From positions 1-64,000 of the forward strand of contig NZ_SOEZ01000078.1 in the NCBI RefSeq assembly GCF_004402215.1: a stretch of DNA of 64,000 bases, given 5' to 3'. This document shows, piece after piece, positions 1-64,000 of this stretch (its first letter is position 1; every line of letters begins with the position of its first letter). A program made the translations under genes and the position numbers. This DNA is from Cryobacterium tagatosivorans (GTDB lineage Bacteria; Actinomycetota; Actinomycetes; Actinomycetales; Microbacteriaceae). The notes beneath the pieces are model-generated. The model worked only from the letters and a program-made list of their open reading frames with translations. It was not told the origin of the DNA and did not search any database.

Positions 1-1
1 C

Positions 2-427
2 GCCGCAGCGGCCGCAGCGGCCGCAGCGAAGGCGGCCGCGGCGAAGGCGGCCGCGGCGAAGGCCGCCGCGACGCAATCCGCCGCGCCCGCTGCCTCCTCC
101 CGCCCGTCCGCTCCGACCAACCCCAGCGGCGCGCAGGCCATCGCCCGGGACCTGATGGCGGCCAAGTACGGTTGGGGCGCCGACCAGTTCGGCTGCCTCG
201 TCCCCCTGTGGGACCGGGAATCGGGCTGGGACGTCAATGCCTACAACTCCTCGAGCGGAGCCACGGGCATCCCGCAGGCGCTGCCCGGCAGCAAGATGGC
301 CACGGCCGGCGCCGACTGGCAGACCAGCGCCGCCACCCAGATCACCTGGGGACTCGGCTACATCGCTGACCGCTACGGCACGCCCTGCGCAGCCTGGGAC
401 CACTCCGAATCGGTGGGCTGGTACTAG
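2..427 (+). CDS. Secreted lytic-transglycosylase-like protein, C-terminal part (5' end outside window)
   Basis: The reading frame is open from base 2, so the N-terminus lies upstream of the window. The visible part starts with an alanine-lysine tract (repeats of AAAAK) and a Ser/Pro/Thr-rich linker to about residue 45. A compact domain of about 90 residues follows, with a RESGW motif whose Glu would be the catalytic acid of an SLT-type lysozyme fold. Further motifs are SGATGIPQ and a C-terminal ITWGLGYIADRYGTPCAAW. This arrangement is typical of actinobacterial cell-wall hydrolases and resuscitation-type proteins that cleave peptidoglycan outside the membrane. Two Cys residues may form a disulfide. 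The family call is from motifs; the exact substrate is inferred. Confidence 0.75.
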   Translation, partial: AAAAAAAAAKAAAAKAAAAKAAATQSAAPAASSRPSAPTNPSGAQAIARDLMAAKYGWGADQFGCLVPLWDRESGWDVNAYNSSSGATGIPQALPGSKMATAGADWQTSAATQITWGLGYIADRYGTPCAAWDHSESVGWY

Positions 428-448
428 CCGCTTGGTCGGGGCCGGCCG

Positions 449-2587
449 CTAGGTTCGGGTCCGGCCTCGTCGGGCGACCGCGTCGATGGTCACCGCTGCG
501 ACGAGCACCAGCGCGGTGACCACGTACTTGGCCGGCGCGCTGTAACCCTGCAGGCCCATGCCGTTGTCGATCGCCGCGATCACCAGTCCACCGAGCACGC
601 CGTGCAGCACCTTGCCTCGACCGCCGAAGAGGCTGGTGCCGCCGATGACGGCCGCCGCCACCGCGTAGAGCACCAGCGTGCCGCCGTCGTACGAGGTGGA
701 CACGGAGCGGAGCCGGGATGCGTAGACGATGCCGGCAATACCGGCGGTGAACGACGCGAGCATGAAGGCGAGCGTGCGGATCCTTGCCAGGTTCACGCCG
801 CCGCGCCGGGCTGCCTCGGAGTTGCCGCCGATGGCGTAGACGTAGCGGCCGAACCGGGTGCGGCCGAGAAGGAGCGTCCAGGCGGCGAGGACCCCGAGCA
901 CCACGAGTAGCACCCACGGGACGCCGCGGATTTCGACCAGGGTGCCGCGGTTGGTGTTGCAGAGCAGCACGATGGCCACGCCGGCGGCGAGCGCCCCCGC
1001 GATCTTCAGGGCGCTCACGCTGGCCGGTGGTGCGACGAGCCCGCTCCTGCGCCGTCTTGCGTCGCGCAGCCAGGTCCAGGCGCTGAACAGGCCCGCGATG
1101 ACGAGCATCACGATCCAGCTCGTGATCGGGCTGAGGTTGCCGCTGGCGATGTTGTTAATGACGTCGTCGTTGATGGTCACCACGCCGCCGCTGCCGAGGA
1201 TCATCAGCATCACGCCGAGCCAGCCGAGCTGCCCGGCGAGCGTCACGACGAACGACGGCAGCCCGAGCCGGGTGATGATCGTGCCGTGCAGCACCCCGAT
1301 CCCCGCGCAGGTGAACAGCCCCATGGCGATCGCCGCCCACCACGGCCAACCGGTCGACTCTTGAACGAGTTCGGCCATGATGACGCCCCCCACCCCGCCG
1401 ACATAACCGATGGACAGGTCGATCTCGCCGAGCAGCAGCACGAAGACCTGGCCCATCGCCAGCAGCATGAACACGGAGCCCTGGATGAGCAGGTTCACCA
1501 TGTTGCCGGGGGTGAGGAAATTCGGGTTGAGCGACTGGAACAGGATGGAGATCAGCATCAGGCCGCCGAGCACCGGCAGCACGCCGCTCTCGCCGCCGCG
1601 AACCCGCGCGATCGCCCCGCGGAAGTAGTCGGGCAGGGACGTGGCGATATCCGGATTCAGGACGAGCGTGGCCTTCTGGGCCGCGGCCCGCGCCGCCGCG
1701 GTCGTCGGCTCCTCCTGGGGGAGACCGTCGGCCGACGGTGCCGCCTGCGTCGGTGACGGCAGCGAGTGCTCGGGCAGCGCCCGCGGAGCGGCTTCCGGCC
1801 GCACCCGGTCCGAGACGCCCGTGGTCATCAGGTCGACCACGATCTGCCGGTCGAGTTGCGCCGCGGGTTGCACCTCGACCAGCCGGCCGAGGCGGAGCAC
1901 GGCGATGCGATCGGCGACCCGGAAGACGTCGTTCATGTTGTGCGAGATGACGATGACGGCGAGCCCGCGGTCGGCGAGCTGGCGAATCAGCTTGAGCACG
2001 ACCTCGGTCTGGGCGACGCCGAGGGCCGCGGTCGGCTCGTCCATGATGACGAGCTTCGAGTTCCACAGCACCGACTTCGCGATCGCCACGGACTGGCGCT
2101 GCCCGCCCGACAGCGACGCGACGGGCTGCCTGATCGACCGCACGCTGGTCACGGCCAGGCTGCTGAGGGTCTCGCGGGCGGCGATCTCCATGCTTTCCTC
2201 GTCGAGCAGGAAGTGCCGCAGGCGCTCTCGACCGAGGAACATGTTCTGGACGATGTCGAGGTTGTCGCACAGGGCCAGGTCCTGGTACACCGTCTCGATG
2301 CCGAGTTCGGCGGCCTCGTGCGGCGAGCTCAACCGCACGGCCTTGCCCTCCCAGAAGAGCGAGCCGTCGTCGGGAGCGTAGATGCCGGCGATGCACTTGA
2401 TCAGCACCGACTTGCCTGCGCCGTTGTCGCCGGCCAGTGCCGTCACCAGCCCGGCCGGAACCTCGAGCGTGACATCGAAGAGCGCCTGCACCGGTCCGAA
2501 GTTCTTGTCGATGTCGACGAGGCGAAGCAGCGCGCCGTCGCCGGGCAGGTCCGCGCCCGCCGGCTGCGACTGCAGGTCAGGAATCAC
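449..2587 (-). CDS. CUT2-type sugar ABC transporter: ATPase and permease fused in one chain
   Basis: About 712 aa. Residues ~20-265 form one ABC ATPase domain (Walker A GDNGAGKS, signature SLSGGQRQ, Walker B LVIMDEPTAALG). After a ~60-residue Pro/Ala linker comes a XylH/RbsC-type permease with about ten membrane segments (motifs GQVFVLLLGEIDLSIG and GGTSLFGGRGKV). XylG and XylH are normally separate proteins, and many XylG/RbsA proteins carry two ATPase domains, so this one-chain form with a single cassette is unusual. The start is placed at GTG 2587, which has AGAGGA six bases upstream; an in-frame TTG lies at 2608. It follows the binding-protein gene on the same strand across a hairpin. The substrate is probably a pentose or other monosaccharide, by family only. 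Confidence 0.88.
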   Translation of the reverse strand: MIPDLQSQPAGADLPGDGALLRLVDIDKNFGPVQALFDVTLEVPAGLVTALAGDNGAGKSVLIKCIAGIYAPDDGSLFWEGKAVRLSSPHEAAELGIETVYQDLALCDNLDIVQNMFLGRERLRHFLLDEESMEIAARETLSSLAVTSVRSIRQPVASLSGGQRQSVAIAKSVLWNSKLVIMDEPTAALGVAQTEVVLKLIRQLADRGLAVIVISHNMNDVFRVADRIAVLRLGRLVEVQPAAQLDRQIVVDLMTTGVSDRVRPEAAPRALPEHSLPSPTQAAPSADGLPQEEPTTAAARAAAQKATLVLNPDIATSLPDYFRGAIARVRGGESGVLPVLGGLMLISILFQSLNPNFLTPGNMVNLLIQGSVFMLLAMGQVFVLLLGEIDLSIGYVGGVGGVIMAELVQESTGWPWWAAIAMGLFTCAGIGVLHGTIITRLGLPSFVVTLAGQLGWLGVMLMILGSGGVVTINDDVINNIASGNLSPITSWIVMLVIAGLFSAWTWLRDARRRRSGLVAPPASVSALKIAGALAAGVAIVLLCNTNRGTLVEIRGVPWVLLVVLGVLAAWTLLLGRTRFGRYVYAIGGNSEAARRGGVNLARIRTLAFMLASFTAGIAGIVYASRLRSVSTSYDGGTLVLYAVAAAVIGGTSLFGGRGKVLHGVLGGLVIAAIDNGMGLQGYSAPAKYVVTALVLVAAVTIDAVARRGRTRT

Positions 2588-2635
2588 GATCGGTCCTCTC
2601 GCGGGCAACGTCGACGGGGCAGTTCAGGCCGGCGG

Positions 2636-2673
2636 CCCGGCCGTTCCCTGGTCGGAACCAGGGGCGGGCCGGG
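2636..2673 (-). terminator. Stem-loop between the binding protein and the transporter fusion
   Basis: A 7-bp inner stem (CCCTGGT/ACCAGGG, loop CGGA) is stacked on a 7-bp outer stem (CCCGGCC/GGCCGGG) with a 3x3 internal loop. It has no T-run. In sugar ABC operons such structures usually attenuate or protect mRNA, so that the binding protein is made in excess over the membrane parts. That role is inferred here. Confidence 0.5.
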
Positions 2674-2688
2674 TCGTCGGCCGGTATG

Positions 2689-3915
2689 TTACTTGATGCC
2701 CGCCTCCGTGCAGGCATCCTTCACCTGTTCGATGCAGAGATCGGAGACCTTCACCGCGCCGTCCTTGACGACCGTGTCGGCCATGTTCTCCGCGGTAACC
2801 CAGACCGGGGTCAGCAGCACCGAGGAGACGTCGGTCTTGGCCGAATCGTCCACGGTGGTGCCGTTCACCAGGCCCTCGGGAACATCCTTGCCTGCCCGCA
2901 GGTAGATCGCCGCGGCGGCAGCGGCCTGGGCTTCCAGGTAGATCGGCTTGTACACCGTGCCGCACTGGTAGCCCTTGAGGATGTTCTGCAGGCCGGACAG
3001 GGACGCATCCTGCCCCGTCGTCGGGAACGTCTTGGCGGGGATCTTCTTGCTCTGCAGGTACGCGATCACCGCGTTGGCGTTGTCGTCGTTGGGTGTGACG
3101 ACGGCGTTGATCTTCGGGTTGGCGGTGTACTGCTGGGCGAAGGTGGTCTGGGCCACCGACGGCGTCCAGGTTCCGGCGGGTTCACCGGCCTTGACGTAGT
3201 CCCCGCTGTCGAATTTTTCCTTCAGCACGCCGTTGTACCCCTCGGCGAACAGTTTCGCGTTGTTGTCGGTCGGGTCGCCGTTCATGATCAGGATGTTCGG
3301 GGTCGCCACCTTCCAATCTTCGATGCAGCTCACCTCGCCCTCGCCGATCAGCTGGCCGACCTTGACGTTGTCGAAGCTGACATAGATGCGGTCCTCCGCG
3401 CCGCCCTTGACCAGGCGGTCGTAGTCGATCACCTTGACGCCGCGCGCCGTGGCGGCGGCCTCGATGGCCGCGCCGGAACCGGAGTCGAGCGCGTCAACGA
3501 GCAGAACCGATGCCCCGGCGGTGATGTCCGCCTCGGCCTGCGTCTGCATGGTGGCCGCGCTGCCCTGCGCGTTGTCGATCTTGAACTGGGAGGAGTCCAG
3601 TCCCGCGGCCTCGAAGGCCTGCTTCAGGTAGGGGGCGTCGAATGTCACGTAGCGTGCCGAGGTCGTGGTGTCGGGCAGGAGCACGCCGATCAGGCCCTTG
3701 CCCTCCGCGGCCAGGTCCTTGAGTTCTTCCATGGCGGAGAAGTCGGGTGTGAACGACTCGGCGTTCAGTTCCGGAACGTTTCCGCCGCCGCCCGTTGCGC
3801 TCGGCGAGGGCGACGTGCTCGGGGTGGTACACGCGGCCAGCGCCGCAATGCTCAGCGCCGCGACGAAGGTGGTTCCGACGCGCCGTGCTGTGGTCTTGTT
3901 GCGTTTCAACATCAT
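2689..3915 (-). CDS. XylF/ChvE-like sugar-binding lipoprotein
   Basis: 408 aa. It starts with a signal peptide and lipobox (AALAAC, Cys at about residue 29), followed by a Thr/Ser/Pro/Gly-rich tether. The rest is a periplasmic-binding-protein type I fold, with IGVLLPDTTTSARY near residue 75, DYDRLV, NGDPTDNNAKLFAEGY and a hinge region TPNDDNANAVI. These are hallmarks of the xylose/multiple-sugar binding group that feeds CUT2 transporters. The protein would be lipid-anchored on the outer face of the membrane and deliver sugar to the fused transporter just downstream. Two ATGs are adjacent; an AGGAAGG ribosome site lies 4-7 bases upstream. The exact sugar cannot be read from the sequence. Confidence 0.9.
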   Translation of the reverse strand: MMLKRNKTTARRVGTTFVAALSIAALAACTTPSTSPSPSATGGGGNVPELNAESFTPDFSAMEELKDLAAEGKGLIGVLLPDTTTSARYVTFDAPYLKQAFEAAGLDSSQFKIDNAQGSAATMQTQAEADITAGASVLLVDALDSGSGAAIEAAATARGVKVIDYDRLVKGGAEDRIYVSFDNVKVGQLIGEGEVSCIEDWKVATPNILIMNGDPTDNNAKLFAEGYNGVLKEKFDSGDYVKAGEPAGTWTPSVAQTTFAQQYTANPKINAVVTPNDDNANAVIAYLQSKKIPAKTFPTTGQDASLSGLQNILKGYQCGTVYKPIYLEAQAAAAAAIYLRAGKDVPEGLVNGTTVDDSAKTDVSSVLLTPVWVTAENMADTVVKDGAVKVSDLCIEQVKDACTEAGIK

Positions 3916-4258
3916 CTTTCCTTCCTCTGGTTGCGATTGCAGGGGCGGAGAGGACGGCGCTTGTATGCAGGTTCCGTCGGCGCGGACGCGTCAGAATCCC
4001 GTCGACTGGCTGGTGTCGACCAGTGATTCGGCATCACGGGGTCCCTTCCTGGACACCTCGTTCAGGGACATGTCAGGCATTTCAGGCATGCTCGTCAACG
4101 TTGTCCTATGACCTACGGTCTAGACCCGAAGTCACGAGTTCGCAAGGAGATTGCGCGCGGGCTGGAGGGCGCGCTGACGGAATCGGCCGGGGCCCAGCGG
4201 CCGGGGCCCAGCGGCCGGGGCTCAGCGACCGGGGCTCAGGCGCCGTGGCGTCAGCCGG
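3916..4258. promoter_or_regulatory. Control region upstream of the sugar transport genes
   Basis: This 343-base stretch has no convincing gene. It holds a perfect 5-bp inverted repeat GTGAT-5-ATCAC (4023-4037), a direct repeat TCAGGCAT (4073-4090) and a palindrome CAACGTTG (4096-4103). The last has the CG-centred form common in LacI-family operators. A ROK or LacI-type sugar repressor could bind here, but no regulator gene lies beside it. A tandem repeat fills its distal end (4185-4240). Confidence 0.35.
4185..4240. repeat. 14-bp tandem repeat, four copies
   Basis: Four head-to-tail copies of GGCCGGGGCCCAGC are present. Copies 1 and 2 are identical, copy 3 has one change and copy 4 has several. 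The array lies just beyond the 3' end of the SDR gene. GGCCGGGGCC is self-complementary in part, so it could fold in RNA. Confidence 0.8.
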
Positions 4259-5068
4259 TCAGTTCGACAGGAGTGACCGCATCTGCGAGTAGATGATCTT
4301 CGCGGCGCGCTCCGGCATGATCCGGGAGAGCTTGTCCATCATCTTCGAGTCCGAGCCGATGAAGGCGTGATACGACTTCTTCTCGATCGCGCGGACCACC
4401 AGGTCGGCGGCGAGCGGCGAGGGGGTCATCTTGATCTTCATCGTGCTCGGCTGTTTGCTCTGCTCGACGGTCATCGCCCCTGAGTTGACGGCGATGTTCG
4501 TGCCGACCGCCCCGGGGAATGCCACGGTGACGCGCACGTTGGTGTCCAGGAGCTCGGAGTTCAGGCCTTCCATCAGCAGCTTGACGGCGGCCTTGGAGGC
4601 GCCGTACGCGGTCTGTCCGGGCACCGGAACGAATGCTCCCATGCTGGACACCGTCGCAATGTGCCCCTCCGGGCGCTTCAGCAAGTGCGGCAGAAAGGTC
4701 TTCGTCATGTTCAGCACGCCATAGAAGTTCACGTTCATCACCTTGTCGATCTCGTCGAACGTGAGGTCGTTCACGCGGGCGAATCGATGGATGATGCCGG
4801 CGACGTTGACGAGACCGTCGACCGCTCCGTGCGCCTCCATGACTGCGTCCGGAAGCGCCTCGACGGCCGCCCGGTCGGCGATGTTCACGACATGGCTGGA
4901 GACGTGATCGCCGAACGCGCCGGCGAGGGACATCGTCTCGGCCAGTCCGGCCTCGCTCAGGTCGACGGCCGCCACGCGTGCGCCCTTCCTGACCAGGGCG
5001 AGGACGACGTCGCGGCCGATGCCGTTCCCGCCGCCGGTGACGACGAAGACCTTGTTGCTGATGATCAT
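4259..5068 (-). CDS. Short-chain dehydrogenase/reductase (SDR)
   Basis: 269 aa, a normal length for a classical SDR. The Rossmann nucleotide motif TGGGNGIG is at residues 12-19, NVAG near 88, a catalytic Ser in VSSMG near 142, and YGASK (Tyr and Lys of the active site) near 155. A C-terminal extension (KSYHAFIGSDSKMMDKL) resembles SDRs acting on bulky hydrophobic or lipid substrates. ASP-type residues after beta-2 (AAVDLSE) suggest NAD preference. It stands alone between the transporter control region and the HNH remnant, and its substrate is unknown. The start ATG has GGAAGAG upstream. Confidence 0.88.
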   Translation of the reverse strand: MIISNKVFVVTGGGNGIGRDVVLALVRKGARVAAVDLSEAGLAETMSLAGAFGDHVSSHVVNIADRAAVEALPDAVMEAHGAVDGLVNVAGIIHRFARVNDLTFDEIDKVMNVNFYGVLNMTKTFLPHLLKRPEGHIATVSSMGAFVPVPGQTAYGASKAAVKLLMEGLNSELLDTNVRVTVAFPGAVGTNIAVNSGAMTVEQSKQPSTMKIKMTPSPLAADLVVRAIEKKSYHAFIGSDSKMMDKLSRIMPERAAKIIYSQMRSLLSN

Positions 5069-5156
5069 GGGTGCTCTTCCGTACAGGCGAAGGGGAGGGA
5101 GGGTCCAGCTGGTCTTCAGGCTAGTGCCTGACGTCCTCGATTCCGGGTGGCAGCCG

Positions 5157-5911
5157 TCAGAACGTCGGCGGGTCGGCCGGGAGCTCGGTCGCCGGTTCGC
5201 TGTTGAAGCTGCGGCCGGTGGGAGAGGTCCATTCGAGACGTCCGTCGCCCAGGTGTTTCAGGCTCCAGCCGGTCTCGCTCTTGAGGGCGTGGCATCCGGG
5301 GCAGAGGTGGGCGAGGTTGTCGTGGGCCGTGATGCCCTGGAACTGCCAGTCGAGCGAATGGTCGAGATCGGAGTGGGCGGCGGGCTGGTTGCAGCCGGGG
5401 AATCTGCAGGTTTCGTCTCGGATGCGAAGCCAGCGCTTGAGATCCTTCGGGACCTTGTAGCGCGTGCGGCCGACCGAGAGCACCACCCCCGTCTCCGGAT
5501 GGACGAGTAACCGGGTGAAGCTCGGTGCTCCCGCGGCCAGCCGCCGGGCCGTGTCCGGATCGATCGGCCCGTAGCCTTCGAGGTGACCGGCCTCTTCGGA
5601 CAGGCCCATCAGCGTGAGCACCGGGACGGTGACGTTGACCGTTGCGCGGATCCCCGTGCCGAGGCCGGAGGGGGTGACGCCGTCGATCAGGAGGTCGGTG
5701 AGGACGTCCGTGCGCAGCTGAGTGAGCGTGCGGGGCTCGCCGGGGCCCTGGGGCTGTGTGTGCTGGAGGCTCAGGGCCGCATTCGAGACCCGGTCGTACG
5801 CGGCCTGTACCCGGTCGACACTGCCGCCTGCGCGATCTCCCGGTCGGCGGCGGCGATGGCGTCGAAACGCACACCACGGGCCTCCTGCTGGGCGATCAAC
5901 GAAGCTGTCAT
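5157..5911 (-). pseudogene. Decayed DUF222/HNH endonuclease-family gene
   Basis: The 3' part (5157 to about 5830) reads in one frame as the C-terminal half of a DUF222-HNH protein: AAYDRVSNAALSLQ, RTLTQLRTDVLTDLLIDG, VPVLTLMG, then the HNH core CRFPGCNQPAAHSDLDHS and HLCPGCHALK. Intact family members are about 400-550 aa. Here the only plausible start (ATG 5911, MTASLIAQQEARG, then FDAIAAADREIAQA) is in another frame and joins the C-terminal half within a few codons. The central region, some 200 codons, therefore looks deleted, and a frameshift sits near 5830-5855. These genes are multicopy in Microbacteriaceae-type genomes and often decay. Confidence 0.75.
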
Positions 5912-6020
5912 GACAGTCACATTACGGTCACCCACCGACACTATGAGGCCTGCTGCTAAAACAGTGAATAGCCCGGTCAAATCCACTATGTGGAGGAGTG
6001 GCGCCGAGCCAGGATCGAAG

Positions 6021-6707
6021 TCAGCCCCTCGGCTCATCGGGCCGGAAGCGGTAGCCCATTCCCGCCTCGGTGAGGAGATATCGAGGGCTCGAGGGGTCCG
6101 CTTCGAGCTTCTTCCGAAGTTGCGCGACGTAGAGCCGGAGGTAGCCGGTGTCACTGGTGTGGTGGGGCCCCCAGATCTCCGTCAGGAGTGTTTGCCGGGT
6201 GACGAGTTTGCCGGGATTCCTGAGCAGAGTCTCCAGGATGCGCCACTCGGTCGGAGTGAGGCGAATCGTCGCCGCATCGCCCGACATGGTTCGGACGACG
6301 TGCTTCGCGGACAAGTCGACGCGCACGCCTCCGAGAACGACCACGGGTTCGTCGTCGGCGGCGGGAACCCGGCGGGTCAAGGCGCGGATACGGGCCAGCA
6401 GCTCGTCGATGGAGAAGGGTTTCGTGACGTAGTCGTCTGCCCCAATGTCGAGAGCTTCGACCTTGTCCGATGCCCCGGTGCGTCCCGAGACGACCAGGAT
6501 TGGCACCTGGCTCCACCCGCGGAGGCCCTGGATCACGGCCAGTCCGTCGAGACGGGGCATGCCCAGGTCGAGCATGACGAGATCGGGGTGGTGTTCGATG
6601 GCGGCCTCGCCGTCCTCTGCCGTGACGATCTCGTAGCCCCTGGCGCCGAGGGTGATGCGGAGGGCGCGAAGGATCTGGGGGTCATCGTCGGCGATCAGGA
6701 TCTTCAT
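6021..6707 (-). CDS. kdpE: KdpE response regulator
   Basis: 228 aa, OmpR/PhoB class. The receiver domain (residues 1-115) has acidic pocket DD, phospho-acceptor Asp in MLDLGMPRLDG, and Lys in TKPFS. A winged-helix DNA-binding domain follows (LTPTEWRILETLLRNPGKLV and AQLRKKLEADPSSPRYLLTE). It pairs with KdpD, which precedes it with a four-base ATGA overlap, so the two are translationally coupled. It is expected to activate the kdp operon at low potassium or high osmolarity. It is the last gene of the operon. Confidence 0.96.
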   Translation of the reverse strand: MKILIADDDPQILRALRITLGARGYEIVTAEDGEAAIEHHPDLVMLDLGMPRLDGLAVIQGLRGWSQVPILVVSGRTGASDKVEALDIGADDYVTKPFSIDELLARIRALTRRVPAADDEPVVVLGGVRVDLSAKHVVRTMSGDAATIRLTPTEWRILETLLRNPGKLVTRQTLLTEIWGPHHTSDTGYLRLYVAQLRKKLEADPSSPRYLLTEAGMGYRFRPDEPRG

Positions 6708-9205
6708 GCGGTTTTCTCCGGTTGGGGGCGCTGGGTTGCTGCAGGGAGGGAGACGACCATGGTGAGCCCGCCGCCCGGGGTGTCATCGGCCTCCAGCGTG
6801 CCGCCCATGCCTTCGACGAATCCCTTCGAGAGCGCGAGTCCGAGTCCGAGGCCGGTGAGGTTGTCTGTGTCGCCGAGGCGTTGGAAGGGGACGAAGATGT
6901 CGTTGCGCCGGTCGGCCGGGATGCCCGGCCCGCGGTCGGCGACGCGCACCTGCACGGTACCCGCGAACTGGCTCGCCGAGACCCGGACGGGCGTGCCGAC
7001 CGGCGTGAAGCGTGTCGCGTTGGTCAGCAGGTTGACCATGACGCGTTGCACGAGACCGGCGTCCGCGAGCAAGGGCGCGAGGTCTGGGGGAAGGTCGAGT
7101 TCGACGCTCTGCGGGCCAAGGCCCAGCTCGTCGAGTGCGGGCAGGATGACGTCGGGCACGTCGACCGGGCCGAGGGACACCGCGAGCGCCCCCGCCTGCA
7201 CGCGGCTGACGTCGAGGAGATTGGTGACGAGGGACGAGAGCACCTGCAGGCTCTCCTCCGCTGTGGCGAGGAGTTCCTCGCGGTCGTGGGCGGAGAGATC
7301 CACGTCGGTGGAGCGAAGCCCGCTGATCGCGGCGGTCGCGGCGGACAACGGGCGGCGAAGGTCGTGGCCGACGGCCGCCAGGAGTGCGCTGCGCATCCGG
7401 TCCGCCTCCGCGAGCGGGCCGATTTCCTCTGCGGTGCGCTCGAGGGCGCTATGTTCGAGCGCGGCGTCGATTTGGGTCACGATGACGGTGAGTAGTCGCC
7501 GCTCGGAGGCTTCGAGGTCCCGCCCCTGCAGCTCGAGCACCCCGCGGGTCCCGACGGGCATCGTGGTGACGCGTTCGTCTCCGACCGGGTCACCATCGGA
7601 GTAGAGCACGTCCGTGCCGACGCGGAGCCGGACGCTGGTGAGGTGGAACGCTTCTCTCGTGCGGGTGACGAGCGCCTGCAGGGCGTCCTCGCCACGGAGG
7701 ACGCTGCCGGCGACGGTTGCCAGGAGCGCGGATTCAGCCGCCGCGCGCTGGGCAACCCGGGAGCGTCTGGCCGCCTGGTCGACCACGTAACTGACGAGCA
7801 CGGCGATGAGCACGTAGAGAACCAGCGCGATCAGATGAAGGGGCTCCGCGACGGTCACGGTGTACAGAGGTTCAACGAAGAAAAAGTCCAGGGTGAGCCC
7901 AGACAACAGCGCGGCGAACAGGGCCGGCCAGATACCGCCGACCAGGGCAACGAGCACGACGAGGAGCTGATAGCTGAGGACTTCGCTCGTGATGGACTCG
8001 GCGCTTCGGAGGGTGACGAGCAGCCAGGTCAGGAGCGGGCCGCCGAGCAGCGCCAGCACGAACCCGGCCAGCTGACGTTTCGGGGTCAGTGCTCCGCCGA
8101 GCCGGGGGAGCGCCAGCCTTCCGCCCGCGGCGGAGTGGGTCACAATGTGCACGTCAATGTCGCCGGACTCACGGACCACTGTCGCACCGATACCCGGACC
8201 GGACAGCGCGGCCGCGAGCTTGCCACGTCGGCTGACACCGATGACGAGCTGGGTGGCGTTGACCGCCCGGGCGAACTCGACGAGCGCGCGCGGGATGTCT
8301 TCGCCGACGACCTGGTGGTAGCTTCCGCCGAGTTTTTCGACCAGGGCGCGCTGGCTGGCCAGGGCGCCGGGGTGAGGGGCGCTGAGGCCGTCCTGGCTGA
8401 TCACGTGCGCGGCGATCAGTTCGCCGCCGGCCGAACGCGCGGCGATCCTGGCGCCGCGCCTGATGAGCGTCTCGCCCTCGGGGCCGCCAGTCAAGGCGAC
8501 GACGACGCGTTCCCTGGCCTCCCACTTGTTGGAGATGCCGTGCTCGGCCCGGTACGCCTTGAGGGCGCTGTCGACTTCGTCGGCGAGCCAGAGCAGGGCC
8601 AGTTCGCGCAACGCGGTGAGGTTGCCGAGCCGGAAGTAGTTCGACAAGGCCGCGTCGATGCGCGCCGCCGGGTACACGTGCCCCTCGGCGAGCCGGTCCC
8701 GGAGGGCCTGGGGGGCGAGGTCGACCACCTCGATCTGTTCGGCTGCGCGGAGGACGGCATCGGGGAGGGTTTCCCGCTGCGGGACGCCCGTGATCGTCTG
8801 CACGACGTCGTTGAGCGATTCGATGTGCTGGATGTTGACGGTCGAGATGACGTCGATGCCGGCGTCGAGGATTGCCTGGACGTCCTGCCAGCGCTTCTCA
8901 TGCAGCGACCCAGGCGCATTGGTGTGGGCGAGTTCGTCGACGAGGGCGATCTCCGGCGCGCGGGCGATCACCGCCGGCAGGTCCATCTCCGTCAGCTCGA
9001 CGCCCCGGTGCCGGACTGTGACCCGGGGGACCACGTCGAGCCCGTCGAGCAACCCGGCGGTGGCCGCGCGGCCGTGGGTCTCGACGACCGCGACGGCGAC
9101 ATCCTTGCCTTCGCCCTGCAGTCGGCGGCCTTCCTCGAGCATGGAATAGGTTTTGCCGACACCGGGGGCCGCACCGAGCAGCACCCGCAGCCGGCCTCGT
9201 TTCAT
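6704..9205 (-). CDS. kdpD: KdpD sensor histidine kinase
   Basis: 833 aa. The N-terminal KdpD domain has Walker A GAAPGVGKT (residues 11-19) and DELAHTN. A universal-stress-type domain (~225-350) follows, then four membrane segments (DUF4118 region, ~385-480), a GAF-like segment, a HisKA with VGHDLRRPL (catalytic His) and an HATPase with NLLTNATRFTP and GLGLGLALSKGF. It senses potassium limitation and turgor and phosphorylates KdpE. The gene starts three bases after kdpC stops. All the usual family domains are present and intact. Confidence 0.96.
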   Translation of the reverse strand: MKRGRLRVLLGAAPGVGKTYSMLEEGRRLQGEGKDVAVAVVETHGRAATAGLLDGLDVVPRVTVRHRGVELTEMDLPAVIARAPEIALVDELAHTNAPGSLHEKRWQDVQAILDAGIDVISTVNIQHIESLNDVVQTITGVPQRETLPDAVLRAAEQIEVVDLAPQALRDRLAEGHVYPAARIDAALSNYFRLGNLTALRELALLWLADEVDSALKAYRAEHGISNKWEARERVVVALTGGPEGETLIRRGARIAARSAGGELIAAHVISQDGLSAPHPGALASQRALVEKLGGSYHQVVGEDIPRALVEFARAVNATQLVIGVSRRGKLAAALSGPGIGATVVRESGDIDVHIVTHSAAGGRLALPRLGGALTPKRQLAGFVLALLGGPLLTWLLVTLRSAESITSEVLSYQLLVVLVALVGGIWPALFAALLSGLTLDFFFVEPLYTVTVAEPLHLIALVLYVLIAVLVSYVVDQAARRSRVAQRAAAESALLATVAGSVLRGEDALQALVTRTREAFHLTSVRLRVGTDVLYSDGDPVGDERVTTMPVGTRGVLELQGRDLEASERRLLTVIVTQIDAALEHSALERTAEEIGPLAEADRMRSALLAAVGHDLRRPLSAATAAISGLRSTDVDLSAHDREELLATAEESLQVLSSLVTNLLDVSRVQAGALAVSLGPVDVPDVILPALDELGLGPQSVELDLPPDLAPLLADAGLVQRVMVNLLTNATRFTPVGTPVRVSASQFAGTVQVRVADRGPGIPADRRNDIFVPFQRLGDTDNLTGLGLGLALSKGFVEGMGGTLEADDTPGGGLTMVVSLPAATQRPQPEKTA

Positions 9206-9208
9206 GAG

Positions 9209-9817
9209 CTAGCCGTCCATTTCCGCCAGGGCGCGATTGAGATCGAGCACGTTCACCGTCGGGTCGCCGAGGTAGCCGAGATCCCGCGTCGCAATCTTAG
9301 ACTCGACGAGACGGCGCACGTCGGCCGCCGGGAGGTTCCGCGCCTTCGCCACGCGGCCAACCTGGAGCCGGGCGTAGTCGGGGCTGATTTGGGGATCGAG
9401 TCCGGAGGCGGATGCGGTGAGCGCGTCGACCGGGACGTCGCCCGGCGATACGCCGTTGAAGGCGGCGATGGCGCCTCGCCGGTCGGCGATTGCCGTGATC
9501 AGGTCGGGGTTTTCCGGGCCCCAGTTGCTTCCGCTCGACGCGGCGGCGTCGTATCCGTCGCCGGCGGCCGAAGGGCGAGGCTGGAACCACGCCGGCAGGG
9601 GTTCGCCCTCGGCGTCCGAGAACGACTGGCCGATCAGGGCGGAGCCGACCGTGCGGCCACCCGAGGTGACGGGCGAGCCGTTCGCCTGCCAGGGGAAGGC
9701 GAGCTGCCCGATTCCGGTGATCACGAGGGGGTAGGCCAGGCCGAGGACCGCGGTGAAGACAAGCATGGCGCGTAGGGCGACCCAGTAGTGGCGCGTGGCC
9801 GTGCGAGCTGAACTCAT
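9209..9817 (-). CDS. kdpC: KdpC, stabilising subunit of the potassium ATPase
   Basis: 202 aa. A single N-terminal membrane helix (residues ~12-32) is followed by the KdpC signature region with YPLVITGIGQLAFP, GQSFSD and the substrate-like loop WFQPRPSAAGDGYD. SNWGPENPDL and the C-terminal LGYLGDPTVNVLDLN are typical. It holds KdpA and KdpB together and raises ATP affinity. It follows kdpB after 16 bases. Confidence 0.95.
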   Translation of the reverse strand: MSSARTATRHYWVALRAMLVFTAVLGLAYPLVITGIGQLAFPWQANGSPVTSGGRTVGSALIGQSFSDAEGEPLPAWFQPRPSAAGDGYDAAASSGSNWGPENPDLITAIADRRGAIAAFNGVSPGDVPVDALTASASGLDPQISPDYARLQVGRVAKARNLPAADVRRLVESKIATRDLGYLGDPTVNVLDLNRALAEMDG

Positions 9818-9833
9818 GATTGTTGTCCGTTTC

Positions 9834-11996
9834 CTAGAAGCCGGGGATGAGGCTGATCAAGAGGTCAATCAGCTTGATGCCGATGAAGGGGGCAATGACC
9901 CCGCCGAGTCCGTAGATCAGCAGGTTGCGGCTGAGGATGCGGGATGCGGAGGCCGCGCGGTACTTCACGCCGCGCAGCGCGAGCGGTATCAGCACGACGA
10001 TGATGATCGCGTTGAAGATGATCGCGGACATGATCGCCGAGGCCGGCGAGTGCAGCTGCATAATGTTGAGCACGGCCAGGCCGGGGAACACCCCGGTGAA
10101 CATGGCCGGGATGATCGCGAAGTACTTGGCGACGTCGTTGGCGATCGAGAACGTCGTAAGGGCGCCACGGGTGATCAGCAGCTGTTTGCCGATCCGCACG
10201 ATGTCGATGAGCTTGGTCGGGTCGGAATCCAGGTCGACCATGTTTCCCGCCTCCTTGGCGGCGGAGGTCCCGGTGTTCATGGCCACGCCGACATCCGCTT
10301 GCGCGAGGGCGGGGGCGTCGTTGGTGCCGTCGCCGGTCATCGCGACGAGGTTCCCGCCCTCCTGCTCGCGGCGGATGAGCGCGAGTTTGTCCTCCGGTGT
10401 GGCCTCCGCGAGGAAGTCGTCGACTCCCGCCTCCGCGGCGATGGTCTTCGCGGTGAGGGGGTTGTCGCCGGTGATCATGATCGTTCGGATGCCCATGGCC
10501 CGCAGCTCCGCGAACCGCTCCGCGATGCCCTCCTTCACGACGTCCTTGAGGTAGATGACGCCGAGGATGTTTCGGGAGCCGCCGGCCGAACTCATCGCGA
10601 CCACCAGCGGCGTTCCACCCGCGCGCGAAATCCGCTCCACGTGGCCATCCAGTTCGGTCCGCACGGCGTCCGTGACGTGCCCGAATTCCTCGACCCAGGC
10701 GGTGAGGGTTGATCCCGCGCCCTTGCGGATGTTCGAGCCGCCGACCAGGTCGATGCCGCTCATCCTGGTCTGGGCGCTGAACGGAACAATGTCGCCGGCG
10801 AGTTCTCCCGGGTTGCGGAACCCGTTCGCCTCGGCGAGGACGACGATGGACTTGCCCTCCGGGGTGGGGTCGCTCAGCGAGGCGAGCGCGGCCACGCGCG
10901 TCAGCTCCTCGAGGCTGACTCCGGCGAGTGGAGTGAACTCGGTGGCGCGCCGGTTGCCGTAGGTGATCGTTCCGGTCTTGTCCAGGAGCAGGGTGGTCAC
11001 GTCGCCGGCGGCCTCGACCGCGCGGCCGGACATGGCGAGCACGTTGCGCTGCACGAGCCGATCCATCCCCGCGATTCCAATGGCGGAGAGCAGCGCGCCG
11101 ATCGTGGTCGGGATGAGGCAGACCAACAGTGCAACGAGAACCGGCACGCTCACGGCCGCCTCCGAATACCCGGCGATCGGGTTGATCGTCAGGGTGACGA
11201 CGACGAAGACGATGGAGAGGCAGGCGAGAAGGATGTTCAACGCGATCTCGTTCGGAGTCTTCTGGCGCGACGCGCCCTCGACCAGCGCGATCATCCGGTC
11301 GACAAAGGTTTCCCCCGGCCTGCTCGTGATGCGCACGACGATGCGGTCCGACAGTACCCGGGTGCCGCCGGTCACGGCGCTGCGGTCGCCGCCGGACTCC
11401 CGAACGACCGGCGCGGATTCGCCCGTGATCGCGGATTCGTCGACGGAGGCGATGCCCCACACGATGTCGCCATCGCCCGGGATCAGCTCACCCGCCACGA
11501 CGATGACGACGTTCCCAAGTTCGAGGTCGGCTGACGAGACTTCAACGATCGGTGCCCGCTCGGCCGCGGGATCCGTGTCCGGGTCGTACTCGGCGACGCG
11601 GTTGGCCATCGTCGTGGTGCGGGTCTGGCGGAGGCTGTCCGCCTGGGCCTTGCCGCGTCCTTCGGCCACCGACTCGGCCAGGTTGGCGAACACCACGGTG
11701 AGCCAGAGCCAGACGGTGATTCCCCATGTGAACGACGCCGGCACGCCGGCTCCTCCCGACTCGGCCGGACCGCCGAGGAACGGTTCGGCGATTGCCAGGA
11801 CCGTCGTCAGGGCGGCGCCGACCTCCACAAGGAACATGACGGGATTTCGCCACATTTGCCGGGGGTCGAGCTTGCGGAACGCGCCGGGGAGGGCGACCGC
11901 CAGCTGCGCGAGGCTGATCGCCCTCTTCTGGGGCGGACGGCCATGCCCACGCTGTGGTTGCTGCGAGGATGCGGATGTCTCGGTGAGAGTAGTCAT
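9834..11996 (-). CDS. kdpB: KdpB, catalytic P-type ATPase subunit
   Basis: 720 aa from ATG 11996. The frame is open for another ~300 codons upstream, but that part is only a shadow of kdpA. The ATG lies six bases after the kdpA stop. Family features are phosphorylation motif [17 protein letters not shown] (actuator loop), [15 protein letters not shown] and [20 protein letters not shown]. KdpB hydrolyses ATP to drive potassium entry through KdpA. The gene order and length are normal. Confidence 0.96.
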
Positions 11997-12001
11997 GGTG
12001 G

Positions 12002-13675
12002 TTACTGCAGCCCTTCCGCCAGGGGTCCGAGCGCGAGTACGGGGAAATAGGTCAGCGCGGTGATGATGATCGTGACTCCGACGAGCAGACCCACAAACAG
12101 TGACCGGTTGGTGGGCAGGGTGCCCGCGGTGGCGGGGACCTTGTCCTGGGCGGCAAGAGAGCCAGCCAGGGCCAGCACGAACACGATCGGGATGAATCGG
12201 CCGAGGAGCATCGCGACGCCGAGCGCGGTGTTGAACCAGGGCGTGTTCGCGGTCAGCCCGGCGAAGGCGGAGCCGTTGTTGTTCGCTGCGGAGGTGAACG
12301 CATAGAGCACCTCGGAGAGGCCGTGGAGCCCCGGGTTCCAGATCGAGGTTCCCTCGACATCGGCCCGGACGGCGGGGATCGCGAAGCTGAGGGCTGTGCC
12401 GGTGAGCACGAGGGTCGGCGTCACGAGGATGTACAGGCTGGCGAGCTTGATTTCGCGCGGCCCGATCTTCTTGCCCAGGTACTCCGGGGTTCGGCCGACC
12501 AGCAGCCCGGCGACGAACACGGCGATCACGGCGAGGATGAGCATCCCGTAGAGCCCGGAACCCACACCGCCGGGAGCGACCTCGCCGAGCATCATGTTCA
12601 GCATCGGCATCATTCCGCCGAGCGCCGTGAAGGAGTCGTGCATCGAGTTGACGGCGCCGGTGGAGGTCAGGGTGCTGGTCGTGGCGAACAGCGTCGACCC
12701 GGCGATACCGAACCGCGTTTCCTTGCCCTCCATCGCGCCGCCGGCCGCCGCAGGGGCCGTGCCGGCTCCGACCAGCTCGAGGATCGTCAGTGCGGTCAGG
12801 GACACCAGGAAGATCGAAGCCATCGTCGCGAGGATCGCGTAGCCCTGTTTCTTGTCGCCGACGATCGCGCCGAACGTGCGGGGCAGGCTGAACGGGATCG
12901 CGAGCATCAGGACAATCTCGAACAGGTTCGCCCACGCCGTCGGGTTCTCGAACGGATGCGCCGAGTTCGCGTTGAAGAAACCGCCGCCGTTGGTGCCGAG
13001 GAGCTTGATCGCCTCCTGCGATGCGGTCGGCCCGCCCGGGATGGACTGTGCCCCGCCGCCGAGCGTGGTCAGGTCGGTGAATCCATTGAAGTTCTGGATC
13101 ACACCGCCGGCAATCAGCACGACCGCTCCGACAACCGAAATCGGCAGCAGCAACCGCAGAGTGCCGCGGGTGAGGTCGACCCAGAAGTTGCCGATCGTGC
13201 CCGATCGGCGGAGCGCGAACGCTCGCACGAGGGCGATCGCGACTGCGATCCCGACAGCGGCGGAGACGAAGTTCTGCACGGCCAGGCCGGCGAGTTGCAC
13301 CGTGTAGCCCATCGTCACGTCGGGCGAGTACGACTGCCAGTTCGTGTTCGTCACGAACGATACGGCCGTGTTGAAGGAGAGGCCTTCCGGGATGCCGGGG
13401 AATCCGAGCGAGTAGGGCAGAACTGCCTGCGCGCGCTGGATGAGATAGACGAACAGCACCCCGACCGCGGAGAACGCGAGGACGCCGCGCAGGTACGACT
13501 GCCAGGTCTGGTCAGAGCGTGCATCCACTCCGATCAGACGATAGAAACCCCGTTCGATCTTCAGATCCTTGCCTGAGGTGTAGATCGTCGCCATGTAGTC
13601 GCCCAGGGGACGGTGCAACGCGGCGAGGATGACCACGAGGGTGGCGACTTGCGCGACGGCCAGCCACACGTCCAT
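12002..13675 (-). CDS. kdpA: KdpA, potassium-translocating subunit
   Basis: 557 aa with about ten membrane segments. It carries pseudo-repeats of the potassium channel selectivity filter type, including [28 protein letters not shown] and [12 protein letters not shown]. It forms the potassium pathway of the KdpFABC complex. Its ATG overlaps the kdpF stop by one base (ATGA). Confidence 0.96.
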
Positions 13676-13764
13676 CAGAATCGCTCCGGCTTCACCAGGG
13701 CGATCACGAGGTACACAATTGCCCCGATCGCCAGGGCCACGGCAATGAGGTCGAAGATGATCAC
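13675..13764 (-). CDS. kdpF: KdpF, small membrane subunit
   Basis: 29 aa from a GTG start: one hydrophobic helix followed by ALVKPERF, the conserved KdpF ending. KdpF stabilises the KdpABC complex in the membrane. The GTG start overlaps the stop of the preceding 31-aa ORF (GTGA), and its stop overlaps kdpA. A longer reading frame from 13878 exists, but the N-terminal extension is charged and unlike KdpF. Confidence 0.9.
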
Positions 13765-13856
13765 AGCTTCTGGGCCCCCCACGCGACGAATCCGATCAGT
13801 GCGAAGACGGCGATCACGCCGAGCACGTACACAATGTCCAGCACGGAGAACTCCAT
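13761..13856 (-). CDS. 31-aa single-helix membrane protein at the head of the kdp operon
   Basis: ATG at 13856. The product begins [13 protein letters not shown], continues with a long hydrophobic stretch and ends WGAQKL. It is one predicted transmembrane helix with an acidic N-terminus and basic C-terminus. Its TGA overlaps the kdpF GTG, so it is the first cistron of the kdp operon and translationally coupled. It is not KdpF, which follows it. The size, hydrophobicity and exact overlap support a real gene. A role as an extra Kdp subunit or a leader for kdpF translation is inference. Confidence 0.7.
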
Positions 13857-13952
13857 TCGAAGGCCGGCGACGCGTCACCCGATCGGCGCGCGTGTACCGA
13901 GGGGTACTGCACGATTACACTCCTGCGGGAACGGGCAGCATACGGCTCTAAC

Positions 13953-13980
13953 GATTCCCTAACGGGCAGGTTGGGGAATC
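13953..13980. promoter_or_regulatory. Inverted repeat in the kdp / P-type ATPase divergent region
   Basis: A perfect 7-bp inverted repeat GATTCCC-14-GGGAATC is surrounded by three CTAACG motifs (around 13948, 13960 and 13981). It lies between the divergent starts at 13856 and 14070. Its position suits an operator, for example for KdpE, but the binding protein is not known from the sequence. Confidence 0.4.
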
Positions 13981-14069
13981 TAACGGTATTCCCCGCTGCG
14001 GCGCAGTACCCGGCACAATGGCTGCACCGCCGGGTCCTGTCGCGGGACCGGTGGGAGAGGGAGGCGGCA

Positions 14070-16667
14070 ATGACGGAGGTGGCGCCGCAGTCGTGGCTGA
14101 CCGGGCTCTCCGCGGCCGAGGCCGGGCGGCGGCTGGCGGCCGACGGCCCGAACGAGTTGCCGACGGCCGCGCCGCGCAACCTGCTGCAGCAGGCCTGGTC
14201 GGTTGTCCGGCAGCCGATGCTCCTGCTGCTGCTCGTTGCCGGCACCATCAACTTCGCCCTCGCCGAGCCGCTCGACGGCGCCATCCTGATGTCATTCGTC
14301 GTCGTGGTGATCGGCATCTCCATCTACCAGGAGCGCAAGACCGAGAACGCGCTCGCCGCGTTGCGCGACCTCTCCTCGCCGCGTGCGCTGGTCATCCGCG
14401 ATGGCGAGCAGACCCGCATCGCCGGGCGCGACGTGGTGCGCGGGGATGTCGTGCTGCTCGTGGAAGGTGACCGGGTGCCCGCCGACGCGGTGCTGATCGA
14501 GCGCGTCAACCTGTCGGTCGATGAATCCGCCCTCACCGGCGAGTCCGTGCCCGTGGGGAAGTCGGCCGTCGATGCCGACCCGGCGGCCGAGGCGATGGGA
14601 CCGCCGGGCGGAGACGGCACCCCGTGGGTGTTCTCCGGGACGCTCGTGCTGAAGGGCCGTGCGATCGCGTTGGTCAAGGGCATCGGGGCCGATACCGAGC
14701 TGGGCCGGATCGGGACCGCCCTGCGGACGATCGAGACGGAGCGCACCCCGCTGCAGAAGGAGATCGACCGGCTCGTGCGGGTGATCGCCGTGGTTGGACT
14801 CCTCGCCGCCGCGACCGTTGCCGTCATCTACGGCCTCACCCGCGGCGTCTGGCTCGAAGGCATCCTGGCCGGGATCGCGACGGCGATGGCGATGCTCCCG
14901 GAGGAGTTCCCGGTCGTGCTCACGATCTTCCTGGCGCTCGGCGCCTGGCGCATGTCGAGGAAGCGGGTGCTCGCTCGCCGGTCGGCCGTGATCGAGACCC
15001 TCGGCTCGGCGACCGTCATCTGCGTCGACAAGACGGGCACGCTCACCATGAACACCATGACCGTCCGTGAGCTCGTCGTGGACGGGACCGGCCACGTGCT
15101 CGACGGGTCGATGCTTCCCGAACGGTTCCACGCGCTGGCGGAGTTCGCGGAGCTCGCCTCGCCCATCGACCCGTTCGACCCGATGGATCGCGCCTTCCAC
15201 CAGCTGGCCGGCACGTACCTGGCCGACACGGAGCACAGCCATGCGGGCTGGGAGCTGGTGCGGGAGTACCCGCTGTCGGAGGAGCTCCTCGCGCTCGTCC
15301 ACGTGTGGCGGTCGCCCGCCGAAGCCACGGGCCCCGGCGCCGGAAGCACGAACTACGTCGTCGCGGCGAAGGGCGCGCCGGAGGCGATCGCGGACCTGTG
15401 CCACTTCGACGCGGAGCGGCTGGCCGCCCTCGTCTCCCAGGTCGAGGGTGCGACCGCCAATGGCCAGCGAGTGCTGGCCGTGGCCCGCGCACACTTCAGC
15501 GGCGGGCGCGGGCTCCCGAACGTCCAGCACGACTTCGAGTTCGAGTACCTGGGCCTCGCCGGCCTGCACGACCCGGTTCGACCGGGAGTTCCGGATGCCG
15601 TCGCCGAGCTCGCCAGGGCGGGTGTGCGCACCGTCATGATCACCGGGGATTACCCGGGCACCGCGTTGGCGATCGCGCGGGAGATCGGCCTGGACCATGC
15701 GGAGGGCTGCATCACCGGCCCGGAGCTCCGGGAGCTGGACGAGGACGAGCTGGCCCGGCGCATCCGCACCGTCAGCGTTTTCGCCCGGATGGTGCCAGAG
15801 CAGAAACTCCGGCTGATCCGCGCGCTCAAGGCCAACGGGGAGGTCGTCGGGATGACCGGCGACGGCGTCAACGACGCACCTGCGCTGCGCGCCGCCGACG
15901 TCGGGATCGCCATGGGCGCCCGCGGGACGGATGTTGCCCGCGAGTCGGCGGCGCTGGTGATCACCGACGACGACTTCGGCTCCATCGCCGCCGGCATCCG
16001 CCAGGGCCGGGGCATCTTCGACAACCTGCGCAAGGCGATGTCGTACATCATCGCCGTGCACGTGCCGATCATCGGGATGTCGCTGGTTCCCGTCTTCGTC
16101 GTCGAATGGCCGCTGGTACTCCTTCCCGTGCTGATCGCCTTCCTCGAACTGATCATCGATCCCGCCTGTTCCGTGGTCTTCGAGGCGGAGCAGGCTGACC
16201 CGGCGGTGATGGAGCAGAGGCCGCGTGGCCTCGATGAACCCATGTTCGGCCGGCGCGTGCTCACGATCGCCGCCCTGCAGGGCGTCTCCTCCCTGCTGAT
16301 GGTGCTGGCCGTGTACCTCTGGGCGGTCCTGGGGGGCCGGCCCGACGACGTCGTGCGCTCCGTGACCTTCGCCACGCTGGTCATCGGCAACGTGGCGCTC
16401 ATCCTGGTCAACCGCTCGTGGACCCTTCCCGTCTGGCGCACCTTCCGCGAGCGCCGCAACCGCGCGGTGAAGTGGATCGTGCTGGGCGCCGGCACCCTCC
16501 TCCTGCTGGTGCTGCTCGTGCCGGGACTGCGGGAAGCCTTCAACCTCGGCCCGATCGGGCCGGGGGAGTGGGCGGTGGCCATCTTCGCCGGCTTCGCGGG
16601 AGTCGCCTGGTTCGAGGTGTACAAGGCTCGCCGCAGGTCACCTCGTGTTCACGCCCGCGCCACGTGA
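14070..16667 (+). CDS. Cation-transporting P-type ATPase (P2-like)
   Basis: 865 aa from ATG 14070, which follows a strong GGGAGAGGGAGG ribosome site; 33 upstream in-frame codons are probably untranslated. It has an N-terminal cation ATPase domain (LSAAEAGRRLAADGPNEL), TGES in the actuator loop, MLPEEFPVVLT in TM4, CVDKTGTLT with the phosphorylated Asp at about residue 320, and MTGDGVNDAPALRAADVGIAM. Six C-terminal membrane helices include FLELIIDPACSVVFEAEQ. The PEEFP motif in place of PEGLP places it in the Ca/Mg-like group of bacterial P-ATPases. The ion cannot be fixed by sequence. It is divergent from kdp, so an ion-homeostasis role is likely. Confidence 0.88.
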   Translation: MTEVAPQSWLTGLSAAEAGRRLAADGPNELPTAAPRNLLQQAWSVVRQPMLLLLLVAGTINFALAEPLDGAILMSFVVVVIGISIYQERKTENALAALRDLSSPRALVIRDGEQTRIAGRDVVRGDVVLLVEGDRVPADAVLIERVNLSVDESALTGESVPVGKSAVDADPAAEAMGPPGGDGTPWVFSGTLVLKGRAIALVKGIGADTELGRIGTALRTIETERTPLQKEIDRLVRVIAVVGLLAAATVAVIYGLTRGVWLEGILAGIATAMAMLPEEFPVVLTIFLALGAWRMSRKRVLARRSAVIETLGSATVICVDKTGTLTMNTMTVRELVVDGTGHVLDGSMLPERFHALAEFAELASPIDPFDPMDRAFHQLAGTYLADTEHSHAGWELVREYPLSEELLALVHVWRSPAEATGPGAGSTNYVVAAKGAPEAIADLCHFDAERLAALVSQVEGATANGQRVLAVARAHFSGGRGLPNVQHDFEFEYLGLAGLHDPVRPGVPDAVAELARAGVRTVMITGDYPGTALAIAREIGLDHAEGCITGPELRELDEDELARRIRTVSVFARMVPEQKLRLIRALKANGEVVGMTGDGVNDAPALRAADVGIAMGARGTDVARESAALVITDDDFGSIAAGIRQGRGIFDNLRKAMSYIIAVHVPIIGMSLVPVFVVEWPLVLLPVLIAFLELIIDPACSVVFEAEQADPAVMEQRPRGLDEPMFGRRVLTIAALQGVSSLLMVLAVYLWAVLGGRPDDVVRSVTFATLVIGNVALILVNRSWTLPVWRTFRERRNRAVKWIVLGAGTLLLLVLLVPGLREAFNLGPIGPGEWAVAIFAGFAGVAWFEVYKARRRSPRVHARAT

Positions 16668-16751
16668 TGGCCCCTCACCGACCCCGGCGCGAAAGATTGC
16701 GCGAATAGCTTCGAGGGCGTTGCATCCATCCCCTCTCAAAGGAGTAGCGCC

Positions 16752-17984
16752 TTGCGCAAGAAGATTGCCATCAGTGCCCTCGCGACCGCCGCCGTCATCG
16801 GATTCGCCGCCCCCGCCGCGTTCGCCGCGACCGGCCCCATCGATTTCACCCCCATCGCCGGATCCGCCTACGGCAAGGCCAGCAGCGACTGGACCGAGCC
16901 CTACGTGGTGCCGGAGGGCTACAGCCAGAGCCTCGTCAGCGACGAGACCGGGCTCGACGTCTACCCCGGCGTGGACGACCTGCACGACATGAACACCCAG
17001 AACGAGACCGGCCCCGAGGCCGGCCGCTACCTCTTCAACACCTACGAGGTGAGCGCCAACGGCGCGGTCGGGGTGACCGACCTCACGACCGGCAAGTCGA
17101 AGGTCATCGCCCAGCGCGCGGACTGGAACCGCCTCGACGGCATCGTCTGGACCCCCTGGGGCAGCCTGCTCGTCACCGAGGAGACCGAGGGCGGCAGGGT
17201 CTTCGAGGTGTTCCTCGACAAGGAAGACCCGACCACGGTCGATCGAATCGAAGAGCGCGGCGAACTCGGTGCCCTGCGTCACGAGGGCATCGGCGTCGCG
17301 CCCGACGGCTCGGTCTTCGTCATCGACGAACTCAACGGCGGGTCGATCTACAAGTTCGTGCCCACCACCCGCGGCGACCTCTCGCAGGGCCGCCTGTACG
17401 CGCTCAAGCTCACCGGCTTGACGGATGCGGCCCAGAAGTGGAACTCGGCGACCTTCGCCGACAAGGTGGGCGCGTTCGAATGGGTCGCGCTCGACCAGAA
17501 CCTGGTCCGCGCCGACGGGGATGCCGCGTCGAACGCCGCGAACGCAACCGAGTTCGGCCGTCCGGAAGACGTGCAGGTCATCGGCCAGACCCTGTACGTG
17601 GCGAACACGTCCGAGGACCGCGTGGTCGCGATCGACCTGAAGAAGCTCACCGTGAGCAGCTTCGTGCAGTCCGGCGTCAACGTCCCGGTCGAGGACAAGG
17701 CAGCCGGCGTGACCGGGCTCAACAGCCCCGACAACCTGGCCGCCGGCCCCGACGGTGCGCTGTGGATCGTCGAGGACAACGATTTCAGCGACGTCTACCG
17801 GGCCGGCAAGGACCTGGACAAGGACGGTTCGGCCGACAGCGTCGAACTCTTCGCCTCGCTGAAGGATGAGCACGCCGAGACCACCGGCATCTACTTCGGG
17901 AAGAACCCGAAGGAGCTGTTCGTGACGGTGCAGCACCCCGACAAGGACCTGGCCGACGGTATCTGGAAGATCACGCGCGACTAG
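16752..17984 (+). CDS. Secreted DUF839 / PhoX-like beta-propeller protein
   Basis: 410 aa. The TTG start sits seven bases after AAAGGAG and is followed directly by a Sec signal peptide (MRKKIAIS to a cleavage site after AAFA). The mature part has repeated beta-propeller segments with WTPWGSLLVTEE, HEGIGVAPDGSVFVIDE, GRPEDVQVIGQTLYVANT and LNSPDNLAAGPDGALWIVEDN, as in DUF839/PhoX proteins. Some family members are calcium- and iron-dependent phosphatases. The twin-arginine signal of true PhoX is absent here, so phosphatase activity is only a possibility. The gene stands alone and ends in a strong terminator. Confidence 0.82.
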   Translation: MRKKIAISALATAAVIGFAAPAAFAATGPIDFTPIAGSAYGKASSDWTEPYVVPEGYSQSLVSDETGLDVYPGVDDLHDMNTQNETGPEAGRYLFNTYEVSANGAVGVTDLTTGKSKVIAQRADWNRLDGIVWTPWGSLLVTEETEGGRVFEVFLDKEDPTTVDRIEERGELGALRHEGIGVAPDGSVFVIDELNGGSIYKFVPTTRGDLSQGRLYALKLTGLTDAAQKWNSATFADKVGAFEWVALDQNLVRADGDAASNAANATEFGRPEDVQVIGQTLYVANTSEDRVVAIDLKKLTVSSFVQSGVNVPVEDKAAGVTGLNSPDNLAAGPDGALWIVEDNDFSDVYRAGKDLDKDGSADSVELFASLKDEHAETTGIYFGKNPKELFVTVQHPDKDLADGIWKITRD

Positions 17985-18001
17985 TCCCAGCACTATCCGC
18001 T

Positions 18002-18038
18002 GACAGGGGCGGCGGGCCGTCGGCCCGCCGCCCTTGTC
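18002..18038 (+). terminator. Strong stem-loop terminator
   Basis: A 17-bp stem with one G-T mismatch and a three-base GTC loop, eighteen bases after the DUF839 stop codon. The right arm ends CCCTTGTC, a short T-containing tail. It separates this gene from the MFS gene. Confidence 0.85.
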
Positions 18039-18061
18039 GTCCGGAACCGTCGCACTAGACT
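18034..18061 (+). promoter_or_regulatory. Probable promoter of the MFS gene
   Basis: TTGTCG, a 16-base spacer and TAGACT give a fair sigma-70-type match. The -35 element overlaps the end of the terminator hairpin. The ATG lies 36 bases after the -10. Confidence 0.45.
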
Positions 18062-18096
18062 GCCGGTGCGATTCGCCGGGCGAACGGAGGCTGCGG

Positions 18097-19344
18097 ATGA
18101 CGCGAGCCCACGCTCGGTGGACGGCCTGGCAGGTCGTGATCGGTTTTGGCGCGGTCAGTCTCTCGGTCGACCTGGTCGCTGACGGCGCTCGCTCGATCGC
18201 CGGCCCTCTGCTGGGCGAGCTCGGCGCCACAGCGCTCGTGGTGGGGCTGGTGACCGGCACGGCCGATGCGCTCGGGTTCATCCTGCGCCTGGTCTCCGGG
18301 CCCCTGGTCGATCGCACCCGTCGCTACTGGGGCTTCACGATCGGCGGATACGCCCTCACCGGGCTGAGCGTGCCGCTGCTCGCGTTCACTCCCTTCCTGG
18401 GCGCAATGGGGCTCACGGTGGCCGCCGCGCTCATCCTGTTCGAACGCACCGGCAAGGCGGTGCGCACCCCGGCGAAGACGGTGCTCCTGGCCTACGCCGC
18501 CGGCGCGGTGGGCCGCGGGCGTGGGTTCGCCGTGCACAAGTTGTTCGACCAGGTCGGCGCTTTCAGCGGTCCTCTCCTCATGGCCGCCATCATCGCGGCG
18601 ACCGGCGCGCTCTGGCCCGCGTTAGCCATCCTCGCGGTTCCCGCGCTGGTCGCCATGGGGCTATTGCTCTGGATGCGAAGCCGCGTGCCGGATCCGAGCG
18701 TCTACGAACCCGAGGTGGGGCCGGGGGAGGAACAGCCCTCCGCCGGGTCGAACGGCCGGGCAGAGGCCGGGCAGGGTGGGCTGCCGCCGACCTTCCTGCT
18801 GTTCTCGCTCTCGACCGGTCTGAGCATGTTCGGGCTGGTCGGCTTCGGTGTGATCTCGTTCCACCTCGCCGAGGCGGGCCTGGTCCAGCTGGCAGCGGTC
18901 CCGCTGGTCTTCGCGGTCGGTATGCTCGTGGCCGCGGTGGCCGCGCTCGGCAGCGGCTGGGTCTACGACCACGTCGGGGGCGCCGTGCTGCTCGCGGTCC
19001 CGCTGCTCACAGCGGCTGTCCCTGCGCTCACCCTGTCGCCGTCGCTGGCCGGAGTGCTGGCCGGCATTGTGCTGTGGGGCGCGGCCACCGGCATCCAGGA
19101 CTCGACGGTGAAGGCCCTCGTGGCCGACCTCGTCGCGCCGCCTCGGCGTGGAACGGCCTACGGGGTGTTGGCGGTTTTCCAGGGCGCGGGCGCCTTCGCG
19201 GGCGCCGCGCTCGCGGGCGCACTGTATCCGGATGCGGCACTGCTCAGCCTGGTGACCGTGCCGGCGCAGGCGATCGCACTCGTGCTCCTGCTCACGGTGG
19301 TCCGGCGCGGGCGCCCGACCACGCGGACCCCCGCCGCCGCCTGA
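18097..19344 (+). CDS. MFS transporter
   Basis: 415 aa from ATG 18097, preceded by CGGAGG; an earlier in-frame start lacks such a site. There are about twelve predicted membrane segments in two halves with a hydrophilic central loop (VGPGEEQPSAGSNGRAEAG). The MFS signature is visible near residue 70 as GPLVDRTRRYWG. The second half has LGSGWVYDHVGGAVLL. It would be a proton-coupled exporter or facilitator in the cytoplasmic membrane, with unknown substrate. It is the only gene in its transcript as far as can be seen. Confidence 0.85.
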   Translation: MTRAHARWTAWQVVIGFGAVSLSVDLVADGARSIAGPLLGELGATALVVGLVTGTADALGFILRLVSGPLVDRTRRYWGFTIGGYALTGLSVPLLAFTPFLGAMGLTVAAALILFERTGKAVRTPAKTVLLAYAAGAVGRGRGFAVHKLFDQVGAFSGPLLMAAIIAATGALWPALAILAVPALVAMGLLLWMRSRVPDPSVYEPEVGPGEEQPSAGSNGRAEAGQGGLPPTFLLFSLSTGLSMFGLVGFGVISFHLAEAGLVQLAAVPLVFAVGMLVAAVAALGSGWVYDHVGGAVLLAVPLLTAAVPALTLSPSLAGVLAGIVLWGAATGIQDSTVKALVADLVAPPRRGTAYGVLAVFQGAGAFAGAALAGALYPDAALLSLVTVPAQAIALVLLLTVVRRGRPTTRTPAAA

Positions 19345-19410
19345 TTCCGACCATTTCGGCGCAGTAGGATCGGGTGAGACCCACCGATGAGACGAAGATG
19401 ACCGCCGCCG

Positions 19411-19980
19411 ATGACCGCCGCCCTGCCTCCCCTCCAGCGAATCGTCGATGAAGGCCTGCTGATCGCGATTTCCGCGGTCCGCATGGCAGTGAAGAACGAC
19501 ATCATCGTGGGCGCGCTCCGGGAGCACAGCGACTACGATCCGGCCAGGTATGCCGTCACCGCGAAGCGCGAGCTGGGTGTGCTGGCACGGCAGAACGACG
19601 AGTACGGCAAACGCGTGCACGGGCTCGGGAAGGTCCTCAGGCGGTCAGGGCGGGTTCACCTGCTCACCGAGGACGAGCGAGGCGATATCAGCCAGTTCGC
19701 GCTGCGGCGGCGCGTGCACAAGAAACTCGCCCTGGCCCTCGACGCCCTGGCCGAGGATGACGCCCAGGTGGCCCGCATCGTCGAGGACGCCCAACAGGCC
19801 GCGAGCGCGGAGATCCGCGACGCCGTGTCGAGCCGGCTCATCCGCCTGGCCATCGACCCGCGCGACCCCGACTACGAAGAGCGCCGTGCCGAGCGCATCG
19901 AGGTATTCAAACTCGTGAACCTGGCCATGCTCAAGGCGGCTCGAGACGTCGCGAACGGCACGGCCCTCAACGAGTACTGA
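19411..19980 (+). CDS. Conserved hypothetical protein, mostly helical, 189 aa
   Basis: I do not recognise a named domain. The protein is soluble and highly charged, with predicted long helices throughout: IVDEGLLIAISAVRMAVKNDIIVGALREHSDYD near the start, and EERRAERIEVFKLVNLAMLKAARD near the end. There is no signal peptide or Cys. Codon use and GC match its neighbours, which supports a true gene. It lies 66 bases after the MFS gene on the same strand. The ATG at 19411 is chosen because the ATG at 19398 is in another frame. Confidence 0.7.
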   Translation: MTAALPPLQRIVDEGLLIAISAVRMAVKNDIIVGALREHSDYDPARYAVTAKRELGVLARQNDEYGKRVHGLGKVLRRSGRVHLLTEDERGDISQFALRRRVHKKLALALDALAEDDAQVARIVEDAQQAASAEIRDAVSSRLIRLAIDPRDPDYEERRAERIEVFKLVNLAMLKAARDVANGTALNEY

Positions 19981-20106
19981 CGACGGCCGGATGCCGGCCC
20001 CGGGGGATCGTGTCGGGGGGCTTGCGGGTCCCGTCAACCGAGAGAATGCTGGTTGTGTTCCCCAAAAATATGCACGAAATCCATCGTGGTTGATAGGAGG
20101 CACCCC

Positions 20107-20559
20107 ATGTTAAACTCCCCGAACCGACTCGTCGGAATGATCTTCGGAGCGATCTATATCGTGGTCGGTCTGCTGGGCTTTACGGTGACAAGTACCGTCG
20201 CCTTCACGACTACGTCAGGCGAATTGCTCATCGGGGTCTTCGAGGTCAACCCGATGCTGAATGTGGCCCACCTGATCATCGGCGTGGCCCTGCTCATGGC
20301 CGGGCTGGCCAGCGTGATGGCGGCGAAGATCACCAACGGCGCCGTGGGCGCGGTGTTCCTGCTGCTTGGCATCGTCGGGTTCTTCATCGAGGACACGACG
20401 CTGAACGTCCTCGCACTGAACGCCGCCGACCACTACCTGCACCTCGTCAGCGCCGTCGTGCTCATCGCGGTCGCCCTGGCCGCCGACAGGAACCTGTCGA
20501 ACGAGGCGCCGGCCACGGTCCGGCAGCAGCAGCGCACCACCACGAGCGACACCGACTGA
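20107..20559 (+). CDS. DUF4383 membrane protein
   Basis: 150 aa from ATG 20107, with AGGAGG nine bases upstream. It has four membrane segments with the DUF4383 pattern: NRLVGMIFGAIYIVVGLLGF, NPMLNVAHLIIGVALLMAG, GAVFLLLGIVGFF and DHYLHLVSAVVLIAVAL. A short hydrophilic tail with QQQRTTTSDTD follows. Such proteins are common in actinobacteria, with unknown role. The upstream region is locally AT-rich (CCCCAAAAATATGCACGAAATC), suggesting its own promoter. Confidence 0.88.
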   Translation: MLNSPNRLVGMIFGAIYIVVGLLGFTVTSTVAFTTTSGELLIGVFEVNPMLNVAHLIIGVALLMAGLASVMAAKITNGAVGAVFLLLGIVGFFIEDTTLNVLALNAADHYLHLVSAVVLIAVALAADRNLSNEAPATVRQQQRTTTSDTD

Positions 20560-20577
20560 GACCGCTCTTCGACCTGG

Positions 20578-20599
20578 CTGTTGCCGGCAACGGCAACAG
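20578..20599. terminator. Stem-loop between convergent genes
   Basis: A perfect 9-bp stem CTGTTGCCG/CGGCAACAG with a GCAA tetraloop, between the DUF4383 gene and the convergent LmbE gene. GNRA tetraloops stabilise RNA hairpins. A bidirectional terminator is likely. Confidence 0.65.
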
Positions 20600-20616
20600 T
20601 CAGCGGCGGAGCCCAG

Positions 20617-21354
20617 TCAGGGGCGGAGCAGGCGCAGGCCGACCGATGTCCTGATCGGCTCTCGTTGCCCGCCGGAGTGCACCATGTCTGAACCGTGCAC
20701 GGTGAGTTGGCTCGTGTGGCAGTGCAGCGCGGCCGTCACCGCGTCGATCCGCGCGTCGAGGTCGAACCACTCGGCATCCGGCGTCGGCGCCTGCACGATC
20801 TCGGCGAACGGCGTGTCCCGGGCTCGGCCGGCCGACCGCGCTGCTTCGTGCATGCGCACGTGGTCGGGGTGCCCGTAGCCGCCGCCGCTGTCATAGCTCA
20901 CGACGAGCGAGGGCCGCAGTTGCGCAATGAGCGCGGCAACGTCGGCCGTGACCTCGGGCAACGGCGCCGGCGCGAGCGCGTCCTCGTCGACGTCGTCGGC
21001 GGGGCCGGCGAGACCCGGCCGGAGCCAGGTCATTCCCGAATCGCGGTAGCGGCGGGGGCGGAGCCCCTTCGCGCGCGCCGGCCCCTGGCCCAGCCAGAAC
21101 CGCTCGGAGATTCCCAGGGCGTCCGCAGCGCGCTGCAGCTCCGATTCTCGCGCCTGCGCCAGCGCGTCCGTTCCCTCGAGGCCCGAGAGCGGCCCAGGGA
21201 CCACCTCGCCCCGTTCGCCGCGGGTGGCGGTGAGGAGGAAGACCCGGCTGCCGCGCGCACTGAGCTCGGCGATCAACGCGCCGGTCGAAATCGTCTCGTC
21301 GTCGGGATGCGCGTGAACGAAGAGCACCGATGGCTTCCCCTGGAGGATGCTCAT
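20617..21354 (-). CDS. LmbE-family (PIG-L) deacetylase, MshB/Mca-like
   Basis: 245 aa from ATG 21354; a longer reading frame runs into the upstream gene but is a shadow of it. The zinc site is HAHPDDETI at residues 13-21, with SYDSGGGYGHPDHV near 155. MshB removes acetate from GlcNAc-inositol in mycothiol synthesis, and Mca cleaves mycothiol S-conjugates. It overlaps the MshA-like glycosyltransferase gene by four bases (ATGA), which favours an MshB-type role. At 245 aa it is shorter than the ~290 aa usual for both, so the exact substrate is open. Confidence 0.82.
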   Translation of the reverse strand: MSILQGKPSVLFVHAHPDDETISTGALIAELSARGSRVFLLTATRGERGEVVPGPLSGLEGTDALAQARESELQRAADALGISERFWLGQGPARAKGLRPRRYRDSGMTWLRPGLAGPADDVDEDALAPAPLPEVTADVAALIAQLRPSLVVSYDSGGGYGHPDHVRMHEAARSAGRARDTPFAEIVQAPTPDAEWFDLDARIDAVTAALHCHTSQLTVHGSDMVHSGGQREPIRTSVGLRLLRP

Positions 21355-22580
21355 GCGCTGGCGAGTTGCGGCAGCACGCCGGCCGTGCCCGGCCGCAGGA
21401 GAGCGGCGTACACGGCCAGCAGGCCCACGGACGAACGCGGCCAGTCGAAGTGCTCGGCGCGCTCGCGGGCGGCCAGGGACAGCCGCCGCGCCAGCCCCGG
21501 GTCGGCCAGGATCGTCGTGATGGCCTCGGCCCAGTCGGCGGGGTCCCGCGAGTCGACGACCAGGCCCGTCTCGCCGTGCACGACCGCTTCGCGCAGGCCC
21601 CCGGCTGCCGCGGCGACGACGGGCACTCCGCTCGCCGCGGCTTCCAGGGCGACCAGCCCGAACGTTTCCGAGTGGGAGGGAATGAGCACCACGCGGGCCC
21701 CGCGCAGCAGCGTCGCCAGGTTCGCCCGCGACTGCGGGCCGACGAAACGCACGCCGGCCTCGATCCCGTGGCCGGCGGCGAGCGTCCGGAGCTCCTCGAC
21801 GTAGCCGTCGAAGTCGGACGAGGCGTCGCCGGCGACGACCAGGTCGGGCCTGAGCGGTCCCGGCACGGCCGCGATCGCTTCGATCGCCAGGTCCAGGCCC
21901 TTCAACGGTTGCAGGCGGGCCGCGACGACGGCGTAGCCGCGGCCCTGCGGCGCTTCGGCCGCGGGATGGAACAGCGCCCCGTCGACGCCGGGCGGAACGA
22001 CCGCGATGCGATCCGGCCGCCCGCCGAGGCGTTCCGCGACGGTGTCGGCTTCCGCCTCGCTGATCGCGACGACGGCATCCGACTCCCGGGCCAGCCACGC
22101 CTCCCCGGCCATGCGCCCCGCGGATTCCGCGCGTTCGCCGGCGGACAGCGGCGTCGACTCGTCGGCTGCGATGCTGTGAAAGCTCTGCACATGCGGAATC
22201 CCGCGTTGCCGGGCGAGGGGGAGCGCGGCCATGCCCGAGAACCAGTGGTGCGAGTGGATGAGGTCGTACGGTCCCAGGGCGGCCAGGCGCATCCGGAACT
22301 CATCGATGAACGCCTCATGGTCGCCCTTGGCCACCGGCTCGGCCGGCCCCGCGTCGAGGAAGCGCAGGGTGACCCCGGGCGTGAGCTGCTGGTCGTCCGG
22401 CGCCTCGAACGACGAACGGCGGGTCAGGATGTCGACGGTATGACCCAGCGACGCCATCGCCTCCGCCTGGTGGCGCACGACCACGTTCATGCCCCCGGCG
22501 TCGCCCGAGCCGGGTTCGGCACCCGGCGAGGTGTGCAGGCTGACGAGCGCGATGCGCAGGGGAGTGGAGGCGTGGGGCAC
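21351..22580 (-). CDS. mshA: GT4 glycosyltransferase, MshA-like
   Basis: 409 aa. The N-terminal motif VSLHTSPGAEPGSGDAGGMN is close to that of MshA, which joins UDP-GlcNAc to inositol 3-phosphate in the first step of mycothiol synthesis. The nucleotide-sugar site shows ARLQPLKGLDLAIEAI and the EX7E region SHSETFGLVALEAAASG. Together with the coupled LmbE gene this looks like a mycothiol pair. MshA is usually ~430-480 aa, so this is a little short. Related GT4 enzymes of sucrose or teichoic acid metabolism remain possible. Confidence 0.78.
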   Translation of the reverse strand: MPHASTPLRIALVSLHTSPGAEPGSGDAGGMNVVVRHQAEAMASLGHTVDILTRRSSFEAPDDQQLTPGVTLRFLDAGPAEPVAKGDHEAFIDEFRMRLAALGPYDLIHSHHWFSGMAALPLARQRGIPHVQSFHSIAADESTPLSAGERAESAGRMAGEAWLARESDAVVAISEAEADTVAERLGGRPDRIAVVPPGVDGALFHPAAEAPQGRGYAVVAARLQPLKGLDLAIEAIAAVPGPLRPDLVVAGDASSDFDGYVEELRTLAAGHGIEAGVRFVGPQSRANLATLLRGARVVLIPSHSETFGLVALEAAASGVPVVAAAAGGLREAVVHGETGLVVDSRDPADWAEAITTILADPGLARRLSLAARERAEHFDWPRSSVGLLAVYAALLRPGTAGVLPQLASA

Positions 22581-22598
22581 CCGGGAATCTTAACCGAT

Positions 22599-22616
22599 GG
22601 GGGTGTGAATCACCCC
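22599..22616. promoter_or_regulatory. Inverted repeat between mshA-like and helicase genes
   Basis: A perfect 6-bp inverted repeat GGGGTG-5-CACCCC in the 110-base divergent gap. It could be an operator for either gene. It does not match the 19-bp rifampicin-associated element known upstream of some helR genes. Confidence 0.35.
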
Positions 22617-22690
22617 GGCAGCAGAGGAGCTGTCCCGGGTGCGGCGAGAAGGCGAGTAAACTCAAAGGTTGGATTTGAAGGGGTGTGTGA

Positions 22691-24937
22691 GTGGTCGACC
22701 AGGAACTGCAGCGGGAACAGGACTACGTTGCGACGCTGTACGCGCGACTGGACGCGCTGCAGCGCGAGGCCGAGCAGCAGCTCACGGCCGTGCGGATGCT
22801 CAATGTCGGCGGCAACCACCAGTCGCGTTCCGAGCGCGACACGTTCGCCCGCCTGTACGAAGACCGCATTGTCCAGCTTCGCGAGGTGGACGACCGCCTC
22901 GCCTTCGGCCGGCTGGAGACCGCACCGGACGAGGGCGGCGAGCCGGTCTACCGCTACATCGGTCGTGTCGGCCTGCGCGACGAAGACCTGAGCCCCCTGC
23001 TCCTCGACTGGCGCGTGCCGCAGGCGAGCGCGTTCTACCAGGCCACCGCCGCGACGCCGCTCGGGGCGCGGGCCCGCCGCCACCTGCTGTCCAAGGGGCG
23101 CCGGATCATCCGGATCGAAGACGAGATCCTCGACGTTGAACTCCTGGACGGCGATGCGGCTTCGCACCACCAGGGCGAGGGAGCCCTGCTCGCCGCCCTG
23201 ACCGCGCAGCGCACCGGCCACATGTCCGACATCGTCTCCACCATCCAGGCCGAGCAGGACCGCATCATCCGCTCGGACCTCAAGGGCGTCCTCGTCGTGC
23301 AGGGCGGGCCCGGCACCGGCAAGACCGCCGTGGCCCTGCACCGCGCGGCCTACCTGCTCTACACCCACCGCGACCGGCTGAAGAACTCCGGTGTGCTGAT
23401 CATCGGCCCGTCCCCGTCCTTCCTGCAGTACATCGAGGCCGTGCTCCCGTCGCTGGGCGAGACCGGCGTCGTGCTCGCGTCGGTCGGCCAGCTCTATCCC
23501 GGCGTCGAGGCGACCCGCGAGGATGCCCCGGCCGTCGCCGCGCTCAAGGGCCAGACCTTCATGGCTGATCTCATCGCACGCGCGGTGAGGTCCCGCCAGC
23601 GTGTGCCCGCCGCCCCGCAGCAGCTGATTGTCAACGGCGACCGGCTCACCCTGCAGCCCCAGCTGGTCGAGAACGCCATCCACCGCGCCCGGGTGGGCGG
23701 CAAGTCCCACAACGAAGCACGCGTCACGTTCGTCAAGAGCGCGCTGAACGCCCTCTCGCGCGAGTGGCTCGCGCAGCTGCAGGCCCAGGGCCGGTCGATG
23801 GACGACACCGACCTGCCCATGCTGCGCGAGGACCTTCGCCTGGCCGACGACGTGCGGGTGGCCCTGAACACTGCCTGGCTGCCCCTCACGCCCGAAAAGC
23901 TGCTGCAGGACCTGTACGCCCGCCCGCAGTGGCTCACCCAGCTGACCCCGCGCTGGAAGCCCGAGCAGCGGGCCCTCCTTCTGCGCCCCCGCGACGCCGA
24001 GTTCACGATCGCCGACATCCCCCTGCTCGACGAGGCGGCCGAGTACCTCGGCGAGTACAACGTCGTCGACGCGGCCCTGAAGCGCGCACAGAAGGAACAG
24101 CGGAAGCGCGACATCGAGAACGCCGAACTGGCCATCTCGAACATGGAGGTGAAGGGGCTCGTCAACGCGAAGGCCCTCGCCGACAACTTCGCCGAACTGG
24201 GCGACCGGGCGACCACTTCGGAACGCGCCGCCGTCGACCGCAGCTGGACCTACGGCCATGTCGTCATCGACGAGGCCCAGGAGCTCTCACCGATGCAGTG
24301 GCGGCTGGTCTTGCGCCGCGGTCCGCTCCGGTCGTTCACGATCGTCGGCGACATCGCCCAGGCGGCGTCGGCGGCGTCGGCGGCCAGCTGGAAGGACGCG
24401 CTCAAACCCATCCTCGAGTCGTCGCTCGAGGCCGATCGGTGGCGCCTCGAAGAGCTGACCGTGAACTATCGGACCCCCAGTCAGATCGCCAGGGTCGCCG
24501 AGACCGTGGCTCTGGCGCACGACCTGCCGATCACGCAGTCACGCGCGGTGCGAGCGAGCGAATGGCCGGTGGAGACGGTGACGGATGTCGCCGCGGCCAT
24601 CCGTCGCGACCGCGCCCTCGAGGCCGGCGGGACCCTCGCCGTGATCGTCGTCGACGACGCCATCGACGCCCTGCACGCCACGCTGGCCGCCGAATTCGAC
24701 GGCCTGGTCGGTCGCGGTCCGGCCGGCCTCACACGCGACATCGCGCTGCTCACCCCGCAGGACGCCAAGGGTCTCGAGTTCGATGCGGTGATCGTGGTCG
24801 ATCCGACGGCCATCGTCGCGGCGTCCGAGCGCGGGGCCGGCGCCCTGTACGTGGCGATGACCCGGTCGACGCAGCGCCTGTACCTGGTCTCCGACGGGCC
24901 GCTGCCGGCCGGGTTCGAACCGGCCCGGTTCGAGTAG
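22691..24937 (+). CDS. HelD/HelR-type UvrD-like helicase (RNA polymerase-associated)
   Basis: 748 aa from GTG. The N-terminal ~80 residues form a charged antiparallel coiled coil with MLNVGGNHQSRSERDTF, typical of HelD/HelR proteins. The UvrD-like core has Walker A GGPGTGKTA (~205-213), Walker B VVIDEAQELSPMQW, NYRTPSQIA and the final YVAMTRSTQRLYLV. These proteins use ATP to release stalled or drug-bound RNA polymerase; the Streptomyces member HelR protects from rifamycins. The architecture fits, though a drug role here is untested. It is divergent from the mycothiol-type pair. Confidence 0.85.
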   Translation: MVDQELQREQDYVATLYARLDALQREAEQQLTAVRMLNVGGNHQSRSERDTFARLYEDRIVQLREVDDRLAFGRLETAPDEGGEPVYRYIGRVGLRDEDLSPLLLDWRVPQASAFYQATAATPLGARARRHLLSKGRRIIRIEDEILDVELLDGDAASHHQGEGALLAALTAQRTGHMSDIVSTIQAEQDRIIRSDLKGVLVVQGGPGTGKTAVALHRAAYLLYTHRDRLKNSGVLIIGPSPSFLQYIEAVLPSLGETGVVLASVGQLYPGVEATREDAPAVAALKGQTFMADLIARAVRSRQRVPAAPQQLIVNGDRLTLQPQLVENAIHRARVGGKSHNEARVTFVKSALNALSREWLAQLQAQGRSMDDTDLPMLREDLRLADDVRVALNTAWLPLTPEKLLQDLYARPQWLTQLTPRWKPEQRALLLRPRDAEFTIADIPLLDEAAEYLGEYNVVDAALKRAQKEQRKRDIENAELAISNMEVKGLVNAKALADNFAELGDRATTSERAAVDRSWTYGHVVIDEAQELSPMQWRLVLRRGPLRSFTIVGDIAQAASAASAASWKDALKPILESSLEADRWRLEELTVNYRTPSQIARVAETVALAHDLPITQSRAVRASEWPVETVTDVAAAIRRDRALEAGGTLAVIVVDDAIDALHATLAAEFDGLVGRGPAGLTRDIALLTPQDAKGLEFDAVIVVDPTAIVAASERGAGALYVAMTRSTQRLYLVSDGPLPAGFEPARFE

Positions 24938-24979
24938 GTCCGGTTCGACTGGTTGCCGACCGGGCGACAGAATGGGCCC

Positions 24980-26686
24980 ATGTCCACTTCCCCCGGCACC
25001 GTCGCCTTTCGCCATGCTCGTGACCAGTTGATCGCCCTGCGCGAGGATGGCGCCCGCGCCGCGGCATCGTGGCGCTGGCCGGATGTCGGTGACTCATTCA
25101 ACTGGGCCAGGGACTGGTTCGACGTGGTCGCCGAGGCCAATGAGAAGACCGCGCTCTGGATCGTGGAGGAGGACGGCAGCGAGCGCAAGTACAGCTTCGC
25201 CGAGCTGCGACGCCGCTCGAACCAGGTCGCGAACTGGCTGCGCGAGCGTGGCGTGGGCCGAGGGGACCCGGTGATGTTGATGCTCGGCAACCAGGTCGAG
25301 CTGTGGGTGTCGATGCTCGCCGTGATGAAGCTCGGTGCCGTCATCCTGCCCACCTCGGCCGTGCTCGTCCCGCACGAACTCGCCGACCGCGTCGAGAGGG
25401 CGCAGGTGCGCCAGGTGATCGCGAACACCGAGGACGCCCACAAGTTCGACACCGTGCCGGGCGACTACCTGAGGATCAGCGTGGGAGCACGGGTCGACGG
25501 CTGGCTGCCGTTCGCGGACGCGTCCGACTCCTCGGCGGCCGACGTGGAGGCATCGGTGTCCACGGATGACCCGTCCCTGGTCTATTTCACGTCGGGCACG
25601 ACGAGCAGGCCCAAGATCGTCGTGCACACCTACCGCGCCTACCCGGTCGGCCACCTGACCACCATGTACTGGATCGGCGTTCGGCCGGGGGACGTGCACC
25701 TGGCCATCAGTTCACCGGGCTGGGGCAAGCACGCCTGGAGCAGCTTCTTCGCCCCGTGGATCGCCGAGGCGACCGTCTTCGTCTACAACTACGTGCGGTT
25801 CGACCCCGAGGCTCTGATGAAGCAGCTTGACCGGGCTGCGGTGACCTCCTTCTGCGCCCCGCCGACGGTGTGGCGCATGCTCATCCAGCACGACATCGAG
25901 AGGCGGCCGGGGGCGCTGCGGGAGATTCTCTCGGCCGGCGAACCGCTGAACCCCGAGGTCATCGCGCGGATCAAGCAGTGGTGGGGACTCGAGATCCGCG
26001 ACGGCTACGGCCAGACCGAGACGACGGCGCTGATCGGGAACGCCCCGGGGGCGGCGGTGGTGCCCGGAGCGATGGGTCGACCGCTGCCCGGCGTCGAGAT
26101 CGCCCTCATCGACCCGATCACCGGGGCCCCGGCGAGCGAGGGGGAGATCTGCCTCGATCTCGCCGCGGTTCCCCTCAACCTGATGGCCGGCTACCTCGGC
26201 AGCCCCGAGGCGACCGCGGAGTCGATGCGCGGCGGATACTTCCACACCGGGGACGTCGCCGTGCGGGACGACGACGGCTGCATCACCTTCGTCGGACGCA
26301 CCGACGACATCTTCAAGTCGTCCGACTTCAAGGTGTCGCCGTTCGAGGTCGAAAGCATCCTGATCGAGCACCCGGCCGTTCATGAGGCCGCCGTCGTCGG
26401 CGCTCCCGATGAGACGCGGCTGAACGTCACGAAGGCATACGTCGCGCTGGCCGCTGGCTGGGCGCCCAGCCAGGAGACCGCATTCGCCCTGCTCAGCCAC
26501 GCCCGCGCCTCGCTCCCGCCGTACATGCGGGTACGGCGGATCGAATTCTTCGAGCTGCCGAAGACCGCGTCTGGCAAAATCCGGCGGGTCGAACTGCGTC
26601 AGCGCGAGGTCGAGGCGGCGACGTCGGGCATCCGGATCGCCGTCGAATGGCGCGAGGAGGACTTCCCGGGCCTCAAGCGCGGCTGA
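24980..26686 (+). CDS. Acyl-CoA synthetase (AMP-binding, acetyl/medium-chain type)
   Basis: 568 aa from ATG 24980. The P-loop-like AMP motif is YFTSGTTSRPK (~205), followed by SPGWGKHAWSSFF, DGYGQTETT (adenine site), the GRTDDIFKSSDFKVSPFEVE hinge and the catalytic Lys in PKTASGKIRRVELR. It activates a carboxylic acid to an acyl-CoA through an acyl-AMP. The N-terminal WARDWFDVVAE and the SPGWGKHAW loop resemble the medium-chain (MACS) group. It is convergent with the DadA-like gene, with only two bases between stops. The acid it uses is unknown. Confidence 0.88.
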   Translation: MSTSPGTVAFRHARDQLIALREDGARAAASWRWPDVGDSFNWARDWFDVVAEANEKTALWIVEEDGSERKYSFAELRRRSNQVANWLRERGVGRGDPVMLMLGNQVELWVSMLAVMKLGAVILPTSAVLVPHELADRVERAQVRQVIANTEDAHKFDTVPGDYLRISVGARVDGWLPFADASDSSAADVEASVSTDDPSLVYFTSGTTSRPKIVVHTYRAYPVGHLTTMYWIGVRPGDVHLAISSPGWGKHAWSSFFAPWIAEATVFVYNYVRFDPEALMKQLDRAAVTSFCAPPTVWRMLIQHDIERRPGALREILSAGEPLNPEVIARIKQWWGLEIRDGYGQTETTALIGNAPGAAVVPGAMGRPLPGVEIALIDPITGAPASEGEICLDLAAVPLNLMAGYLGSPEATAESMRGGYFHTGDVAVRDDDGCITFVGRTDDIFKSSDFKVSPFEVESILIEHPAVHEAAVVGAPDETRLNVTKAYVALAAGWAPSQETAFALLSHARASLPPYMRVRRIEFFELPKTASGKIRRVELRQREVEAATSGIRIAVEWREEDFPGLKRG

Positions 26687-26688
26687 GA

Positions 26689-27933
26689 TCAGCGCAGCGG
26701 ATCGAACGCGCGGATCTCGGCCGGCACGGTCCCGGTGACGATCTGCCGGGCCAGCAGCTTGCCCGACGCCGGGCCCAGCACCATGCCCCACATCCCGTGC
26801 CCGCCGTTCACGAAGATCCCCGGCGTGCGTGTCGCGCCCAGCACAGGCAGGCCGTCGGGAGTCATCGGGCGGGACCCGACCCAGACATCCTGAAGGTCGT
26901 CCAGGTCCACGCCGGACAGCAGCGGCCGGACGGAGGCCACGATCGCGTCGACGCGGCGGCGCTGCAGCGGCTCGTCCGGGCGGCGGAACTCCATCGTGCC
27001 GGCGACACGCAGGCGTCCCCGGTAGGGCGTGCAGGCCACCCGGCTTGCCGGGAAGTAGATCGGGGAATCGGCCGGGCGGTCCGTGGCCACGCTGAACGAA
27101 TAGCCGCGTCCGGCCTGGACCATGGTGCGCACGCCGAGCCCGCGAGACAGCTCGGGCAGCCAGGCTCCCGCCGCCAGGACGGCCACGTCGGCCCGGATCC
27201 GCTCCTGACCGGCAATCTCCACGACCACACCGGCGGACTCCTTGTGCACGGACGTGACCCGCGCGCCCGACACGATCCTGCCGCCGCGGGCACGAACCAA
27301 ATCGGCCAGAGACTCCACGTACGGCCCCGGTTCGATGAAGCGCTGTCCCTCGACGGTGTAGACGGTCGACAGCCTGTCGGAGAGCTGCGGGATCGTGCGG
27401 GGGTCCGCGAGCCGGTTCACCGGCACGACCTGGCCCGCCTTCTCGACCAGTCGCAGTTCGTGCAGGAAGTGGTGACTCTCCTTCTCGCCCTCGAAGGCGA
27501 CGACGAAGGAACCCTCGCGGGTCGGCGCGGTCACCCCGTTGCTGCCGAGCTCGTCGAACGCGGCCAGCGCCATCTTGTCGATGGGGGTCAGGGCGGCCAT
27601 GGAGCCGGCCCACGCCTTGTTGGTGGCCCGCAGGCCGAATCGGGCCAGGAACGCCCACAGCCGAGGGTCGAAGCGCGCCGGAATGAGCAGCGGAGCCGAG
27701 GGATCCATCAGGGCCTTGGGGCCGTAGGTCAACAGGCTCGGATCGGCCAGCGGCATGGCCATGCCGGGGGTGAGCCAGCCCGCGTTGCCCCAGGACGAGC
27801 CCGCGGCGACTCCCTCCCGGTCGAGCACCGTCACCTCGACGCCGTGATACTGCAGGTGCCACGCCGTGGCCAGGCCGGTCATGCCGGCGCCCACGATCAC
27901 TGCGGTGCGCGGTTTGGTGATGCCTGTTGACAC
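26689..27933 (-). CDS. DadA-like FAD-dependent amino-acid dehydrogenase
   Basis: 414 aa from GTG 27933, with AAGGGAG upstream; the frame stays open above it but is not gene-like. The FAD Rossmann motif is VIVGAGMTGLATAWHL (~11-26), followed by DREGVAAGSSWGNAGWL, as in D-amino-acid dehydrogenases, and the C-terminal SRPMTPDGLPVLG and NGGHGMWGMVLGP. It would oxidise a D-amino acid or similar amine and pass electrons to the membrane. The next gene upstream on this strand is a serine hydrolase that could release D-amino acids; this link is inference. Confidence 0.85.
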   Translation of the reverse strand: MSTGITKPRTAVIVGAGMTGLATAWHLQYHGVEVTVLDREGVAAGSSWGNAGWLTPGMAMPLADPSLLTYGPKALMDPSAPLLIPARFDPRLWAFLARFGLRATNKAWAGSMAALTPIDKMALAAFDELGSNGVTAPTREGSFVVAFEGEKESHHFLHELRLVEKAGQVVPVNRLADPRTIPQLSDRLSTVYTVEGQRFIEPGPYVESLADLVRARGGRIVSGARVTSVHKESAGVVVEIAGQERIRADVAVLAAGAWLPELSRGLGVRTMVQAGRGYSFSVATDRPADSPIYFPASRVACTPYRGRLRVAGTMEFRRPDEPLQRRRVDAIVASVRPLLSGVDLDDLQDVWVGSRPMTPDGLPVLGATRTPGIFVNGGHGMWGMVLGPASGKLLARQIVTGTVPAEIRAFDPLR

Positions 27934-28043
27934 GTGGAGCTCCCTTGGCCGTTCGGTGAATAGTGCTGGCGTTCGTGTTCGCGCAAGGCGCAATCGTTCC
28001 CGGGAATGCCCGGACGCGATTCCCCGTCCCCAGGGAACCGTGA

Positions 28044-29591
28044 TCAGGTGGCGCTTGCGTCCACGGCGGGCGGAGCAAGGGGCCTGGAGTGGCGCGAAAT
28101 CAGCGGCAGCGGTTTCCAGTCCTGCTGCCGGGCGGTGATGTCCAGCCGCTGGATGAGGCTGGGCTGGGTCTCCGTCATCTCGATGGCGCACTCGAGATAA
28201 CCCGAGCGGCCCGGGATCGTCCACGCGACCTGCGCCGCCGACACCGACCAGGCCAGGCGCTCCGCGAGCGGCGGCACAGCGGCCTCGAGGCCACCGACGG
28301 CGGCGACGGCTGCCTGCAACCGGGAGAAGCGCACGTCCTCGGGCACATCGCTCAGCAGGTTGCCGCTGAAGAGGCGCTCCGCGTCGACCACGTTGCCCGA
28401 ACCTCGGATCGCGGTCTCGAGTTCCTCGGCCGCGGAGAATGTCGCCGGCCACAGCGGGATCGTCTTCGCGGGTACGGCCCGGTCCTCGAGCACGATACGC
28501 AGCAGCCTGGCCGACCAGATCGCGATGTCGTCGAGACTGTTCGTGTTGCCGAAGAGGGCAACGCCGAGGCCCGAGGACAGGTGCCACCGCATGTGGGTTG
28601 AGAAGCCGGGCAGGCCGCCCGAGTGCTGGGCAAAGGAGCCGAACCGCTCGTCGTGTTCGACGATGAGTGCGAGACCGTAGCCGACATTCTCGATCTCCGG
28701 AATCAGCGTCCGGTCGAGGTCGTGCTTCGGCGTGAAGATGCGTTGCATCAGTCGGCGTGACGCCCGGGACAGGATGGCGTCATCCGTGTTGGCGGGGTCG
28801 AAGGCGCTCGAGAGCCAGCCGCTCCAGCGCGCGATATCCGGCAGCGTGCTGAACAGGCTGCCGGCGGCACCCATGGCGCCCGTCTCGGTGAACGGCCGCC
28901 GGAACCAGGATTCGCCGCCATCGAAGGATTCGAAGCCATAGGCGATTCCGCCGCCCCCTTCGCCGGCGTCGTCGTAGTCGCCCAGGTCGAAGCGGCTGCG
29001 CGTCAGCCCGAGCGGTTCGAGCAGCGTGGCGGTGGCGAACTTGTCAAAGGGCATCCCGGAGACTGCTTCGACCACCAGCCCGAGCACCGCGAAGCCGATG
29101 TTCGCGTACTGGTATCCGCTGTCGGGGAAGTCCGAGAAGTTGAGTCCGGCCGCGAGCGTCTCACGCAGGCCCTCGCGCGTGATCGACAGGTTGAAGTCGG
29201 CCCACCCGTTGTCCTCCGGCAGGCCGGACGAATTGGTCATCAGCATCCGCAGGGTGATCGGGACCCTGGCACCGCTGTCGTCGACGAAGTCGGGGAATTC
29301 CGGCACAGTGGCGGAGACCGGGTCTTCAAGCGAGAGCAGCCCGCGGTCGCGGAGGATCAGCACTGTGGCGATCAGGAAGCTCTTGGTCATCGAGCAGATG
29401 CGATAGATCGTGTCGACCTCAGGGCGGCGCCCGTCGCGCTGGAAATCGCCGAGGCCGTGGTGGAAGAGGATTCCCGAACGGTCGTAGATCGCGTAGTTCA
29501 GGGACGGGGCCACGACCCCCTGGTCGTCGAACCAGTGGGTGAGCCGGTCGATCACATCAGCGGACAACTCAATCTGCGCAGTCATGGACAT
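28044..29591 (-). CDS. Serine hydrolase, class C beta-lactamase / D-aminopeptidase family
   Basis: 515 aa from ATG 29591 (a second ATG is at 29585; both have GAGAGGG nearby). The catalytic motifs are SMTK (about residue 66), YAN (~168) and HSGG (~340). There is no signal peptide, so it is probably cytoplasmic, unlike true beta-lactamases. A C-terminal domain of about 130 residues follows the hydrolase fold. It lies upstream of the DadA-like gene on the same strand with a 110-base gap. Family members include D-aminopeptidases and esterases. Confidence 0.82.
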   Translation of the reverse strand: MSMTAQIELSADVIDRLTHWFDDQGVVAPSLNYAIYDRSGILFHHGLGDFQRDGRRPEVDTIYRICSMTKSFLIATVLILRDRGLLSLEDPVSATVPEFPDFVDDSGARVPITLRMLMTNSSGLPEDNGWADFNLSITREGLRETLAAGLNFSDFPDSGYQYANIGFAVLGLVVEAVSGMPFDKFATATLLEPLGLTRSRFDLGDYDDAGEGGGGIAYGFESFDGGESWFRRPFTETGAMGAAGSLFSTLPDIARWSGWLSSAFDPANTDDAILSRASRRLMQRIFTPKHDLDRTLIPEIENVGYGLALIVEHDERFGSFAQHSGGLPGFSTHMRWHLSSGLGVALFGNTNSLDDIAIWSARLLRIVLEDRAVPAKTIPLWPATFSAAEELETAIRGSGNVVDAERLFSGNLLSDVPEDVRFSRLQAAVAAVGGLEAAVPPLAERLAWSVSAAQVAWTIPGRSGYLECAIEMTETQPSLIQRLDITARQQDWKPLPLISRHSRPLAPPAVDASAT

Positions 29592-29722
29592 GCCCTCTCT
29601 CCGGCTTTTGCCAACCAAATGGCTTACTGTCCACGGTACGGATGCGCGCGGCGATGGCTCTAGTCCGGACGGGCAATGTGCGACCCGATCTCCTGTGCGA
29701 TTCTCCAAGCGAGGGGGAGTCC

Positions 29723-30685
29723 TCAGTCGCCGCGCGCGGCGAGCTCGGCCTCCAACCGCTCGACGTCGTCCCGGCGACACAGCTCGGTGCCCGGCGTCAT
29801 CGTGGTGGCCGTTCCGGCGGCGACGGCGGCGCGGAAGGCCTCCTCGGGGTCACGGCCCTGCGCGACCCGCAGCACGAAAGCGCCGACGAAGCTGTCCCCG
29901 GCCCCTACCGTGCTTCGCACATGCACACGCGGCACGGGGAGGCGGATGATCCCGGTCCGGGAGGCGAGCACGGCTCCCGCCGCGCCCAGCGAGAGGGCGA
30001 CGAATTCGGCCGCTCCCTGGGCGACGAGGGCGGATGCCGCAGCGACCTGGCTCTGCTCGGTGTCGAGCTCCGCGCCGACATGCTCCGCCAGCTCCCGCCG
30101 GCTCGGTTTGACCAGGAAGACCCCCTCAGCGAGCGCTTCGGCGAGGGCCGGTCCGGAGGCATCCACCAGGCAGCGCGCATCGCGGGCGCGCGTCAGGCGG
30201 GCGACTCGCGCGTAGAAGTCAGACGGAACCCCCGGCGGCAGGCTGCCGCTGGCGACCACGTAGCCACCGACCGGGATGGACTGCTCGACGGCGGCCAGGC
30301 AGGCGCGCCACTCGGCCTCGCTCAGCTCGGGGCCCTGCAGCACGAACCGGTACTGCTTCTCCGTCGACGTCTCATCGACGGTGAAGCTCTCGCGTGTGCT
30401 CCCGGCGATCGGCACCGCCACGGCCGGCAGGCGTTCGGCTTCGATCAGCTGTCGATACGCGTCCCCGGAGGGACCGCCGACGGCATAGACAGCGAGGGCC
30501 TGCCCGCCGAGTCGCTGCACCACGCGTGCCACGTTGACCCCGCCGCCGCCCGGGCCCCGGCGGGTCGGTCCGCAGCGCAGCTTCCGATCCGTGGTCACCC
30601 GGTCGATTGAGCTGCTGATGTCGAGGGCCGGATTCACCGTGACCGTGAGAATCGGCCTCATCGAGGTCGGCCTGGATGCGTCCAT
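29723..30685 (-). CDS. PfkB-family sugar kinase (1-phosphofructokinase/tagatose-6-phosphate kinase group)
   Basis: 320 aa from ATG 30685. TVTVNPALDISSSIDRV near the start and GPGGGGVNVARVVQRLGG (substrate site) are hallmarks of the FruK/LacC branch. The anion hole and catalytic base are in STVGAGDSFVGAFV (Asp ~250). It phosphorylates a sugar phosphate with ATP in the cytoplasm. No PTS genes are adjacent, so it may act in a minor 6-phosphofructokinase role. A later ATG (30661) is possible. Confidence 0.86.
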   Translation of the reverse strand: MDASRPTSMRPILTVTVNPALDISSSIDRVTTDRKLRCGPTRRGPGGGGVNVARVVQRLGGQALAVYAVGGPSGDAYRQLIEAERLPAVAVPIAGSTRESFTVDETSTEKQYRFVLQGPELSEAEWRACLAAVEQSIPVGGYVVASGSLPPGVPSDFYARVARLTRARDARCLVDASGPALAEALAEGVFLVKPSRRELAEHVGAELDTEQSQVAAASALVAQGAAEFVALSLGAAGAVLASRTGIIRLPVPRVHVRSTVGAGDSFVGAFVLRVAQGRDPEEAFRAAVAAGTATTMTPGTELCRRDDVERLEAELAARGD

Positions 30686-30848
30686 GGCCCCCAGACTAGG
30701 AGCTTTCCGGTCTGGCGAATACGCCCCGGAAGGCCCGTCGGGCGCGCGAGGAAACCTCACCTTGCGTGATCGTGCCGCAGGCGTCAAGCCCCTTGATGGC
30801 CCAATCGGCATCTTGTGTACTTGAATTCACCAACAAACCGGAGGCGTC

Positions 30849-31097
30849 ATGAACAACGCAGTTGCAGACAACGGATCCTCGCTTGAAATCCTCGAGCTCT
30901 CTTCCACCGAGTGGCGAGTGAGCACTCATGGTGTCGCACAGGGGAATCCACTGGCGATTCTCGGATTCATCCGACAGGTTGGCGCCTTCTTCGAGGTGAT
31001 GAGCCTGGACCGCTGGCGAGAACGGACCTACTTCTCCTCGTTCGCCCGCGCGGCAGAGACCCTTGCCGTCGGCGCTCGCAACCCGGTCATGGTCTAG
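30849..31097 (+). CDS. Small hypothetical protein, 82 aa
   Basis: I do not recognise a family. The start has CCGGAGG seven bases upstream, and the gene ends before a perfect terminator, so it is a well-delimited single gene. It is soluble, with a central GFIRQVGAFFEVMSLDRW segment and a C-terminal FARAAETLAVGARNPVMV. A plausible promoter is TTGATG-17-TGTACT (30793-30821). GC content is lower than in neighbours at the 5' end. Confidence 0.72.
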   Translation: MNNAVADNGSSLEILELSSTEWRVSTHGVAQGNPLAILGFIRQVGAFFEVMSLDRWRERTYFSSFARAAETLAVGARNPVMV

Positions 31098-31117
31098 CCC
31101 GCATCGCATCCGCGAAG

Positions 31118-31143
31118 TCGCTCCCGAGAAGGCTCGGGAGCGA
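31118..31143 (+). terminator. Rho-independent-like terminator
   Basis: A perfect 11-bp stem (TCGCTCCCGAG and its complement) with loop AAGG, followed by TTTCTCG. It lies 21 bases after the 82-aa ORF. Confidence 0.85.
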
Positions 31144-31214
31144 TTTCTCGTGCCCAGTGCGGGTGGGCCAATTCACAGGATCTTCGGGGAATGAAACGCC
31201 GGCCTCCACGTTAA

Positions 31215-31235
31215 CTTGAGTCAAGGCAACTCAAG
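31215..31235 (+). promoter_or_regulatory. HAIR element, HspR operator
   Basis: CTTGAGT-7-ACTCAAG is an exact match to the HspR-associated inverted repeat described in actinobacteria. It lies 21 bases before the ATG of the Clp ATPase gene. It predicts repression by HspR and induction by heat shock. Confidence 0.92.
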
Positions 31236-31256
31236 TTTCAAGTCCCAGGAGGTCAG

Positions 31257-33809
31257 ATGCCCATATTCTTCGGTCCGGCAGGTTCCGGCGAGGGTTCGTT
31301 CGACGAATTCCTCGCCCGCTACCTCCAGGGTCAGCGCGCGGCCCAGTCCGGGCGCCCGATCGACATCACCCGGCTGCTCAGCCGCCGCACGCACGAGGTG
31401 CTCGCCCACGCCGCCCGATTCGCGGTTGAGCTCGGCCATGCCGACGTCGACGCGCTCCACATCCTCAGGGTGATGGCCGAGCAGGCACCTGCCTCCGACG
31501 CCATCAGGCACACCGGCACCGACCCCGCCGCTGTCGCGAAGGCAGCGGAGCAGCGACTGCCTGAGAAGTCGGCCCAACTGCTTTCGGCCGCGCCGTCACT
31601 CACCCTTTCGGCGCAGCGCGCCCTGCTCGACGCCTACCAGGTCGCACGGGCCTTCGGCTCGACCTACATCGACCCCGAGCACCTGTTCTACGCCTTTGTC
31701 GTCAATCAGGATGCGCCCGCCGGGCAACTCCTGGCCGCGGCCGGAGTGACGCCGGAATCGCTGCAGGCGGGCGTGGGGGAGGAGCAGGGGGCTGCGCCTG
31801 TCCCGAGCCGGCCGGAATCAGCCGACCCCTCCGGGACGCCCATGCTCGACACCTACGGCACCGATCTGACCGCACTGGCTCGCGAAGGCGGACTGGACCC
31901 GGTGATCGGCCGGTCGGACGAGATCGAGCAGACGATCGAGATCCTCTCGCGGCGTACCAAGAACAACCCGGTGCTGATCGGCGAGGCCGGCGTGGGCAAG
32001 ACTGCCATCGTCGACGGGCTCGCGCAGGCGATCGTCGACGGCAACGTTCCCGAGCAGCTGCGCGGCAAGCGCGTGATCGCGCTCGACCTGCCCGCTCTGG
32101 TCGCCGGCACCCGGTACCGTGGCGACTTCGAGGAACGCCTGACCACCCTGATGGACGAGATCAGTGCGCGCACCGACGAGCTCATCGTGTTCATCGACGA
32201 GCTGCACACCGTCATCGGCAGCGGCGGCGCCGAGGGCGGAATGGACGCCGGCAACATCCTGAAGCCGCGCCTTGCCAGGGGGGAACTGCACGTCGTAGGT
32301 GCGACCACGCTCAAGGAATACCGAAAGGTCGAGAAGGACCCGGCGCTGGAACGCCGCTTCCAGCCGGTGCGGGTGGGGGAGCCGAGCATCGAGGATGCCG
32401 TGCGGATCCTCGCCGGGCTGCAGGGGCGGTACGAGGAACACCACGGCGTCGAGTACACGGACGAGGCGCTCCGAGCCGCCGTCGAGATGTCGGCCCGCTA
32501 CGTGACCGACCGCTTCCTGCCCGACAAGGCCATCGACCTCATCGACCAGGCCGGCGCCCGGCTGCGCCTGAGGCTCGGCGTGAGGCCGGACCTGGCGGCG
32601 CTTCGCGCGCAGCTTGCCTCGCTCGAGGGCGCGAAGACCGCGGCGGTCGCGGCGGAGCAGTATGAGGAGGCCTCGCGGCTGCGGGACGAGGTCGAGGCCG
32701 TGCAGCAGAAGATCGCCTCGGCGGATTCTCTTCCTGACCCGGCCGCGCCCGCGGTGGTCGACGAGGCGGAGATTGCGGAGATCATCGCCAGGGCCACCGG
32801 GATCCCCGCCAGCCGGCTCACCTCCGGCGACCGCGAACGCCTGGGCCGACTCGAAGGCGACCTGCACGAGCGGGTCATCGGGCAGGATGACGCCGTGACG
32901 GTGATCGCCAGGGCTGTGCGGCGCAACCGCACCGGCATGGGCGACCAGCGCCGGCCGGTCGGCAGCTTCCTGTTCCTCGGGCCGACGGGTGTCGGCAAGA
33001 CCGAGCTCGCCAAGGCACTCGCCGAATCGTTGTTCGGCGACGAGCAGGCGATGCTGCGCTTCGATATGAGCGAGTTCGGCGAACGGCACACCGTCAGCAG
33101 GCTCGTCGGCGCCCCTCCCGGCTACGTCGGGTACGACGAGGCCGGGCAGCTCACCGAACGCGTGCGGCGGAACCCGTACTCGGTCGTGCTGCTCGATGAG
33201 ATCGAGAAGGCGCACCCCGACGTGTTCAACCTGCTGCTGCAGGTGCTCGACGACGGGCGCCTGACCGACGGGCAGGGCCGCACCGTCGACTTCCGCAACA
33301 CGGTCATCATCATGACCTCGAACATCGGCTCTGAGTTCCTGGCAAGCCGTAGCGGCGCGCTGGGCTTCACCGCCGATCACGACGGATCCGGGAACGGCTT
33401 CGGGTCCGACAAGGCGCTGCGCGACCGGGTCATGGGCAAGCTCCGCGAGGCCATGCGTCCGGAGTTCCTCAACCGGATCGATGAGGTCGTGCTGTTCCAG
33501 AAGCTCGACCGGGCGCAGCTGCGCCGGATCGTGCGGCTGATGCTGGCCCAGACCGAGGCACGCCTGCGGTCCCAGGACATCGGACTCATGGTGAGCGACG
33601 AGGCGGTCGACTGGATCGCCGACCGCGGCTACGAACCCGAATACGGGGCGAGGCCGCTGCGCCGGGTGATCCAGCGGGAGCTGGATGATCGGATCGCCGA
33701 TCTCCTCGTCGATTCCGAGCTGACCGGCGGCGGGCAGGTCACCGTGTCCGTCGACGGCGAAGCACTGAGCATCGACGCCCGCACGGAACGGATGCCCCTG
33801 GCGGCGTAG
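31257..33809 (+). CDS. ClpC/ClpB-type AAA+ unfoldase under HspR control
   Basis: 850 aa. Clp N repeats span ~35-165; AAA1 has Walker A GEAGVGKT (~242) and [14 protein letters not shown]; the middle region is short, with a UVR-like [15 protein letters not shown] (~460); AAA2 has GPTGVGKT (~577). An LGF motif (SGALGF, ~700) resembles the ClpP-binding loop. The long ClpB coiled-coil propeller is missing, so this is ClpC-like and may feed ClpP, although the HAIR operator is usual for clpB. The start has CAGGAGG six bases upstream. It acts in protein quality control in the cytoplasm. Confidence 0.9.
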
Positions 33810-33826
33810 GCCGCGAGGAAAAACGA

Positions 33827-33865
33827 AAAGCCGGGAACCTGCCTTGAAGGCAAGTTCCCGGCTTT
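33827..33865. terminator. Stem-loop after the Clp gene
   Basis: A 17-bp stem with one mismatch (AAAGCCGGGAAC arm) and a short TTGAA loop, with AAAA before and TTT after. This allows termination in both directions between the Clp gene and the convergent small Cys-rich gene. Confidence 0.85.
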
Positions 33866-33898
33866 GCGCTGTCCTCGACCGCTTGGGCGGTCGGAGAT

Positions 33899-34066
33899 TC
33901 AGCGGGAGAAGAGCCGGGTGAAGAAGTTGCCGGCGGGGGCTGGGTCGTTTTCGTGGCCGCGGCACTTCTGGGCGCTCGGCACGCCTCGCATGACCTGGTC
34001 GACATGCTGACCGCAGCCTGCCCACGTCGTCTTCCCACACTTCTTACACGTCACTGCTCGGCACAT
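33899..34066 (-). CDS. Small Cys-rich protein A, TWAGCG family, 55 aa
   Basis: MCRAVTCKKCGKTTWAGCGQ begins the product. Five Cys and two His residues (C2, C7, C10, C18, GQHV, C-R-G-H) suggest a zinc- or copper-binding ribbon. A basic/aromatic tail FFTRLFSR follows. It is paralogous to the 38-aa ORF at 35854: both share MCx3-4CxxC, TWAGCG, HVxxVM, VPxAQ and a C-terminal Cys pair or CRGH. An AAGGGA ribosome site precedes the ATG, and a palindrome-promoter lies 33 bases upstream. Small proteins of this type are widespread in actinobacteria without a known job. Metal or sulfur handling is my inference from the operator type. Confidence 0.85.
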   Translation of the reverse strand: MCRAVTCKKCGKTTWAGCGQHVDQVMRGVPSAQKCRGHENDPAPAGNFFTRLFSR

Positions 34067-34098
34067 TGGTGTTCCCTTTCGTCAAGCTGTCTCGGCCG

Positions 34099-34117
34099 AC
34101 TATACCCCATGGGGTAT
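34099..34117 (-). promoter_or_regulatory. CsoR/CstR-like palindrome overlapping a TATAGT -10 element (copy 1)
   Basis: The perfect 16-bp palindrome ATACCCCATGGGGTAT (34102-34117), read on the minus strand, runs straight into TATAGT. The same design occurs at 35801-35819. C-tract/G-tract palindromes of this kind are recognised by the CsoR/RcnR/CstR family of metal or persulfide sensors. The family assignment is by resemblance. Confidence 0.75.
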
Positions 34118-34139
34118 CGAGATTGCTGCGGAGGGGAGA

Positions 34140-34739
34140 TCAGCAGCCAGAGTTGGTCTGGGCCTGGTCGAGCTGGAGCACGGCAACGATGTTCTTCACG
34201 GTGGCGGAATTCGGATCGTAGCCGACGGGTCGGTAGCAGCTGACGAGCACCAGGCGGTTCGGGATCGCATCCGTCAACTCGTCGTTGTGCTTGTATTCGG
34301 CCTTGTCCAGCGTCAGTGTCTTCTGCGTGACGTAACAGAGGGTGCCGTTGGCGGTGTCGATGCCCGCAACGTCACCGGCCTTCATTACCCTGATGCCGTT
34401 GAAGACGGCTTCGTCGACCCAGGAGTGCCCGTACAGGTAGACCGTGTTGATCGAGTCCGTTCCCGCGGTCCCACCCTGGATCGTCGTGTCCCACGAGATG
34501 GTCGACAGCTCGGGCGGATCGAAGCCCCCGCGGGCGTTGATCATCTGCTGGGAGTACTCCGACACGGCGCCGTCCACTCCGATGACGGGGACGCGGAGGC
34601 GCAGGGGAGCCGACGCGGCGATGACGAGGTCGGCGGCGGGGCCGGGCGTTGCCGCGGTGGGCGACGCCGAGGGGGCCGCCGCGAGTGGGGTCCGGCGGAC
34701 GGGGGCGGGAGTTCCGGCGCCCGTGTCCGCCAGGGTCAA
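34140..34739 (-). CDS. Class E/F-type sortase
   Basis: The catalytic residues are His in VYLYGHSW, Cys in LVLVSCYRP and the following Arg. The body is 199 aa from TTG 34739. A hydrophobic N-terminal anchor (ALLVGTAALLSAV, then VGWLGLTLADTG) is encoded in frame upstream at 34740-34796, but no ATG, GTG or TTG precedes it. CTG 34793 or CTG 34817 are the only candidates. The anchor region overlaps the end of the substrate gene, so coupled translation is likely. The enzyme would sit in the membrane and attach LAXTG proteins to the cell wall; its partner is the next gene upstream. Confidence 0.85.
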   Translation of the reverse strand: MTLADTGAGTPAPVRRTPLAAAPSASPTAATPGPAADLVIAASAPLRLRVPVIGVDGAVSEYSQQMINARGGFDPPELSTISWDTTIQGGTAGTDSINTVYLYGHSWVDEAVFNGIRVMKAGDVAGIDTANGTLCYVTQKTLTLDKAEYKHNDELTDAIPNRLVLVSCYRPVGYDPNSATVKNIVAVLQLDQAQTNSGC

Positions 34740-34800
34740 ACCAAGCCAGCCGACGGCTACCGCAGAGAGCAGGGCAGCCGTGCCGACGAGCAGGGCTTTT

Positions 34801-35721
34801 CTAGCGACGGGCGCCAGCCTTGCGGGTTGCGAACGCCGCGGTGAGCAGGCCGCCGGCGAGCAGCATGAGGACGCCCGCGCCGAGGAACATCGTTCCGTCG
34901 TCGCCGGTGCCGGCCAGGCCGAAGCCGTCCGTCTTCGAGTCGTGCAGCACGTTTTTCACCGGGGCGGTCGTCCCGGGGGTATTCGCCACGGGCGTCGTGC
35001 CGGCGGTGAGGAAGTTGTTCGTCAGCGTCGCGTCGCAGGTGACGCTGGCGCCGCCGCCGTTGGCGGAGTTGTTGCACTGGTTGATCGTGACCGGGAGCAG
35101 CGCACTCTGGGTGGACGGGTGCACGGTGCAGATGACACCAGTTGCGCCGCCGCCGCCGATTGCGGAATCGTTGCACTGCGTGATGGTTGCGCCGGAGGTT
35201 GCGGCCGGGAACGGGTCGCAGATCAGAGCCGTGCCGCCGCCGGTTGCGGATCCAACACACTGGTCCACCGTTGCGCCGGTCGGCGCCTTGTCCTTATCGG
35301 CCGCACCGGTGATGTTGTTCACCACGGTCACTGTGCAGTCCAGGTTGCCGCCGCCGCCGTTCAGGGCGTAGTTGCACTGGCTGACCTTGCTCGTGAGCGT
35401 GTTGAAGGACTCGGTCGACGGAGTGCCGCAGGTGGATGCCCCGTTGGCCCCTTCACAGACCGTGGTTGTGACGGTGGAGCTCTCCACCCCGGTGGTCAGG
35501 TTCAGCGTGTTCTGCACGGTCACATCGCAGATGAGTTCCAGGCCCGGGGTGTTGTTGACGCTGTCGCACTGGGCGAAGTCCTGCGCGGACGCGCTGTCGG
35601 AAGGGGCCAGGGTAAGGCCCACGGCCGCGATCGCTAGCGCCGCGACCAGAACAGTGGCCCTCATCAGCGAGGACTTGAAGAGGGTGCTTGCGGGCACAGG
35701 GGTTGACGAAGCTGTGAGCAC
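34801..35721 (-). CDS. LAXTG-anchored wall protein with Cys-Gly repeats
   Basis: 306 aa. It has a signal peptide (hydrophobic ~20-45, cut after ASAQ). About five repeats of 25-45 residues follow, with a pattern QC-x5-6-GGG-x3-5-C (for example QCNNSANGGGASVTCD). A Thr/Pro linker, the sorting signal LAGTG (~268), a hydrophobic helix and a basic tail RKAGARR close the protein. Each repeat carries two Cys, suggesting one disulfide per repeat outside the cell. The sortase gene overlaps downstream. The GTG start has TAGGAG four bases upstream; ATG at codon 20 is an alternative. Function unknown; a structural or adhesive role is inferred. Confidence 0.85.
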   Translation of the reverse strand: MLTASSTPVPASTLFKSSLMRATVLVAALAIAAVGLTLAPSDSASAQDFAQCDSVNNTPGLELICDVTVQNTLNLTTGVESSTVTTTVCEGANGASTCGTPSTESFNTLTSKVSQCNYALNGGGGNLDCTVTVVNNITGAADKDKAPTGATVDQCVGSATGGGTALICDPFPAATSGATITQCNDSAIGGGGATGVICTVHPSTQSALLPVTINQCNNSANGGGASVTCDATLTNNFLTAGTTPVANTPGTTAPVKNVLHDSKTDGFGLAGTGDDGTMFLGAGVLMLLAGGLLTAAFATRKAGARR

Positions 35722-35800
35722 AGGACTCCTAAGGTAGGCCTCGACGCTAACACGCGGACCGCCCTCGGAGGACCAGGCAGGCCGTCACGCTGGCTATTTG

Positions 35801-35819
35801 ATACCCCTGGGGGTATAGT
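35801..35819 (+). promoter_or_regulatory. CsoR/CstR-like palindrome overlapping a TATAGT -10 element (copy 2)
   Basis: ATACCCC-TG-GGGGTAT (35801-35816) is a perfect 7+2+7 inverted repeat, and its right end forms TATAGT (35814-35819). The ATG of small protein B is 35 bases downstream. It also lies 80 bases upstream of the divergent LAXTG gene, which may share its control. Confidence 0.75.
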
Positions 35820-35853
35820 TGTCCTTACCGTTAGACCACTGAAGGAGAAACCC

Positions 35854-35970
35854 ATGTGCAGTCCCGTCCGTTGTAATGTTTGTGCGAAAATCACCTGGGC
35901 CGGATGCGGCGAGCACGTCGCCAGCGTCATGGCTGACGTCCCGCCCGCCCAGCGCTGCACCTGCAACTAA
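35854..35970 (+). CDS. Small Cys-rich protein B, TWAGCG family, 38 aa
   Basis: MCSPVRCNVCAKITWAGCGE begins the product, which ends QRCTCN. Six Cys residues are present (C2, C7, C10, C18, C34, C36) plus His in EHV. It matches protein A (33899-34066) along its whole length but lacks that protein's C-terminal tail. GAAGGAG lies eight bases before the ATG. A 126-aa gene starts 12 bases after its stop and is probably co-transcribed. The Cys spacing suits a small metal-binding or thiol-reactive fold; no function is established. Confidence 0.87.
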   Translation: MCSPVRCNVCAKITWAGCGEHVASVMADVPPAQRCTCN

Positions 35971-35981
35971 GCAGCAAGGGG

Positions 35982-36362
35982 ATGCTCAGCGCATCCATCC
36001 GCGCCCGCGAAAGCGAGGCGCTCCAGCGACTGGCCGCCACCACCGGCGGCCAGTCGCTTTGCTCTGTCTCGAGGGGTGCGCCGGTCCCCGCCGCGAAGTA
36101 CTACGAGGGCATGGCGGCGGCCCTGGCCGAGGTGCGACGGGCCATCCGTCGCCTGTCCCTCCTTCCGGATGACGACGCCGGCAGCCGGCTGGTCCTCGGC
36201 GACATCCGTGCGCGCTGGGCGGCGGAGGCCGGCGCGCCTGGCCGCACCGGCCCCGGCTGGGCCGGCTACCTCGCCGGCGGGCTTGAGGCCCTGGATCAGC
36301 TGGCCGCTGACCATGCCGGTGATGCCGAACGCCCGGGTACTGGCGCCGATCCCTCGGACTAG
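35982..36362 (+). CDS. Hypothetical protein following small Cys protein B, 126 aa
   Basis: I do not recognise a named domain. The first third is poorly ordered. The rest contains AAKYYEGMAAALAEVRRAIRR and a Trp/Gly segment GWAGYLAGGLEALDQLA, suggesting a helical soluble protein. The ATG is directly after AAGGGG, which is too close for a normal ribosome site, so coupling to the upstream small gene or a slightly different start is possible. The frame has normal codon use and ends before a strong terminator. Confidence 0.65.
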   Translation: MLSASIRARESEALQRLAATTGGQSLCSVSRGAPVPAAKYYEGMAAALAEVRRAIRRLSLLPDDDAGSRLVLGDIRARWAAEAGAPGRTGPGWAGYLAGGLEALDQLAADHAGDAERPGTGADPSD

Positions 36363-36406
36363 ACCCAACGACCGGCTGGACCCACGGACCGGGGATTCAG
36401 CCCACG

Positions 36407-36441
36407 CCAGAAGGGGCGCCCACTGTGGGTGCCCCTTCTGG
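36407..36441. terminator. Bidirectional stem-loop terminator
   Basis: A stem of about 15 bp (CCAGAAGGGGC arm, one G-T pair) with an ACTGT-containing loop. It lies between the convergent 126-aa ORF and the DUF2202 gene. Confidence 0.82.
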
Positions 36442-36473
36442 TCTCGGCGCTCCCGATCGGGAGCGACGCTGTG

Positions 36474-37235
36474 TCAGCCGCCGAAGGCGACGAGGTGGTG
36501 CTCTGAACCGGCCAGCAGGCGCTCGTACACCTTCAGCACGTCGGGAGCGGTGACTCCTTCGGTTGCGGCCGTGAGGTCGGCGATGTCGGTCTTCTCCACG
36601 GTTCGCGCGGCCGCCAGGGCGGCGTCGAGACTGGCCGAGCCCTGGGCGAGCAGCGAGTCGTACATCTCCTGTGCGGCTTCAGTGGAGAACTCCCCGGCGT
36701 CCAGTCCGACGGTCGGGTCGGTGATGTCGTAGCGGTCAAGCAGGGTGCGTACCGCATCCTGGTGCCTGGCTTCGGCTTGGGCGACTCGGCTGAAGACCGC
36801 CTCGTCGTACTTTTCCGCGAAGGCAATGTACAGGTCGTACGCGACCTTCTCCTCCGCAGCCATCTCGGTCAGCACCGTCTTCTGCTCGGCGGTCAGGGTT
36901 CCGCTCGCGACCTCGCTCAGCCCATGGTCCTTTTCGGAGCCCCTCTCGGAACTCTTCCCAGAACCCTTTCCGTGGCCCATTTCGGAGCCCTTCCCAGAAC
37001 CCTTTCCGTGACGCATTTCCGCGCCCTTCTCAGCGCCCTTTTCGTGGCCCCTTTCCGCACCCTTGCCCATCCCCTTGCCCATTGCTTCGTCGGAGGGGGA
37101 ACTGCTGTGCGAAAGCGACGCGGCGCTGGGCGCGTCGGCGAGGTGGGCGATTGCGGCGAAGCTCGGCGTGACGATGAGGGCGGTAGCCACGACTCCGCCG
37201 GCGATGGCCGTGGCAATGATGGTTCTCTTACGCAT
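36474..37235 (-). CDS. Exported DUF2202 ferritin-like protein with Gly-Lys repeats
   Basis: 253 aa. A signal peptide (MRKRTIIATAIAGG, cleavage near SFAA) is followed by a low-complexity region (~50-105) of GKGSEMGHGKGS-like units rich in Gly, Lys, His and Glu. The DUF2202 domain (~110-253) shows LTEMAAEEKVAYDLYIAF, EARHQDAVRTLLDRY and KVYERLLAGSEHHLVAFGG, with Glu and His positions like a ferritin-type metal site. It may bind metal in the wall space. It is divergent from a two-component system that starts 142 bases away and may control it. Confidence 0.85.
   Translation of the reverse strand: MRKRTIIATAIAGGVVATALIVTPSFAAIAHLADAPSAASLSHSSSPSDEAMGKGMGKGAERGHEKGAEKGAEMRHGKGSGKGSEMGHGKGSGKSSERGSEKDHGLSEVASGTLTAEQKTVLTEMAAEEKVAYDLYIAFAEKYDEAVFSRVAQAEARHQDAVRTLLDRYDITDPTVGLDAGEFSTEAAQEMYDSLLAQGSASLDAALAAARTVEKTDIADLTAATEGVTAPDVLKVYERLLAGSEHHLVAFGG
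36955..37026. repeat. 36-bp tandem repeat inside the DUF2202 gene
   Basis: Two copies of a 36-base unit share an identical 20-base start. Weaker copies extend to about 37080. It encodes the 12-residue GKGSEMGHGKGS-type unit and could vary in copy number by slippage. Confidence 0.8.
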
Positions 37236-37376
37236 GGTGTGCTCCTTGGTTTCGAGTGCGTTGATTCCTACACAATGCGTCCCCGGAATGAAGGCCCTCT
37301 GGCGAGTGTGTGGAGATTGGATGGAGATCCGCGGCGGTGACGCCCGGGCGCGCGGGGCCGGGAGTTAGGGTTAGGC

Positions 37377-38066
37377 ATGCCTACGGTGCTGGTCGTTGAG
37401 GATGAACGCGACATTCGCGAAGTGCTGCGCCGCTACTTGGAACGGGCCGGATTCTCCGTGCTCACGACCGCGTCGGGCAGTGAGGCGCTCCGCTTGCTCC
37501 CGTCAGCCGACCTCGTGATCCTCGACCTCGGTCTGCCGGACATCGACGGGACCGACGTCCTCCGGGAGATCCACGCCCTCGGGAATCTCCCGGTCATCGT
37601 CCTGACCGCGCGCAGCACGACCGAAGACCGCATCCGCGGCCTCGAACTGGGCGCTGACGACTACGTGACCAAGCCGTTCAGCCCCCACGAAGTGGTCCTG
37701 CGGGTGCAGGCCGTTCTCCACCGGTTCAGCGGGCTGCCCGCCGAGGCCGGCCCGGTCACCTACGGACACAAGCGGCTGCGGATCGACGAGAGCGCGCACC
37801 GGGCCTGGCTGGACGACGCCGCGCTCGACCTGACGCCTACCGAGTGGGCGCTCCTGGCCGCCGTGGCTGCTTCGCCGGGGCGGGTGTACTCGCGCTATGA
37901 ACTGGTGAACCGGGTTCGCGGCTACGAATATGCCGGCTATGAGCGAACGATCGATTCACACATCAAGAACCTCCGACGGAAACTCGGCGCCTCGGGGGCT
38001 GACGTGGTGGAGACGGTGCTCGGGGTCGGCTACCGCCTGGGGCTGCGCCGGGACGACGAGCTGTGA
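37377..38066 (+). CDS. OmpR-family response regulator
   Basis: 229 aa. The receiver domain has acidic residues ED-E, phospho-Asp in LVILDLGLPDIDG (~51) and Lys in TKPFS. The winged-helix output domain (~130-225) has LTPTEWALLAAVAASPGRV and TIDSHIKNLRRKLG. The histidine kinase gene overlaps it by four bases. It is divergent from the DUF2202 gene, the nearest candidate target. The signal is unknown. Confidence 0.93.
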   Translation: MPTVLVVEDERDIREVLRRYLERAGFSVLTTASGSEALRLLPSADLVILDLGLPDIDGTDVLREIHALGNLPVIVLTARSTTEDRIRGLELGADDYVTKPFSPHEVVLRVQAVLHRFSGLPAEAGPVTYGHKRLRIDESAHRAWLDDAALDLTPTEWALLAAVAASPGRVYSRYELVNRVRGYEYAGYERTIDSHIKNLRRKLGASGADVVETVLGVGYRLGLRRDDEL

Positions 38067-39421
38067 GAGCCCTCCGTTTCGGGTTGGGCCCGCTGGGGCG
38101 GCGCCTCCTGCTCGCCTTCCTCCTGGTCGCCGGATCCTCGGTGCTCGTCCTCACCGGGGCCGCGCTGATCGGTGTCGATCGCGGGGTCCAGGTCGCGCAG
38201 CAGGCCGACCGGGAGCGGATCGCGGAGTCCGCTGCCGCTGCCGCCGCCGACGCCTATCGGCAGGCGGACGACTGGGGACAGGCCGACCTGGGCCGGGCCA
38301 TTGCGATTGCGGACGCCGCGTCCGCCCGGCTGGCCGTCCTGGACGCCGACGGGACAACGGTCGAGGCCACTGGAACCTCAGGCGGGCCTGGAACAGGATC
38401 GGGCAAGGGCCAGGGCGTTGTCACCGCGCCGATCATCCTCGACGCGGTGCAGGTCGGAACGATTCGGATGAACTTCGGCGGAACCGCCGGAACCAGGGTC
38501 CTCGACATCGCCTGGACCTGGATCGCCGTCGCCGCGGTGGTCGCGCTCCTCGTGGCGCTCGGCGCGAGCTGGCTGGTCACGCGCCTGCTCGTCCGTCCGA
38601 TCCGGGCGATGACGGATGCCGCACGCTCGTTCACGGCCGGCGACCGGGAGGCGCGCGCCACCCTTGCGGCCCCGGGGGAGCTCGGTGAGCTGGCCGTCGC
38701 CTTCAATGCGATGGCGGACGACGTCGTCCGGTCCGATCGCGATCGCCGCAATCTGACGGCCGACGTGGCCCACGAGCTCCGCACCCCGCTCGCGGCGCTC
38801 CAGGCCGGGCTGGAGGAATTGCGTGACGGACTGGTGCTCCCGACGCTGCAAGGCCTGGCCGGCCTGCACGACCAATCCCTTCGACTCGGACGCGTGGTGA
38901 CGGACCTCGCCGAGCTCTCAGCGGCCGAAACGGCCGGTCCGTCGTTGCGCCTGTCCCGGGTCGATCTCGTGCAGGTCGCCCGGGATGCCCTGGCGCTGCA
39001 AGAACCCCAGCTGCGGGCGGCCGGGCTGAACGTGCTCGTCGACCTCAGCGGTCCGGCCTTCGTGCTGGCCGACGCCGACCGCTTACACCAGGCGATCGGC
39101 AACCTGCTGGCGAACGCGGCGCGATATTGTCGACCGGGTGATCGTGTGACGCTGGCGGTGGCCCGTGACGAGCGGCAGACGGTTCTCCGGGTTGCCGACA
39201 GCGGTCCAGGCATCCCGGAGGACGAGCTCCCGCACATCTTCGACCGGCTCTGGCGGGGCCGGGCGGCAGGGGAGGTCGCCGGCTCGGGCATCGGCCTGGC
39301 CCTCGTTCGCGAAATCGTGACCAGCCACGGTGGCAGCGTAGAGGCGGAATCCGCCCCCGGCGAGGGCGCGACGATCATCATCCGTTTGCCCGTGGCGTCG
39401 GCCCCTGCGGTCGAAAGCTAG
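38063..39421 (+). CDS. Sensor histidine kinase
   Basis: 452 aa from GTG within a GTGA overlap. One membrane helix is at ~15-35 and a second at ~150-172, enclosing an extracytoplasmic sensor of about 110 residues. A HAMP segment (LLVRPIRAMTDAARSF) comes next, then HisKA with DVAHELRTPL (catalytic His), and HATPase with NLLANAARYCRPGD, DSGPGIPEDELPHIFDRL and GSGIGLALVREI. It is the cognate kinase of the upstream regulator. Its 3' end overlaps the convergent UspA gene by four bases (CTAG). Confidence 0.93.
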   Translation: MRALRFGLGPLGRRLLLAFLLVAGSSVLVLTGAALIGVDRGVQVAQQADRERIAESAAAAAADAYRQADDWGQADLGRAIAIADAASARLAVLDADGTTVEATGTSGGPGTGSGKGQGVVTAPIILDAVQVGTIRMNFGGTAGTRVLDIAWTWIAVAAVVALLVALGASWLVTRLLVRPIRAMTDAARSFTAGDREARATLAAPGELGELAVAFNAMADDVVRSDRDRRNLTADVAHELRTPLAALQAGLEELRDGLVLPTLQGLAGLHDQSLRLGRVVTDLAELSAAETAGPSLRLSRVDLVQVARDALALQEPQLRAAGLNVLVDLSGPAFVLADADRLHQAIGNLLANAARYCRPGDRVTLAVARDERQTVLRVADSGPGIPEDELPHIFDRLWRGRAAGEVAGSGIGLALVREIVTSHGGSVEAESAPGEGATIIIRLPVASAPAVES

Positions 39422-39852
39422 TCGGCCCTGGGCCTCACGATCAGCACCGAGCACGGCGCATGGTGTGCGACCTGGGATGACACCGACCCGAGCCTGAGGC
39501 CGGCGAACGCGCCGTGTCCGCGTGAGCCCACGACCACGAGGTCCGCGTCCCCGGCCGCGTGCAGCAGCGCGGTCGCCGGAGAATTCTCCACAACCCGCCC
39601 GGTGACCGGCACACCGGCGTCGGTGGCGGCCGAGAGCGCAGCGGCCTGAACCCGTTCGGCGGCCAGGCGGAACGAGTCGTCGATGACTCCGTCCCCGACT
39701 TCCGAGGCCAGCGGCGGGTAGAACCAGGCGGTGATGACGTGAATGCGGCCCCGCCGCAGCCGCGCCTCGGTGATTGCCCAGTCGAGGGCGGCCAGCGACT
39801 GCCCCGAGCCGTCCACCCCGACCACGATCGCAAACGAGTCACTGCCGGTCAT
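39418..39852 (-). CDS. Universal stress protein (UspA family)
   Basis: 144 aa, a single Usp domain. It has IVVGVDGSGQSLAALDWA at the start and the ATP-binding signature VVGSRGHGAFAGLRLGSVS (G-2x-G-9x-GS type) near residue 110. Such proteins bind ATP and aid survival under stress. The gene is transcribed towards the kinase gene, and a 72-base gap separates it from the end of the GntR gene. Confidence 0.9.
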   Translation of the reverse strand: MTGSDSFAIVVGVDGSGQSLAALDWAITEARLRRGRIHVITAWFYPPLASEVGDGVIDDSFRLAAERVQAAALSAATDAGVPVTGRVVENSPATALLHAAGDADLVVVGSRGHGAFAGLRLGSVSSQVAHHAPCSVLIVRPRAD

Positions 39853-39924
39853 CGCCCCGCCCTTTCCCGAAACCGCGGCCGGTTGCCCGCTGCTGCCTCA
39901 TCCTCCGGTGGTTCGATCCATCGG

Positions 39925-40719
39925 TCAAGTCTCCGCGGCGGGCCGGGCGGCGGGCACTCCGTCGCCGAAGGTGGCCGTCACGGCATATCGGTCGCCGAGG
40001 ATGTGGCTGCAGCGCAGTTCGATCGCGGTTCCCTGGTGGTAGCCGATCCTCTGGATGCGAAACAGCGGGGCGCCGACGGCGCAGCCGAGGCGTTCGGCGT
40101 CAGCCGCCGTGGCGGTGTCCGCGCGGAGCTCTTCCTGGCCGCCGTCCAGGGTGATGCCACACCGTTCCCGCAATTCCTTGTACAGCGCGGTGTCGGCGAA
40201 GTCGACCTCGAGCAGGGGAGCGACCCGCCGGGCGGGGAGCCACACGTTGTCGACCGCGAGAGGCTCCTCGTCGGCGAGTCGCAAACGCGACAAGAAGAGC
40301 AGCTTCTCGGTTGGCGGCAGGGACAGGAGCGTGGCGGTGGCCGGATCGGTGACGACGCGGCGCGCGAGCACAATGCTCCGCTGGGTCATTCCGGATGCCT
40401 GCACCGACGCGAACAGGCTGGAGACGGGTCCGAAGGCGCTCCCGTGCCCACCCATCACCACCCGAGGCTTCCTGCCGCGCTGGGCGGTGACCGACCCTGT
40501 CTCCCGCAGGGGCCGGAGGGCGTTCCGGATCGTGCCGCGACTGACGCCGTAGGTCTCGGCGAGCTCGTATTCGCCGGGGAAACCGTCGCCGTACTCTCCT
40601 TCGGCAACGCGAGCCGCGAGATCGGCGCTGATCCTCTGCCAGAGCGGCCGCCGCCGGCCGCCGTCGCGCGGGCCGTCCTCGGGGAGGAGCATGGCTGCCG
40701 CCTCACGCTGTCCTGGCAC
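39925..40719 (-). CDS. GntR/HutC-family regulator (wHTH plus UTRA)
   Basis: 264 aa from GTG 40719, with AAAGGA five bases upstream; the in-frame ATG 40692 is an alternative. The N-terminal GntR helix-turn-helix (LWQRISADLAARVAEGEYGDGFPGEYELAETYGVSRGTIRNAL) spans ~25-90. A UTRA ligand domain (~100-255) contains LLFLSRLRLADEEPLAVDNVWLP and RIQRIGYHQGTAIELR. It is divergent from the DsbA-CcdA-DsrE operon, and a perfect AT-rich palindrome lies between them, so it probably controls both directions. The ligand is unknown. Confidence 0.88.
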   Translation of the reverse strand: MPGQREAAAMLLPEDGPRDGGRRRPLWQRISADLAARVAEGEYGDGFPGEYELAETYGVSRGTIRNALRPLRETGSVTAQRGRKPRVVMGGHGSAFGPVSSLFASVQASGMTQRSIVLARRVVTDPATATLLSLPPTEKLLFLSRLRLADEEPLAVDNVWLPARRVAPLLEVDFADTALYKELRERCGITLDGGQEELRADTATAADAERLGCAVGAPLFRIQRIGYHQGTAIELRCSHILGDRYAVTATFGDGVPAARPAAET

Positions 40720-40737
40720 GGTTGTCCTTTCCCGTGA

Positions 40738-40751
40738 AATGTATATACATT
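40738..40751. promoter_or_regulatory. AT-rich palindrome, probable GntR operator
   Basis: AATGTATATACATT, a perfect 14-bp palindrome, lies 18 bases before the gntR start and 36 before the dsbA-like start. It is strikingly AT-rich in a GC-rich region. UTRA-type GntR regulators often bind palindromes of this form. Confidence 0.65.
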
Positions 40752-40787
40752 GTAATTGTCCCGTCGAATAACCGGAAGGCGCAAGCC

Positions 40788-41537
40788 ATGGAGTCTGAGC
40801 AGCCTGATCAACCACAGCGCACGTCGTCAGGCAGGTCCCGGCGCCGCGGTCTGATCTACCTCATCCTCGCAGTTGTCGGGTTGGCGGTCGTGGTCGGAGT
40901 CGGCTTTGCGGCGCAGTCCGGCACGGCGGAGACGGGTCCGGCCGCGAGGGACGCGAGTGGGCAGGGCTCGGACGAACCGCTGATCGACATGTCGCGTCGG
41001 ATCGAGGGTGATCCGACCGCGCTCGGGGCCACCGACGCACCCGTCGTCATAGTGGAGTATTCGGACTATCGCTGCCCCTTCTGCGCCGTGTTCGCGCGCG
41101 ACACCATGCCGCTTCTCGTCGACGAGTACGTGACGTCGGGGCAGGTGCGCTTCGAATGGCGCGATCTCACCGTGTTCGGGCAGCAATCCATCGACGCGGC
41201 CGTTGCCGGCCGGGCGGCCGGCAACCAGGGTCTCTTCTGGGAGTACACCGACGCCATCTTCAAGGACGCCCCGGAGAGGGCCCATATCGACCTTCCGCGC
41301 GAGCGCCTGCTCCAAATCGGCCGGGACGTCGGCGTTCCCGACATGGCTCGCTTCGAGAGCGACCTGGGCGACCCCGCACTCCTGAAGCTCGTCACCGATG
41401 ACACCGCCGAGGCGCAGTCGATCGGCGCGACCGGCACGCCCCTTTTCCTCGTCAACGACACACCCATCACCGGCGCACAACCCCTGGAAGCCTTCCGCCA
41501 GGCCATAGACCGCGAACTCGAGGAAGCGGCCAGGTAG
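40788..41537 (+). CDS. Membrane-anchored DsbA-like thiol oxidoreductase
   Basis: 249 aa from ATG 40788 (GGAAGG upstream). A basic cytoplasmic tail (GRSRRRGLI) and one membrane helix (~25-45) anchor the protein. The thioredoxin-like domain has the redox motif CPFC (~95) within EYSDYRCPFCAVFA, and the cis-Pro loop GATGTPLFLVND. It would form or repair disulfides on exported proteins. It overlaps the CcdA gene by one base, and CcdA-type proteins supply reducing power to such partners. Confidence 0.88.
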   Translation: MESEQPDQPQRTSSGRSRRRGLIYLILAVVGLAVVVGVGFAAQSGTAETGPAARDASGQGSDEPLIDMSRRIEGDPTALGATDAPVVIVEYSDYRCPFCAVFARDTMPLLVDEYVTSGQVRFEWRDLTVFGQQSIDAAVAGRAAGNQGLFWEYTDAIFKDAPERAHIDLPRERLLQIGRDVGVPDMARFESDLGDPALLKLVTDDTAEAQSIGATGTPLFLVNDTPITGAQPLEAFRQAIDRELEEAAR

Positions 41538-42364
41538 TGGATATCGGCTACGCGGGGGCCCTGGTCGGCGGTGTCCTGACCCTGCTCAGTCCGTGCTCGG
41601 TCATGCTCCTTCCCGCGTTCTTCGCCTACGCATTTTCAACACCCGCAAAACTCCTGGGCCGCACGGGCCTGTTCTACCTCGGGCTGATCACCACACTCGT
41701 GCCGATCGGCGTCCTGGCCGGGACGCTCGGTGCTTTCCTGTTCCAGCACCGCTCCGAGATGGTGGTGGTCGCTGCCTCCCTGATCATCGGACTGGGCATC
41801 ATCCAGGTCATCGGCATCAGGATTCCTGCGTTCACCCGAGGTGCAACGGCAGAGGGGACGTCATCCGCCTCCGTCTTCCTGCTCGGAGCGGTCTACGGTG
41901 TCGCCGGGGTGTGTGCCGGCCCCATCCTCGGGTCGGTCCTCACTGTCGCCGCCGTGGGCGGAAATGCCGCGTATGGGGGGATCCTGCTGGCCGTCTACGG
42001 GCTCGGCATGACCGTCCCCCTGTTCCTGCTCGCGCTCGTCTGGGACCGCCTGAAGATCACCGAGCGCGGCTGGTTGAGGCCGCGCATGCTCCAGGTCGGA
42101 CGATGGCAGAACTCGTGGTTGCTGATCGTGTCGGGTCTGCTGTCCATCGGGATTGGACTGCTGCTGCTGCTCACCGACGGCACGGCGAGCCTCGGCGGCT
42201 TCCTGACCATCGGCGATCAGTTCGTCGCCGAATCCTTCGTCCTGACCGCGTCATCGGGGATGTCCAACCTGCTCTTCGGCTTGGCGGCGATCGCCCTTCT
42301 GGTCATCGTCGCCGGGATCTACTACCTGCGCACCCGTGCGCGCCCTGGGCAGGACCGTCGATGA
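41537..42364 (+). CDS. CcdA-like thiol-electron membrane transporter
   Basis: 275 aa from GTG, starting within the stop codon of the DsbA-like gene. There are about six to seven membrane helices. The two conserved Cys are in LLSPCSVML (~20) and GVAGVCAGPIL (~126), as in CcdA/DsbD-gamma. It would pass electrons from cytoplasmic thiols to the extracytoplasmic DsbA-like protein. The next gene overlaps by four bases (ATGA). Confidence 0.85.
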   Translation: MDIGYAGALVGGVLTLLSPCSVMLLPAFFAYAFSTPAKLLGRTGLFYLGLITTLVPIGVLAGTLGAFLFQHRSEMVVVAASLIIGLGIIQVIGIRIPAFTRGATAEGTSSASVFLLGAVYGVAGVCAGPILGSVLTVAAVGGNAAYGGILLAVYGLGMTVPLFLLALVWDRLKITERGWLRPRMLQVGRWQNSWLLIVSGLLSIGIGLLLLLTDGTASLGGFLTIGDQFVAESFVLTASSGMSNLLFGLAAIALLVIVAGIYYLRTRARPGQDRR

Positions 42365-42717
42365 ACGACAAGGGAATTCTCCTGCACGTCAGCGGCGCGG
42401 ACGCGGCGGGTGTCGAGGCCGGGATCCGGGCCGCGCAGAACGCCGGAGCCTGCCTGCCGAACGTGCGGATTGACCTCGTGGTCCAAGGCCCGTGCGTCGC
42501 CTTCCTGCGGGCCGGATCGGTCCTCGAAGCAGAACTGGCGGCCCTCCCCGAGCAGGCCGGGCAGGGGCGGCACGTGCATGTGCTGGCCTGCGGCAACAGC
42601 ATGAGGTCGGCGGGGATGGAAGCCGATGATCTGTGCCGGGATGTTTCGATGGTCCCGGCTGCCGTCGCTCATCTGGCCGTGCGGCAGTTCGACGGCTGGG
42701 CCTACGTTCGCGTCTGA
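42361..42717 (+). CDS. DsrE-family protein
   Basis: 118 aa from ATG 42361; a longer reading frame upstream is a shadow of ccdA. The fold is DsrE/DsrF-like, with GILLHVSGADAAGVEAGIRAAQNAG, LVVQGPCVAFL and VHVLACGNSMRSAGM. The Cys in LACGNS sits where DsrE proteins carry their sulfur-bearing Cys. It may relay persulfide sulfur in the same pathway as the DsbA/CcdA pair. Its role here is inferred from the operon. Confidence 0.75.
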   Translation: MNDKGILLHVSGADAAGVEAGIRAAQNAGACLPNVRIDLVVQGPCVAFLRAGSVLEAELAALPEQAGQGRHVHVLACGNSMRSAGMEADDLCRDVSMVPAAVAHLAVRQFDGWAYVRV

Positions 42718-42825
42718 GTGCGCGCCGGCGGGTGCCGTGAGTAGGCTGCAAGAAATGTCGGTGCCCGCTGGGGTCCGGATGTCGGTGGGCGTGAAGTGAC
42801 GAAGCCGCCCTGAGCAAGGAGCAGG

Positions 42826-43989
42826 ATGAGCCTGGAGAACGTGAGAAACCCGGGCGAGAGCGCCCACGAGCTGCCGGCGTGGAAATCGGTCCTGGTGGTT
42901 GTGGCGCACCCCGACGACGAATCCTTCGGCCTGGGCGCCGTTCTGGCCGCGTTCACCCGCGCGGGGGCCAGGGTCGAGGTGCTCTGCCTCACCCAGGGCG
43001 AGGCATCCACCCTGCGGGGTGTCCCGGACGACCTGTCCGCCGTGCGCGCCGAGGAACTCGACGCGGCGGCCGCGGCGCTCGGCGTCGCCCGAACGACTCT
43101 CTTCCAGTATCCGGATGGCGCCCTGGGCGAGGTCGCCCGCACCGAGCTGGCGGCGGACGTGGTCGGTGCCGCCGAAGGCGCCAACGCCGACGGGGTCCTG
43201 GTCTTCGATTCGAGCGGAGTCACCGGGCACCCTGACCACGCGGCGGCAACGGCGGCGGCACTGGCGGCGGCGGAGATCCTGGACCTGCCGGTCCTGGGCT
43301 GGACCCTGCCGGCCGCCCTGGCGGAGCGACTGAATGAGGAGCTCGGCGCCGCCTTCGTCGGCCACGGCGACGCGGAGATCGACCTCCGGGTCGGCGTCGA
43401 CCGCCAACGACAGCAGGTGGCCATCCGGGCTCATGCAAGCCAGGCGGTGCCCGGCAGCGTTCTCTGGCGCCGGCTGGAACTCCTGGGTGACGTGGAGAGC
43501 CTGCGCTGGCTGCATCGTGCTCGGGGCGCGGCCCCGGTCGCCGCCCCGGCTGCTTCGGCTGCGCCGGCGCACGCCGCCGCGCGAACACTGCGCGTGGAAC
43601 ACCGCGGCGAGGATAAGTTCGACATCCGCATTCGCGGGCATGTCGTGCGCGTCGATCAACCCCATGAAGACGGCGGGGAAGACACCGCCCCCACGCCGAC
43701 CGAGCTGTTCGTCGCGAGCCTCGCGTCGTGCGTGGCGTTCTATGCACGCCGCTACCTGGCCCGGCATGACCTTTCGACCGAAGGGCTGGCCGTGGAGACC
43801 AGTTTCGAGATGGGGTCGCGGCCCGCACGCGTGTCCGGGATCGAGGTGCGGCTGGTCGTCCCCGACGGTGTGCCCGAGGAGAGACGGGATGCGCTGCTGG
43901 CCGTCGCCGGGCACTGCACGGTGCACAACACCCTGATGACCACGCCGCAGGTCACGATCGTGCTCTGCGGCCCCGCGGGCGGCCGGTAG
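42826..43989 (+). CDS. LmbE deacetylase-OsmC peroxidase fusion
   Basis: 387 aa. Residues ~1-230 are an LmbE/PIG-L deacetylase with zinc motif VAHPDDESFG (~26-35) and GVTGHPDHAAA (~132). An Ala/Pro linker (~233-255) leads to a complete OsmC domain with SLASCVAFYARRYL (first Cys ~300) and AGHCTVHNTL (second Cys ~364). Those two Cys are the OsmC peroxidase pair. LmbE enzymes in actinobacteria often act on mycothiol or its conjugates, and OsmC enzymes reduce organic peroxides with thiols. A fusion joining thiol-conjugate hydrolysis to peroxide reduction is plausible but untested. It lies 108 bases after the DsrE gene on the same strand. Confidence 0.88.
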   Translation: MSLENVRNPGESAHELPAWKSVLVVVAHPDDESFGLGAVLAAFTRAGARVEVLCLTQGEASTLRGVPDDLSAVRAEELDAAAAALGVARTTLFQYPDGALGEVARTELAADVVGAAEGANADGVLVFDSSGVTGHPDHAAATAAALAAAEILDLPVLGWTLPAALAERLNEELGAAFVGHGDAEIDLRVGVDRQRQQVAIRAHASQAVPGSVLWRRLELLGDVESLRWLHRARGAAPVAAPAASAAPAHAAARTLRVEHRGEDKFDIRIRGHVVRVDQPHEDGGEDTAPTPTELFVASLASCVAFYARRYLARHDLSTEGLAVETSFEMGSRPARVSGIEVRLVVPDGVPEERRDALLAVAGHCTVHNTLMTTPQVTIVLCGPAGGR

Positions 43990-44081
43990 CCGTCGACGGG
44001 ATCTCGCGTCTCGTGTTCCGGCCGACTTCGGTCGATAATCGGACCACACCGCCAGCGAACATCGAATGAGGAGTCTCGATC

Positions 44082-44501
44082 ATGACCAACACCGTTCTCA
44101 ATCCCTACCTCAGCTTTCGCGACACTGCCAGGCAGACCGGCGACTTCTACCAGACGGTCTTCGGCGGGGAGTTGACCCGTAGCACCTTCGCCGAGTACCA
44201 CGCCAGCGAAGACCCGGCCGAGCAGGACAAGATCATGCACTCGCAGCTCAAGACGGACGGCGGCCTGACGCTGATGCTGGCCGACACCCCGAACAGCATG
44301 GAGTACACGCCCGGCAACAACTACTCCGTGTCGCTCAGCGGCGACGACGAGACCGAGCTGCGCGGCTACTGGGACAAGCTCGTCGATGGCGGCACGGCCG
44401 CCATGCCGCTCGAAAAGGCGCCCTGGGGCGACACCTTCGGTATGTGCACCGACAAGTTCGGCGTGAGCTGGCTGGTCAACATCGCCGGCGCGCCGGCCTA
44501 A
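44082..44501 (+). CDS. VOC-superfamily protein (PhnB/glyoxalase-like)
   Basis: 139 aa. It begins NPYLSFRDTARQTGDFYQTV, then FGGELTRSTF, and ends APWGDTFGMCTDKFGVSW, matching the PhnB-like branch of the glyoxalase/bleomycin-resistance fold. It is often annotated as 3-demethylubiquinone methyltransferase-like, which is misleading. It probably works as a dimer. Substrate unknown. It stands alone with GAGGAGT upstream. Confidence 0.88.
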   Translation: MTNTVLNPYLSFRDTARQTGDFYQTVFGGELTRSTFAEYHASEDPAEQDKIMHSQLKTDGGLTLMLADTPNSMEYTPGNNYSVSLSGDDETELRGYWDKLVDGGTAAMPLEKAPWGDTFGMCTDKFGVSWLVNIAGAPA

Positions 44502-44519
44502 GAGCGGACCGCCCCGGCC

Positions 44520-44666
44520 TCAGGACGAGGGGAAGACCCGGGCGCCGCACCGCCAGCATGGGGCGGGAAGTTCGGCCGCGATCAGCGCGCCGCACTGCCC
44601 GCACACCTGCTCCAGCCAGCAGGCGAGGTCGCCGCCTGCCTCCGGTGGTTGTGGATGCTCGCCCAC
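44520..44666 (-). CDS. 48-aa zinc-ribbon-like protein after the E2 gene
   Basis: GTG start five bases after the E2 stop. The product carries LACWLEQVCGQCGAL and PAPCWRCGARVF, giving two CxxC pairs, a typical small zinc ribbon. It is the last cistron of the 2-oxoacid dehydrogenase operon and ends just short of the convergent VOC gene. The paired CxxC motifs and tight spacing argue that it is real. Its function is unknown; a metal-binding accessory or regulatory protein is possible. Confidence 0.75.
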   Translation of the reverse strand: MGEHPQPPEAGGDLACWLEQVCGQCGALIAAELPAPCWRCGARVFPSS

Positions 44667-44671
44667 GTTCG

Positions 44672-45928
44672 TCAGACCACGATCCGCATCGGCTCTTCAA
44701 GGAGCCGGGTGAGATCGCGCAGGAACGCCGCGGCCGTGGCCCCGTCGAGCACGCGGTGATCGACCGTCAGGGTCATCTTGAGCTTCGGCACGGACACCAA
44801 CACCCCGTCGCGCACGGCCGGGACGTCCGCCGCCGCACCCACGGCCAGGATCGCGGCCTCGGGCGGATTGAGTACCGCCGTGAACTGGTCGATGCCGAAC
44901 ATCCCGAGGTTGCTGATCGTGAAGGTGCCGCCGGACATCTGGGCCAGGCCGAGTCCGCCGGTTCGTGCCAGCCGTGCGAGCTCGACCGTTTCGGCCGCGA
45001 TCGTTCCGAGTGACTTCCTGTCGGCGTCGGCGACCACGGGAACGAGCAGCCCGTCGTCGGTGGCGACGGCGACGCCCACGTTGATCCGGTCATGGTGAAG
45101 GATCGAGTCCCCGCCCCAGGACGCGTTGACGCCCGGATGCCGCCGCAACACGACCGCGCAGGCCCGCACGAATAGGTCGTTCAGGCTCACCTTGGTCCCC
45201 AGCTCGGCGAGGGAAGCGTTCACCTCGGCACGGAAGGCGACCAGGCGTCCCACGTCGACGACGCTCGTGAGGAAGAAGTGCGGCACGGCCTGGCTCTCGG
45301 TGAGCCGACGGGCCGTGACCTTGCGAATCTTGCTGACCGGGATGGACTGCGTGCCGGCGCCCGCCGGAGTCGCCGCGGCCGCGGGCGTGGGTGCAGCGGG
45401 CTCGGTCGGAGTCGGAGTCGGGCCCGGGGCGGCCTCGGCCGCGGCGATGGCAGCCTCCACATCGGCGCGCGTGATGCGCCCCTGCGGGCCACTGCCGACG
45501 ACCTGGCCGAGGTCGATGTCATGCTCTCGGGCGGTCTTCCGGGCCAGGGGAGAGGTGCGCTGCTTGTCGGCCACGGGGATGGGTGCGGGCGCGGGCACGG
45601 ATGTCGCAGGTGCGGCCGCCGCGGGTGCCTGCGCCTCGGCCCGGGCTACCGCCGGAGCTACCGGAGCCGGGGCGCTCCCTGCGACGATGTTGCTGCCGTC
45701 CCCGATCACCGCGACGGACTGGCCGATGGGCACGAGCGTGCCGTCCGGCACAAGGAGGCGTTCGAGGATCCCGTCGTCGAAGGCTTCGAGGTCCATCGTC
45801 GCCTTGTCGGTCTCGATCTCGGCGAGCACGTCGCCTTTCTTGACCGGATCGCCGACCTTCTTCATCCATCGGGTCAGTTCGCCCTCCTCCATCGTGTCGG
45901 AGAGGCGAGGCATGATCACTTCGGGCAT
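44672..45928 (-). CDS. pdhC: Dihydrolipoamide acyltransferase (E2), pyruvate/acetoin type
   Basis: 418 aa. The lipoyl domain (1-80) has lipoylated Lys in EIETDKATMDLEAFDDG (~43), followed by an Ala/Pro linker. The E3-binding domain (~125-160) has SPLARKTAREHDIDL and GSGPQGRI. A short linker leads to the catalytic domain (~200-418) with DHRVLDGATAAAFL (catalytic His). It carries acyl groups between E1 and CoA. The gene starts nine bases after E1 beta stops. Sequence alone does not exclude acetoin or branched-chain specificity. Confidence 0.93.
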   Translation of the reverse strand: MPEVIMPRLSDTMEEGELTRWMKKVGDPVKKGDVLAEIETDKATMDLEAFDDGILERLLVPDGTLVPIGQSVAVIGDGSNIVAGSAPAPVAPAVARAEAQAPAAAAPATSVPAPAPIPVADKQRTSPLARKTAREHDIDLGQVVGSGPQGRITRADVEAAIAAAEAAPGPTPTPTEPAAPTPAAAATPAGAGTQSIPVSKIRKVTARRLTESQAVPHFFLTSVVDVGRLVAFRAEVNASLAELGTKVSLNDLFVRACAVVLRRHPGVNASWGGDSILHHDRINVGVAVATDDGLLVPVVADADRKSLGTIAAETVELARLARTGGLGLAQMSGGTFTISNLGMFGIDQFTAVLNPPEAAILAVGAAADVPAVRDGVLVSVPKLKMTLTVDHRVLDGATAAAFLRDLTRLLEEPMRIVV

Positions 45929-45937
45929 TATCGGCTC

Positions 45938-46960
45938 CTACTTGTCGAGCGGTGCAACGTTGAGAACCTCACGTACGACCCGGCTCAGGGCGGCGGCGCT
46001 GGGCAGCGCGGCGAGCTCCAGGGACTTCGCGTAGGGAAGCGGAACCTCCGCGGCGGCAACACGGCGCACCGGGGCATCAAGGAAGTCGAAGACACCCTCG
46101 CCGATGGTGGCCGAGATCTCCGCGCCGATCCCGTAGCTGAGCCAGTCGTCTTCGAAGACGACGGCATGGCCGGTCTTGCGCACGGATGCGCAGATCGTGT
46201 CGCGGTCGAGCGGGCGCAGGCTGCGCAGGTCGACGACTTCGATCGAGAGCCCCTCCGCCTCGAGCTGCCGCGCGACCTCGAGGGCCGTCGTCGTGCCGCG
46301 GGAGTAGCTGACGATGCTGAGGTCGGTCCCGGTCCTGACGATCGCGGCCTTGCCGATCTCGGCGACCTGCTCCCCGTCGGGCACCTCGCCCTTGGCGCTG
46401 TACAGCGACAGGTTCTCGAGGAAGATGACGGGGTCGTCGTCGCGGATGGCCGCCGTCAGGAGCGCCTTGGCGTCGGCGGGGGTCGACGGAGCGACGACCT
46501 TGAGGCCCGGGATGTGGGCGTACCAGACCTCGAGGTTCTGGGAATGGGTGGCTGCGAGCTGCTGCCCGCCGCCGCCGGGCATCCGGATTACCATCGGGAC
46601 CGCCACCTGGCCGCCGTACATCGACCGCATCTTGGCCGCGTGGTTCACGATCTGGTCGATCGCGATGAGGCTGAAGTTGATCGTCATGATCTCGACGACG
46701 GGTCGCATTCCGACCATCGCTGCGCCGATTGCGGCGCCGACGAATCCTTCCTCGGCGATCGGGGCGTCCACGACGCGCTGCGGGCCGAACTCCGCGAGCA
46801 GGCCGGCCGTGATCTTGTAGGACCCCTCGAAGACCCCGATTTCCTCCCCGATCAGGAAGACGTTCTCATCGCGGAGCAGCTCGGCGCGGAGTGTCTCGTT
46901 CAGCGCCTGGCGGTAGGTGATGGTGCGAATTGCGGGGGTTGTACGCATCTCGGTCGTCAT
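45938..46960 (-). CDS. pdhB: 2-oxoacid dehydrogenase E1 component, beta subunit
   Basis: 340 aa. The transketolase pyrimidine-binding domain is N-terminal (ALNETLRAELLRDENVFLIGEEIGVFEGSYK) and the transketolase C domain follows (ALEVARQLEAEGLSIEVVDLRSLRPLD). MRPVVEIMTINF and MPGGGGQQLAATHSQ are typical of PdhB/AcoB. With the alpha subunit it binds thiamine diphosphate and decarboxylates the oxoacid. Its ATG overlaps the alpha stop by four bases. Confidence 0.93.
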   Translation of the reverse strand: MTTEMRTTPAIRTITYRQALNETLRAELLRDENVFLIGEEIGVFEGSYKITAGLLAEFGPQRVVDAPIAEEGFVGAAIGAAMVGMRPVVEIMTINFSLIAIDQIVNHAAKMRSMYGGQVAVPMVIRMPGGGGQQLAATHSQNLEVWYAHIPGLKVVAPSTPADAKALLTAAIRDDDPVIFLENLSLYSAKGEVPDGEQVAEIGKAAIVRTGTDLSIVSYSRGTTTALEVARQLEAEGLSIEVVDLRSLRPLDRDTICASVRKTGHAVVFEDDWLSYGIGAEISATIGEGVFDFLDAPVRRVAAAEVPLPYAKSLELAALPSAAALSRVVREVLNVAPLDK

Positions 46961-48063
46961 AGCGCGTCCGTTACGGGGTCTCCAGGCAGGGCCGATGGGG
47001 CGTTCGCCACCGGGGTTGCGTACACGTACGCGAAGAGGTCGTCGGGACTGGGATCCGGGCTCTTCTCGGCGAACTCGACCGCTGCCGTGACCCGGGCGTC
47101 GGCCTCGGCGTCGATGGCGTCCGCGGCGGCTTCGTCCAGGACTCCGGCGGCGATCAGCGTCGCGCGGAACGCGGGAACCGGGTCGGCCTTCTGGGCGACC
47201 GCGGTGTCGTCGGCCGAACGGTAGCGGGCCGGGTCAACGACCGAGTGGCCGCGGAGCCGGTAGCACATCACCTCGAGCAGCACGGGCCGGCGCAGCGTGC
47301 GAGCCTGGTCGAGCGCCGCGCGTGCGGCATCCCGAACGGCGATCACATCGTCGCCATCGACCCGCACACCGGGAATCCGGTAGGAAGCGCCCCGCTTGTG
47401 CAGTTCGGGTTCGGCCGACGACCGTTCAACCGTGGTGCCCATGCCGAGCTTGTTGTTCACGACGACGAAGACGATGGGCAGGTTCCACAGCCCGGCCAGG
47501 TTCAGCGACTCGTGGAACGCGCCGATGTTCGTGGTGCCGTCTCCGAGCAGGCACATCACGGCCTCGGCCTCCGCGCCGGGCTTCTGCCGGTAGGTCAGCG
47601 CGAGGGCCACCCCGGTCGCCGGGGGAATCTGGCCGCCGACGATGCCGTACCCGCCGAACAGCCGGGTCTCGGTGTCGTACATGTGCATCGAGCCGCCGCG
47701 ACCGCCGGACACCCCGGTGGTCTTGCCGAAGAGTTCAGCCATGACCCGCTCGGGGGAGAGGCCGCGCATCAACGCGTATCCGTGATCGCGGTAGCCGACG
47801 AACAGGTAGTCGCGGGCCTGGAGCGCCTCCATCAGACCGACGACGGTGGCTTCCTCGCCGAGGTTGAGGTGGCAGTAGCCGCCGATTTTGGCGCGAGCAT
47901 ACATTTCGCTGGAGCGCAGTTCGAACGCCCGGATCAGCGACATCCGTTCGTAGTAGCTCCGCAGCTGGCCGGCCGGTTCGCCCCGTTGCTCCCGCGGTTC
48001 CGCAGCCTGCGGTTCGGCCTGCTCAACGCTGTCAGCCGTGCGCGGCCTGGTATTGGTCGCCAT
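46957..48063 (-). CDS. pdhA: 2-oxoacid dehydrogenase E1 component, alpha subunit
   Basis: 368 aa from ATG 48063 with GAGG upstream; the frame is open further but the extension is not gene-like. The thiamine diphosphate motif is GDGTTNIGAFHESLNLAGLWNLP...NN (~168-195). MHMYDTETRLFGGYGIVGGQ and YRLRGHSVVDPARYRS mark the pyruvate/acetoin class rather than the BkdA class. It is the first gene of the operon. Most actinobacteria make AceE for the main pyruvate dehydrogenase, so this may be a second, condition-specific complex. Confidence 0.93.
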   Translation of the reverse strand: MATNTRPRTADSVEQAEPQAAEPREQRGEPAGQLRSYYERMSLIRAFELRSSEMYARAKIGGYCHLNLGEEATVVGLMEALQARDYLFVGYRDHGYALMRGLSPERVMAELFGKTTGVSGGRGGSMHMYDTETRLFGGYGIVGGQIPPATGVALALTYRQKPGAEAEAVMCLLGDGTTNIGAFHESLNLAGLWNLPIVFVVVNNKLGMGTTVERSSAEPELHKRGASYRIPGVRVDGDDVIAVRDAARAALDQARTLRRPVLLEVMCYRLRGHSVVDPARYRSADDTAVAQKADPVPAFRATLIAAGVLDEAAADAIDAEADARVTAAVEFAEKSPDPSPDDLFAYVYATPVANAPSALPGDPVTDAL

Positions 48064-48140
48064 GTTCCGCCTCGCTCCCCAACGCCGTTGTGCGGCGTTA
48101 CACCCAACCCTACGACTTAAACGGATGATACTGCGTTCAA

Positions 48141-48168
48141 TTGACGCGCCCGAGGCCTCGGCTAGTCT
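48141..48168 (+). promoter_or_regulatory. Promoter for a leaderless PhnA-type transcript
   Basis: TTGACG, 16 bases, TAGTCT. Only six bases separate the -10 from the GTG start, so transcription should begin at or next to the start codon. No ribosome site precedes this gene, which agrees with a leaderless mRNA. Confidence 0.65.
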
Positions 48169-48174
48169 GGGACC

Positions 48175-48522
48175 GTGACTGAAACCCTGCCTCCGTGTCC
48201 TGAATGTTCCAGTGAACTCACCTACGAAATGGGTGCTCTCCTGGTGTGCCCCCTCTGCGGACACGAGTGGGCCGAAGCCCAGGCGCAGGCGGAGGAGACC
48301 GAGGACACCGTCATCACGGATGCCTACGGCACCCCACTCGCCGACGGCGACAACGTGACCGTGATCAAGGACCTCAAGCCCAAGGGAAGCTCGACCGTGA
48401 TCAAGGTCGGCACGAAGGTGCGCGGCATCCGTCTCGTCAATGGCGTGGGCGACCACGACATCGACTGCCGCATCGAGGGTGTCGCCATGCAGCTGAAGTC
48501 CAGCGTGGTGAAAAAGGCCTAG
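48175..48522 (+). CDS. PhnA/YjdM-family zinc-ribbon protein
   Basis: 115 aa from GTG. An N-terminal zinc ribbon (PPCPECSSELTYEMG and LVCPLCGHEW) is followed by the PhnA domain with DAYGTPLADGDNVTVIKDLKPKGSS and RGIRLVNGVGDHDIDCRIEGVAMQLKS. Despite the name it is not the phosphonoacetate hydrolase; its job is unknown. It is divergent from the E1 alpha gene. Confidence 0.92.
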   Translation: MTETLPPCPECSSELTYEMGALLVCPLCGHEWAEAQAQAEETEDTVITDAYGTPLADGDNVTVIKDLKPKGSSTVIKVGTKVRGIRLVNGVGDHDIDCRIEGVAMQLKSSVVKKA

Positions 48523-48563
48523 ACCCGCAGGCCGCTGTCCCGGGCCCGCATCCGCGCCCGGGG

Positions 48564-48592
48564 GTGACGCGGCGGACGCCGCTGGGTAGGGT
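48564..48592 (+). promoter_or_regulatory. Probable leaderless promoter of the LigD-polymerase gene
   Basis: GTGACG, a 17-base spacer and TAGGGT, with six bases to the ATG. No ribosome site is visible. The layout mirrors the promoter just upstream of the PhnA-type gene. Confidence 0.45.
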
Positions 48593-48598
48593 GTCGGC

Positions 48599-49621
48599 AT
48601 GGCGAGCGAAGCGGAGGTGCTGTCCGTGGGCGGCCCCCACGGGCAGCGCGAGGTGCGGATCTCGAGCCCCGGGCGCGTTCTCTGGCCGGAGCGCGGGATC
48701 ACCAAGCTCGACCTCGCCCGCTACCTGGTGGACGTGGGGGAGCCCTTCGTCGCCGCGAACGGCGATCGTCCCCTCTCCCTCCAGCGGTTCCCGGAGGGCA
48801 TCGACGGCGAGCAGTACTTCTCGAAGAACCCGCCGAAGGGCGCGCCGGAGTATGTGCGGTCGGTGATGGTCGTCTACCCGAGCGGCCGGTCGCATCCGCA
48901 GCTCGTCATCGACGAACCCGCGGGCGCCGTCTGGGCGGTGCAGATGAACACCGTCGTGTTCCACCCGTGGGCGTCCCGCGCCGGCAACACCGACAACCCG
49001 GACCAGCTGCGCATCGACCTCGACCCGCAGCCCGGCACCGACTTCGACGATGCCGTGCCGGCCGCGCTCGAGCTGCGCGCGGTGCTCGCGGAGGCCGGTC
49101 TCACGGCCTTCGTCAAGACGTCCGGGAGCCGCGGCCTGCACGTGTTCGCGCCGATCGAGCCGACCCGTGAGTTCCTCGAGGTGCGTCACGGAGTGATCGC
49201 GGCCGCCCGCGAACTCGAGCGACGGATGCCCGACCGGGTCACGACGTCCTGGTGGAAGGAGGAGCGCGGCGAGCGGGTGTTCGTCGACTTCAACCAGGCC
49301 AACCGGGACCGCACGATGGCGGGCGCGTACAGCCCGCGCGCCCTCGCTCACGCGCCCGTCTCCTGCCCGCTGGAGTGGGAGGAACTCGAGCGCACCGATC
49401 CGAAGACCCTCACGATCGGCACCGTGCCCGGGCGGCTGGCCGCCACCGGCGACCCGTGGGCGAACATGCACGCCCATCCCGGCACGATCGACGAGCTGCT
49501 CCGCTGGTGGGAGCGGGACGCGGCCGCCGGGCTCGGCGAGCTGCCCTTCCCGCCCGACTTCCCTAAGATGCCGGGGGAGCCGACCCGCGTGCAGCCCAGC
49601 CGGGCCCGAAAGGACGGTTAG
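48599..49621 (+). CDS. Stand-alone LigD polymerase/primase domain (NHEJ)
   Basis: 340 aa. The archaeo-eukaryotic primase fold of LigD POL is visible from RVLWPERGITKLDLARYL, through catalytic acids in LRIDLDPQPGTDFDD (~140) and KTSGSRGLHVFAPI, to FVDFNQANRDRTMAGAYSPRA. In many bacteria this domain is fused to a ligase and nuclease; here it is a separate protein. It fills or extends ends during non-homologous end joining. The ATP-dependent ligase at 62249 may be its partner; no Ku gene is in the window. It ends overlapping the convergent cytochrome gene. Confidence 0.92.
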   Translation: MASEAEVLSVGGPHGQREVRISSPGRVLWPERGITKLDLARYLVDVGEPFVAANGDRPLSLQRFPEGIDGEQYFSKNPPKGAPEYVRSVMVVYPSGRSHPQLVIDEPAGAVWAVQMNTVVFHPWASRAGNTDNPDQLRIDLDPQPGTDFDDAVPAALELRAVLAEAGLTAFVKTSGSRGLHVFAPIEPTREFLEVRHGVIAAARELERRMPDRVTTSWWKEERGERVFVDFNQANRDRTMAGAYSPRALAHAPVSCPLEWEELERTDPKTLTIGTVPGRLAATGDPWANMHAHPGTIDELLRWWERDAAAGLGELPFPPDFPKMPGEPTRVQPSRARKDG

Positions 49622-50544
49622 CGGCGCACGGAACCCGTCAGGCCGGCGAGCGAACTGAGGATCGCCGGCTTCGCGGCGATCCAGGCGACCGCCATCACGA
49701 TGAGGGAGAGCGCGAAGATGCCGAAGCCCCACCAGCTCAGGTCATCCCGGGCGGCGTACATGTGGTTGAGGTTGCGCAGGGCGCCCGTTGCGAGCACGAG
49801 CGTGACGTGCACGACGATGAATCCCGCGAACCACAGCATCACCGGGAAGTGCACGGCCCGCGCGAGCGGCAACGGGAATACCCGGTCGAGGCGGGCGAAG
49901 CGAGCTGCCAGGCCCGGAGCCATCCGGAGGCCGGTGATCAGGGCAAGCGGCGCCGCGATGAACACCGTGATGAAGTAGGCCAGCAGTTGCAGGGAGTTGT
50001 AGTTGACCCAGCCGTTCTCGGTCGGCCAGTTGAGCGACGCGTACTGGATGGCCACGGAGACGGCGTTGGGGAAGACGTCCCAGCTGAGCGGGACGATCCG
50101 CATCCACTGCCCGGTCGCGAAGATCAGCACGTAGAAGATCACCCCGTTGAGCACCCAGAGGGTGTCCAGGCTGAGGTGGAACCAGACGTGGAGCCCAATC
50201 CGCACGGGCGGGTTCTTCGTGCGGAGCAGACCGGTGTTGTTCCGGGTCCAGTACGCGGCGGTGCGCTTCGTGGTGCGGATCTGCAAGCCGGTGCGGATGA
50301 TCAGCAGGATGAAGAACGCGTTCAGGAAGTGCTGCCAGCCGAGCCAGGCCGGGAAGCCGACCGGGGCGGATTCGGGCAGCTCGGAGCTGCCGGGATAGTC
50401 CGTCATGAACGACTGGACTGCGGGCAGTTCCCGAATCATCCTGGCGGCCAGGACCACCAGGAAGAGTCCGAGGAGGATCGCAGGCACGATCCAGACGAGT
50501 TTGAACCACCGGCTCTTCGTGAAGCCGGCCAGGACTTGGGCCAC
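49618..50544 (-). CDS. Membrane cytochrome b-type protein downstream of etfBA
   Basis: 308 aa from GTG, directly after the etfA stop codon; the ribosome site AGGAAG lies inside etfA. There are about five to six membrane helices. The likely heme ligands are His in WQHFLNAFF, HVWFHLSLDT, RAVHFPVMLWF and VHVTLVLATGALRNLNH, as in the di-heme cytochrome b561/hydrogenase cytochrome b fold. Its fixed place behind etfBA suggests that it takes electrons from ETF into the quinone pool, in place of classical ETF-quinone oxidoreductase. That is inference. Confidence 0.8.
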   Translation of the reverse strand: MAQVLAGFTKSRWFKLVWIVPAILLGLFLVVLAARMIRELPAVQSFMTDYPGSSELPESAPVGFPAWLGWQHFLNAFFILLIIRTGLQIRTTKRTAAYWTRNNTGLLRTKNPPVRIGLHVWFHLSLDTLWVLNGVIFYVLIFATGQWMRIVPLSWDVFPNAVSVAIQYASLNWPTENGWVNYNSLQLLAYFITVFIAAPLALITGLRMAPGLAARFARLDRVFPLPLARAVHFPVMLWFAGFIVVHVTLVLATGALRNLNHMYAARDDLSWWGFGIFALSLIVMAVAWIAAKPAILSSLAGLTGSVRR

Positions 50545-51516
50545 TTAGCTCTTCCTCGCCTTGACGGCTTCGATGAGCTGCGGCACGACGGTGAAGAGGT
50601 CACCCACGACTCCGAAGTCCGCTACGTCGAAGATGGGGGAGTCGGCGTCCTTGTTGATCGCGACGATGGTCTTGGCGCTCTGCATGCCGGCGCGGTGCTG
50701 GATCGCGCCGGAAATGCCGACCGCGATGTACAGGTTGGGCGACACGGTCACGCCGGTCTGGCCGACCTGCATGTTGTGCTCGCAGTAGCCGGCGTCGACG
50801 GCTGCGCGCGACGCGCCGACGGCTGCGCCCAGCGCGTCGGCCAGTTCCTCGACGAGCACGAACTTCTCCCGCGAGCCGAGGCCGCGGCCGCCGGAGACCA
50901 CGATGTCCGCGGTCTGCAGCGACGGGCGCTCGGAAGCCTGGGTCTGCTCGTGGCGCGCGGTGATCTCGGCGCCGACGGCGGTGTCGGCATCCAGATCGAG
51001 TTCGCGGATGGTGCCAGCGGCCGCCGGTGCGGTGCCGTCGACCGAGCCCTGTCGAAGCGAGATGACCGGGATGCCCCTGGCGGCGCGGGCGGTCACGGTG
51101 AACGAGCCACCGAATGCCTGCTGCGTGACCAGGATGCCGGCGGCTCCGGCCGTGACGTCGACCGCGTCGCTCTGGAAGGCGCCGTCGATTCGCACAGCGA
51201 GCCGGGCGGCCGCCTCGCGGCTGTCGATCGAGTTGCCGACGATGACGGCCGACACCTCACCGGCGGCCAGGACCGCTGCGTGCAGGGCCGCGACCTGCGG
51301 GGTCACGAGCCGGGAGTCGGCGTCTGCCGAAGAGGCAACGAAGACGGTGGCGGCGCCGAGTGCGCCGAGGCTCGAGGCGATTTCTGCCGCGGTCCCCGGT
51401 TCGGTGACGACGACGGCGGCAGGCTCGCCGAGGCGGGCCGCCGCGACGAGCAGTTCGCCGGTGCTGGCGGCCGGGCGGCCGTTCGCGAGGTCTACAAGAA
51501 CGAGTACGTGTGCCAT
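50545..51516 (-). CDS. etfA: Electron transfer flavoprotein, alpha subunit
   Basis: 323 aa. The N-terminal alpha/beta domain is followed by the FAD domain with [38 protein letters not shown] and [27 protein letters not shown], the ETF alpha signature. It accepts electrons from acyl-CoA dehydrogenases such as the two encoded at 52433 and 56403. It starts ten bases after etfB ends. Confidence 0.96.
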
Positions 51517-51526
51517 GGCTCTCTTC

Positions 51527-52306
51527 CTAGATCAGTTTCGCCTGGGCGAGGAAGTCGGCGAGCTGGGTTCCAGCCGTGCCGTCGTCCTTCACGATGGTGC
51601 CGCCGGACCTGGCCGGTCGGGGGGTGACGTCCTCGACGACGGACCAGGAGTTCGCGGCGCCCGTCTCCTCGGCCGGCAGGCCGAGGGCGGCCAGCCCCAG
51701 GGACTCGACCTTCTTCTTTTTTGCGGCCATGATGCCGCGGAAATTCGGGAAGCGCGCCTCGGCGATCTGTTCGGTGACCGATACCAGGGCGGGCAGCGAC
51801 GCCCGAACGTCCAGGTGACCGTCGTCGGTCATCCGCTCGCCGGTGACGACGTCGCCGGTGACGTCGAGCGTGCGCAGGAAGGTGAGCTGGGCCAGGCCGA
51901 GGCGCTCGGCGAGCATCGCGGGAACGGCCGCGGTGCGCCCGTCCGTCGACTCGTTGCCGGTGATGACGAGGTCGAAGCCGCCCGGGCGGAGGGCCGCGGC
52001 CAGCGCGGCGGAGGTCTGCATGGCGTCGGAGCCGACCAGGCCATCGTCGACGACGTGGATGCCGTTGTCGGCGCCCATGGCCAGTGCCTTGCGAATCGCG
52101 GCGAGGGCGCTCGAGGGGCCCATGGTGACGACGGTCACTTCGCTGCCGGGGTTCGCTTCCTTGACGAGGAGCGCGGCCTCGACGGACTTCTCGTTGATCT
52201 CGTCAATGACGACTTCACCCTTGCGGTCCACCCGCTTCGTCGACGCGTCGATGCGGCGATCTCCCCAGGTATCGGGAACTTCTTTGACGAGCACTGCGAT
52301 CTTCAT
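51527..52306 (-). CDS. etfB: Electron transfer flavoprotein, beta subunit
   Basis: 259 aa from ATG 52306 with GGAGAG upstream. It begins [20 protein letters not shown] and carries [36 protein letters not shown] and the adenine site [19 protein letters not shown]. The C-terminal [13 protein letters not shown] is the family docking loop. It forms the ETF heterodimer with the next gene and is divergent from the acyl-CoA dehydrogenase operon. Confidence 0.96.
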
Positions 52307-52432
52307 CACACTCTCCGTTTTCTTCATTGAAAGTGGGCGGAACTGTCCAAGCCTAGCTTGTCGGAGATTTGGTAGGAGGCGCGTGAGATGTCCGACTAAG
52401 TTGAGTCCCGCAGGGCAACGGAGGGGCTGACA

Positions 52433-53569
52433 ATGTACGCGGTGACCGAGGATCAACGATCGATTGTGCAGATGGTCCGCCAATTCGCGGCCGAGTCACT
52501 GGCGCCGAACGCGGCCGAATGGGATGAAACCCACCACTTCCCGGTCGATGTCCTGCGCCGGGCCGGCGACCTCGGCATGGGCGGCATTTACGCGAGCGAG
52601 GAGTACGGCGGTTCCGGCCTGAGCCGGGCGGATGCCGTGCTGATCTTCGAGGAACTGGCCAAGGGCGACACCACGATCGCCGCGTACATCTCGATCCACA
52701 ACATGGTCACCTGGATGATCGACAGCTTCGGAAACGACGTGCAGCGCGCGGACTGGGTGCCGCGGCTCGCATCCATGGAGGCGCTCGGTAGTTACTGCCT
52801 GACCGAGCCGGGCGCGGGATCCGACGCGGCCGCGCTCACCACCCGGGCGGAGCGGGACGGCGCTGACTACGTCATCAACGGGGTCAAGCAGTTCATCTCC
52901 GGCGCGGGAGTGTCCAGTATCTACATCGTCATGGCTCGCACCGGTGACAACGGCAGCCAGGGCATCAGCGCCATCGTCGTGCCGGCCGGGACGGCCGGAT
53001 TGTCCTTCGGCCCGCTCGAGAAGAAGATGGGCTGGCACGCGCAGCCGACCAGGCAGGTCATCTTCGAGGATGTCCGCGTTCCGACCGGGAACCTCCTCGC
53101 CCAGGAGGGCGACGGCTTCGGCATCGCGATGAGCGGCCTGAACGGCGGGCGCCTCAACATCGGCGCGTGCTCGCTCGGCGGCGGACAGGCGGCGCTGGAC
53201 CAGAGCGTCGCCTACCTCAAGGACCGCACGGCCTTCGGCGGGCCGCTGATCAAGCAGGAGGCGCTTCTCTTCGAGCTCGCCGACATGGACACCCAACTCG
53301 AGACGGCGCGCACGCTGCTGGCCCGGGCGGCCGAGTCCCTCGATCGCGGTGACGCCGACAGCGTGAAGCTGTGCGCGATGGCGAAGCGCGTCGCAACCGA
53401 TGCGGGGTTCACGGTGGCCAACTCGGCCCTGCAGCTCCACGGCGGCTACGGCTACCTGGCCGACTACGGACTCGAACGCATCGTGCGCGACCTGCGCGTG
53501 CACCAGATCCTCGAGGGCACGAACGAGATCATGCGCCTCATCATCGGCCGCAGCCTGGCCGAAGCATGA
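52433..53569 (+). CDS. Acyl-CoA dehydrogenase (isobutyryl-CoA dehydrogenase-like)
   Basis: 378 aa. Family signatures are GSYCLTEPGAGSDAAAL (FAD site, ~122), a catalytic Glu in QILEGTNEIMRLI (~365), and LQLHGGYGYLADYGLERI. It introduces a double bond into a short branched acyl-CoA and passes electrons to ETF. The next genes are those of valine breakdown, supporting isobutyryl-CoA as substrate. Its stop overlaps the hydrolase start (ATGA). Confidence 0.9.
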   Translation: MYAVTEDQRSIVQMVRQFAAESLAPNAAEWDETHHFPVDVLRRAGDLGMGGIYASEEYGGSGLSRADAVLIFEELAKGDTTIAAYISIHNMVTWMIDSFGNDVQRADWVPRLASMEALGSYCLTEPGAGSDAAALTTRAERDGADYVINGVKQFISGAGVSSIYIVMARTGDNGSQGISAIVVPAGTAGLSFGPLEKKMGWHAQPTRQVIFEDVRVPTGNLLAQEGDGFGIAMSGLNGGRLNIGACSLGGGQAALDQSVAYLKDRTAFGGPLIKQEALLFELADMDTQLETARTLLARAAESLDRGDADSVKLCAMAKRVATDAGFTVANSALQLHGGYGYLADYGLERIVRDLRVHQILEGTNEIMRLIIGRSLAEA

Positions 53570-54654
53570 TGACGGGCACCGACGAGATCATCGTCACGCG
53601 CGCCGGGATTCTCGGGCACATCGTGCTCAACCGGCCGAAGACACTGAACGCCCTGAGCCACGCCATGATCACGGCCATCACCGGGGCGCTGCGGGAATGG
53701 GAAGCCGACGACGACCTGCGGACCGTGCTGATTTCCGGCGCGGGCGAACGCGGACTCTGCGCCGGGGGCGACATCGTCGCGATCTACAACGACGCGAAGG
53801 CCGGCACCGGCGAGGCCGCACGCTTCTGGGCCGATGAGTACGCCCTCAACGCGAAGATCGCGAGCTACCCGAAGCCGTTCGTGGCGTTCATGGACGGCCT
53901 CGTGCTCGGCGGGGGAGTCGGCGTGTCCGCGCACGGCTCCGTGCGGATCGTCACCGAGCGCACCAGGATCGGAATGCCCGAAGTGGCCATCGGCTTCACC
54001 CCCGACGTGGGCGGCAGCTATCTGCTCTCCCGCGCCCCCGGCGAACTGGGCACACACGCCGCGCTGACCGGGGGAATGTTCACCGGGCCGGACGCCATCG
54101 AACTCGGCCTGGCCGATCACTTCGTGCCGAGCGAGGACCTCGGACGGCTGGCGCTGGCCCTCGAATCGATTCCCGCGAGCCGCGCGGTTGCCGAATACCA
54201 GCGCGCCGCCCCTGCGTCGACGCTGGCCGGGCAGCGCACCTGGATCGACGAGTGCTATTCCGCCGACGACGCCTCGGAGATCGTCGCCCGCCTGCAGGCG
54301 TCGGACGTCCCGGAGGCCCGGGCCGCGGCAGCCACGGTGCTCGCCAAATCGCCGACGGCCGTCTGCGTTGCCCTCGAGTCGCTGCGCCGGGCCCGCCGGC
54401 TCGACAGCCTCGAGGAGACGCTGAACCAGGAATACCGGGTGTCCCTGCGGCTCGCGGCCGGTGCCGAGTTCAGCGAGGGCGTTCGGGCGCAGGTCATCGA
54501 CAAGGACAGGAACCCGCACTGGTCGCCGCCCCTCCTCCGTGACGTGGAGCAGTCGGCCGTCGAGGGATACTTCGAGAGCCTCGGCTCCCGGGAGCTCGGA
54601 CTCTCCCCGGGCACAGCAGCCCCATCGGGCACGGCAGACAGGAGCAGGGCATGA
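53566..54654 (+). CDS. 3-hydroxyisobutyryl-CoA hydrolase
   Basis: 362 aa from ATG 53566. A crotonase fold with [35 protein letters not shown] and GIGV-type region [19 protein letters not shown], plus [20 protein letters not shown]. The length (over 340 aa) and C-terminal domain distinguish this hydrolase from the shorter hydratases. It frees 3-hydroxyisobutyrate from CoA in valine breakdown. It overlaps both neighbours by four bases. Confidence 0.9.
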
Positions 54655-55553
54655 CGAAGATCGCATTCATCGGACTGGGCAATATGGGCGGCCCGATGGC
54701 CGCCAACCTGGCCAGGGCCGGCCACCAGGTGTCCGGCTACGACGTCGTGCCTGCGGCCCTCGCGCACGCCAGGGAGAACGGCGTCGACGCACTGGGCTCC
54801 GCGGCCGAGTCGGTGGCCGGGGCCGAGGTCGTCATCACCATGTTGCCGAGCGGCGCGCACGTGCTGGGCGCCTACCGCGACGGACTCCTCGCCGCGGCGC
54901 AGCCGGGAACCCTGTTCATCGACTCGTCCACGATCGACGTGGACGACGCCCGCGCGGCACGCGAACTCGCGCGGGACGCCGGGCACCGCGGCCTCGACGC
55001 CCCGGTCTCCGGAGGCGTCGGAGGGGCAGAGGCCGGCACACTGACCTTCATGGTCGGCGCCGACGACCCGGACTTCGCGGCGGCCGAGCCGATTCTCGCC
55101 GTCATGGGTGCCCGGGTCGTGCATTGTGGTGGCTCCGGGGCGGGCCAGGCCGCGAAGATCTGCAACAACCTGATCCTCGGCGTTTCGATGATCGCCGTGA
55201 GCGAGGCCTTCGTGCTGGGGGAGAAGCTGGGACTCACGCACCAGGCGCTCTTCGATGTCGCCTCAGCGGCATCCGGACAGTGCTGGGCGCTCACCACGAA
55301 CTGCCCGGTGCCCGGGCCCGTGCCGTCGAGCCCGGCCAACCGCGATTACCAGCCAGGGTTCGCCGGCGCTCTGATGGCCAAGGACCTCGGGCTCGCGCTG
55401 AACGCGCTCGAAGCCACCGGGACCGCAGCCCAGCTCGGCCCGCTCGCCGCCTCGATCTACCGCCGCTTCGCCGACGAGGGCGGGGCCGGCCTCGACTTCT
55501 CGGCCATCATCAACACGATTCGTCACAATTCCAACCTGGAGGTCTCGGCATGA
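54651..55553 (+). CDS. mmsB: 3-hydroxyisobutyrate dehydrogenase
   Basis: 300 aa. The NAD motif is [21 protein letters not shown] at the start, the substrate loop is [21 protein letters not shown] (~120-140), and the catalytic Lys is in [16 protein letters not shown] (~170). It oxidises 3-hydroxyisobutyrate to methylmalonate semialdehyde. It follows the hydrolase gene with an ATGA overlap, in pathway order. The methylmalonate-semialdehyde dehydrogenase (MmsA) gene is not in the window. Confidence 0.94.
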
Positions 55554-56326
55554 CAGAGTACGAAAACATCATCCTCGAGCGCCGAGGGCGAGTGGGCCTG
55601 ATCACGCTCAACCGGCCCGAGGCACTCAACGCCCTCAATCTCGGCATGCTGCAGGATGTCGTCGCCGCCGCGACCGAGTTCGACCGCGACCCGGAGATCG
55701 GCGCCATCGTGCTCACCGGCTCGGCACGGGCATTCGCGGCCGGGGCGGACATCAAGGAGATGGCGACCAGGTCCTTCGTCGAGATGTACCTCGTCGACTG
55801 GTTCGCCGGCTGGGATCGGTTCACGGCCGTCAGGACACCCGTGGTGGCCGCGGTCGCCGGGCACGCGCTCGGCGGCGGCTGCGAACTCGCGATGATGTGC
55901 GACTTCATCCTCGCCGCCGACACCGCGAAGTTCGGCCAGCCCGAGATCAAGCTGGGCGTCATTCCCGGCATCGGGGGCTCGCAGCGGCTGACGCGCGCCG
56001 TCGGCAAGGCCAAGGCGATGGAGATGATCCTCACCGGCCGCACCATCGACGCCGTGGAGGCGGAGCGCGCCGGCCTGGTGGCGCGGATCATCCCCGCCGA
56101 CGACCTCCTCGCAGAGGCCATGGCGACCGCGACGACCATCGCGGGCATGTCCCTCCCGGTGGCGATGATGGCCAAGGAAGTCGTCAACGCGGCCTACGAG
56201 ACCCTCCTCGAGGGAGGCATCCGCTTCGAGCGCCGGGTGTTCCACTCCGGCTTCGCCACCGAGGACCAGAAGGAGGGCATGAACGCCTTCATTGAGAAGC
56301 GCGCCCCCCGCTTCTCACACCGGTAG
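55550..56326 (+). CDS. Enoyl-CoA hydratase
   Basis: 258 aa from ATG 55550. A crotonase of standard length with [31 protein letters not shown] (oxyanion hole), [17 protein letters not shown] and two catalytic Glu in [15 protein letters not shown]. It adds water to methacrylyl-CoA or other enoyl-CoAs. It overlaps mmsB by four bases, placing it in the valine operon. Its C-terminal [21 protein letters not shown] is typical. Confidence 0.93.
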
Positions 56327-56402
56327 AAAGCGAATCCCACGTTCGCGCTTCCCTGAGGTAGTATTGCCAATAAGTGAATTCAGAATCACAATTGGAGTCG
56401 AC

Positions 56403-57554
56403 GTGGATTTTTCTCTCTCAGATGAGCATGCAGACCTGAAGGCGGCGGTCGCCAGCATCGTCAGGCCCTACGGCGGCACCTACTACGCCGAGCACTCCAA
56501 GAACCGCGAGCCCTGCGACGAGGTCTGGCAGGCACTCGGTGAGGCCGGGCTCATCGGCGTCAACATCCCCGAAGCGTTCGGCGGCGGCGGAGCCGGAATG
56601 CTCGAACTCGCCCTCGTCGCCGAGGAGAGCGCCGCCCAGGGTGTCCCGCTGCTCCTCATCCTCGTCTCGGCGGCCATCTCCGCCGAGGTCATCACGGCCT
56701 TCGGCACGGATGACCAGCGCCAGGCCTGGCTTCCCGGCCTCGCGGCCGGCACATCGAAGATGGCCTTCGCCATCACGGAGCCCGACGCCGGCTCCAACAC
56801 GCACCTGATCGCCACCACGGCTCGCCGCGATGGCGACGACTGGGTTCTCTCCGGCTCCAAGTACTACATCTCCGGCGTCGACGAGTCCGACGCGGTGCTC
56901 GTCGTTGCCCGCACCGGCCGCAAGGACGACGGCAAGCCGCTGATGTCGCTCTTCATCGTGCCGGTCGGCACGCCGGGACTCGAGAAGACGCGGATCGAGA
57001 TGGACGTCATGCTTCCGGAGAAGCAGTACACCCTCTTCTTCGACGATGTGCGCGTGCCAGCGGACGCCCTCGTCGGCGAGGAGGGGAAGGGCTTCCAGCA
57101 GGTCTTCCACGGACTCAACCCCGAGCGCATCACCGGCGCGGCCCTGTGCATCGGCATCGCACGGTTCGCCCTCGCCCAGGCTGCGAAGTACGCCAGCGAG
57201 CGGGAGGTGTGGGGCGTTCCGCTCGGAACCCACCAGGGCCTCGCGCATCCCCTCGCGAAGGCGAGCATGGAGACCGAGCTCGCCGCCCTGATGATGCGCA
57301 AGGCCGCCTGGCTGCACGACGCCGGGCTGCCGGCCGGCGAGGCGTCGAACACGGCCAAGTACGCGGCGGCCGAGGCGGCCTTGGCCGCCATCGACGCGGC
57401 CATCCAGACCATGGGCGGCAACGGCCTGGCCCAGGAATACGGACTCCTGCCCTACTGGGGCCTGGCCCGCCTGCTGCGCATCGCCCCGGTGAGCCGGGAG
57501 ATGATCCTCAACTACATCGCGCAGCACAGCCTGGGACTGCCGAAGTCCTACTGA
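56403..57554 (+). CDS. Acyl-CoA dehydrogenase, second copy
   Basis: 383 aa from GTG 56403, with TTGGAG five bases upstream; an ATG at 56292 overlaps the hydratase gene and lacks a good site. Motifs are AFAITEPDAGSNTHL (FAD site), GVDESDAVLVVARTGRK, and FHGLNPERITGAALCIGIARFAL. The usual C-terminal glutamate motif is replaced by QTMGGNGLAQEYGLLPYWG, which places it in a different branch from the copy at 52433. It lies 76 bases behind the hydratase with a locally AT-richer leader, so it may also have its own promoter. Confidence 0.88.
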   Translation: MDFSLSDEHADLKAAVASIVRPYGGTYYAEHSKNREPCDEVWQALGEAGLIGVNIPEAFGGGGAGMLELALVAEESAAQGVPLLLILVSAAISAEVITAFGTDDQRQAWLPGLAAGTSKMAFAITEPDAGSNTHLIATTARRDGDDWVLSGSKYYISGVDESDAVLVVARTGRKDDGKPLMSLFIVPVGTPGLEKTRIEMDVMLPEKQYTLFFDDVRVPADALVGEEGKGFQQVFHGLNPERITGAALCIGIARFALAQAAKYASEREVWGVPLGTHQGLAHPLAKASMETELAALMMRKAAWLHDAGLPAGEASNTAKYAAAEAALAAIDAAIQTMGGNGLAQEYGLLPYWGLARLLRIAPVSREMILNYIAQHSLGLPKSY

Positions 57555-57624
57555 TTGCAACTCCCGGTTGGGAGAAAACACCTTCGTCACGAAATTGAAG
57601 GTTCCTTCTCCGCAACTCAAACTG

Positions 57625-58221
57625 TCAGGGGACGGTGACGCCCGTCCTGAGCGCCGAACTCGCCATCTCGGTGATCGCGGCGATGATCTGGGGGGCGGGC
57701 AGCCGATTGTCATAGGTGCAGATCGAGTTGATCAGGGCGAGCACGCCCTGGACGACCATGCGCAGTTCCGGCTCGCTCGACCCGGGCGAGATCTCCGCGC
57801 AGACGCGCATCCATTCGCCGATCAGTTCGCGCTGCTGCCTGCGGAGCCGGCGCAGTTCCTCGGCCGGCAGGTTGCCGGAGTCGCGGAGATAGACGGCGAC
57901 GAGTGAGCGGTTCTCGATCACGATTTCGGTCTGTTTGCGGATCATCGCATCCAGCCGGGCCGGCCCGGCCTCCGTCGTGGCGATGATGTCGCGCGTGCCC
58001 GAGTGCATCGCGTCGATCACGCGCTCGAGGAGGACGCCGAGGATCGTCGCCTTGGAATCGAAGTGGCGGTACACGCCCGAACCGACGATCCCCGCGGCCG
58101 CCCCGATCTGTGCCATGCTGACGGCCGAGTAGCCGGCCTCCGCCATGAGGTCCGCGGCTGACCGCAGGATCAGCTCGCGCCGGTCGGCGCCCTTGGCTGA
58201 CTTGGGCCCGGTGTCTGTCAT
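57625..58221 (-). CDS. TetR-family regulator
   Basis: 198 aa. The N-terminal helix-turn-helix (RRELILRSAADLMAEAGYSAVSMAQIGAAAGIVGSGVYRHFDSKATIL) spans ~15-60. An all-helical ligand domain follows. It is convergent with the acyl-CoA dehydrogenase operon and may control it, as TetR proteins near fatty or branched acyl-CoA genes often do. It overlaps the upstream MDMPI-fold gene by four bases. The ligand is inferred at most as an acyl-CoA. Confidence 0.9.
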   Translation of the reverse strand: MTDTGPKSAKGADRRELILRSAADLMAEAGYSAVSMAQIGAAAGIVGSGVYRHFDSKATILGVLLERVIDAMHSGTRDIIATTEAGPARLDAMIRKQTEIVIENRSLVAVYLRDSGNLPAEELRRLRRQQRELIGEWMRVCAEISPGSSEPELRMVVQGVLALINSICTYDNRLPAPQIIAAITEMASSALRTGVTVP

Positions 58222-59087
58222 TGCGAGCCTTCGTCCTCGGTCAGTTGGCCGGTGAGTTGGCCGGTGGGCTGGCCGGCCTGCCGGCCGCTGAATTGTCCCG
58301 GCAGGCGCCCGCCGCCCGGAGCGCCGGCGAAGGCCTGGGCCACTCCGAGCCAGTCCTCGGCCGCGCCCGGCGTCGCCCGGAGGGCTGTGTCCGCACGGTG
58401 TCGCCGCTGGGTCACGACCAGCGCGAAGTCGTTGGCGCTGCCGGTGATCCGGTCCGCGGCATCGGCCGGACCCCAGGCCCACCGGCCTCCGCCCGGGGCC
58501 AAGAGCTCGACCCGCACGTCTTCCGGGGGAGCGCCCCGCCCGCGCAGTTCGTAGGCGAAGCCTCGGGTGATGACCCCGAGGTGGCACACGTGCCGCACCC
58601 GGTCCGTGGCCTGGTGCTCCAGTCCCAGCGCGTCGTAGACGTCCTGGCCGTGGGCCCACGTCTCCATGAGCCGGGCCGTCGCGGCGGAGGCGGCGCTCAT
58701 CGAGGGGCCGAACCACGCGGTGCGTGCCCCGGGGCCCGCCTCGGCGAGCACCCGGCCGAGCGCGGCATGGCTGTCCGTGAACCAGCGCAGGGTGTCGTCC
58801 GGTGCGAGCGCCGTGCGCTGTGCGTTGGTGACGTCGACCCAATCCGGTCCGGCCGCGCGGAGTTCGTCGGCGGCGGCCCCGAACCCTTCCGGGTCGGTGA
58901 AGCCGAGCAGCGCGAGATCGCCGAAGAAGGCCAGGTGCACGACCTGGTCGTGGATGTCCCAGCCCGCCGCCGGAGTGGCGAGCAACCACTCCGCGGCGGA
59001 GAGCCGGCGGAGCGCGTTTGCCAGCTCAGCGCTCTCCGTCGCGAGGTCGCGCAGGAGAGACGCGAAGCTCCGGTCATCCATGGCCAT
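58218..59087 (-). CDS. TIGR03084/MDMPI-type (mycothiol-dependent enzyme-like) protein
   Basis: 289 aa from ATG 59087 with TGGAGG upstream. The DinB/MDMPI four-helix fold is seen in ELANALRRLSAAEWLLATPAAGWDIHDQVVHLAFFGDLALLG, and metal-binding His sites in DIHDQVVHLA and ETWAHGQDVYDALG. The C-terminal domain has RGFAYELRGRGAPPEDVRVELLAPGG. The tail is a Gly/Gln-rich run with GQPTGQLTGQLT. Related proteins are mycothiol-dependent isomerases or transferases, so it may use the mycothiol made by the MshA-type genes. Exact reaction unknown. Confidence 0.82.
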   Translation of the reverse strand: MAMDDRSFASLLRDLATESAELANALRRLSAAEWLLATPAAGWDIHDQVVHLAFFGDLALLGFTDPEGFGAAADELRAAGPDWVDVTNAQRTALAPDDTLRWFTDSHAALGRVLAEAGPGARTAWFGPSMSAASAATARLMETWAHGQDVYDALGLEHQATDRVRHVCHLGVITRGFAYELRGRGAPPEDVRVELLAPGGGRWAWGPADAADRITGSANDFALVVTQRRHRADTALRATPGAAEDWLGVAQAFAGAPGGGRLPGQFSGRQAGQPTGQLTGQLTEDEGSQ

Positions 59088-59260
59088 GGGCGCCTCCAGA
59101 CGTTGGGTTTCTCCGAGTTTAACGAATGTGAATCGCCGATCACCGGAATTCCCTGCTCGACACGCCTCCGCGGCCCGCCCTGCCCCCGATCCGGCGGCCG
59201 TGGGCTGTATCCTTCTGGCGTAGGGCGGCATGTCTGCGCCTGCGGTAACAAGGGAAAACA

Positions 59261-62218
59261 TTGCAGTTGGTCGGGCGTTTCGGTGCGGTCCTTGTTGGCG
59301 CGGCTGCGTTGACCGTGCTGTTGGCGTGGTACACCACCGGCGGGGCGGCGCTGGCGGGCATGATGCCCGGACTCCTCGCGATGAAGCCGACGTCGGCGCT
59401 GGGGCTGGTGCTCCTGTCGATCGCCCTGGTCGCTTACGCGCGCCCACGGGTCACGGTGGTCCTGGGCGTCGCGGTGTTCGCCATCGGCGGCCTGTCGCTC
59501 GCGGAGTACGCTTTGGGAACTTCCCTCGGCGTCGACACGCTGCTGCCCGGAATCGAGTTCAACGGGGACGCGCCGAGGATGGCGCCGTCCACGGCCCTCT
59601 CGCTGTTCGTGCTGGGCGGCTCCGTGATGTCGAGCCGGTGGGCGCGCAGCACGCTGACGCTCGGCCTCGCCTTTGTCGCCCTGGGCGTCAGCCAGATCGC
59701 GATCCTCGGCTACGTCTACGGCGTTTCCTCGTTGTACACCGTCGGCGGGTACACCAGCATGGCCCTGCTCACCGCCGTCGGGATCGCTTTGCTGTCCGGG
59801 GTGATACTCCTGCAGCACCCCTCCGTTGGCCTGGCCGCGCTGGCCGGCGACTCCGGCAGTGCCGGAAGGCTGGTACGTCCGGCGATTCCCTTCTTCATCC
59901 TCGGGCCCTTCGCCCTGGGCTGGCTGTTCCTGACCGCGCAGCGCCTCGGGTGGTTCGACACCCCGTTCGCCGTCGCGGCGCTGGTGCTGAGCATGACCAT
60001 CCTCGGCTCCGCGTTGACCTGGGTAGCCGCCCTGAGGCTGCGCGAACTCGACCGGCAACGCGACGGCGCCCTCGCCACGCTGGCCGAGACGAACCGCATG
60101 CTCGAGACCACGGTCCAGGCACGAACGCACGAGCTGGCGGAGACCGCCGACGCACTCCAGGCGCTCGTTCGGCTCGCGCCGGTGGGCATCGTGCAGCTCG
60201 ACAGCCAGGGCGGGCTGCTCACGGCAAACAACCAGTGGCTCAGCGTGAGCGGCCTGACCCTGGACGAGTCCCTGGGCGCCGGCTGGGCTTCGGCGCTTCA
60301 CCCCGACGACGCCGACCGGGTGCTCGCCGAATGGGGAGAGTGCGTCTCGGCCGGTACCGCCTACTCGAGCACGGTGCGCTTTCGCACTCCGGACGGGCAG
60401 GTCAATTCGGTGCAGGTCACCACGACGCCGATTCGCGACCGGGGAACCGTGACAGGGCATCTTGCCAGCGTCACGGACGTGACCGCCCTGCGTGCCGCGG
60501 AGCAGGCGGCGTCGGCCGCTCGCGCGCGGTTCGAGGCGGCCTTCGCCTGGTCACCGCTCGGAACGGCCATCGTGTCACTTGACGGCCGGGTGCTGGAAGC
60601 CAACCGGCGCCTCTTCGAGCTGGCCGGCCGGTCCACCGACGTCCTGGGCGGGCCCATCGAGGCCGTATTCCTGCCGCTCGAAACCGTCGGCGCGGATGCC
60701 CGTCGGGGCGGGCCCCTCGAGAGCTCCCGGCAGCGCGTGGACCGACGGATGCGGCGCAGCGACGCCGAGGAAACCTGGGTGAAGGTCAGTGTCGCCCAGA
60801 TCCATGAAGGCGAGCACGTGGGAGGTGTGCTGTACCAACTGGAGGACATCACGGCCCGCAGGCTGGCCGAGGCGCGCGTGGAACACCTCGCCTTCCACGA
60901 CCCGCTGACAAACCTGCCCAACCGGCTGCTCCTGCTCGACCGGCTGTCCCAGGCCCTGCTGCAGGCGGCACGCCACGGCCGGGGAGTCGCCGTGCTCTTC
61001 ATCGACCTGGACCGGTTCAAGGTCGTCAATGACAGCCTCGGTCACCACTCCGGCGACGCGGTCCTGGTCGAGGTGGCCGCGAGGCTCCGCCAGGGCGCAC
61101 GGGCGTCGGACACCGTGGCTCGCATCGGCGGTGACGAATTCGTCGTCGTCTGCCCCGATGTCGACAGCAGCCGGGACGTCGCCCACCTCGCGGATGCCCT
61201 GCAGAAGTCCGTCGCCCTGCCGATCGAGATCGGCGAGCACGTCGCATCCGTCGACGCCAGCATCGGCATCGCCTTCGGGGTCGGCCACGACGACCCGGAA
61301 GCGATCCTGCGCGACGCGGATCAGGCGATGTACCTGGCGAAGGACCGCGGGCGCGCGCGTTACGAGGTATTCGACGACGATCTGCGTGGGCGGATCGACC
61401 GGCGCCTCGACACGGAGATCGCCCTGCGGAGCGCGGTGGACCTCGGCCAGATCGAGACCTGGTACCAGCCGATCGTGGACCTCCGGGAACGGACCGTCGT
61501 GGCCACCGAAGCGCTCGCACGCTGGCGTCGGCCCGAGCGCGGGCTGGTGATGCCGGGAGAATTCATCGCGATCGCCGAAGAGGTGGGGCTGATCAAGGAG
61601 ATCGGCAGCACGGTCCTCGGCCAGGCGTGCCTGGCGGCCACGGCGCTGGAGGGGGGCATGGCCGTCAGCGTCAACGTTTCTCCGCGGCAATTCGTCCGAG
61701 ACGACTTCGGCGCCGTGGTCAAACGAGCGCTCAGCACCTCGGGGCTCGCGCCGAACCAGCTCTGGCTGGAACTGACCGAAAGCGCCGTGATGGATGCCAT
61801 CGGCTCGGCGGCCAGGACCTTCCAGGAACTCCGCGACCTGGGCGTGCGCCTGGCCATCGACGACTTCGGCACGGGTTACTCGTCGTTCACCCACCTCCGG
61901 GAATTCGACGTCGACCTGCTGAAGATCGACATGACGTTCGTGCGCGATATCGAAAACTCGGCACGCGATCGCGCCATCGTCGAGGGCGTCGTGCGGTTGG
62001 CGGATTCGCTGAAGCTGGAGGTCGTCGCGGAAGGCATTGAGACGACGGGCCAGCTGGAGCTGCTGCGGGAAATGGGTTGCCGCTACGGGCAGGGCTACCT
62101 GTTCTCGAAGCCCGCGCCGCAGGCGGCACCGGTCGTGCACTTCGAGGGTTTCCTGGCGAGTTCGACCGCAATATCCTCCCGCGAAACCGCAGTTGTGCGC
62201 GCTAAACGGCACGAATAA
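59261..62218 (+). CDS. Membrane PAS-GGDEF-EAL protein (cyclic-di-GMP turnover)
   Basis: 985 aa from TTG with AAGGG upstream. About seven to eight membrane helices occupy ~1-265. A coiled coil, a PAS domain (~300-400) and a second PAS/PAC (~415-540) follow. GGDEF (~545-710) has ARIGGDEFVVV (~623), an intact cyclase motif. EAL (~725-975) has VATEALARWRRP and IDDFGTGYSS. Both catalytic motifs look complete, so it may make and break c-di-GMP under sensor control. The last codons form one arm of a 23-bp inverted repeat. Confidence 0.92.
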   Translation: MQLVGRFGAVLVGAAALTVLLAWYTTGGAALAGMMPGLLAMKPTSALGLVLLSIALVAYARPRVTVVLGVAVFAIGGLSLAEYALGTSLGVDTLLPGIEFNGDAPRMAPSTALSLFVLGGSVMSSRWARSTLTLGLAFVALGVSQIAILGYVYGVSSLYTVGGYTSMALLTAVGIALLSGVILLQHPSVGLAALAGDSGSAGRLVRPAIPFFILGPFALGWLFLTAQRLGWFDTPFAVAALVLSMTILGSALTWVAALRLRELDRQRDGALATLAETNRMLETTVQARTHELAETADALQALVRLAPVGIVQLDSQGGLLTANNQWLSVSGLTLDESLGAGWASALHPDDADRVLAEWGECVSAGTAYSSTVRFRTPDGQVNSVQVTTTPIRDRGTVTGHLASVTDVTALRAAEQAASAARARFEAAFAWSPLGTAIVSLDGRVLEANRRLFELAGRSTDVLGGPIEAVFLPLETVGADARRGGPLESSRQRVDRRMRRSDAEETWVKVSVAQIHEGEHVGGVLYQLEDITARRLAEARVEHLAFHDPLTNLPNRLLLLDRLSQALLQAARHGRGVAVLFIDLDRFKVVNDSLGHHSGDAVLVEVAARLRQGARASDTVARIGGDEFVVVCPDVDSSRDVAHLADALQKSVALPIEIGEHVASVDASIGIAFGVGHDDPEAILRDADQAMYLAKDRGRARYEVFDDDLRGRIDRRLDTEIALRSAVDLGQIETWYQPIVDLRERTVVATEALARWRRPERGLVMPGEFIAIAEEVGLIKEIGSTVLGQACLAATALEGGMAVSVNVSPRQFVRDDFGAVVKRALSTSGLAPNQLWLELTESAVMDAIGSAARTFQELRDLGVRLAIDDFGTGYSSFTHLREFDVDLLKIDMTFVRDIENSARDRAIVEGVVRLADSLKLEVVAEGIETTGQLELLREMGCRYGQGYLFSKPAPQAAPVVHFEGFLASSTAISSRETAVVRAKRHE

Positions 62219-62242
62219 AGCGCACAACTGCGGTTTCGCGGG
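62178..62242. repeat. Perfect 23-bp inverted repeat spanning the EAL gene 3' end
   Basis: The left arm 62178-62200 and right arm 62220-62242 are exact reverse complements, separated by 19 bases that include the TAA stop. The right arm lies just before the convergent ligase stop. It would make a very strong bidirectional terminator hairpin. It could also be a copy of a genomic palindromic repeat. Confidence 0.85.
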
Positions 62243-62248
62243 GGTGGG

Positions 62249-63301
62249 TCAGAGCAGCACGCGGCTGAGGTCATACGCGACCGGACGCTCGAGCTGCTCG
62301 AACGTGCAGGACCGGGCGTCGCGGTCGGGGCGCCAGCGGAAGAACTGGGCCGTGTGGCGAAACCGCGCGCCCTCCATCTGGTCGTAGCGCACCTCGAGCA
62401 CCCGGGTGGGCCGCACGCGCACGTACGAGGTGTCCCGGCCGGCGGAGAATCGGCTGCGCTCCGTCTCGCCGCGCACCATCTCGCCCGCGTCGTCGCGGAG
62501 CACGAGCGGCGCGAGTTCATCGACCAGTTCGAGCCGGCGGGCATAGGTGAACGCGGATGCTCCGCCGACGTTGACCAGGTTCCCGTTGTCGTCGTGGAGC
62601 CCCAGCAGCAGCGAGCCCACCCCGGAGCCGCTCGCGTGGACGCGGTAGCCGAGGAGCACGACGTCCGCCGTGCGCTGATGCTTGGTCTTCAGCATCACGC
62701 GCTTGCCGGGGGCGTAGGCGGCGGCCAGAGGCTTTGCGACGACGCCGTCGAGGCCCGCGCCTTCGAACTCGACCAGCCAGCGGCGGGCGAGCTCCACGTC
62801 CGTGGTGACCTGGGTCAGGTGGATCGGGGCCCCGAGTCCGCCCAGCAGCTCTTCGAGCGCCGTGCGGCGCTGCCCGAACGGGACATCGAGCCAGGAGGTA
62901 TCGCTCTGGCCGAGCAGGTCGAACGCCACGAACACCGCCGGCGTCAGCTCGGCGAGGGTGCGGATGCGGCTGGCCGCCGGGTGGATGCGCTGGGAGAGGG
63001 TTTCCCAATCGAGCCGTTCGCGCCCGGGGGCCCCGGTGCGGACGACGATCTCGCCGTCGAGGATGCACGGCCCCGGCAGCAGCCGGGTGAAGGCGTCGGT
63101 CAGCTCCGGGAAATAGCGCGTCAGCGGCTTCGACCCCCTGCTGCCGATTTCGCAGGTATCGCCGTCGAAGTAGACGATGCCCCGGAAGCCGTCCCACTTC
63201 GGTTCGTACGAGAGTCCGCCCGGCACGCTGTCCGGTTCCGGTACCGTTCCGACCGCCTTCGCGAGCATGGGCGAGATCGGGGATGCCGCGGAGAGCGTCA
63301 T
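62249..63301 (-). CDS. ATP-dependent DNA ligase (LigD ligase-type)
   Basis: 350 aa from ATG 63301 (GTG 63310 is an alternative; neither has a clear ribosome site). The adenylated Lys is in YEPKWDGFRG (~35), DGEIVV is motif III, EGLDGVV-type motif is seen as EGAGLDGVVAKPL, and motif V as KRVMLKTKH. An OB-fold C-terminal domain carries VEVRYDQ-like LEVRYDQMEGARFRHTAQF. It joins nicks using ATP and may act in end joining together with the separate LigD polymerase gene at 48599. Confidence 0.92.
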   Translation of the reverse strand: MTLSAASPISPMLAKAVGTVPEPDSVPGGLSYEPKWDGFRGIVYFDGDTCEIGSRGSKPLTRYFPELTDAFTRLLPGPCILDGEIVVRTGAPGRERLDWETLSQRIHPAASRIRTLAELTPAVFVAFDLLGQSDTSWLDVPFGQRRTALEELLGGLGAPIHLTQVTTDVELARRWLVEFEGAGLDGVVAKPLAAAYAPGKRVMLKTKHQRTADVVLLGYRVHASGSGVGSLLLGLHDDNGNLVNVGGASAFTYARRLELVDELAPLVLRDDAGEMVRGETERSRFSAGRDTSYVRVRPTRVLEVRYDQMEGARFRHTAQFFRWRPDRDARSCTFEQLERPVAYDLSRVLL

Positions 63302-63325
63302 GCCGAGCACGGCGCGAGGCAGGAG

Positions 63326-63380
63326 GAGAGCCCCGGGTCACACATAGTCGATTCTCATCTCCTTTGCCGCCGGGGCTCTC
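63326..63380. repeat. 11-bp inverted repeat upstream of the ligase gene
   Basis: GAGAGCCCCGG and CCGGGGCTCTC are separated by 33 bases. One arm lies within a possible 15-codon Cys-containing leader ORF (63298-63345, minus strand) whose stop overlaps the ligase ATG. It could form an mRNA hairpin that affects ligase translation. Confidence 0.5.
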
Positions 63381-63499
63381 GGTTTCATATTAACTCCGAC
63401 TTTCGTTCTCCGCTAGGGCCTGCGCCGGGAGGCCTATCGACCGCGCGGACCGAGGATTAACATCGGGGCACACGGGGGTCAACGCAGGGGAGTGGTGCC

Positions 63500-64000
63500 G
63501 TGATTGCGGTCAAGGTCGACGGTCTTCGAAAGCGGTACGGCGGGGTCACGGTGCTCGATGACCTGTCGTTCACCATCGAGCAGGGTGAGATCTTCGCGCT
63601 GCTCGGCCCGAACGGCGCCGGGAAGACGACGGCCGTCGAAATCCTGGAAGGGCACCGGCGTCCGGACGGCGGCACCGTGGAGGTGCTGGGCTTCGATCCC
63701 CAGACCGGCGGGCGAGAGTTCCGGGAACGCATCGGGATCGTGCTGCAGGAGGCGGGGTTCGACGAGGACTTCACCGTGCGGGAGCTCGTGAGCCTGTATC
63801 GCGGAATGTACCCCCGGCGCCTCGGCGTCGAGGCCGTGATCGGCCAGGTCGGCCTGTCCGACAAGAAGAACGCCCGCGTCAAGACGCTCTCCGGCGGGCA
63901 GCGCCGGCGCCTGGACCTGGCCCTCGGGCTCGTGGGCGACCCGGAGCTATTGTTCCTGGACGAACCGACGACCGGCTTCGACCCCTCCGCACGCCGGCGG
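63500..64000 (+). CDS. ABC exporter ATP-binding protein (3' end outside window)
   Basis: 167 residues are visible from GTG 63500, with AGGGGAG seven bases upstream. Walker A is GPNGAGKTT (~39-47), the signature is LSGGQRRRLDLA (~132), and Walker B is LLFLDEPTTGFD (~152). It resembles DrrA/CcmA-type ATPases of ABC-2 exporters used for drugs, lipids or polymers. The permease partner would lie beyond the window. Confidence 0.9.
   Translation, partial: MIAVKVDGLRKRYGGVTVLDDLSFTIEQGEIFALLGPNGAGKTTAVEILEGHRRPDGGTVEVLGFDPQTGGREFRERIGIVLQEAGFDEDFTVRELVSLYRGMYPRRLGVEAVIGQVGLSDKKNARVKTLSGGQRRRLDLALGLVGDPELLFLDEPTTGFDPSARRR

Follow-up and report, generated by a model that had tools for sequence, protein, structure and literature searches.

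By description alone, two systems resemble the locus reported here: CstR of Staphylococcus aureus, a persulfide sensor of the CsoR family whose targets serve in reactive-sulfur defence and in whose regulon we know of no TWAGCG protein, and the mycobacterial metallothionein MymT, a small cysteine-rich protein under a CsoR-family repressor (RicR), which differs in being copper-responsive. In the available portion of its report, the sulfane-sulfur circuit of Streptomyces coelicolor has a two-cysteine CsoR-family repressor (ScCsoR, SCO0620) with the 16 bp operator ATACC-n6-GGTAT, and its targets are a dioxygenase (ScPDO), a rhodanese and TauE (PMC7533328). The copper CsoR of S. lividans, again from the available text, has a TAC-X9-GTA operator and copZA targets (PMC3902906).

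The window analysed here is a 64,000-nucleotide stretch of Cryobacterium tagatosivorans contig NZ_SOEZ01000078.1, and it contains two genes for cysteine-rich microproteins that very probably belong to the sulfane-sulfur (persulfide or polysulfide) regulon of a CstR-type repressor, with a probable role as sulfur-reactive buffer or carrier (Table 1). A two-cysteine repressor, a 16 bp operator and dioxygenase, rhodanese and TauE targets are found here as in S. coelicolor; whereas the four genes of that circuit form one cluster, the Cryobacterium sites are scattered and also lie at thioredoxin, MFS genes and the two microproteins, and the available text on S. coelicolor describes no Cys microprotein (PMC7533328). 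The S. lividans operator is likewise a G-tract pseudopalindrome with TAC and GTA ends, although its spacing is X9 and that at the microproteins is N8 (PMC3902906).

Table 1. Features of the microprotein locus in window coordinates.
Feature	Coordinates	Strand	Description
Terminator-like hairpin	33827..33865	-	3' of microprotein 1; 18-pair stem, then T-rich tail; consensus scan only
TWAGCG microprotein 1	33899..34066	-	ORF; 55 aa, long type, conserved FFxRLF-like C-terminal tail
CstR-type operator 1 (putative)	34102..34117	-	ATACCCCATGGGGTAT; 16 bp, TAC-N8-GTA; exact; overlaps -10-like TATAGT of microprotein 1
Sortase	34140..34739	-	PF04203, 27.9 bits (cut-off 26.6); apparent bystander
LAGTG-anchored Cys-repeat wall protein	34801..35721	-	From sequence; apparent bystander
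CstR-type operator 2 (putative)	35801..35816	+	ATACCCCTGGGGGTAT; exact; overlaps -10-like TATAGT of microprotein 2
TWAGCG microprotein 2	35854..35970	+	ORF; 38 aa, short type
126 aa protein	35982..36362	+	Starts 11 bases past microprotein 2; possible co-transcribed partner

The mini-protein pair that an earlier note on this DNA had picked out is present in the sequence, with MC-x4-C-x2-C, TWAGCG, HVxxVM and VPxAQ motifs in both open reading frames. Both look protein-coding from pN/pS over the first 38 codons, which for microprotein 1 is 0.06-0.12 against six Cryobacterium loci and 0.08-0.34 against four more distant loci, and for microprotein 2 is 0.12-0.24 against three loci of the genus and 0.37-0.57 against two loci (L068 and L065) that are perhaps other paralogues. 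Over the same codons microprotein 2 differs from its C. psychrotolerans counterpart (L084) by four synonymous changes and no replacements, and the protein is identical. The family looks undescribed: Pfam and NCBIfam returned no families for either microprotein at E up to 0.1, the best PHROGs match has an E of 0.33, the PDB has no sequence matching microprotein 1 (E up to 10) and gave a single match (E 0.51) in a profile search with the family, and literature searches by motif letters and topic terms found no description of it in the text that they covered. Microprotein 1 is probably transcribed as a monocistronic message, since a strong terminator-like hairpin follows the gene, and microprotein 2 is possibly on one transcript with the 126 aa gene behind it. 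The latter has no Pfam match over the cut-off, and tblastn places its relatives behind a TWAGCG gene in six other genomes (L084, L212, L209, L065/L221, L132 and L148; E 4e-59 to 7e-4).

Each microprotein gene is preceded by an exact ATACCCC-N2-GGGGTAT palindrome running into TATAGT, as had been reported; by hand count the gaps from TATAGT to ATG are 32 and 34 bases, compared with the 33 and 35 given earlier. In shuffled sequence the chance expectation at up to two mismatches is 0.03, and no shuffles reached two copies. The arms of operator 2 are kept in C. psychrotolerans L084, with the two central bases changed, and the same palindrome is also found upstream of microprotein homologues. Reading the palindrome not as an operator but as an RNA hairpin or terminator belonging to the genes before it is extremely improbable. 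Operator 1 does come after the stop codon of the sortase gene, and operator 2 was flagged as terminator-like and has a T-rich stretch following it, but there is no continuous T run after the palindrome, its gap to the microprotein start stays short (30-60 bases in most cases) although the genes upstream are unrelated, and elsewhere it lies between divergent genes. A terminator was rejected on these three grounds. The palindrome agrees with a CsoR-family operator, and within that family with the persulfide-sensing CstR branch.

A genome-wide scan, one of the checks proposed in the earlier note, found the palindrome to be rare and mostly at sulfur genes, with 14 sites at up to two mismatches versus 1 in the control. 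Most head sulfane-sulfur genes by Pfam, including rhodaneses, a persulfide-dioxygenase-like fusion, TauE, thioredoxin and a CsoR-family repressor; MFS genes are also among those beside the scattered sites, two sites (C60 and C66) face an ArsR gene, one is at DUF302/DUF1918, and the palindrome interpretation leaves out two sites, both at two mismatches. No regulator gene lies near the microproteins in the window, as previously remarked. The repressor gene is on another contig (C53:44627) and carries the palindrome in its own promoter, and its product aligns as a CstR type, having a pair of Cys and an Ala in place of the copper-ligand His. FrmR is its best NCBIfam match, but at 38.8 bits versus a cut-off of 133 and with sulfur genes as the palindrome's targets, assignment as an FrmR-type formaldehyde regulator was rejected.

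Microprotein homologues were found in 44 of the 60 genomes searched, including the genome itself. The locus set is the best 80 of at least 586 confirmed loci, and its counts therefore describe the closer homologues. A site at up to one mismatch lies within 150 bp upstream at 49 of these best 80 loci (49 of 79 upstreams, 38 exact), versus none for the reversed motif and 24 of 4308 random 150-bp windows, and this is the enrichment before other TWAGCG genes on which the earlier note had staked its reading. In 44 of the 49, the end of the palindrome and the next three bases together give a complete TATNNT. Within 6 kb, 77 of the best 80 loci have either the site or a CstR, rhodanese, dioxygenase or TauE match, and 34 have a PDO-query match, the pdo and rhodanese queries sharing the rhodanese domain, so that their matches overlap, and many pdo matches at 30-40% identity being FAD-rhodanese genes; 20 of the 49 palindrome-bearing loci in this set are without a CstR, rhodanese, dioxygenase or TauE match. 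Compared across actinobacteria, as had also been suggested, many TWAGCG genes have the same palindrome before them or are found in CstR/rhodanese/dioxygenase clusters. One plasmid cluster has the order CsoR-family gene, microprotein, rhodanese, DsrE, TauE, Trx and MBL, and partly similar clusters occur elsewhere. In a wider draw from the phylum, 14 of 28 loci of ~3 kb have a site at up to one mismatch or a sulfur-gene match, and the site is within 150 bp at only 4 of 27 re-found genes.

The earlier note had likened the palindrome to CsoR/RcnR/CstR-type operators and expected a response to copper or reactive sulfur. The N8 site and the sulfur-gene targets narrow the first claim to the CsoR family and to its CstR branch in particular, and recurrence of the palindrome at sulfur genes and homologues bears out small Cys proteins in an apparent reactive-sulfur regulon; the copper response is not supported. 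Metallothionein-like copper or zinc stress proteins under a copper CsoR would suit the abundance of cysteine, a C/H pattern like that of a metal site, the resemblance of the palindrome to copper CsoR sites, and a genome with three copper-type CsoR copies (all with His, two adjoining copZ-copA; the L055/L056 copies have His in the alignment). This is nevertheless highly improbable. In this genome the best two matches to TAC-N9-GTA, one base longer than the palindrome, lie in the two csoR-copZA regions, which disfavours copper for the N8-bearing microproteins. At two mismatches the N9 pattern occurs in seven places, five of them outside the copper regions and one of the five being the thioredoxin N8 site out of register, and at three it is near chance (34 versus 28 in the control). 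Among the best 80 of at least 586 homologue loci, an N9 site at up to one mismatch is found in 0 of 79 upstreams, the copper His is absent from all 43 CsoR-family proteins identified by motif (39 loci), and copA matches number 9 versus 45 for CstR within 6 kb. Copper control was rejected on operator spacing and regulator type, and the link of the microproteins to the sulfane-sulfur regulon appears strong on the evidence of sequence.

Within Cryobacterium, the exact palindrome is at 28 of the 68 microprotein genes of 32 genomes, and microproteins take 28 of the 72 exact copies in 28 genomes, the other 44 copies being unclassified. The two genomes of 37 without CstR have neither microprotein nor exact site (Fisher p = 0.015, with kinship ignored), and three CstR-positive genomes (G020, G022 and G027) are without a microprotein. 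Six genomes bear a microprotein without an exact site (G005, G008, G014, G028, G031 and G036), and the locus examined in each has a site with one mismatch. A microprotein acting as partner of the repressor, either an anti-repressor or a thiol protein that resets CstR, rather than as a sulfur carrier, seems quite unlikely. By our own gene caller, CstR is the nearest same-strand gene upstream at 14 and downstream at 4 of the best 80 of at least 586 loci, but FAD-rhodanese, dioxygenase or TauE queries match the upstream same-strand neighbour equally often (14 of the same 80); moreover CstR is on another contig in the window genome, and 24 of the 37 Cryobacterium genomes have at least two microprotein copies.

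Membership of the sortase and the wall-anchored LAXTG Cys-repeat protein in a stress module, as first proposed, is very unlikely. Operator 2 does face the LAXTG gene as well, 79 or 103 bases upstream of its start at 35721 or, in an alternative gene call, 35697, and C. psychrotolerans L084 shares the sortase/LAXTG/microprotein arrangement. However, the 11 loci with a LAXTG homologue, each of 3.7-3.9 kb and from as many other Cryobacterium genomes, show nothing closer to the palindrome than five mismatches, with a sortase in 6 of the 11 and a TWAGCG gene in none, and sortase and LAXTG matches accompany the microprotein in just 1 of the best 80 of at least 586 loci. Because the LAXTG gene stands without palindrome or microprotein in those 11 loci, both genes look like bystanders outside the microprotein system.

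The predicted structure of the microprotein has a strand, a CxxC turn, a second strand and a helix with CxxH at its start, with pLDDT of 81-87 in the four blocks of residues 1-40 and a pTM of 0.50. C2, C7, C10, C18, H21 and C35 are invariant, and C7, C10, C18 and H21, together with the order of secondary structure elements, would suit the treble-clef layout of zinc-knuckle mini domains, a knuckle, a hairpin and a helix with four Cys/His ligands. Foldseek found no significant fold match (best E 3.1), the zinc fingers of ZitP (E 7.9) and Sgf73 (E 7.3) being among the matches without significance. Cys2 would become N-terminal upon removal of Met. It is unlikely that the microprotein is instead a structural zinc protein or an adaptor docking or stabilising a detoxification enzyme (such as rhodanese or the FAD-rhodanese reductase), perhaps via its FFxRLF tail: the long type ends in this conserved aromatic tail, set off by a variable linker, and microprotein genes adjoin rhodanese and FAD-rhodanese genes, but the short-type paralogues lack the tail. 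The microprotein is probably a zinc-finger-like, sulfur-reactive buffer or carrier, which is the least certain part of our interpretation.

By analogy with ScCsoR of S. coelicolor, the reduced CstR-type repressor would block the microprotein promoter, and modification of its cysteines by sulfane sulfur would release it, so that the microproteins would be made together with the detoxification enzymes. C2, C7xxC10, C18xxH21 and C35 may fold into a small treble-clef-like (zinc-knuckle) domain that has reactive thiols to spare, and the microprotein could take up or relay sulfane sulfur, either acting as a sink or carrying it to a rhodanese, dioxygenase or FAD-rhodanese reductase-like enzyme.

All 30 plasmid records listed lack a gene at the microprotein open reading frame, the plasmid gene table being incomplete; in a second listing the frame has none in 33 of 40 records, is a hypothetical protein in 6, and 1 record has no annotation. 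Two matching loci are on viral contigs, and a phage record without annotation also has a microprotein match. We tentatively suggest that the TWAGCG family could be widespread, often unannotated zinc-thiolate microproteins of Actinomycetota dedicated to carrying or absorbing sulfane sulfur, and a part so far missing from the known CstR/rhodanese/dioxygenase pathway. The genes illustrate how annotation can miss microproteins of this kind, and N8/N9 spacing may distinguish persulfide operators from copper ones within a single genome. What is known of persulfide homeostasis concerns enzymes and sensors, to which a conserved Cys microprotein would add a non-enzymatic thiol component.

Both small ORFs (Table) encode MC-x4-C-x2-C proteins sharing the motifs TWAGCG, HVxxVM and VPxAQ, and each is preceded by a palindrome with TAC-N8-GTA spacing (hereafter the N8 site) that merges into a TATAGT lying 32 and 34 bases from the ATG; re-reading of the sequence bears out the description of ORFs and palindromes in the earlier note. 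The shuffled-sequence expectation for the palindrome is 0.03 at ≤2 mismatches. Neither microprotein matches Pfam or NCBIfam. Computed on codons 1-38, the pN/pS of microprotein 1 is 0.06-0.12 against six Cryobacterium loci and 0.08-0.34 against four others, and that of microprotein 2 is 0.12-0.24 against three loci of the genus; C. psychrotolerans (L084) encodes a protein identical to microprotein 2 with four synonymous changes, its palindrome retaining the arms of the window's with the central bases changed. From the low ratios and these synonymous-only changes, both genes are judged at the sequence level to evolve as protein-coding. The nearest homologue of microprotein 1, at 96%, is also from C. 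psychrotolerans (best 80 of at least 586 confirmed loci). The 126 aa protein has homologues behind microproteins in loci of six other genomes, and a ClpB/ClpC-like gene lies near the microprotein in 5/49 palindrome-bearing loci, all Cryobacterium records.

Table. Features of the window and palindrome sites on other contigs (C) of the same genome
Feature	Position	Strand	Context or basis
ClpB/ClpC-like chaperone gene	31257-33809		scores under ClpB equivalog cut-off
Microprotein 1	33899-34066	-	ORF in window sequence
Palindrome ATACCCC-N2-GGGGTAT, perfect	34102-34117		sequence scan; upstream of microprotein 1
Sortase	34140-34739	-	
LAXTG protein	34801-35721	-	
Palindrome ATACCCC-N2-GGGGTAT, perfect	35801-35816		sequence scan; upstream of microprotein 2
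Microprotein 2	35854-35970	+	ORF in window sequence
126 aa protein of unknown function	35982-36362		directly 3' of microprotein 2
DsbA/thioredoxin-like, CcdA/DsbD-like, DsrE-like genes	40890-42717		in series
Palindromes	C53:44433, 44453		between leftward run (two membrane-like proteins, rhodanese) and rightward CsoR-family gene and MFS gene
Palindromes	C53:46154, 46175		upstream of thioredoxin
Palindrome	C53:52314		upstream of metallo-beta-lactamase/rhodanese fusion
Palindromes	C77:69454, 69499		between rhodanese-TauE and MFS gene
Palindrome	C56:19563		between DUF302 and DUF1918
Palindromes, 1 mismatch	C60:126392, C66:959		beside ArsR gene, near multicopper-oxidase-like gene (named by eye); less fitting
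Palindromes, 2 mismatches	C56:22851, C59:154981		remaining sites, among the less fitting

The 3.78 Mb genome contains 14 palindrome sites at ≤2 mismatches, versus one for the reversed control. The genome-wide scan proposed in the earlier note finds mostly sulfur-related genes and microproteins beside them, with neighbors placed by our own gene caller and Pfam. The C53 membrane-like proteins resemble YeeE/YedE by eye and have no Pfam match, and the C53 fusion is read as a persulfide-dioxygenase-like protein. The one-mismatch palindrome shared by C60 and C66 is apparently a repeat, and may belong to another regulator.

Control by copper or by reactive sulfur had both been proposed, and it is the sulfur alternative that is favored. 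Three of the four CsoR-family proteins encoded in the genome have the copper Cys-His-Cys pattern, two of their genes adjoining copZ and copA by gene calls; the fourth, on C53, has two Cys and an Ala at the copper-His position. Both csoR-copZA intergenic regions carry 17-bp TAC-N9-GTA sites, and when the genome is searched for the N9 pattern, both of the one-mismatch matches, and 2/7 at two mismatches, fall in these regions (three-mismatch matches are about as frequent as by chance, 34 vs 28 in the control). The window sites differ in spacing from the genome's own copper regions and from the S. lividans copper CsoR operator, TAC-X9-GTA (PMC3902906), and agree with the 16-bp operator (ATACC-n6-GGTAT) of S. 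coelicolor ScCsoR. ScCsoR is described as a sulfane-sulfur sensor released by polysulfide, with Cys37 and Cys66 required for release, whose targets include a dioxygenase, a rhodanese and TauE (PMC7533328). Assignment of the microproteins to a CstR-type, sulfane-sulfur regulon is very probable; the regulon statement including its inferred parts is likely.

Comparison of the best 80 of at least 586 confirmed loci, spanning many actinobacterial genera and two records labelled Acidobacteria MAG, bears on the enrichment upstream of TWAGCG-family genes that the earlier note predicted. An N8 site at ≤1 mismatch lies ≤150 bp upstream in 49/79 loci (38 exact; one locus, truncated at its start, is left out), versus 24/4308 random 150-bp windows from the same loci, with none for either the N9 variant or the reversed motif. 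Among the 31 loci lacking an upstream site, 21 carry one elsewhere, and several have a CstR or rhodanese-domain gene just upstream on the same strand. CstR, rhodanese, dioxygenase or TauE queries match in 57/80 loci (28/31 without an upstream site, 29/49 with), and a site or sulfur-gene match is present in 77/80. The remaining three (L098, L110 and L120, all Agromyces) have both perfect arms with one central base rather than two, and L168 likewise has this 15-bp variant upstream of its microprotein; their repressor may prefer a shifted spacing. A motif able to catch the copper type finds 43 CsoR-family proteins in 39 loci, all 43 without the copper His. In 44/49 loci a TATNNT is completed by the three bases that follow the palindrome (TATACT or TATAGT in 20), which would place the repressor over the -10 box. 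Matches to ccdA occur in 8/49 palindrome-bearing loci vs 0/31 others, and a Rhodococcus plasmid has DsrE, CcdA and thioredoxin-domain genes near its microprotein. L238, an IMG/VR contig classed as viral, has a homologue at the extreme end of its retrieved sequence.

The sortase and LAXTG protein do not share in this pattern, and their proposed place in a stress module is not upheld. Among 60 genomes searched, 14 other Cryobacterium genomes have LAXTG homologues; in 11 of these loci, fetched from as many genomes, no palindrome match comes closer than five mismatches, microproteins are found in 0/11 and a sortase in 6/11. The sandwich of wall genes between microproteins recurs in 1/80 microprotein loci (best 80 of at least 586), that of C. 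psychrotolerans. Because of these observations, the pair is best read, on gene neighborhood, as an independent cassette.

On the Curtobacterium plasmid pC1a, CsoR-family, microprotein, rhodanese, DsrE, TauE, thioredoxin and MBL protein genes lie within ~4.4 kb, and partly similar clusters are present on Rhodococcus, Cnuibacter, Clavibacter and Microbacterium plasmids. Among 37 Cryobacterium genomes, only two (G002 and G010) are without a close CstR-type match, and both are without microprotein and exact sites (Fisher p = 0.015, kinship uncorrected); the microprotein is also absent from three CstR-positive genomes. There are 72 exact sites in 28 of the 37, 28 of them preceding a microprotein start by ≤150 bp, and six microprotein-bearing genomes without an exact site each have a one-mismatch site in the fetched locus. 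The family is present in 36/296 genomes drawn from the phylum. In 28 loci fetched from this draw (~3 kb each) an N8 site (≤1 mismatch) or sulfur-gene match occurs in 14, and a site ≤150 bp upstream in 4 of the 27 genes re-found by motif; close to the window lineage the sulfur link is therefore strong, and at greater distance it is weaker or cannot be seen within 3 kb.

Residues C2, C7, C10, C18, H21 and C35 are invariant in 44 aligned homologues. An AlphaFold model (block pLDDT 81-87 for the first 40 residues and 55-58 for the tail; pTM 0.50) predicts a strand, CxxC turn, strand and helix, an order that fits a zinc-knuckle or treble-clef fold; a Foldseek search with this model returned nothing significant. 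PerR of Synechococcus reportedly senses sulfane sulfur through persulfidation at its structural zinc site (title of PMC9952342), and is therefore a precedent for such chemistry. The data fit a carrier, sink, CstR partner or enzyme adaptor alike, and a role as sulfane-sulfur sink or carrier is tentative. The microprotein would be produced upon CstR release as a small zinc-thiolate domain with thiols to spare, and may absorb sulfane sulfur or hand it on.
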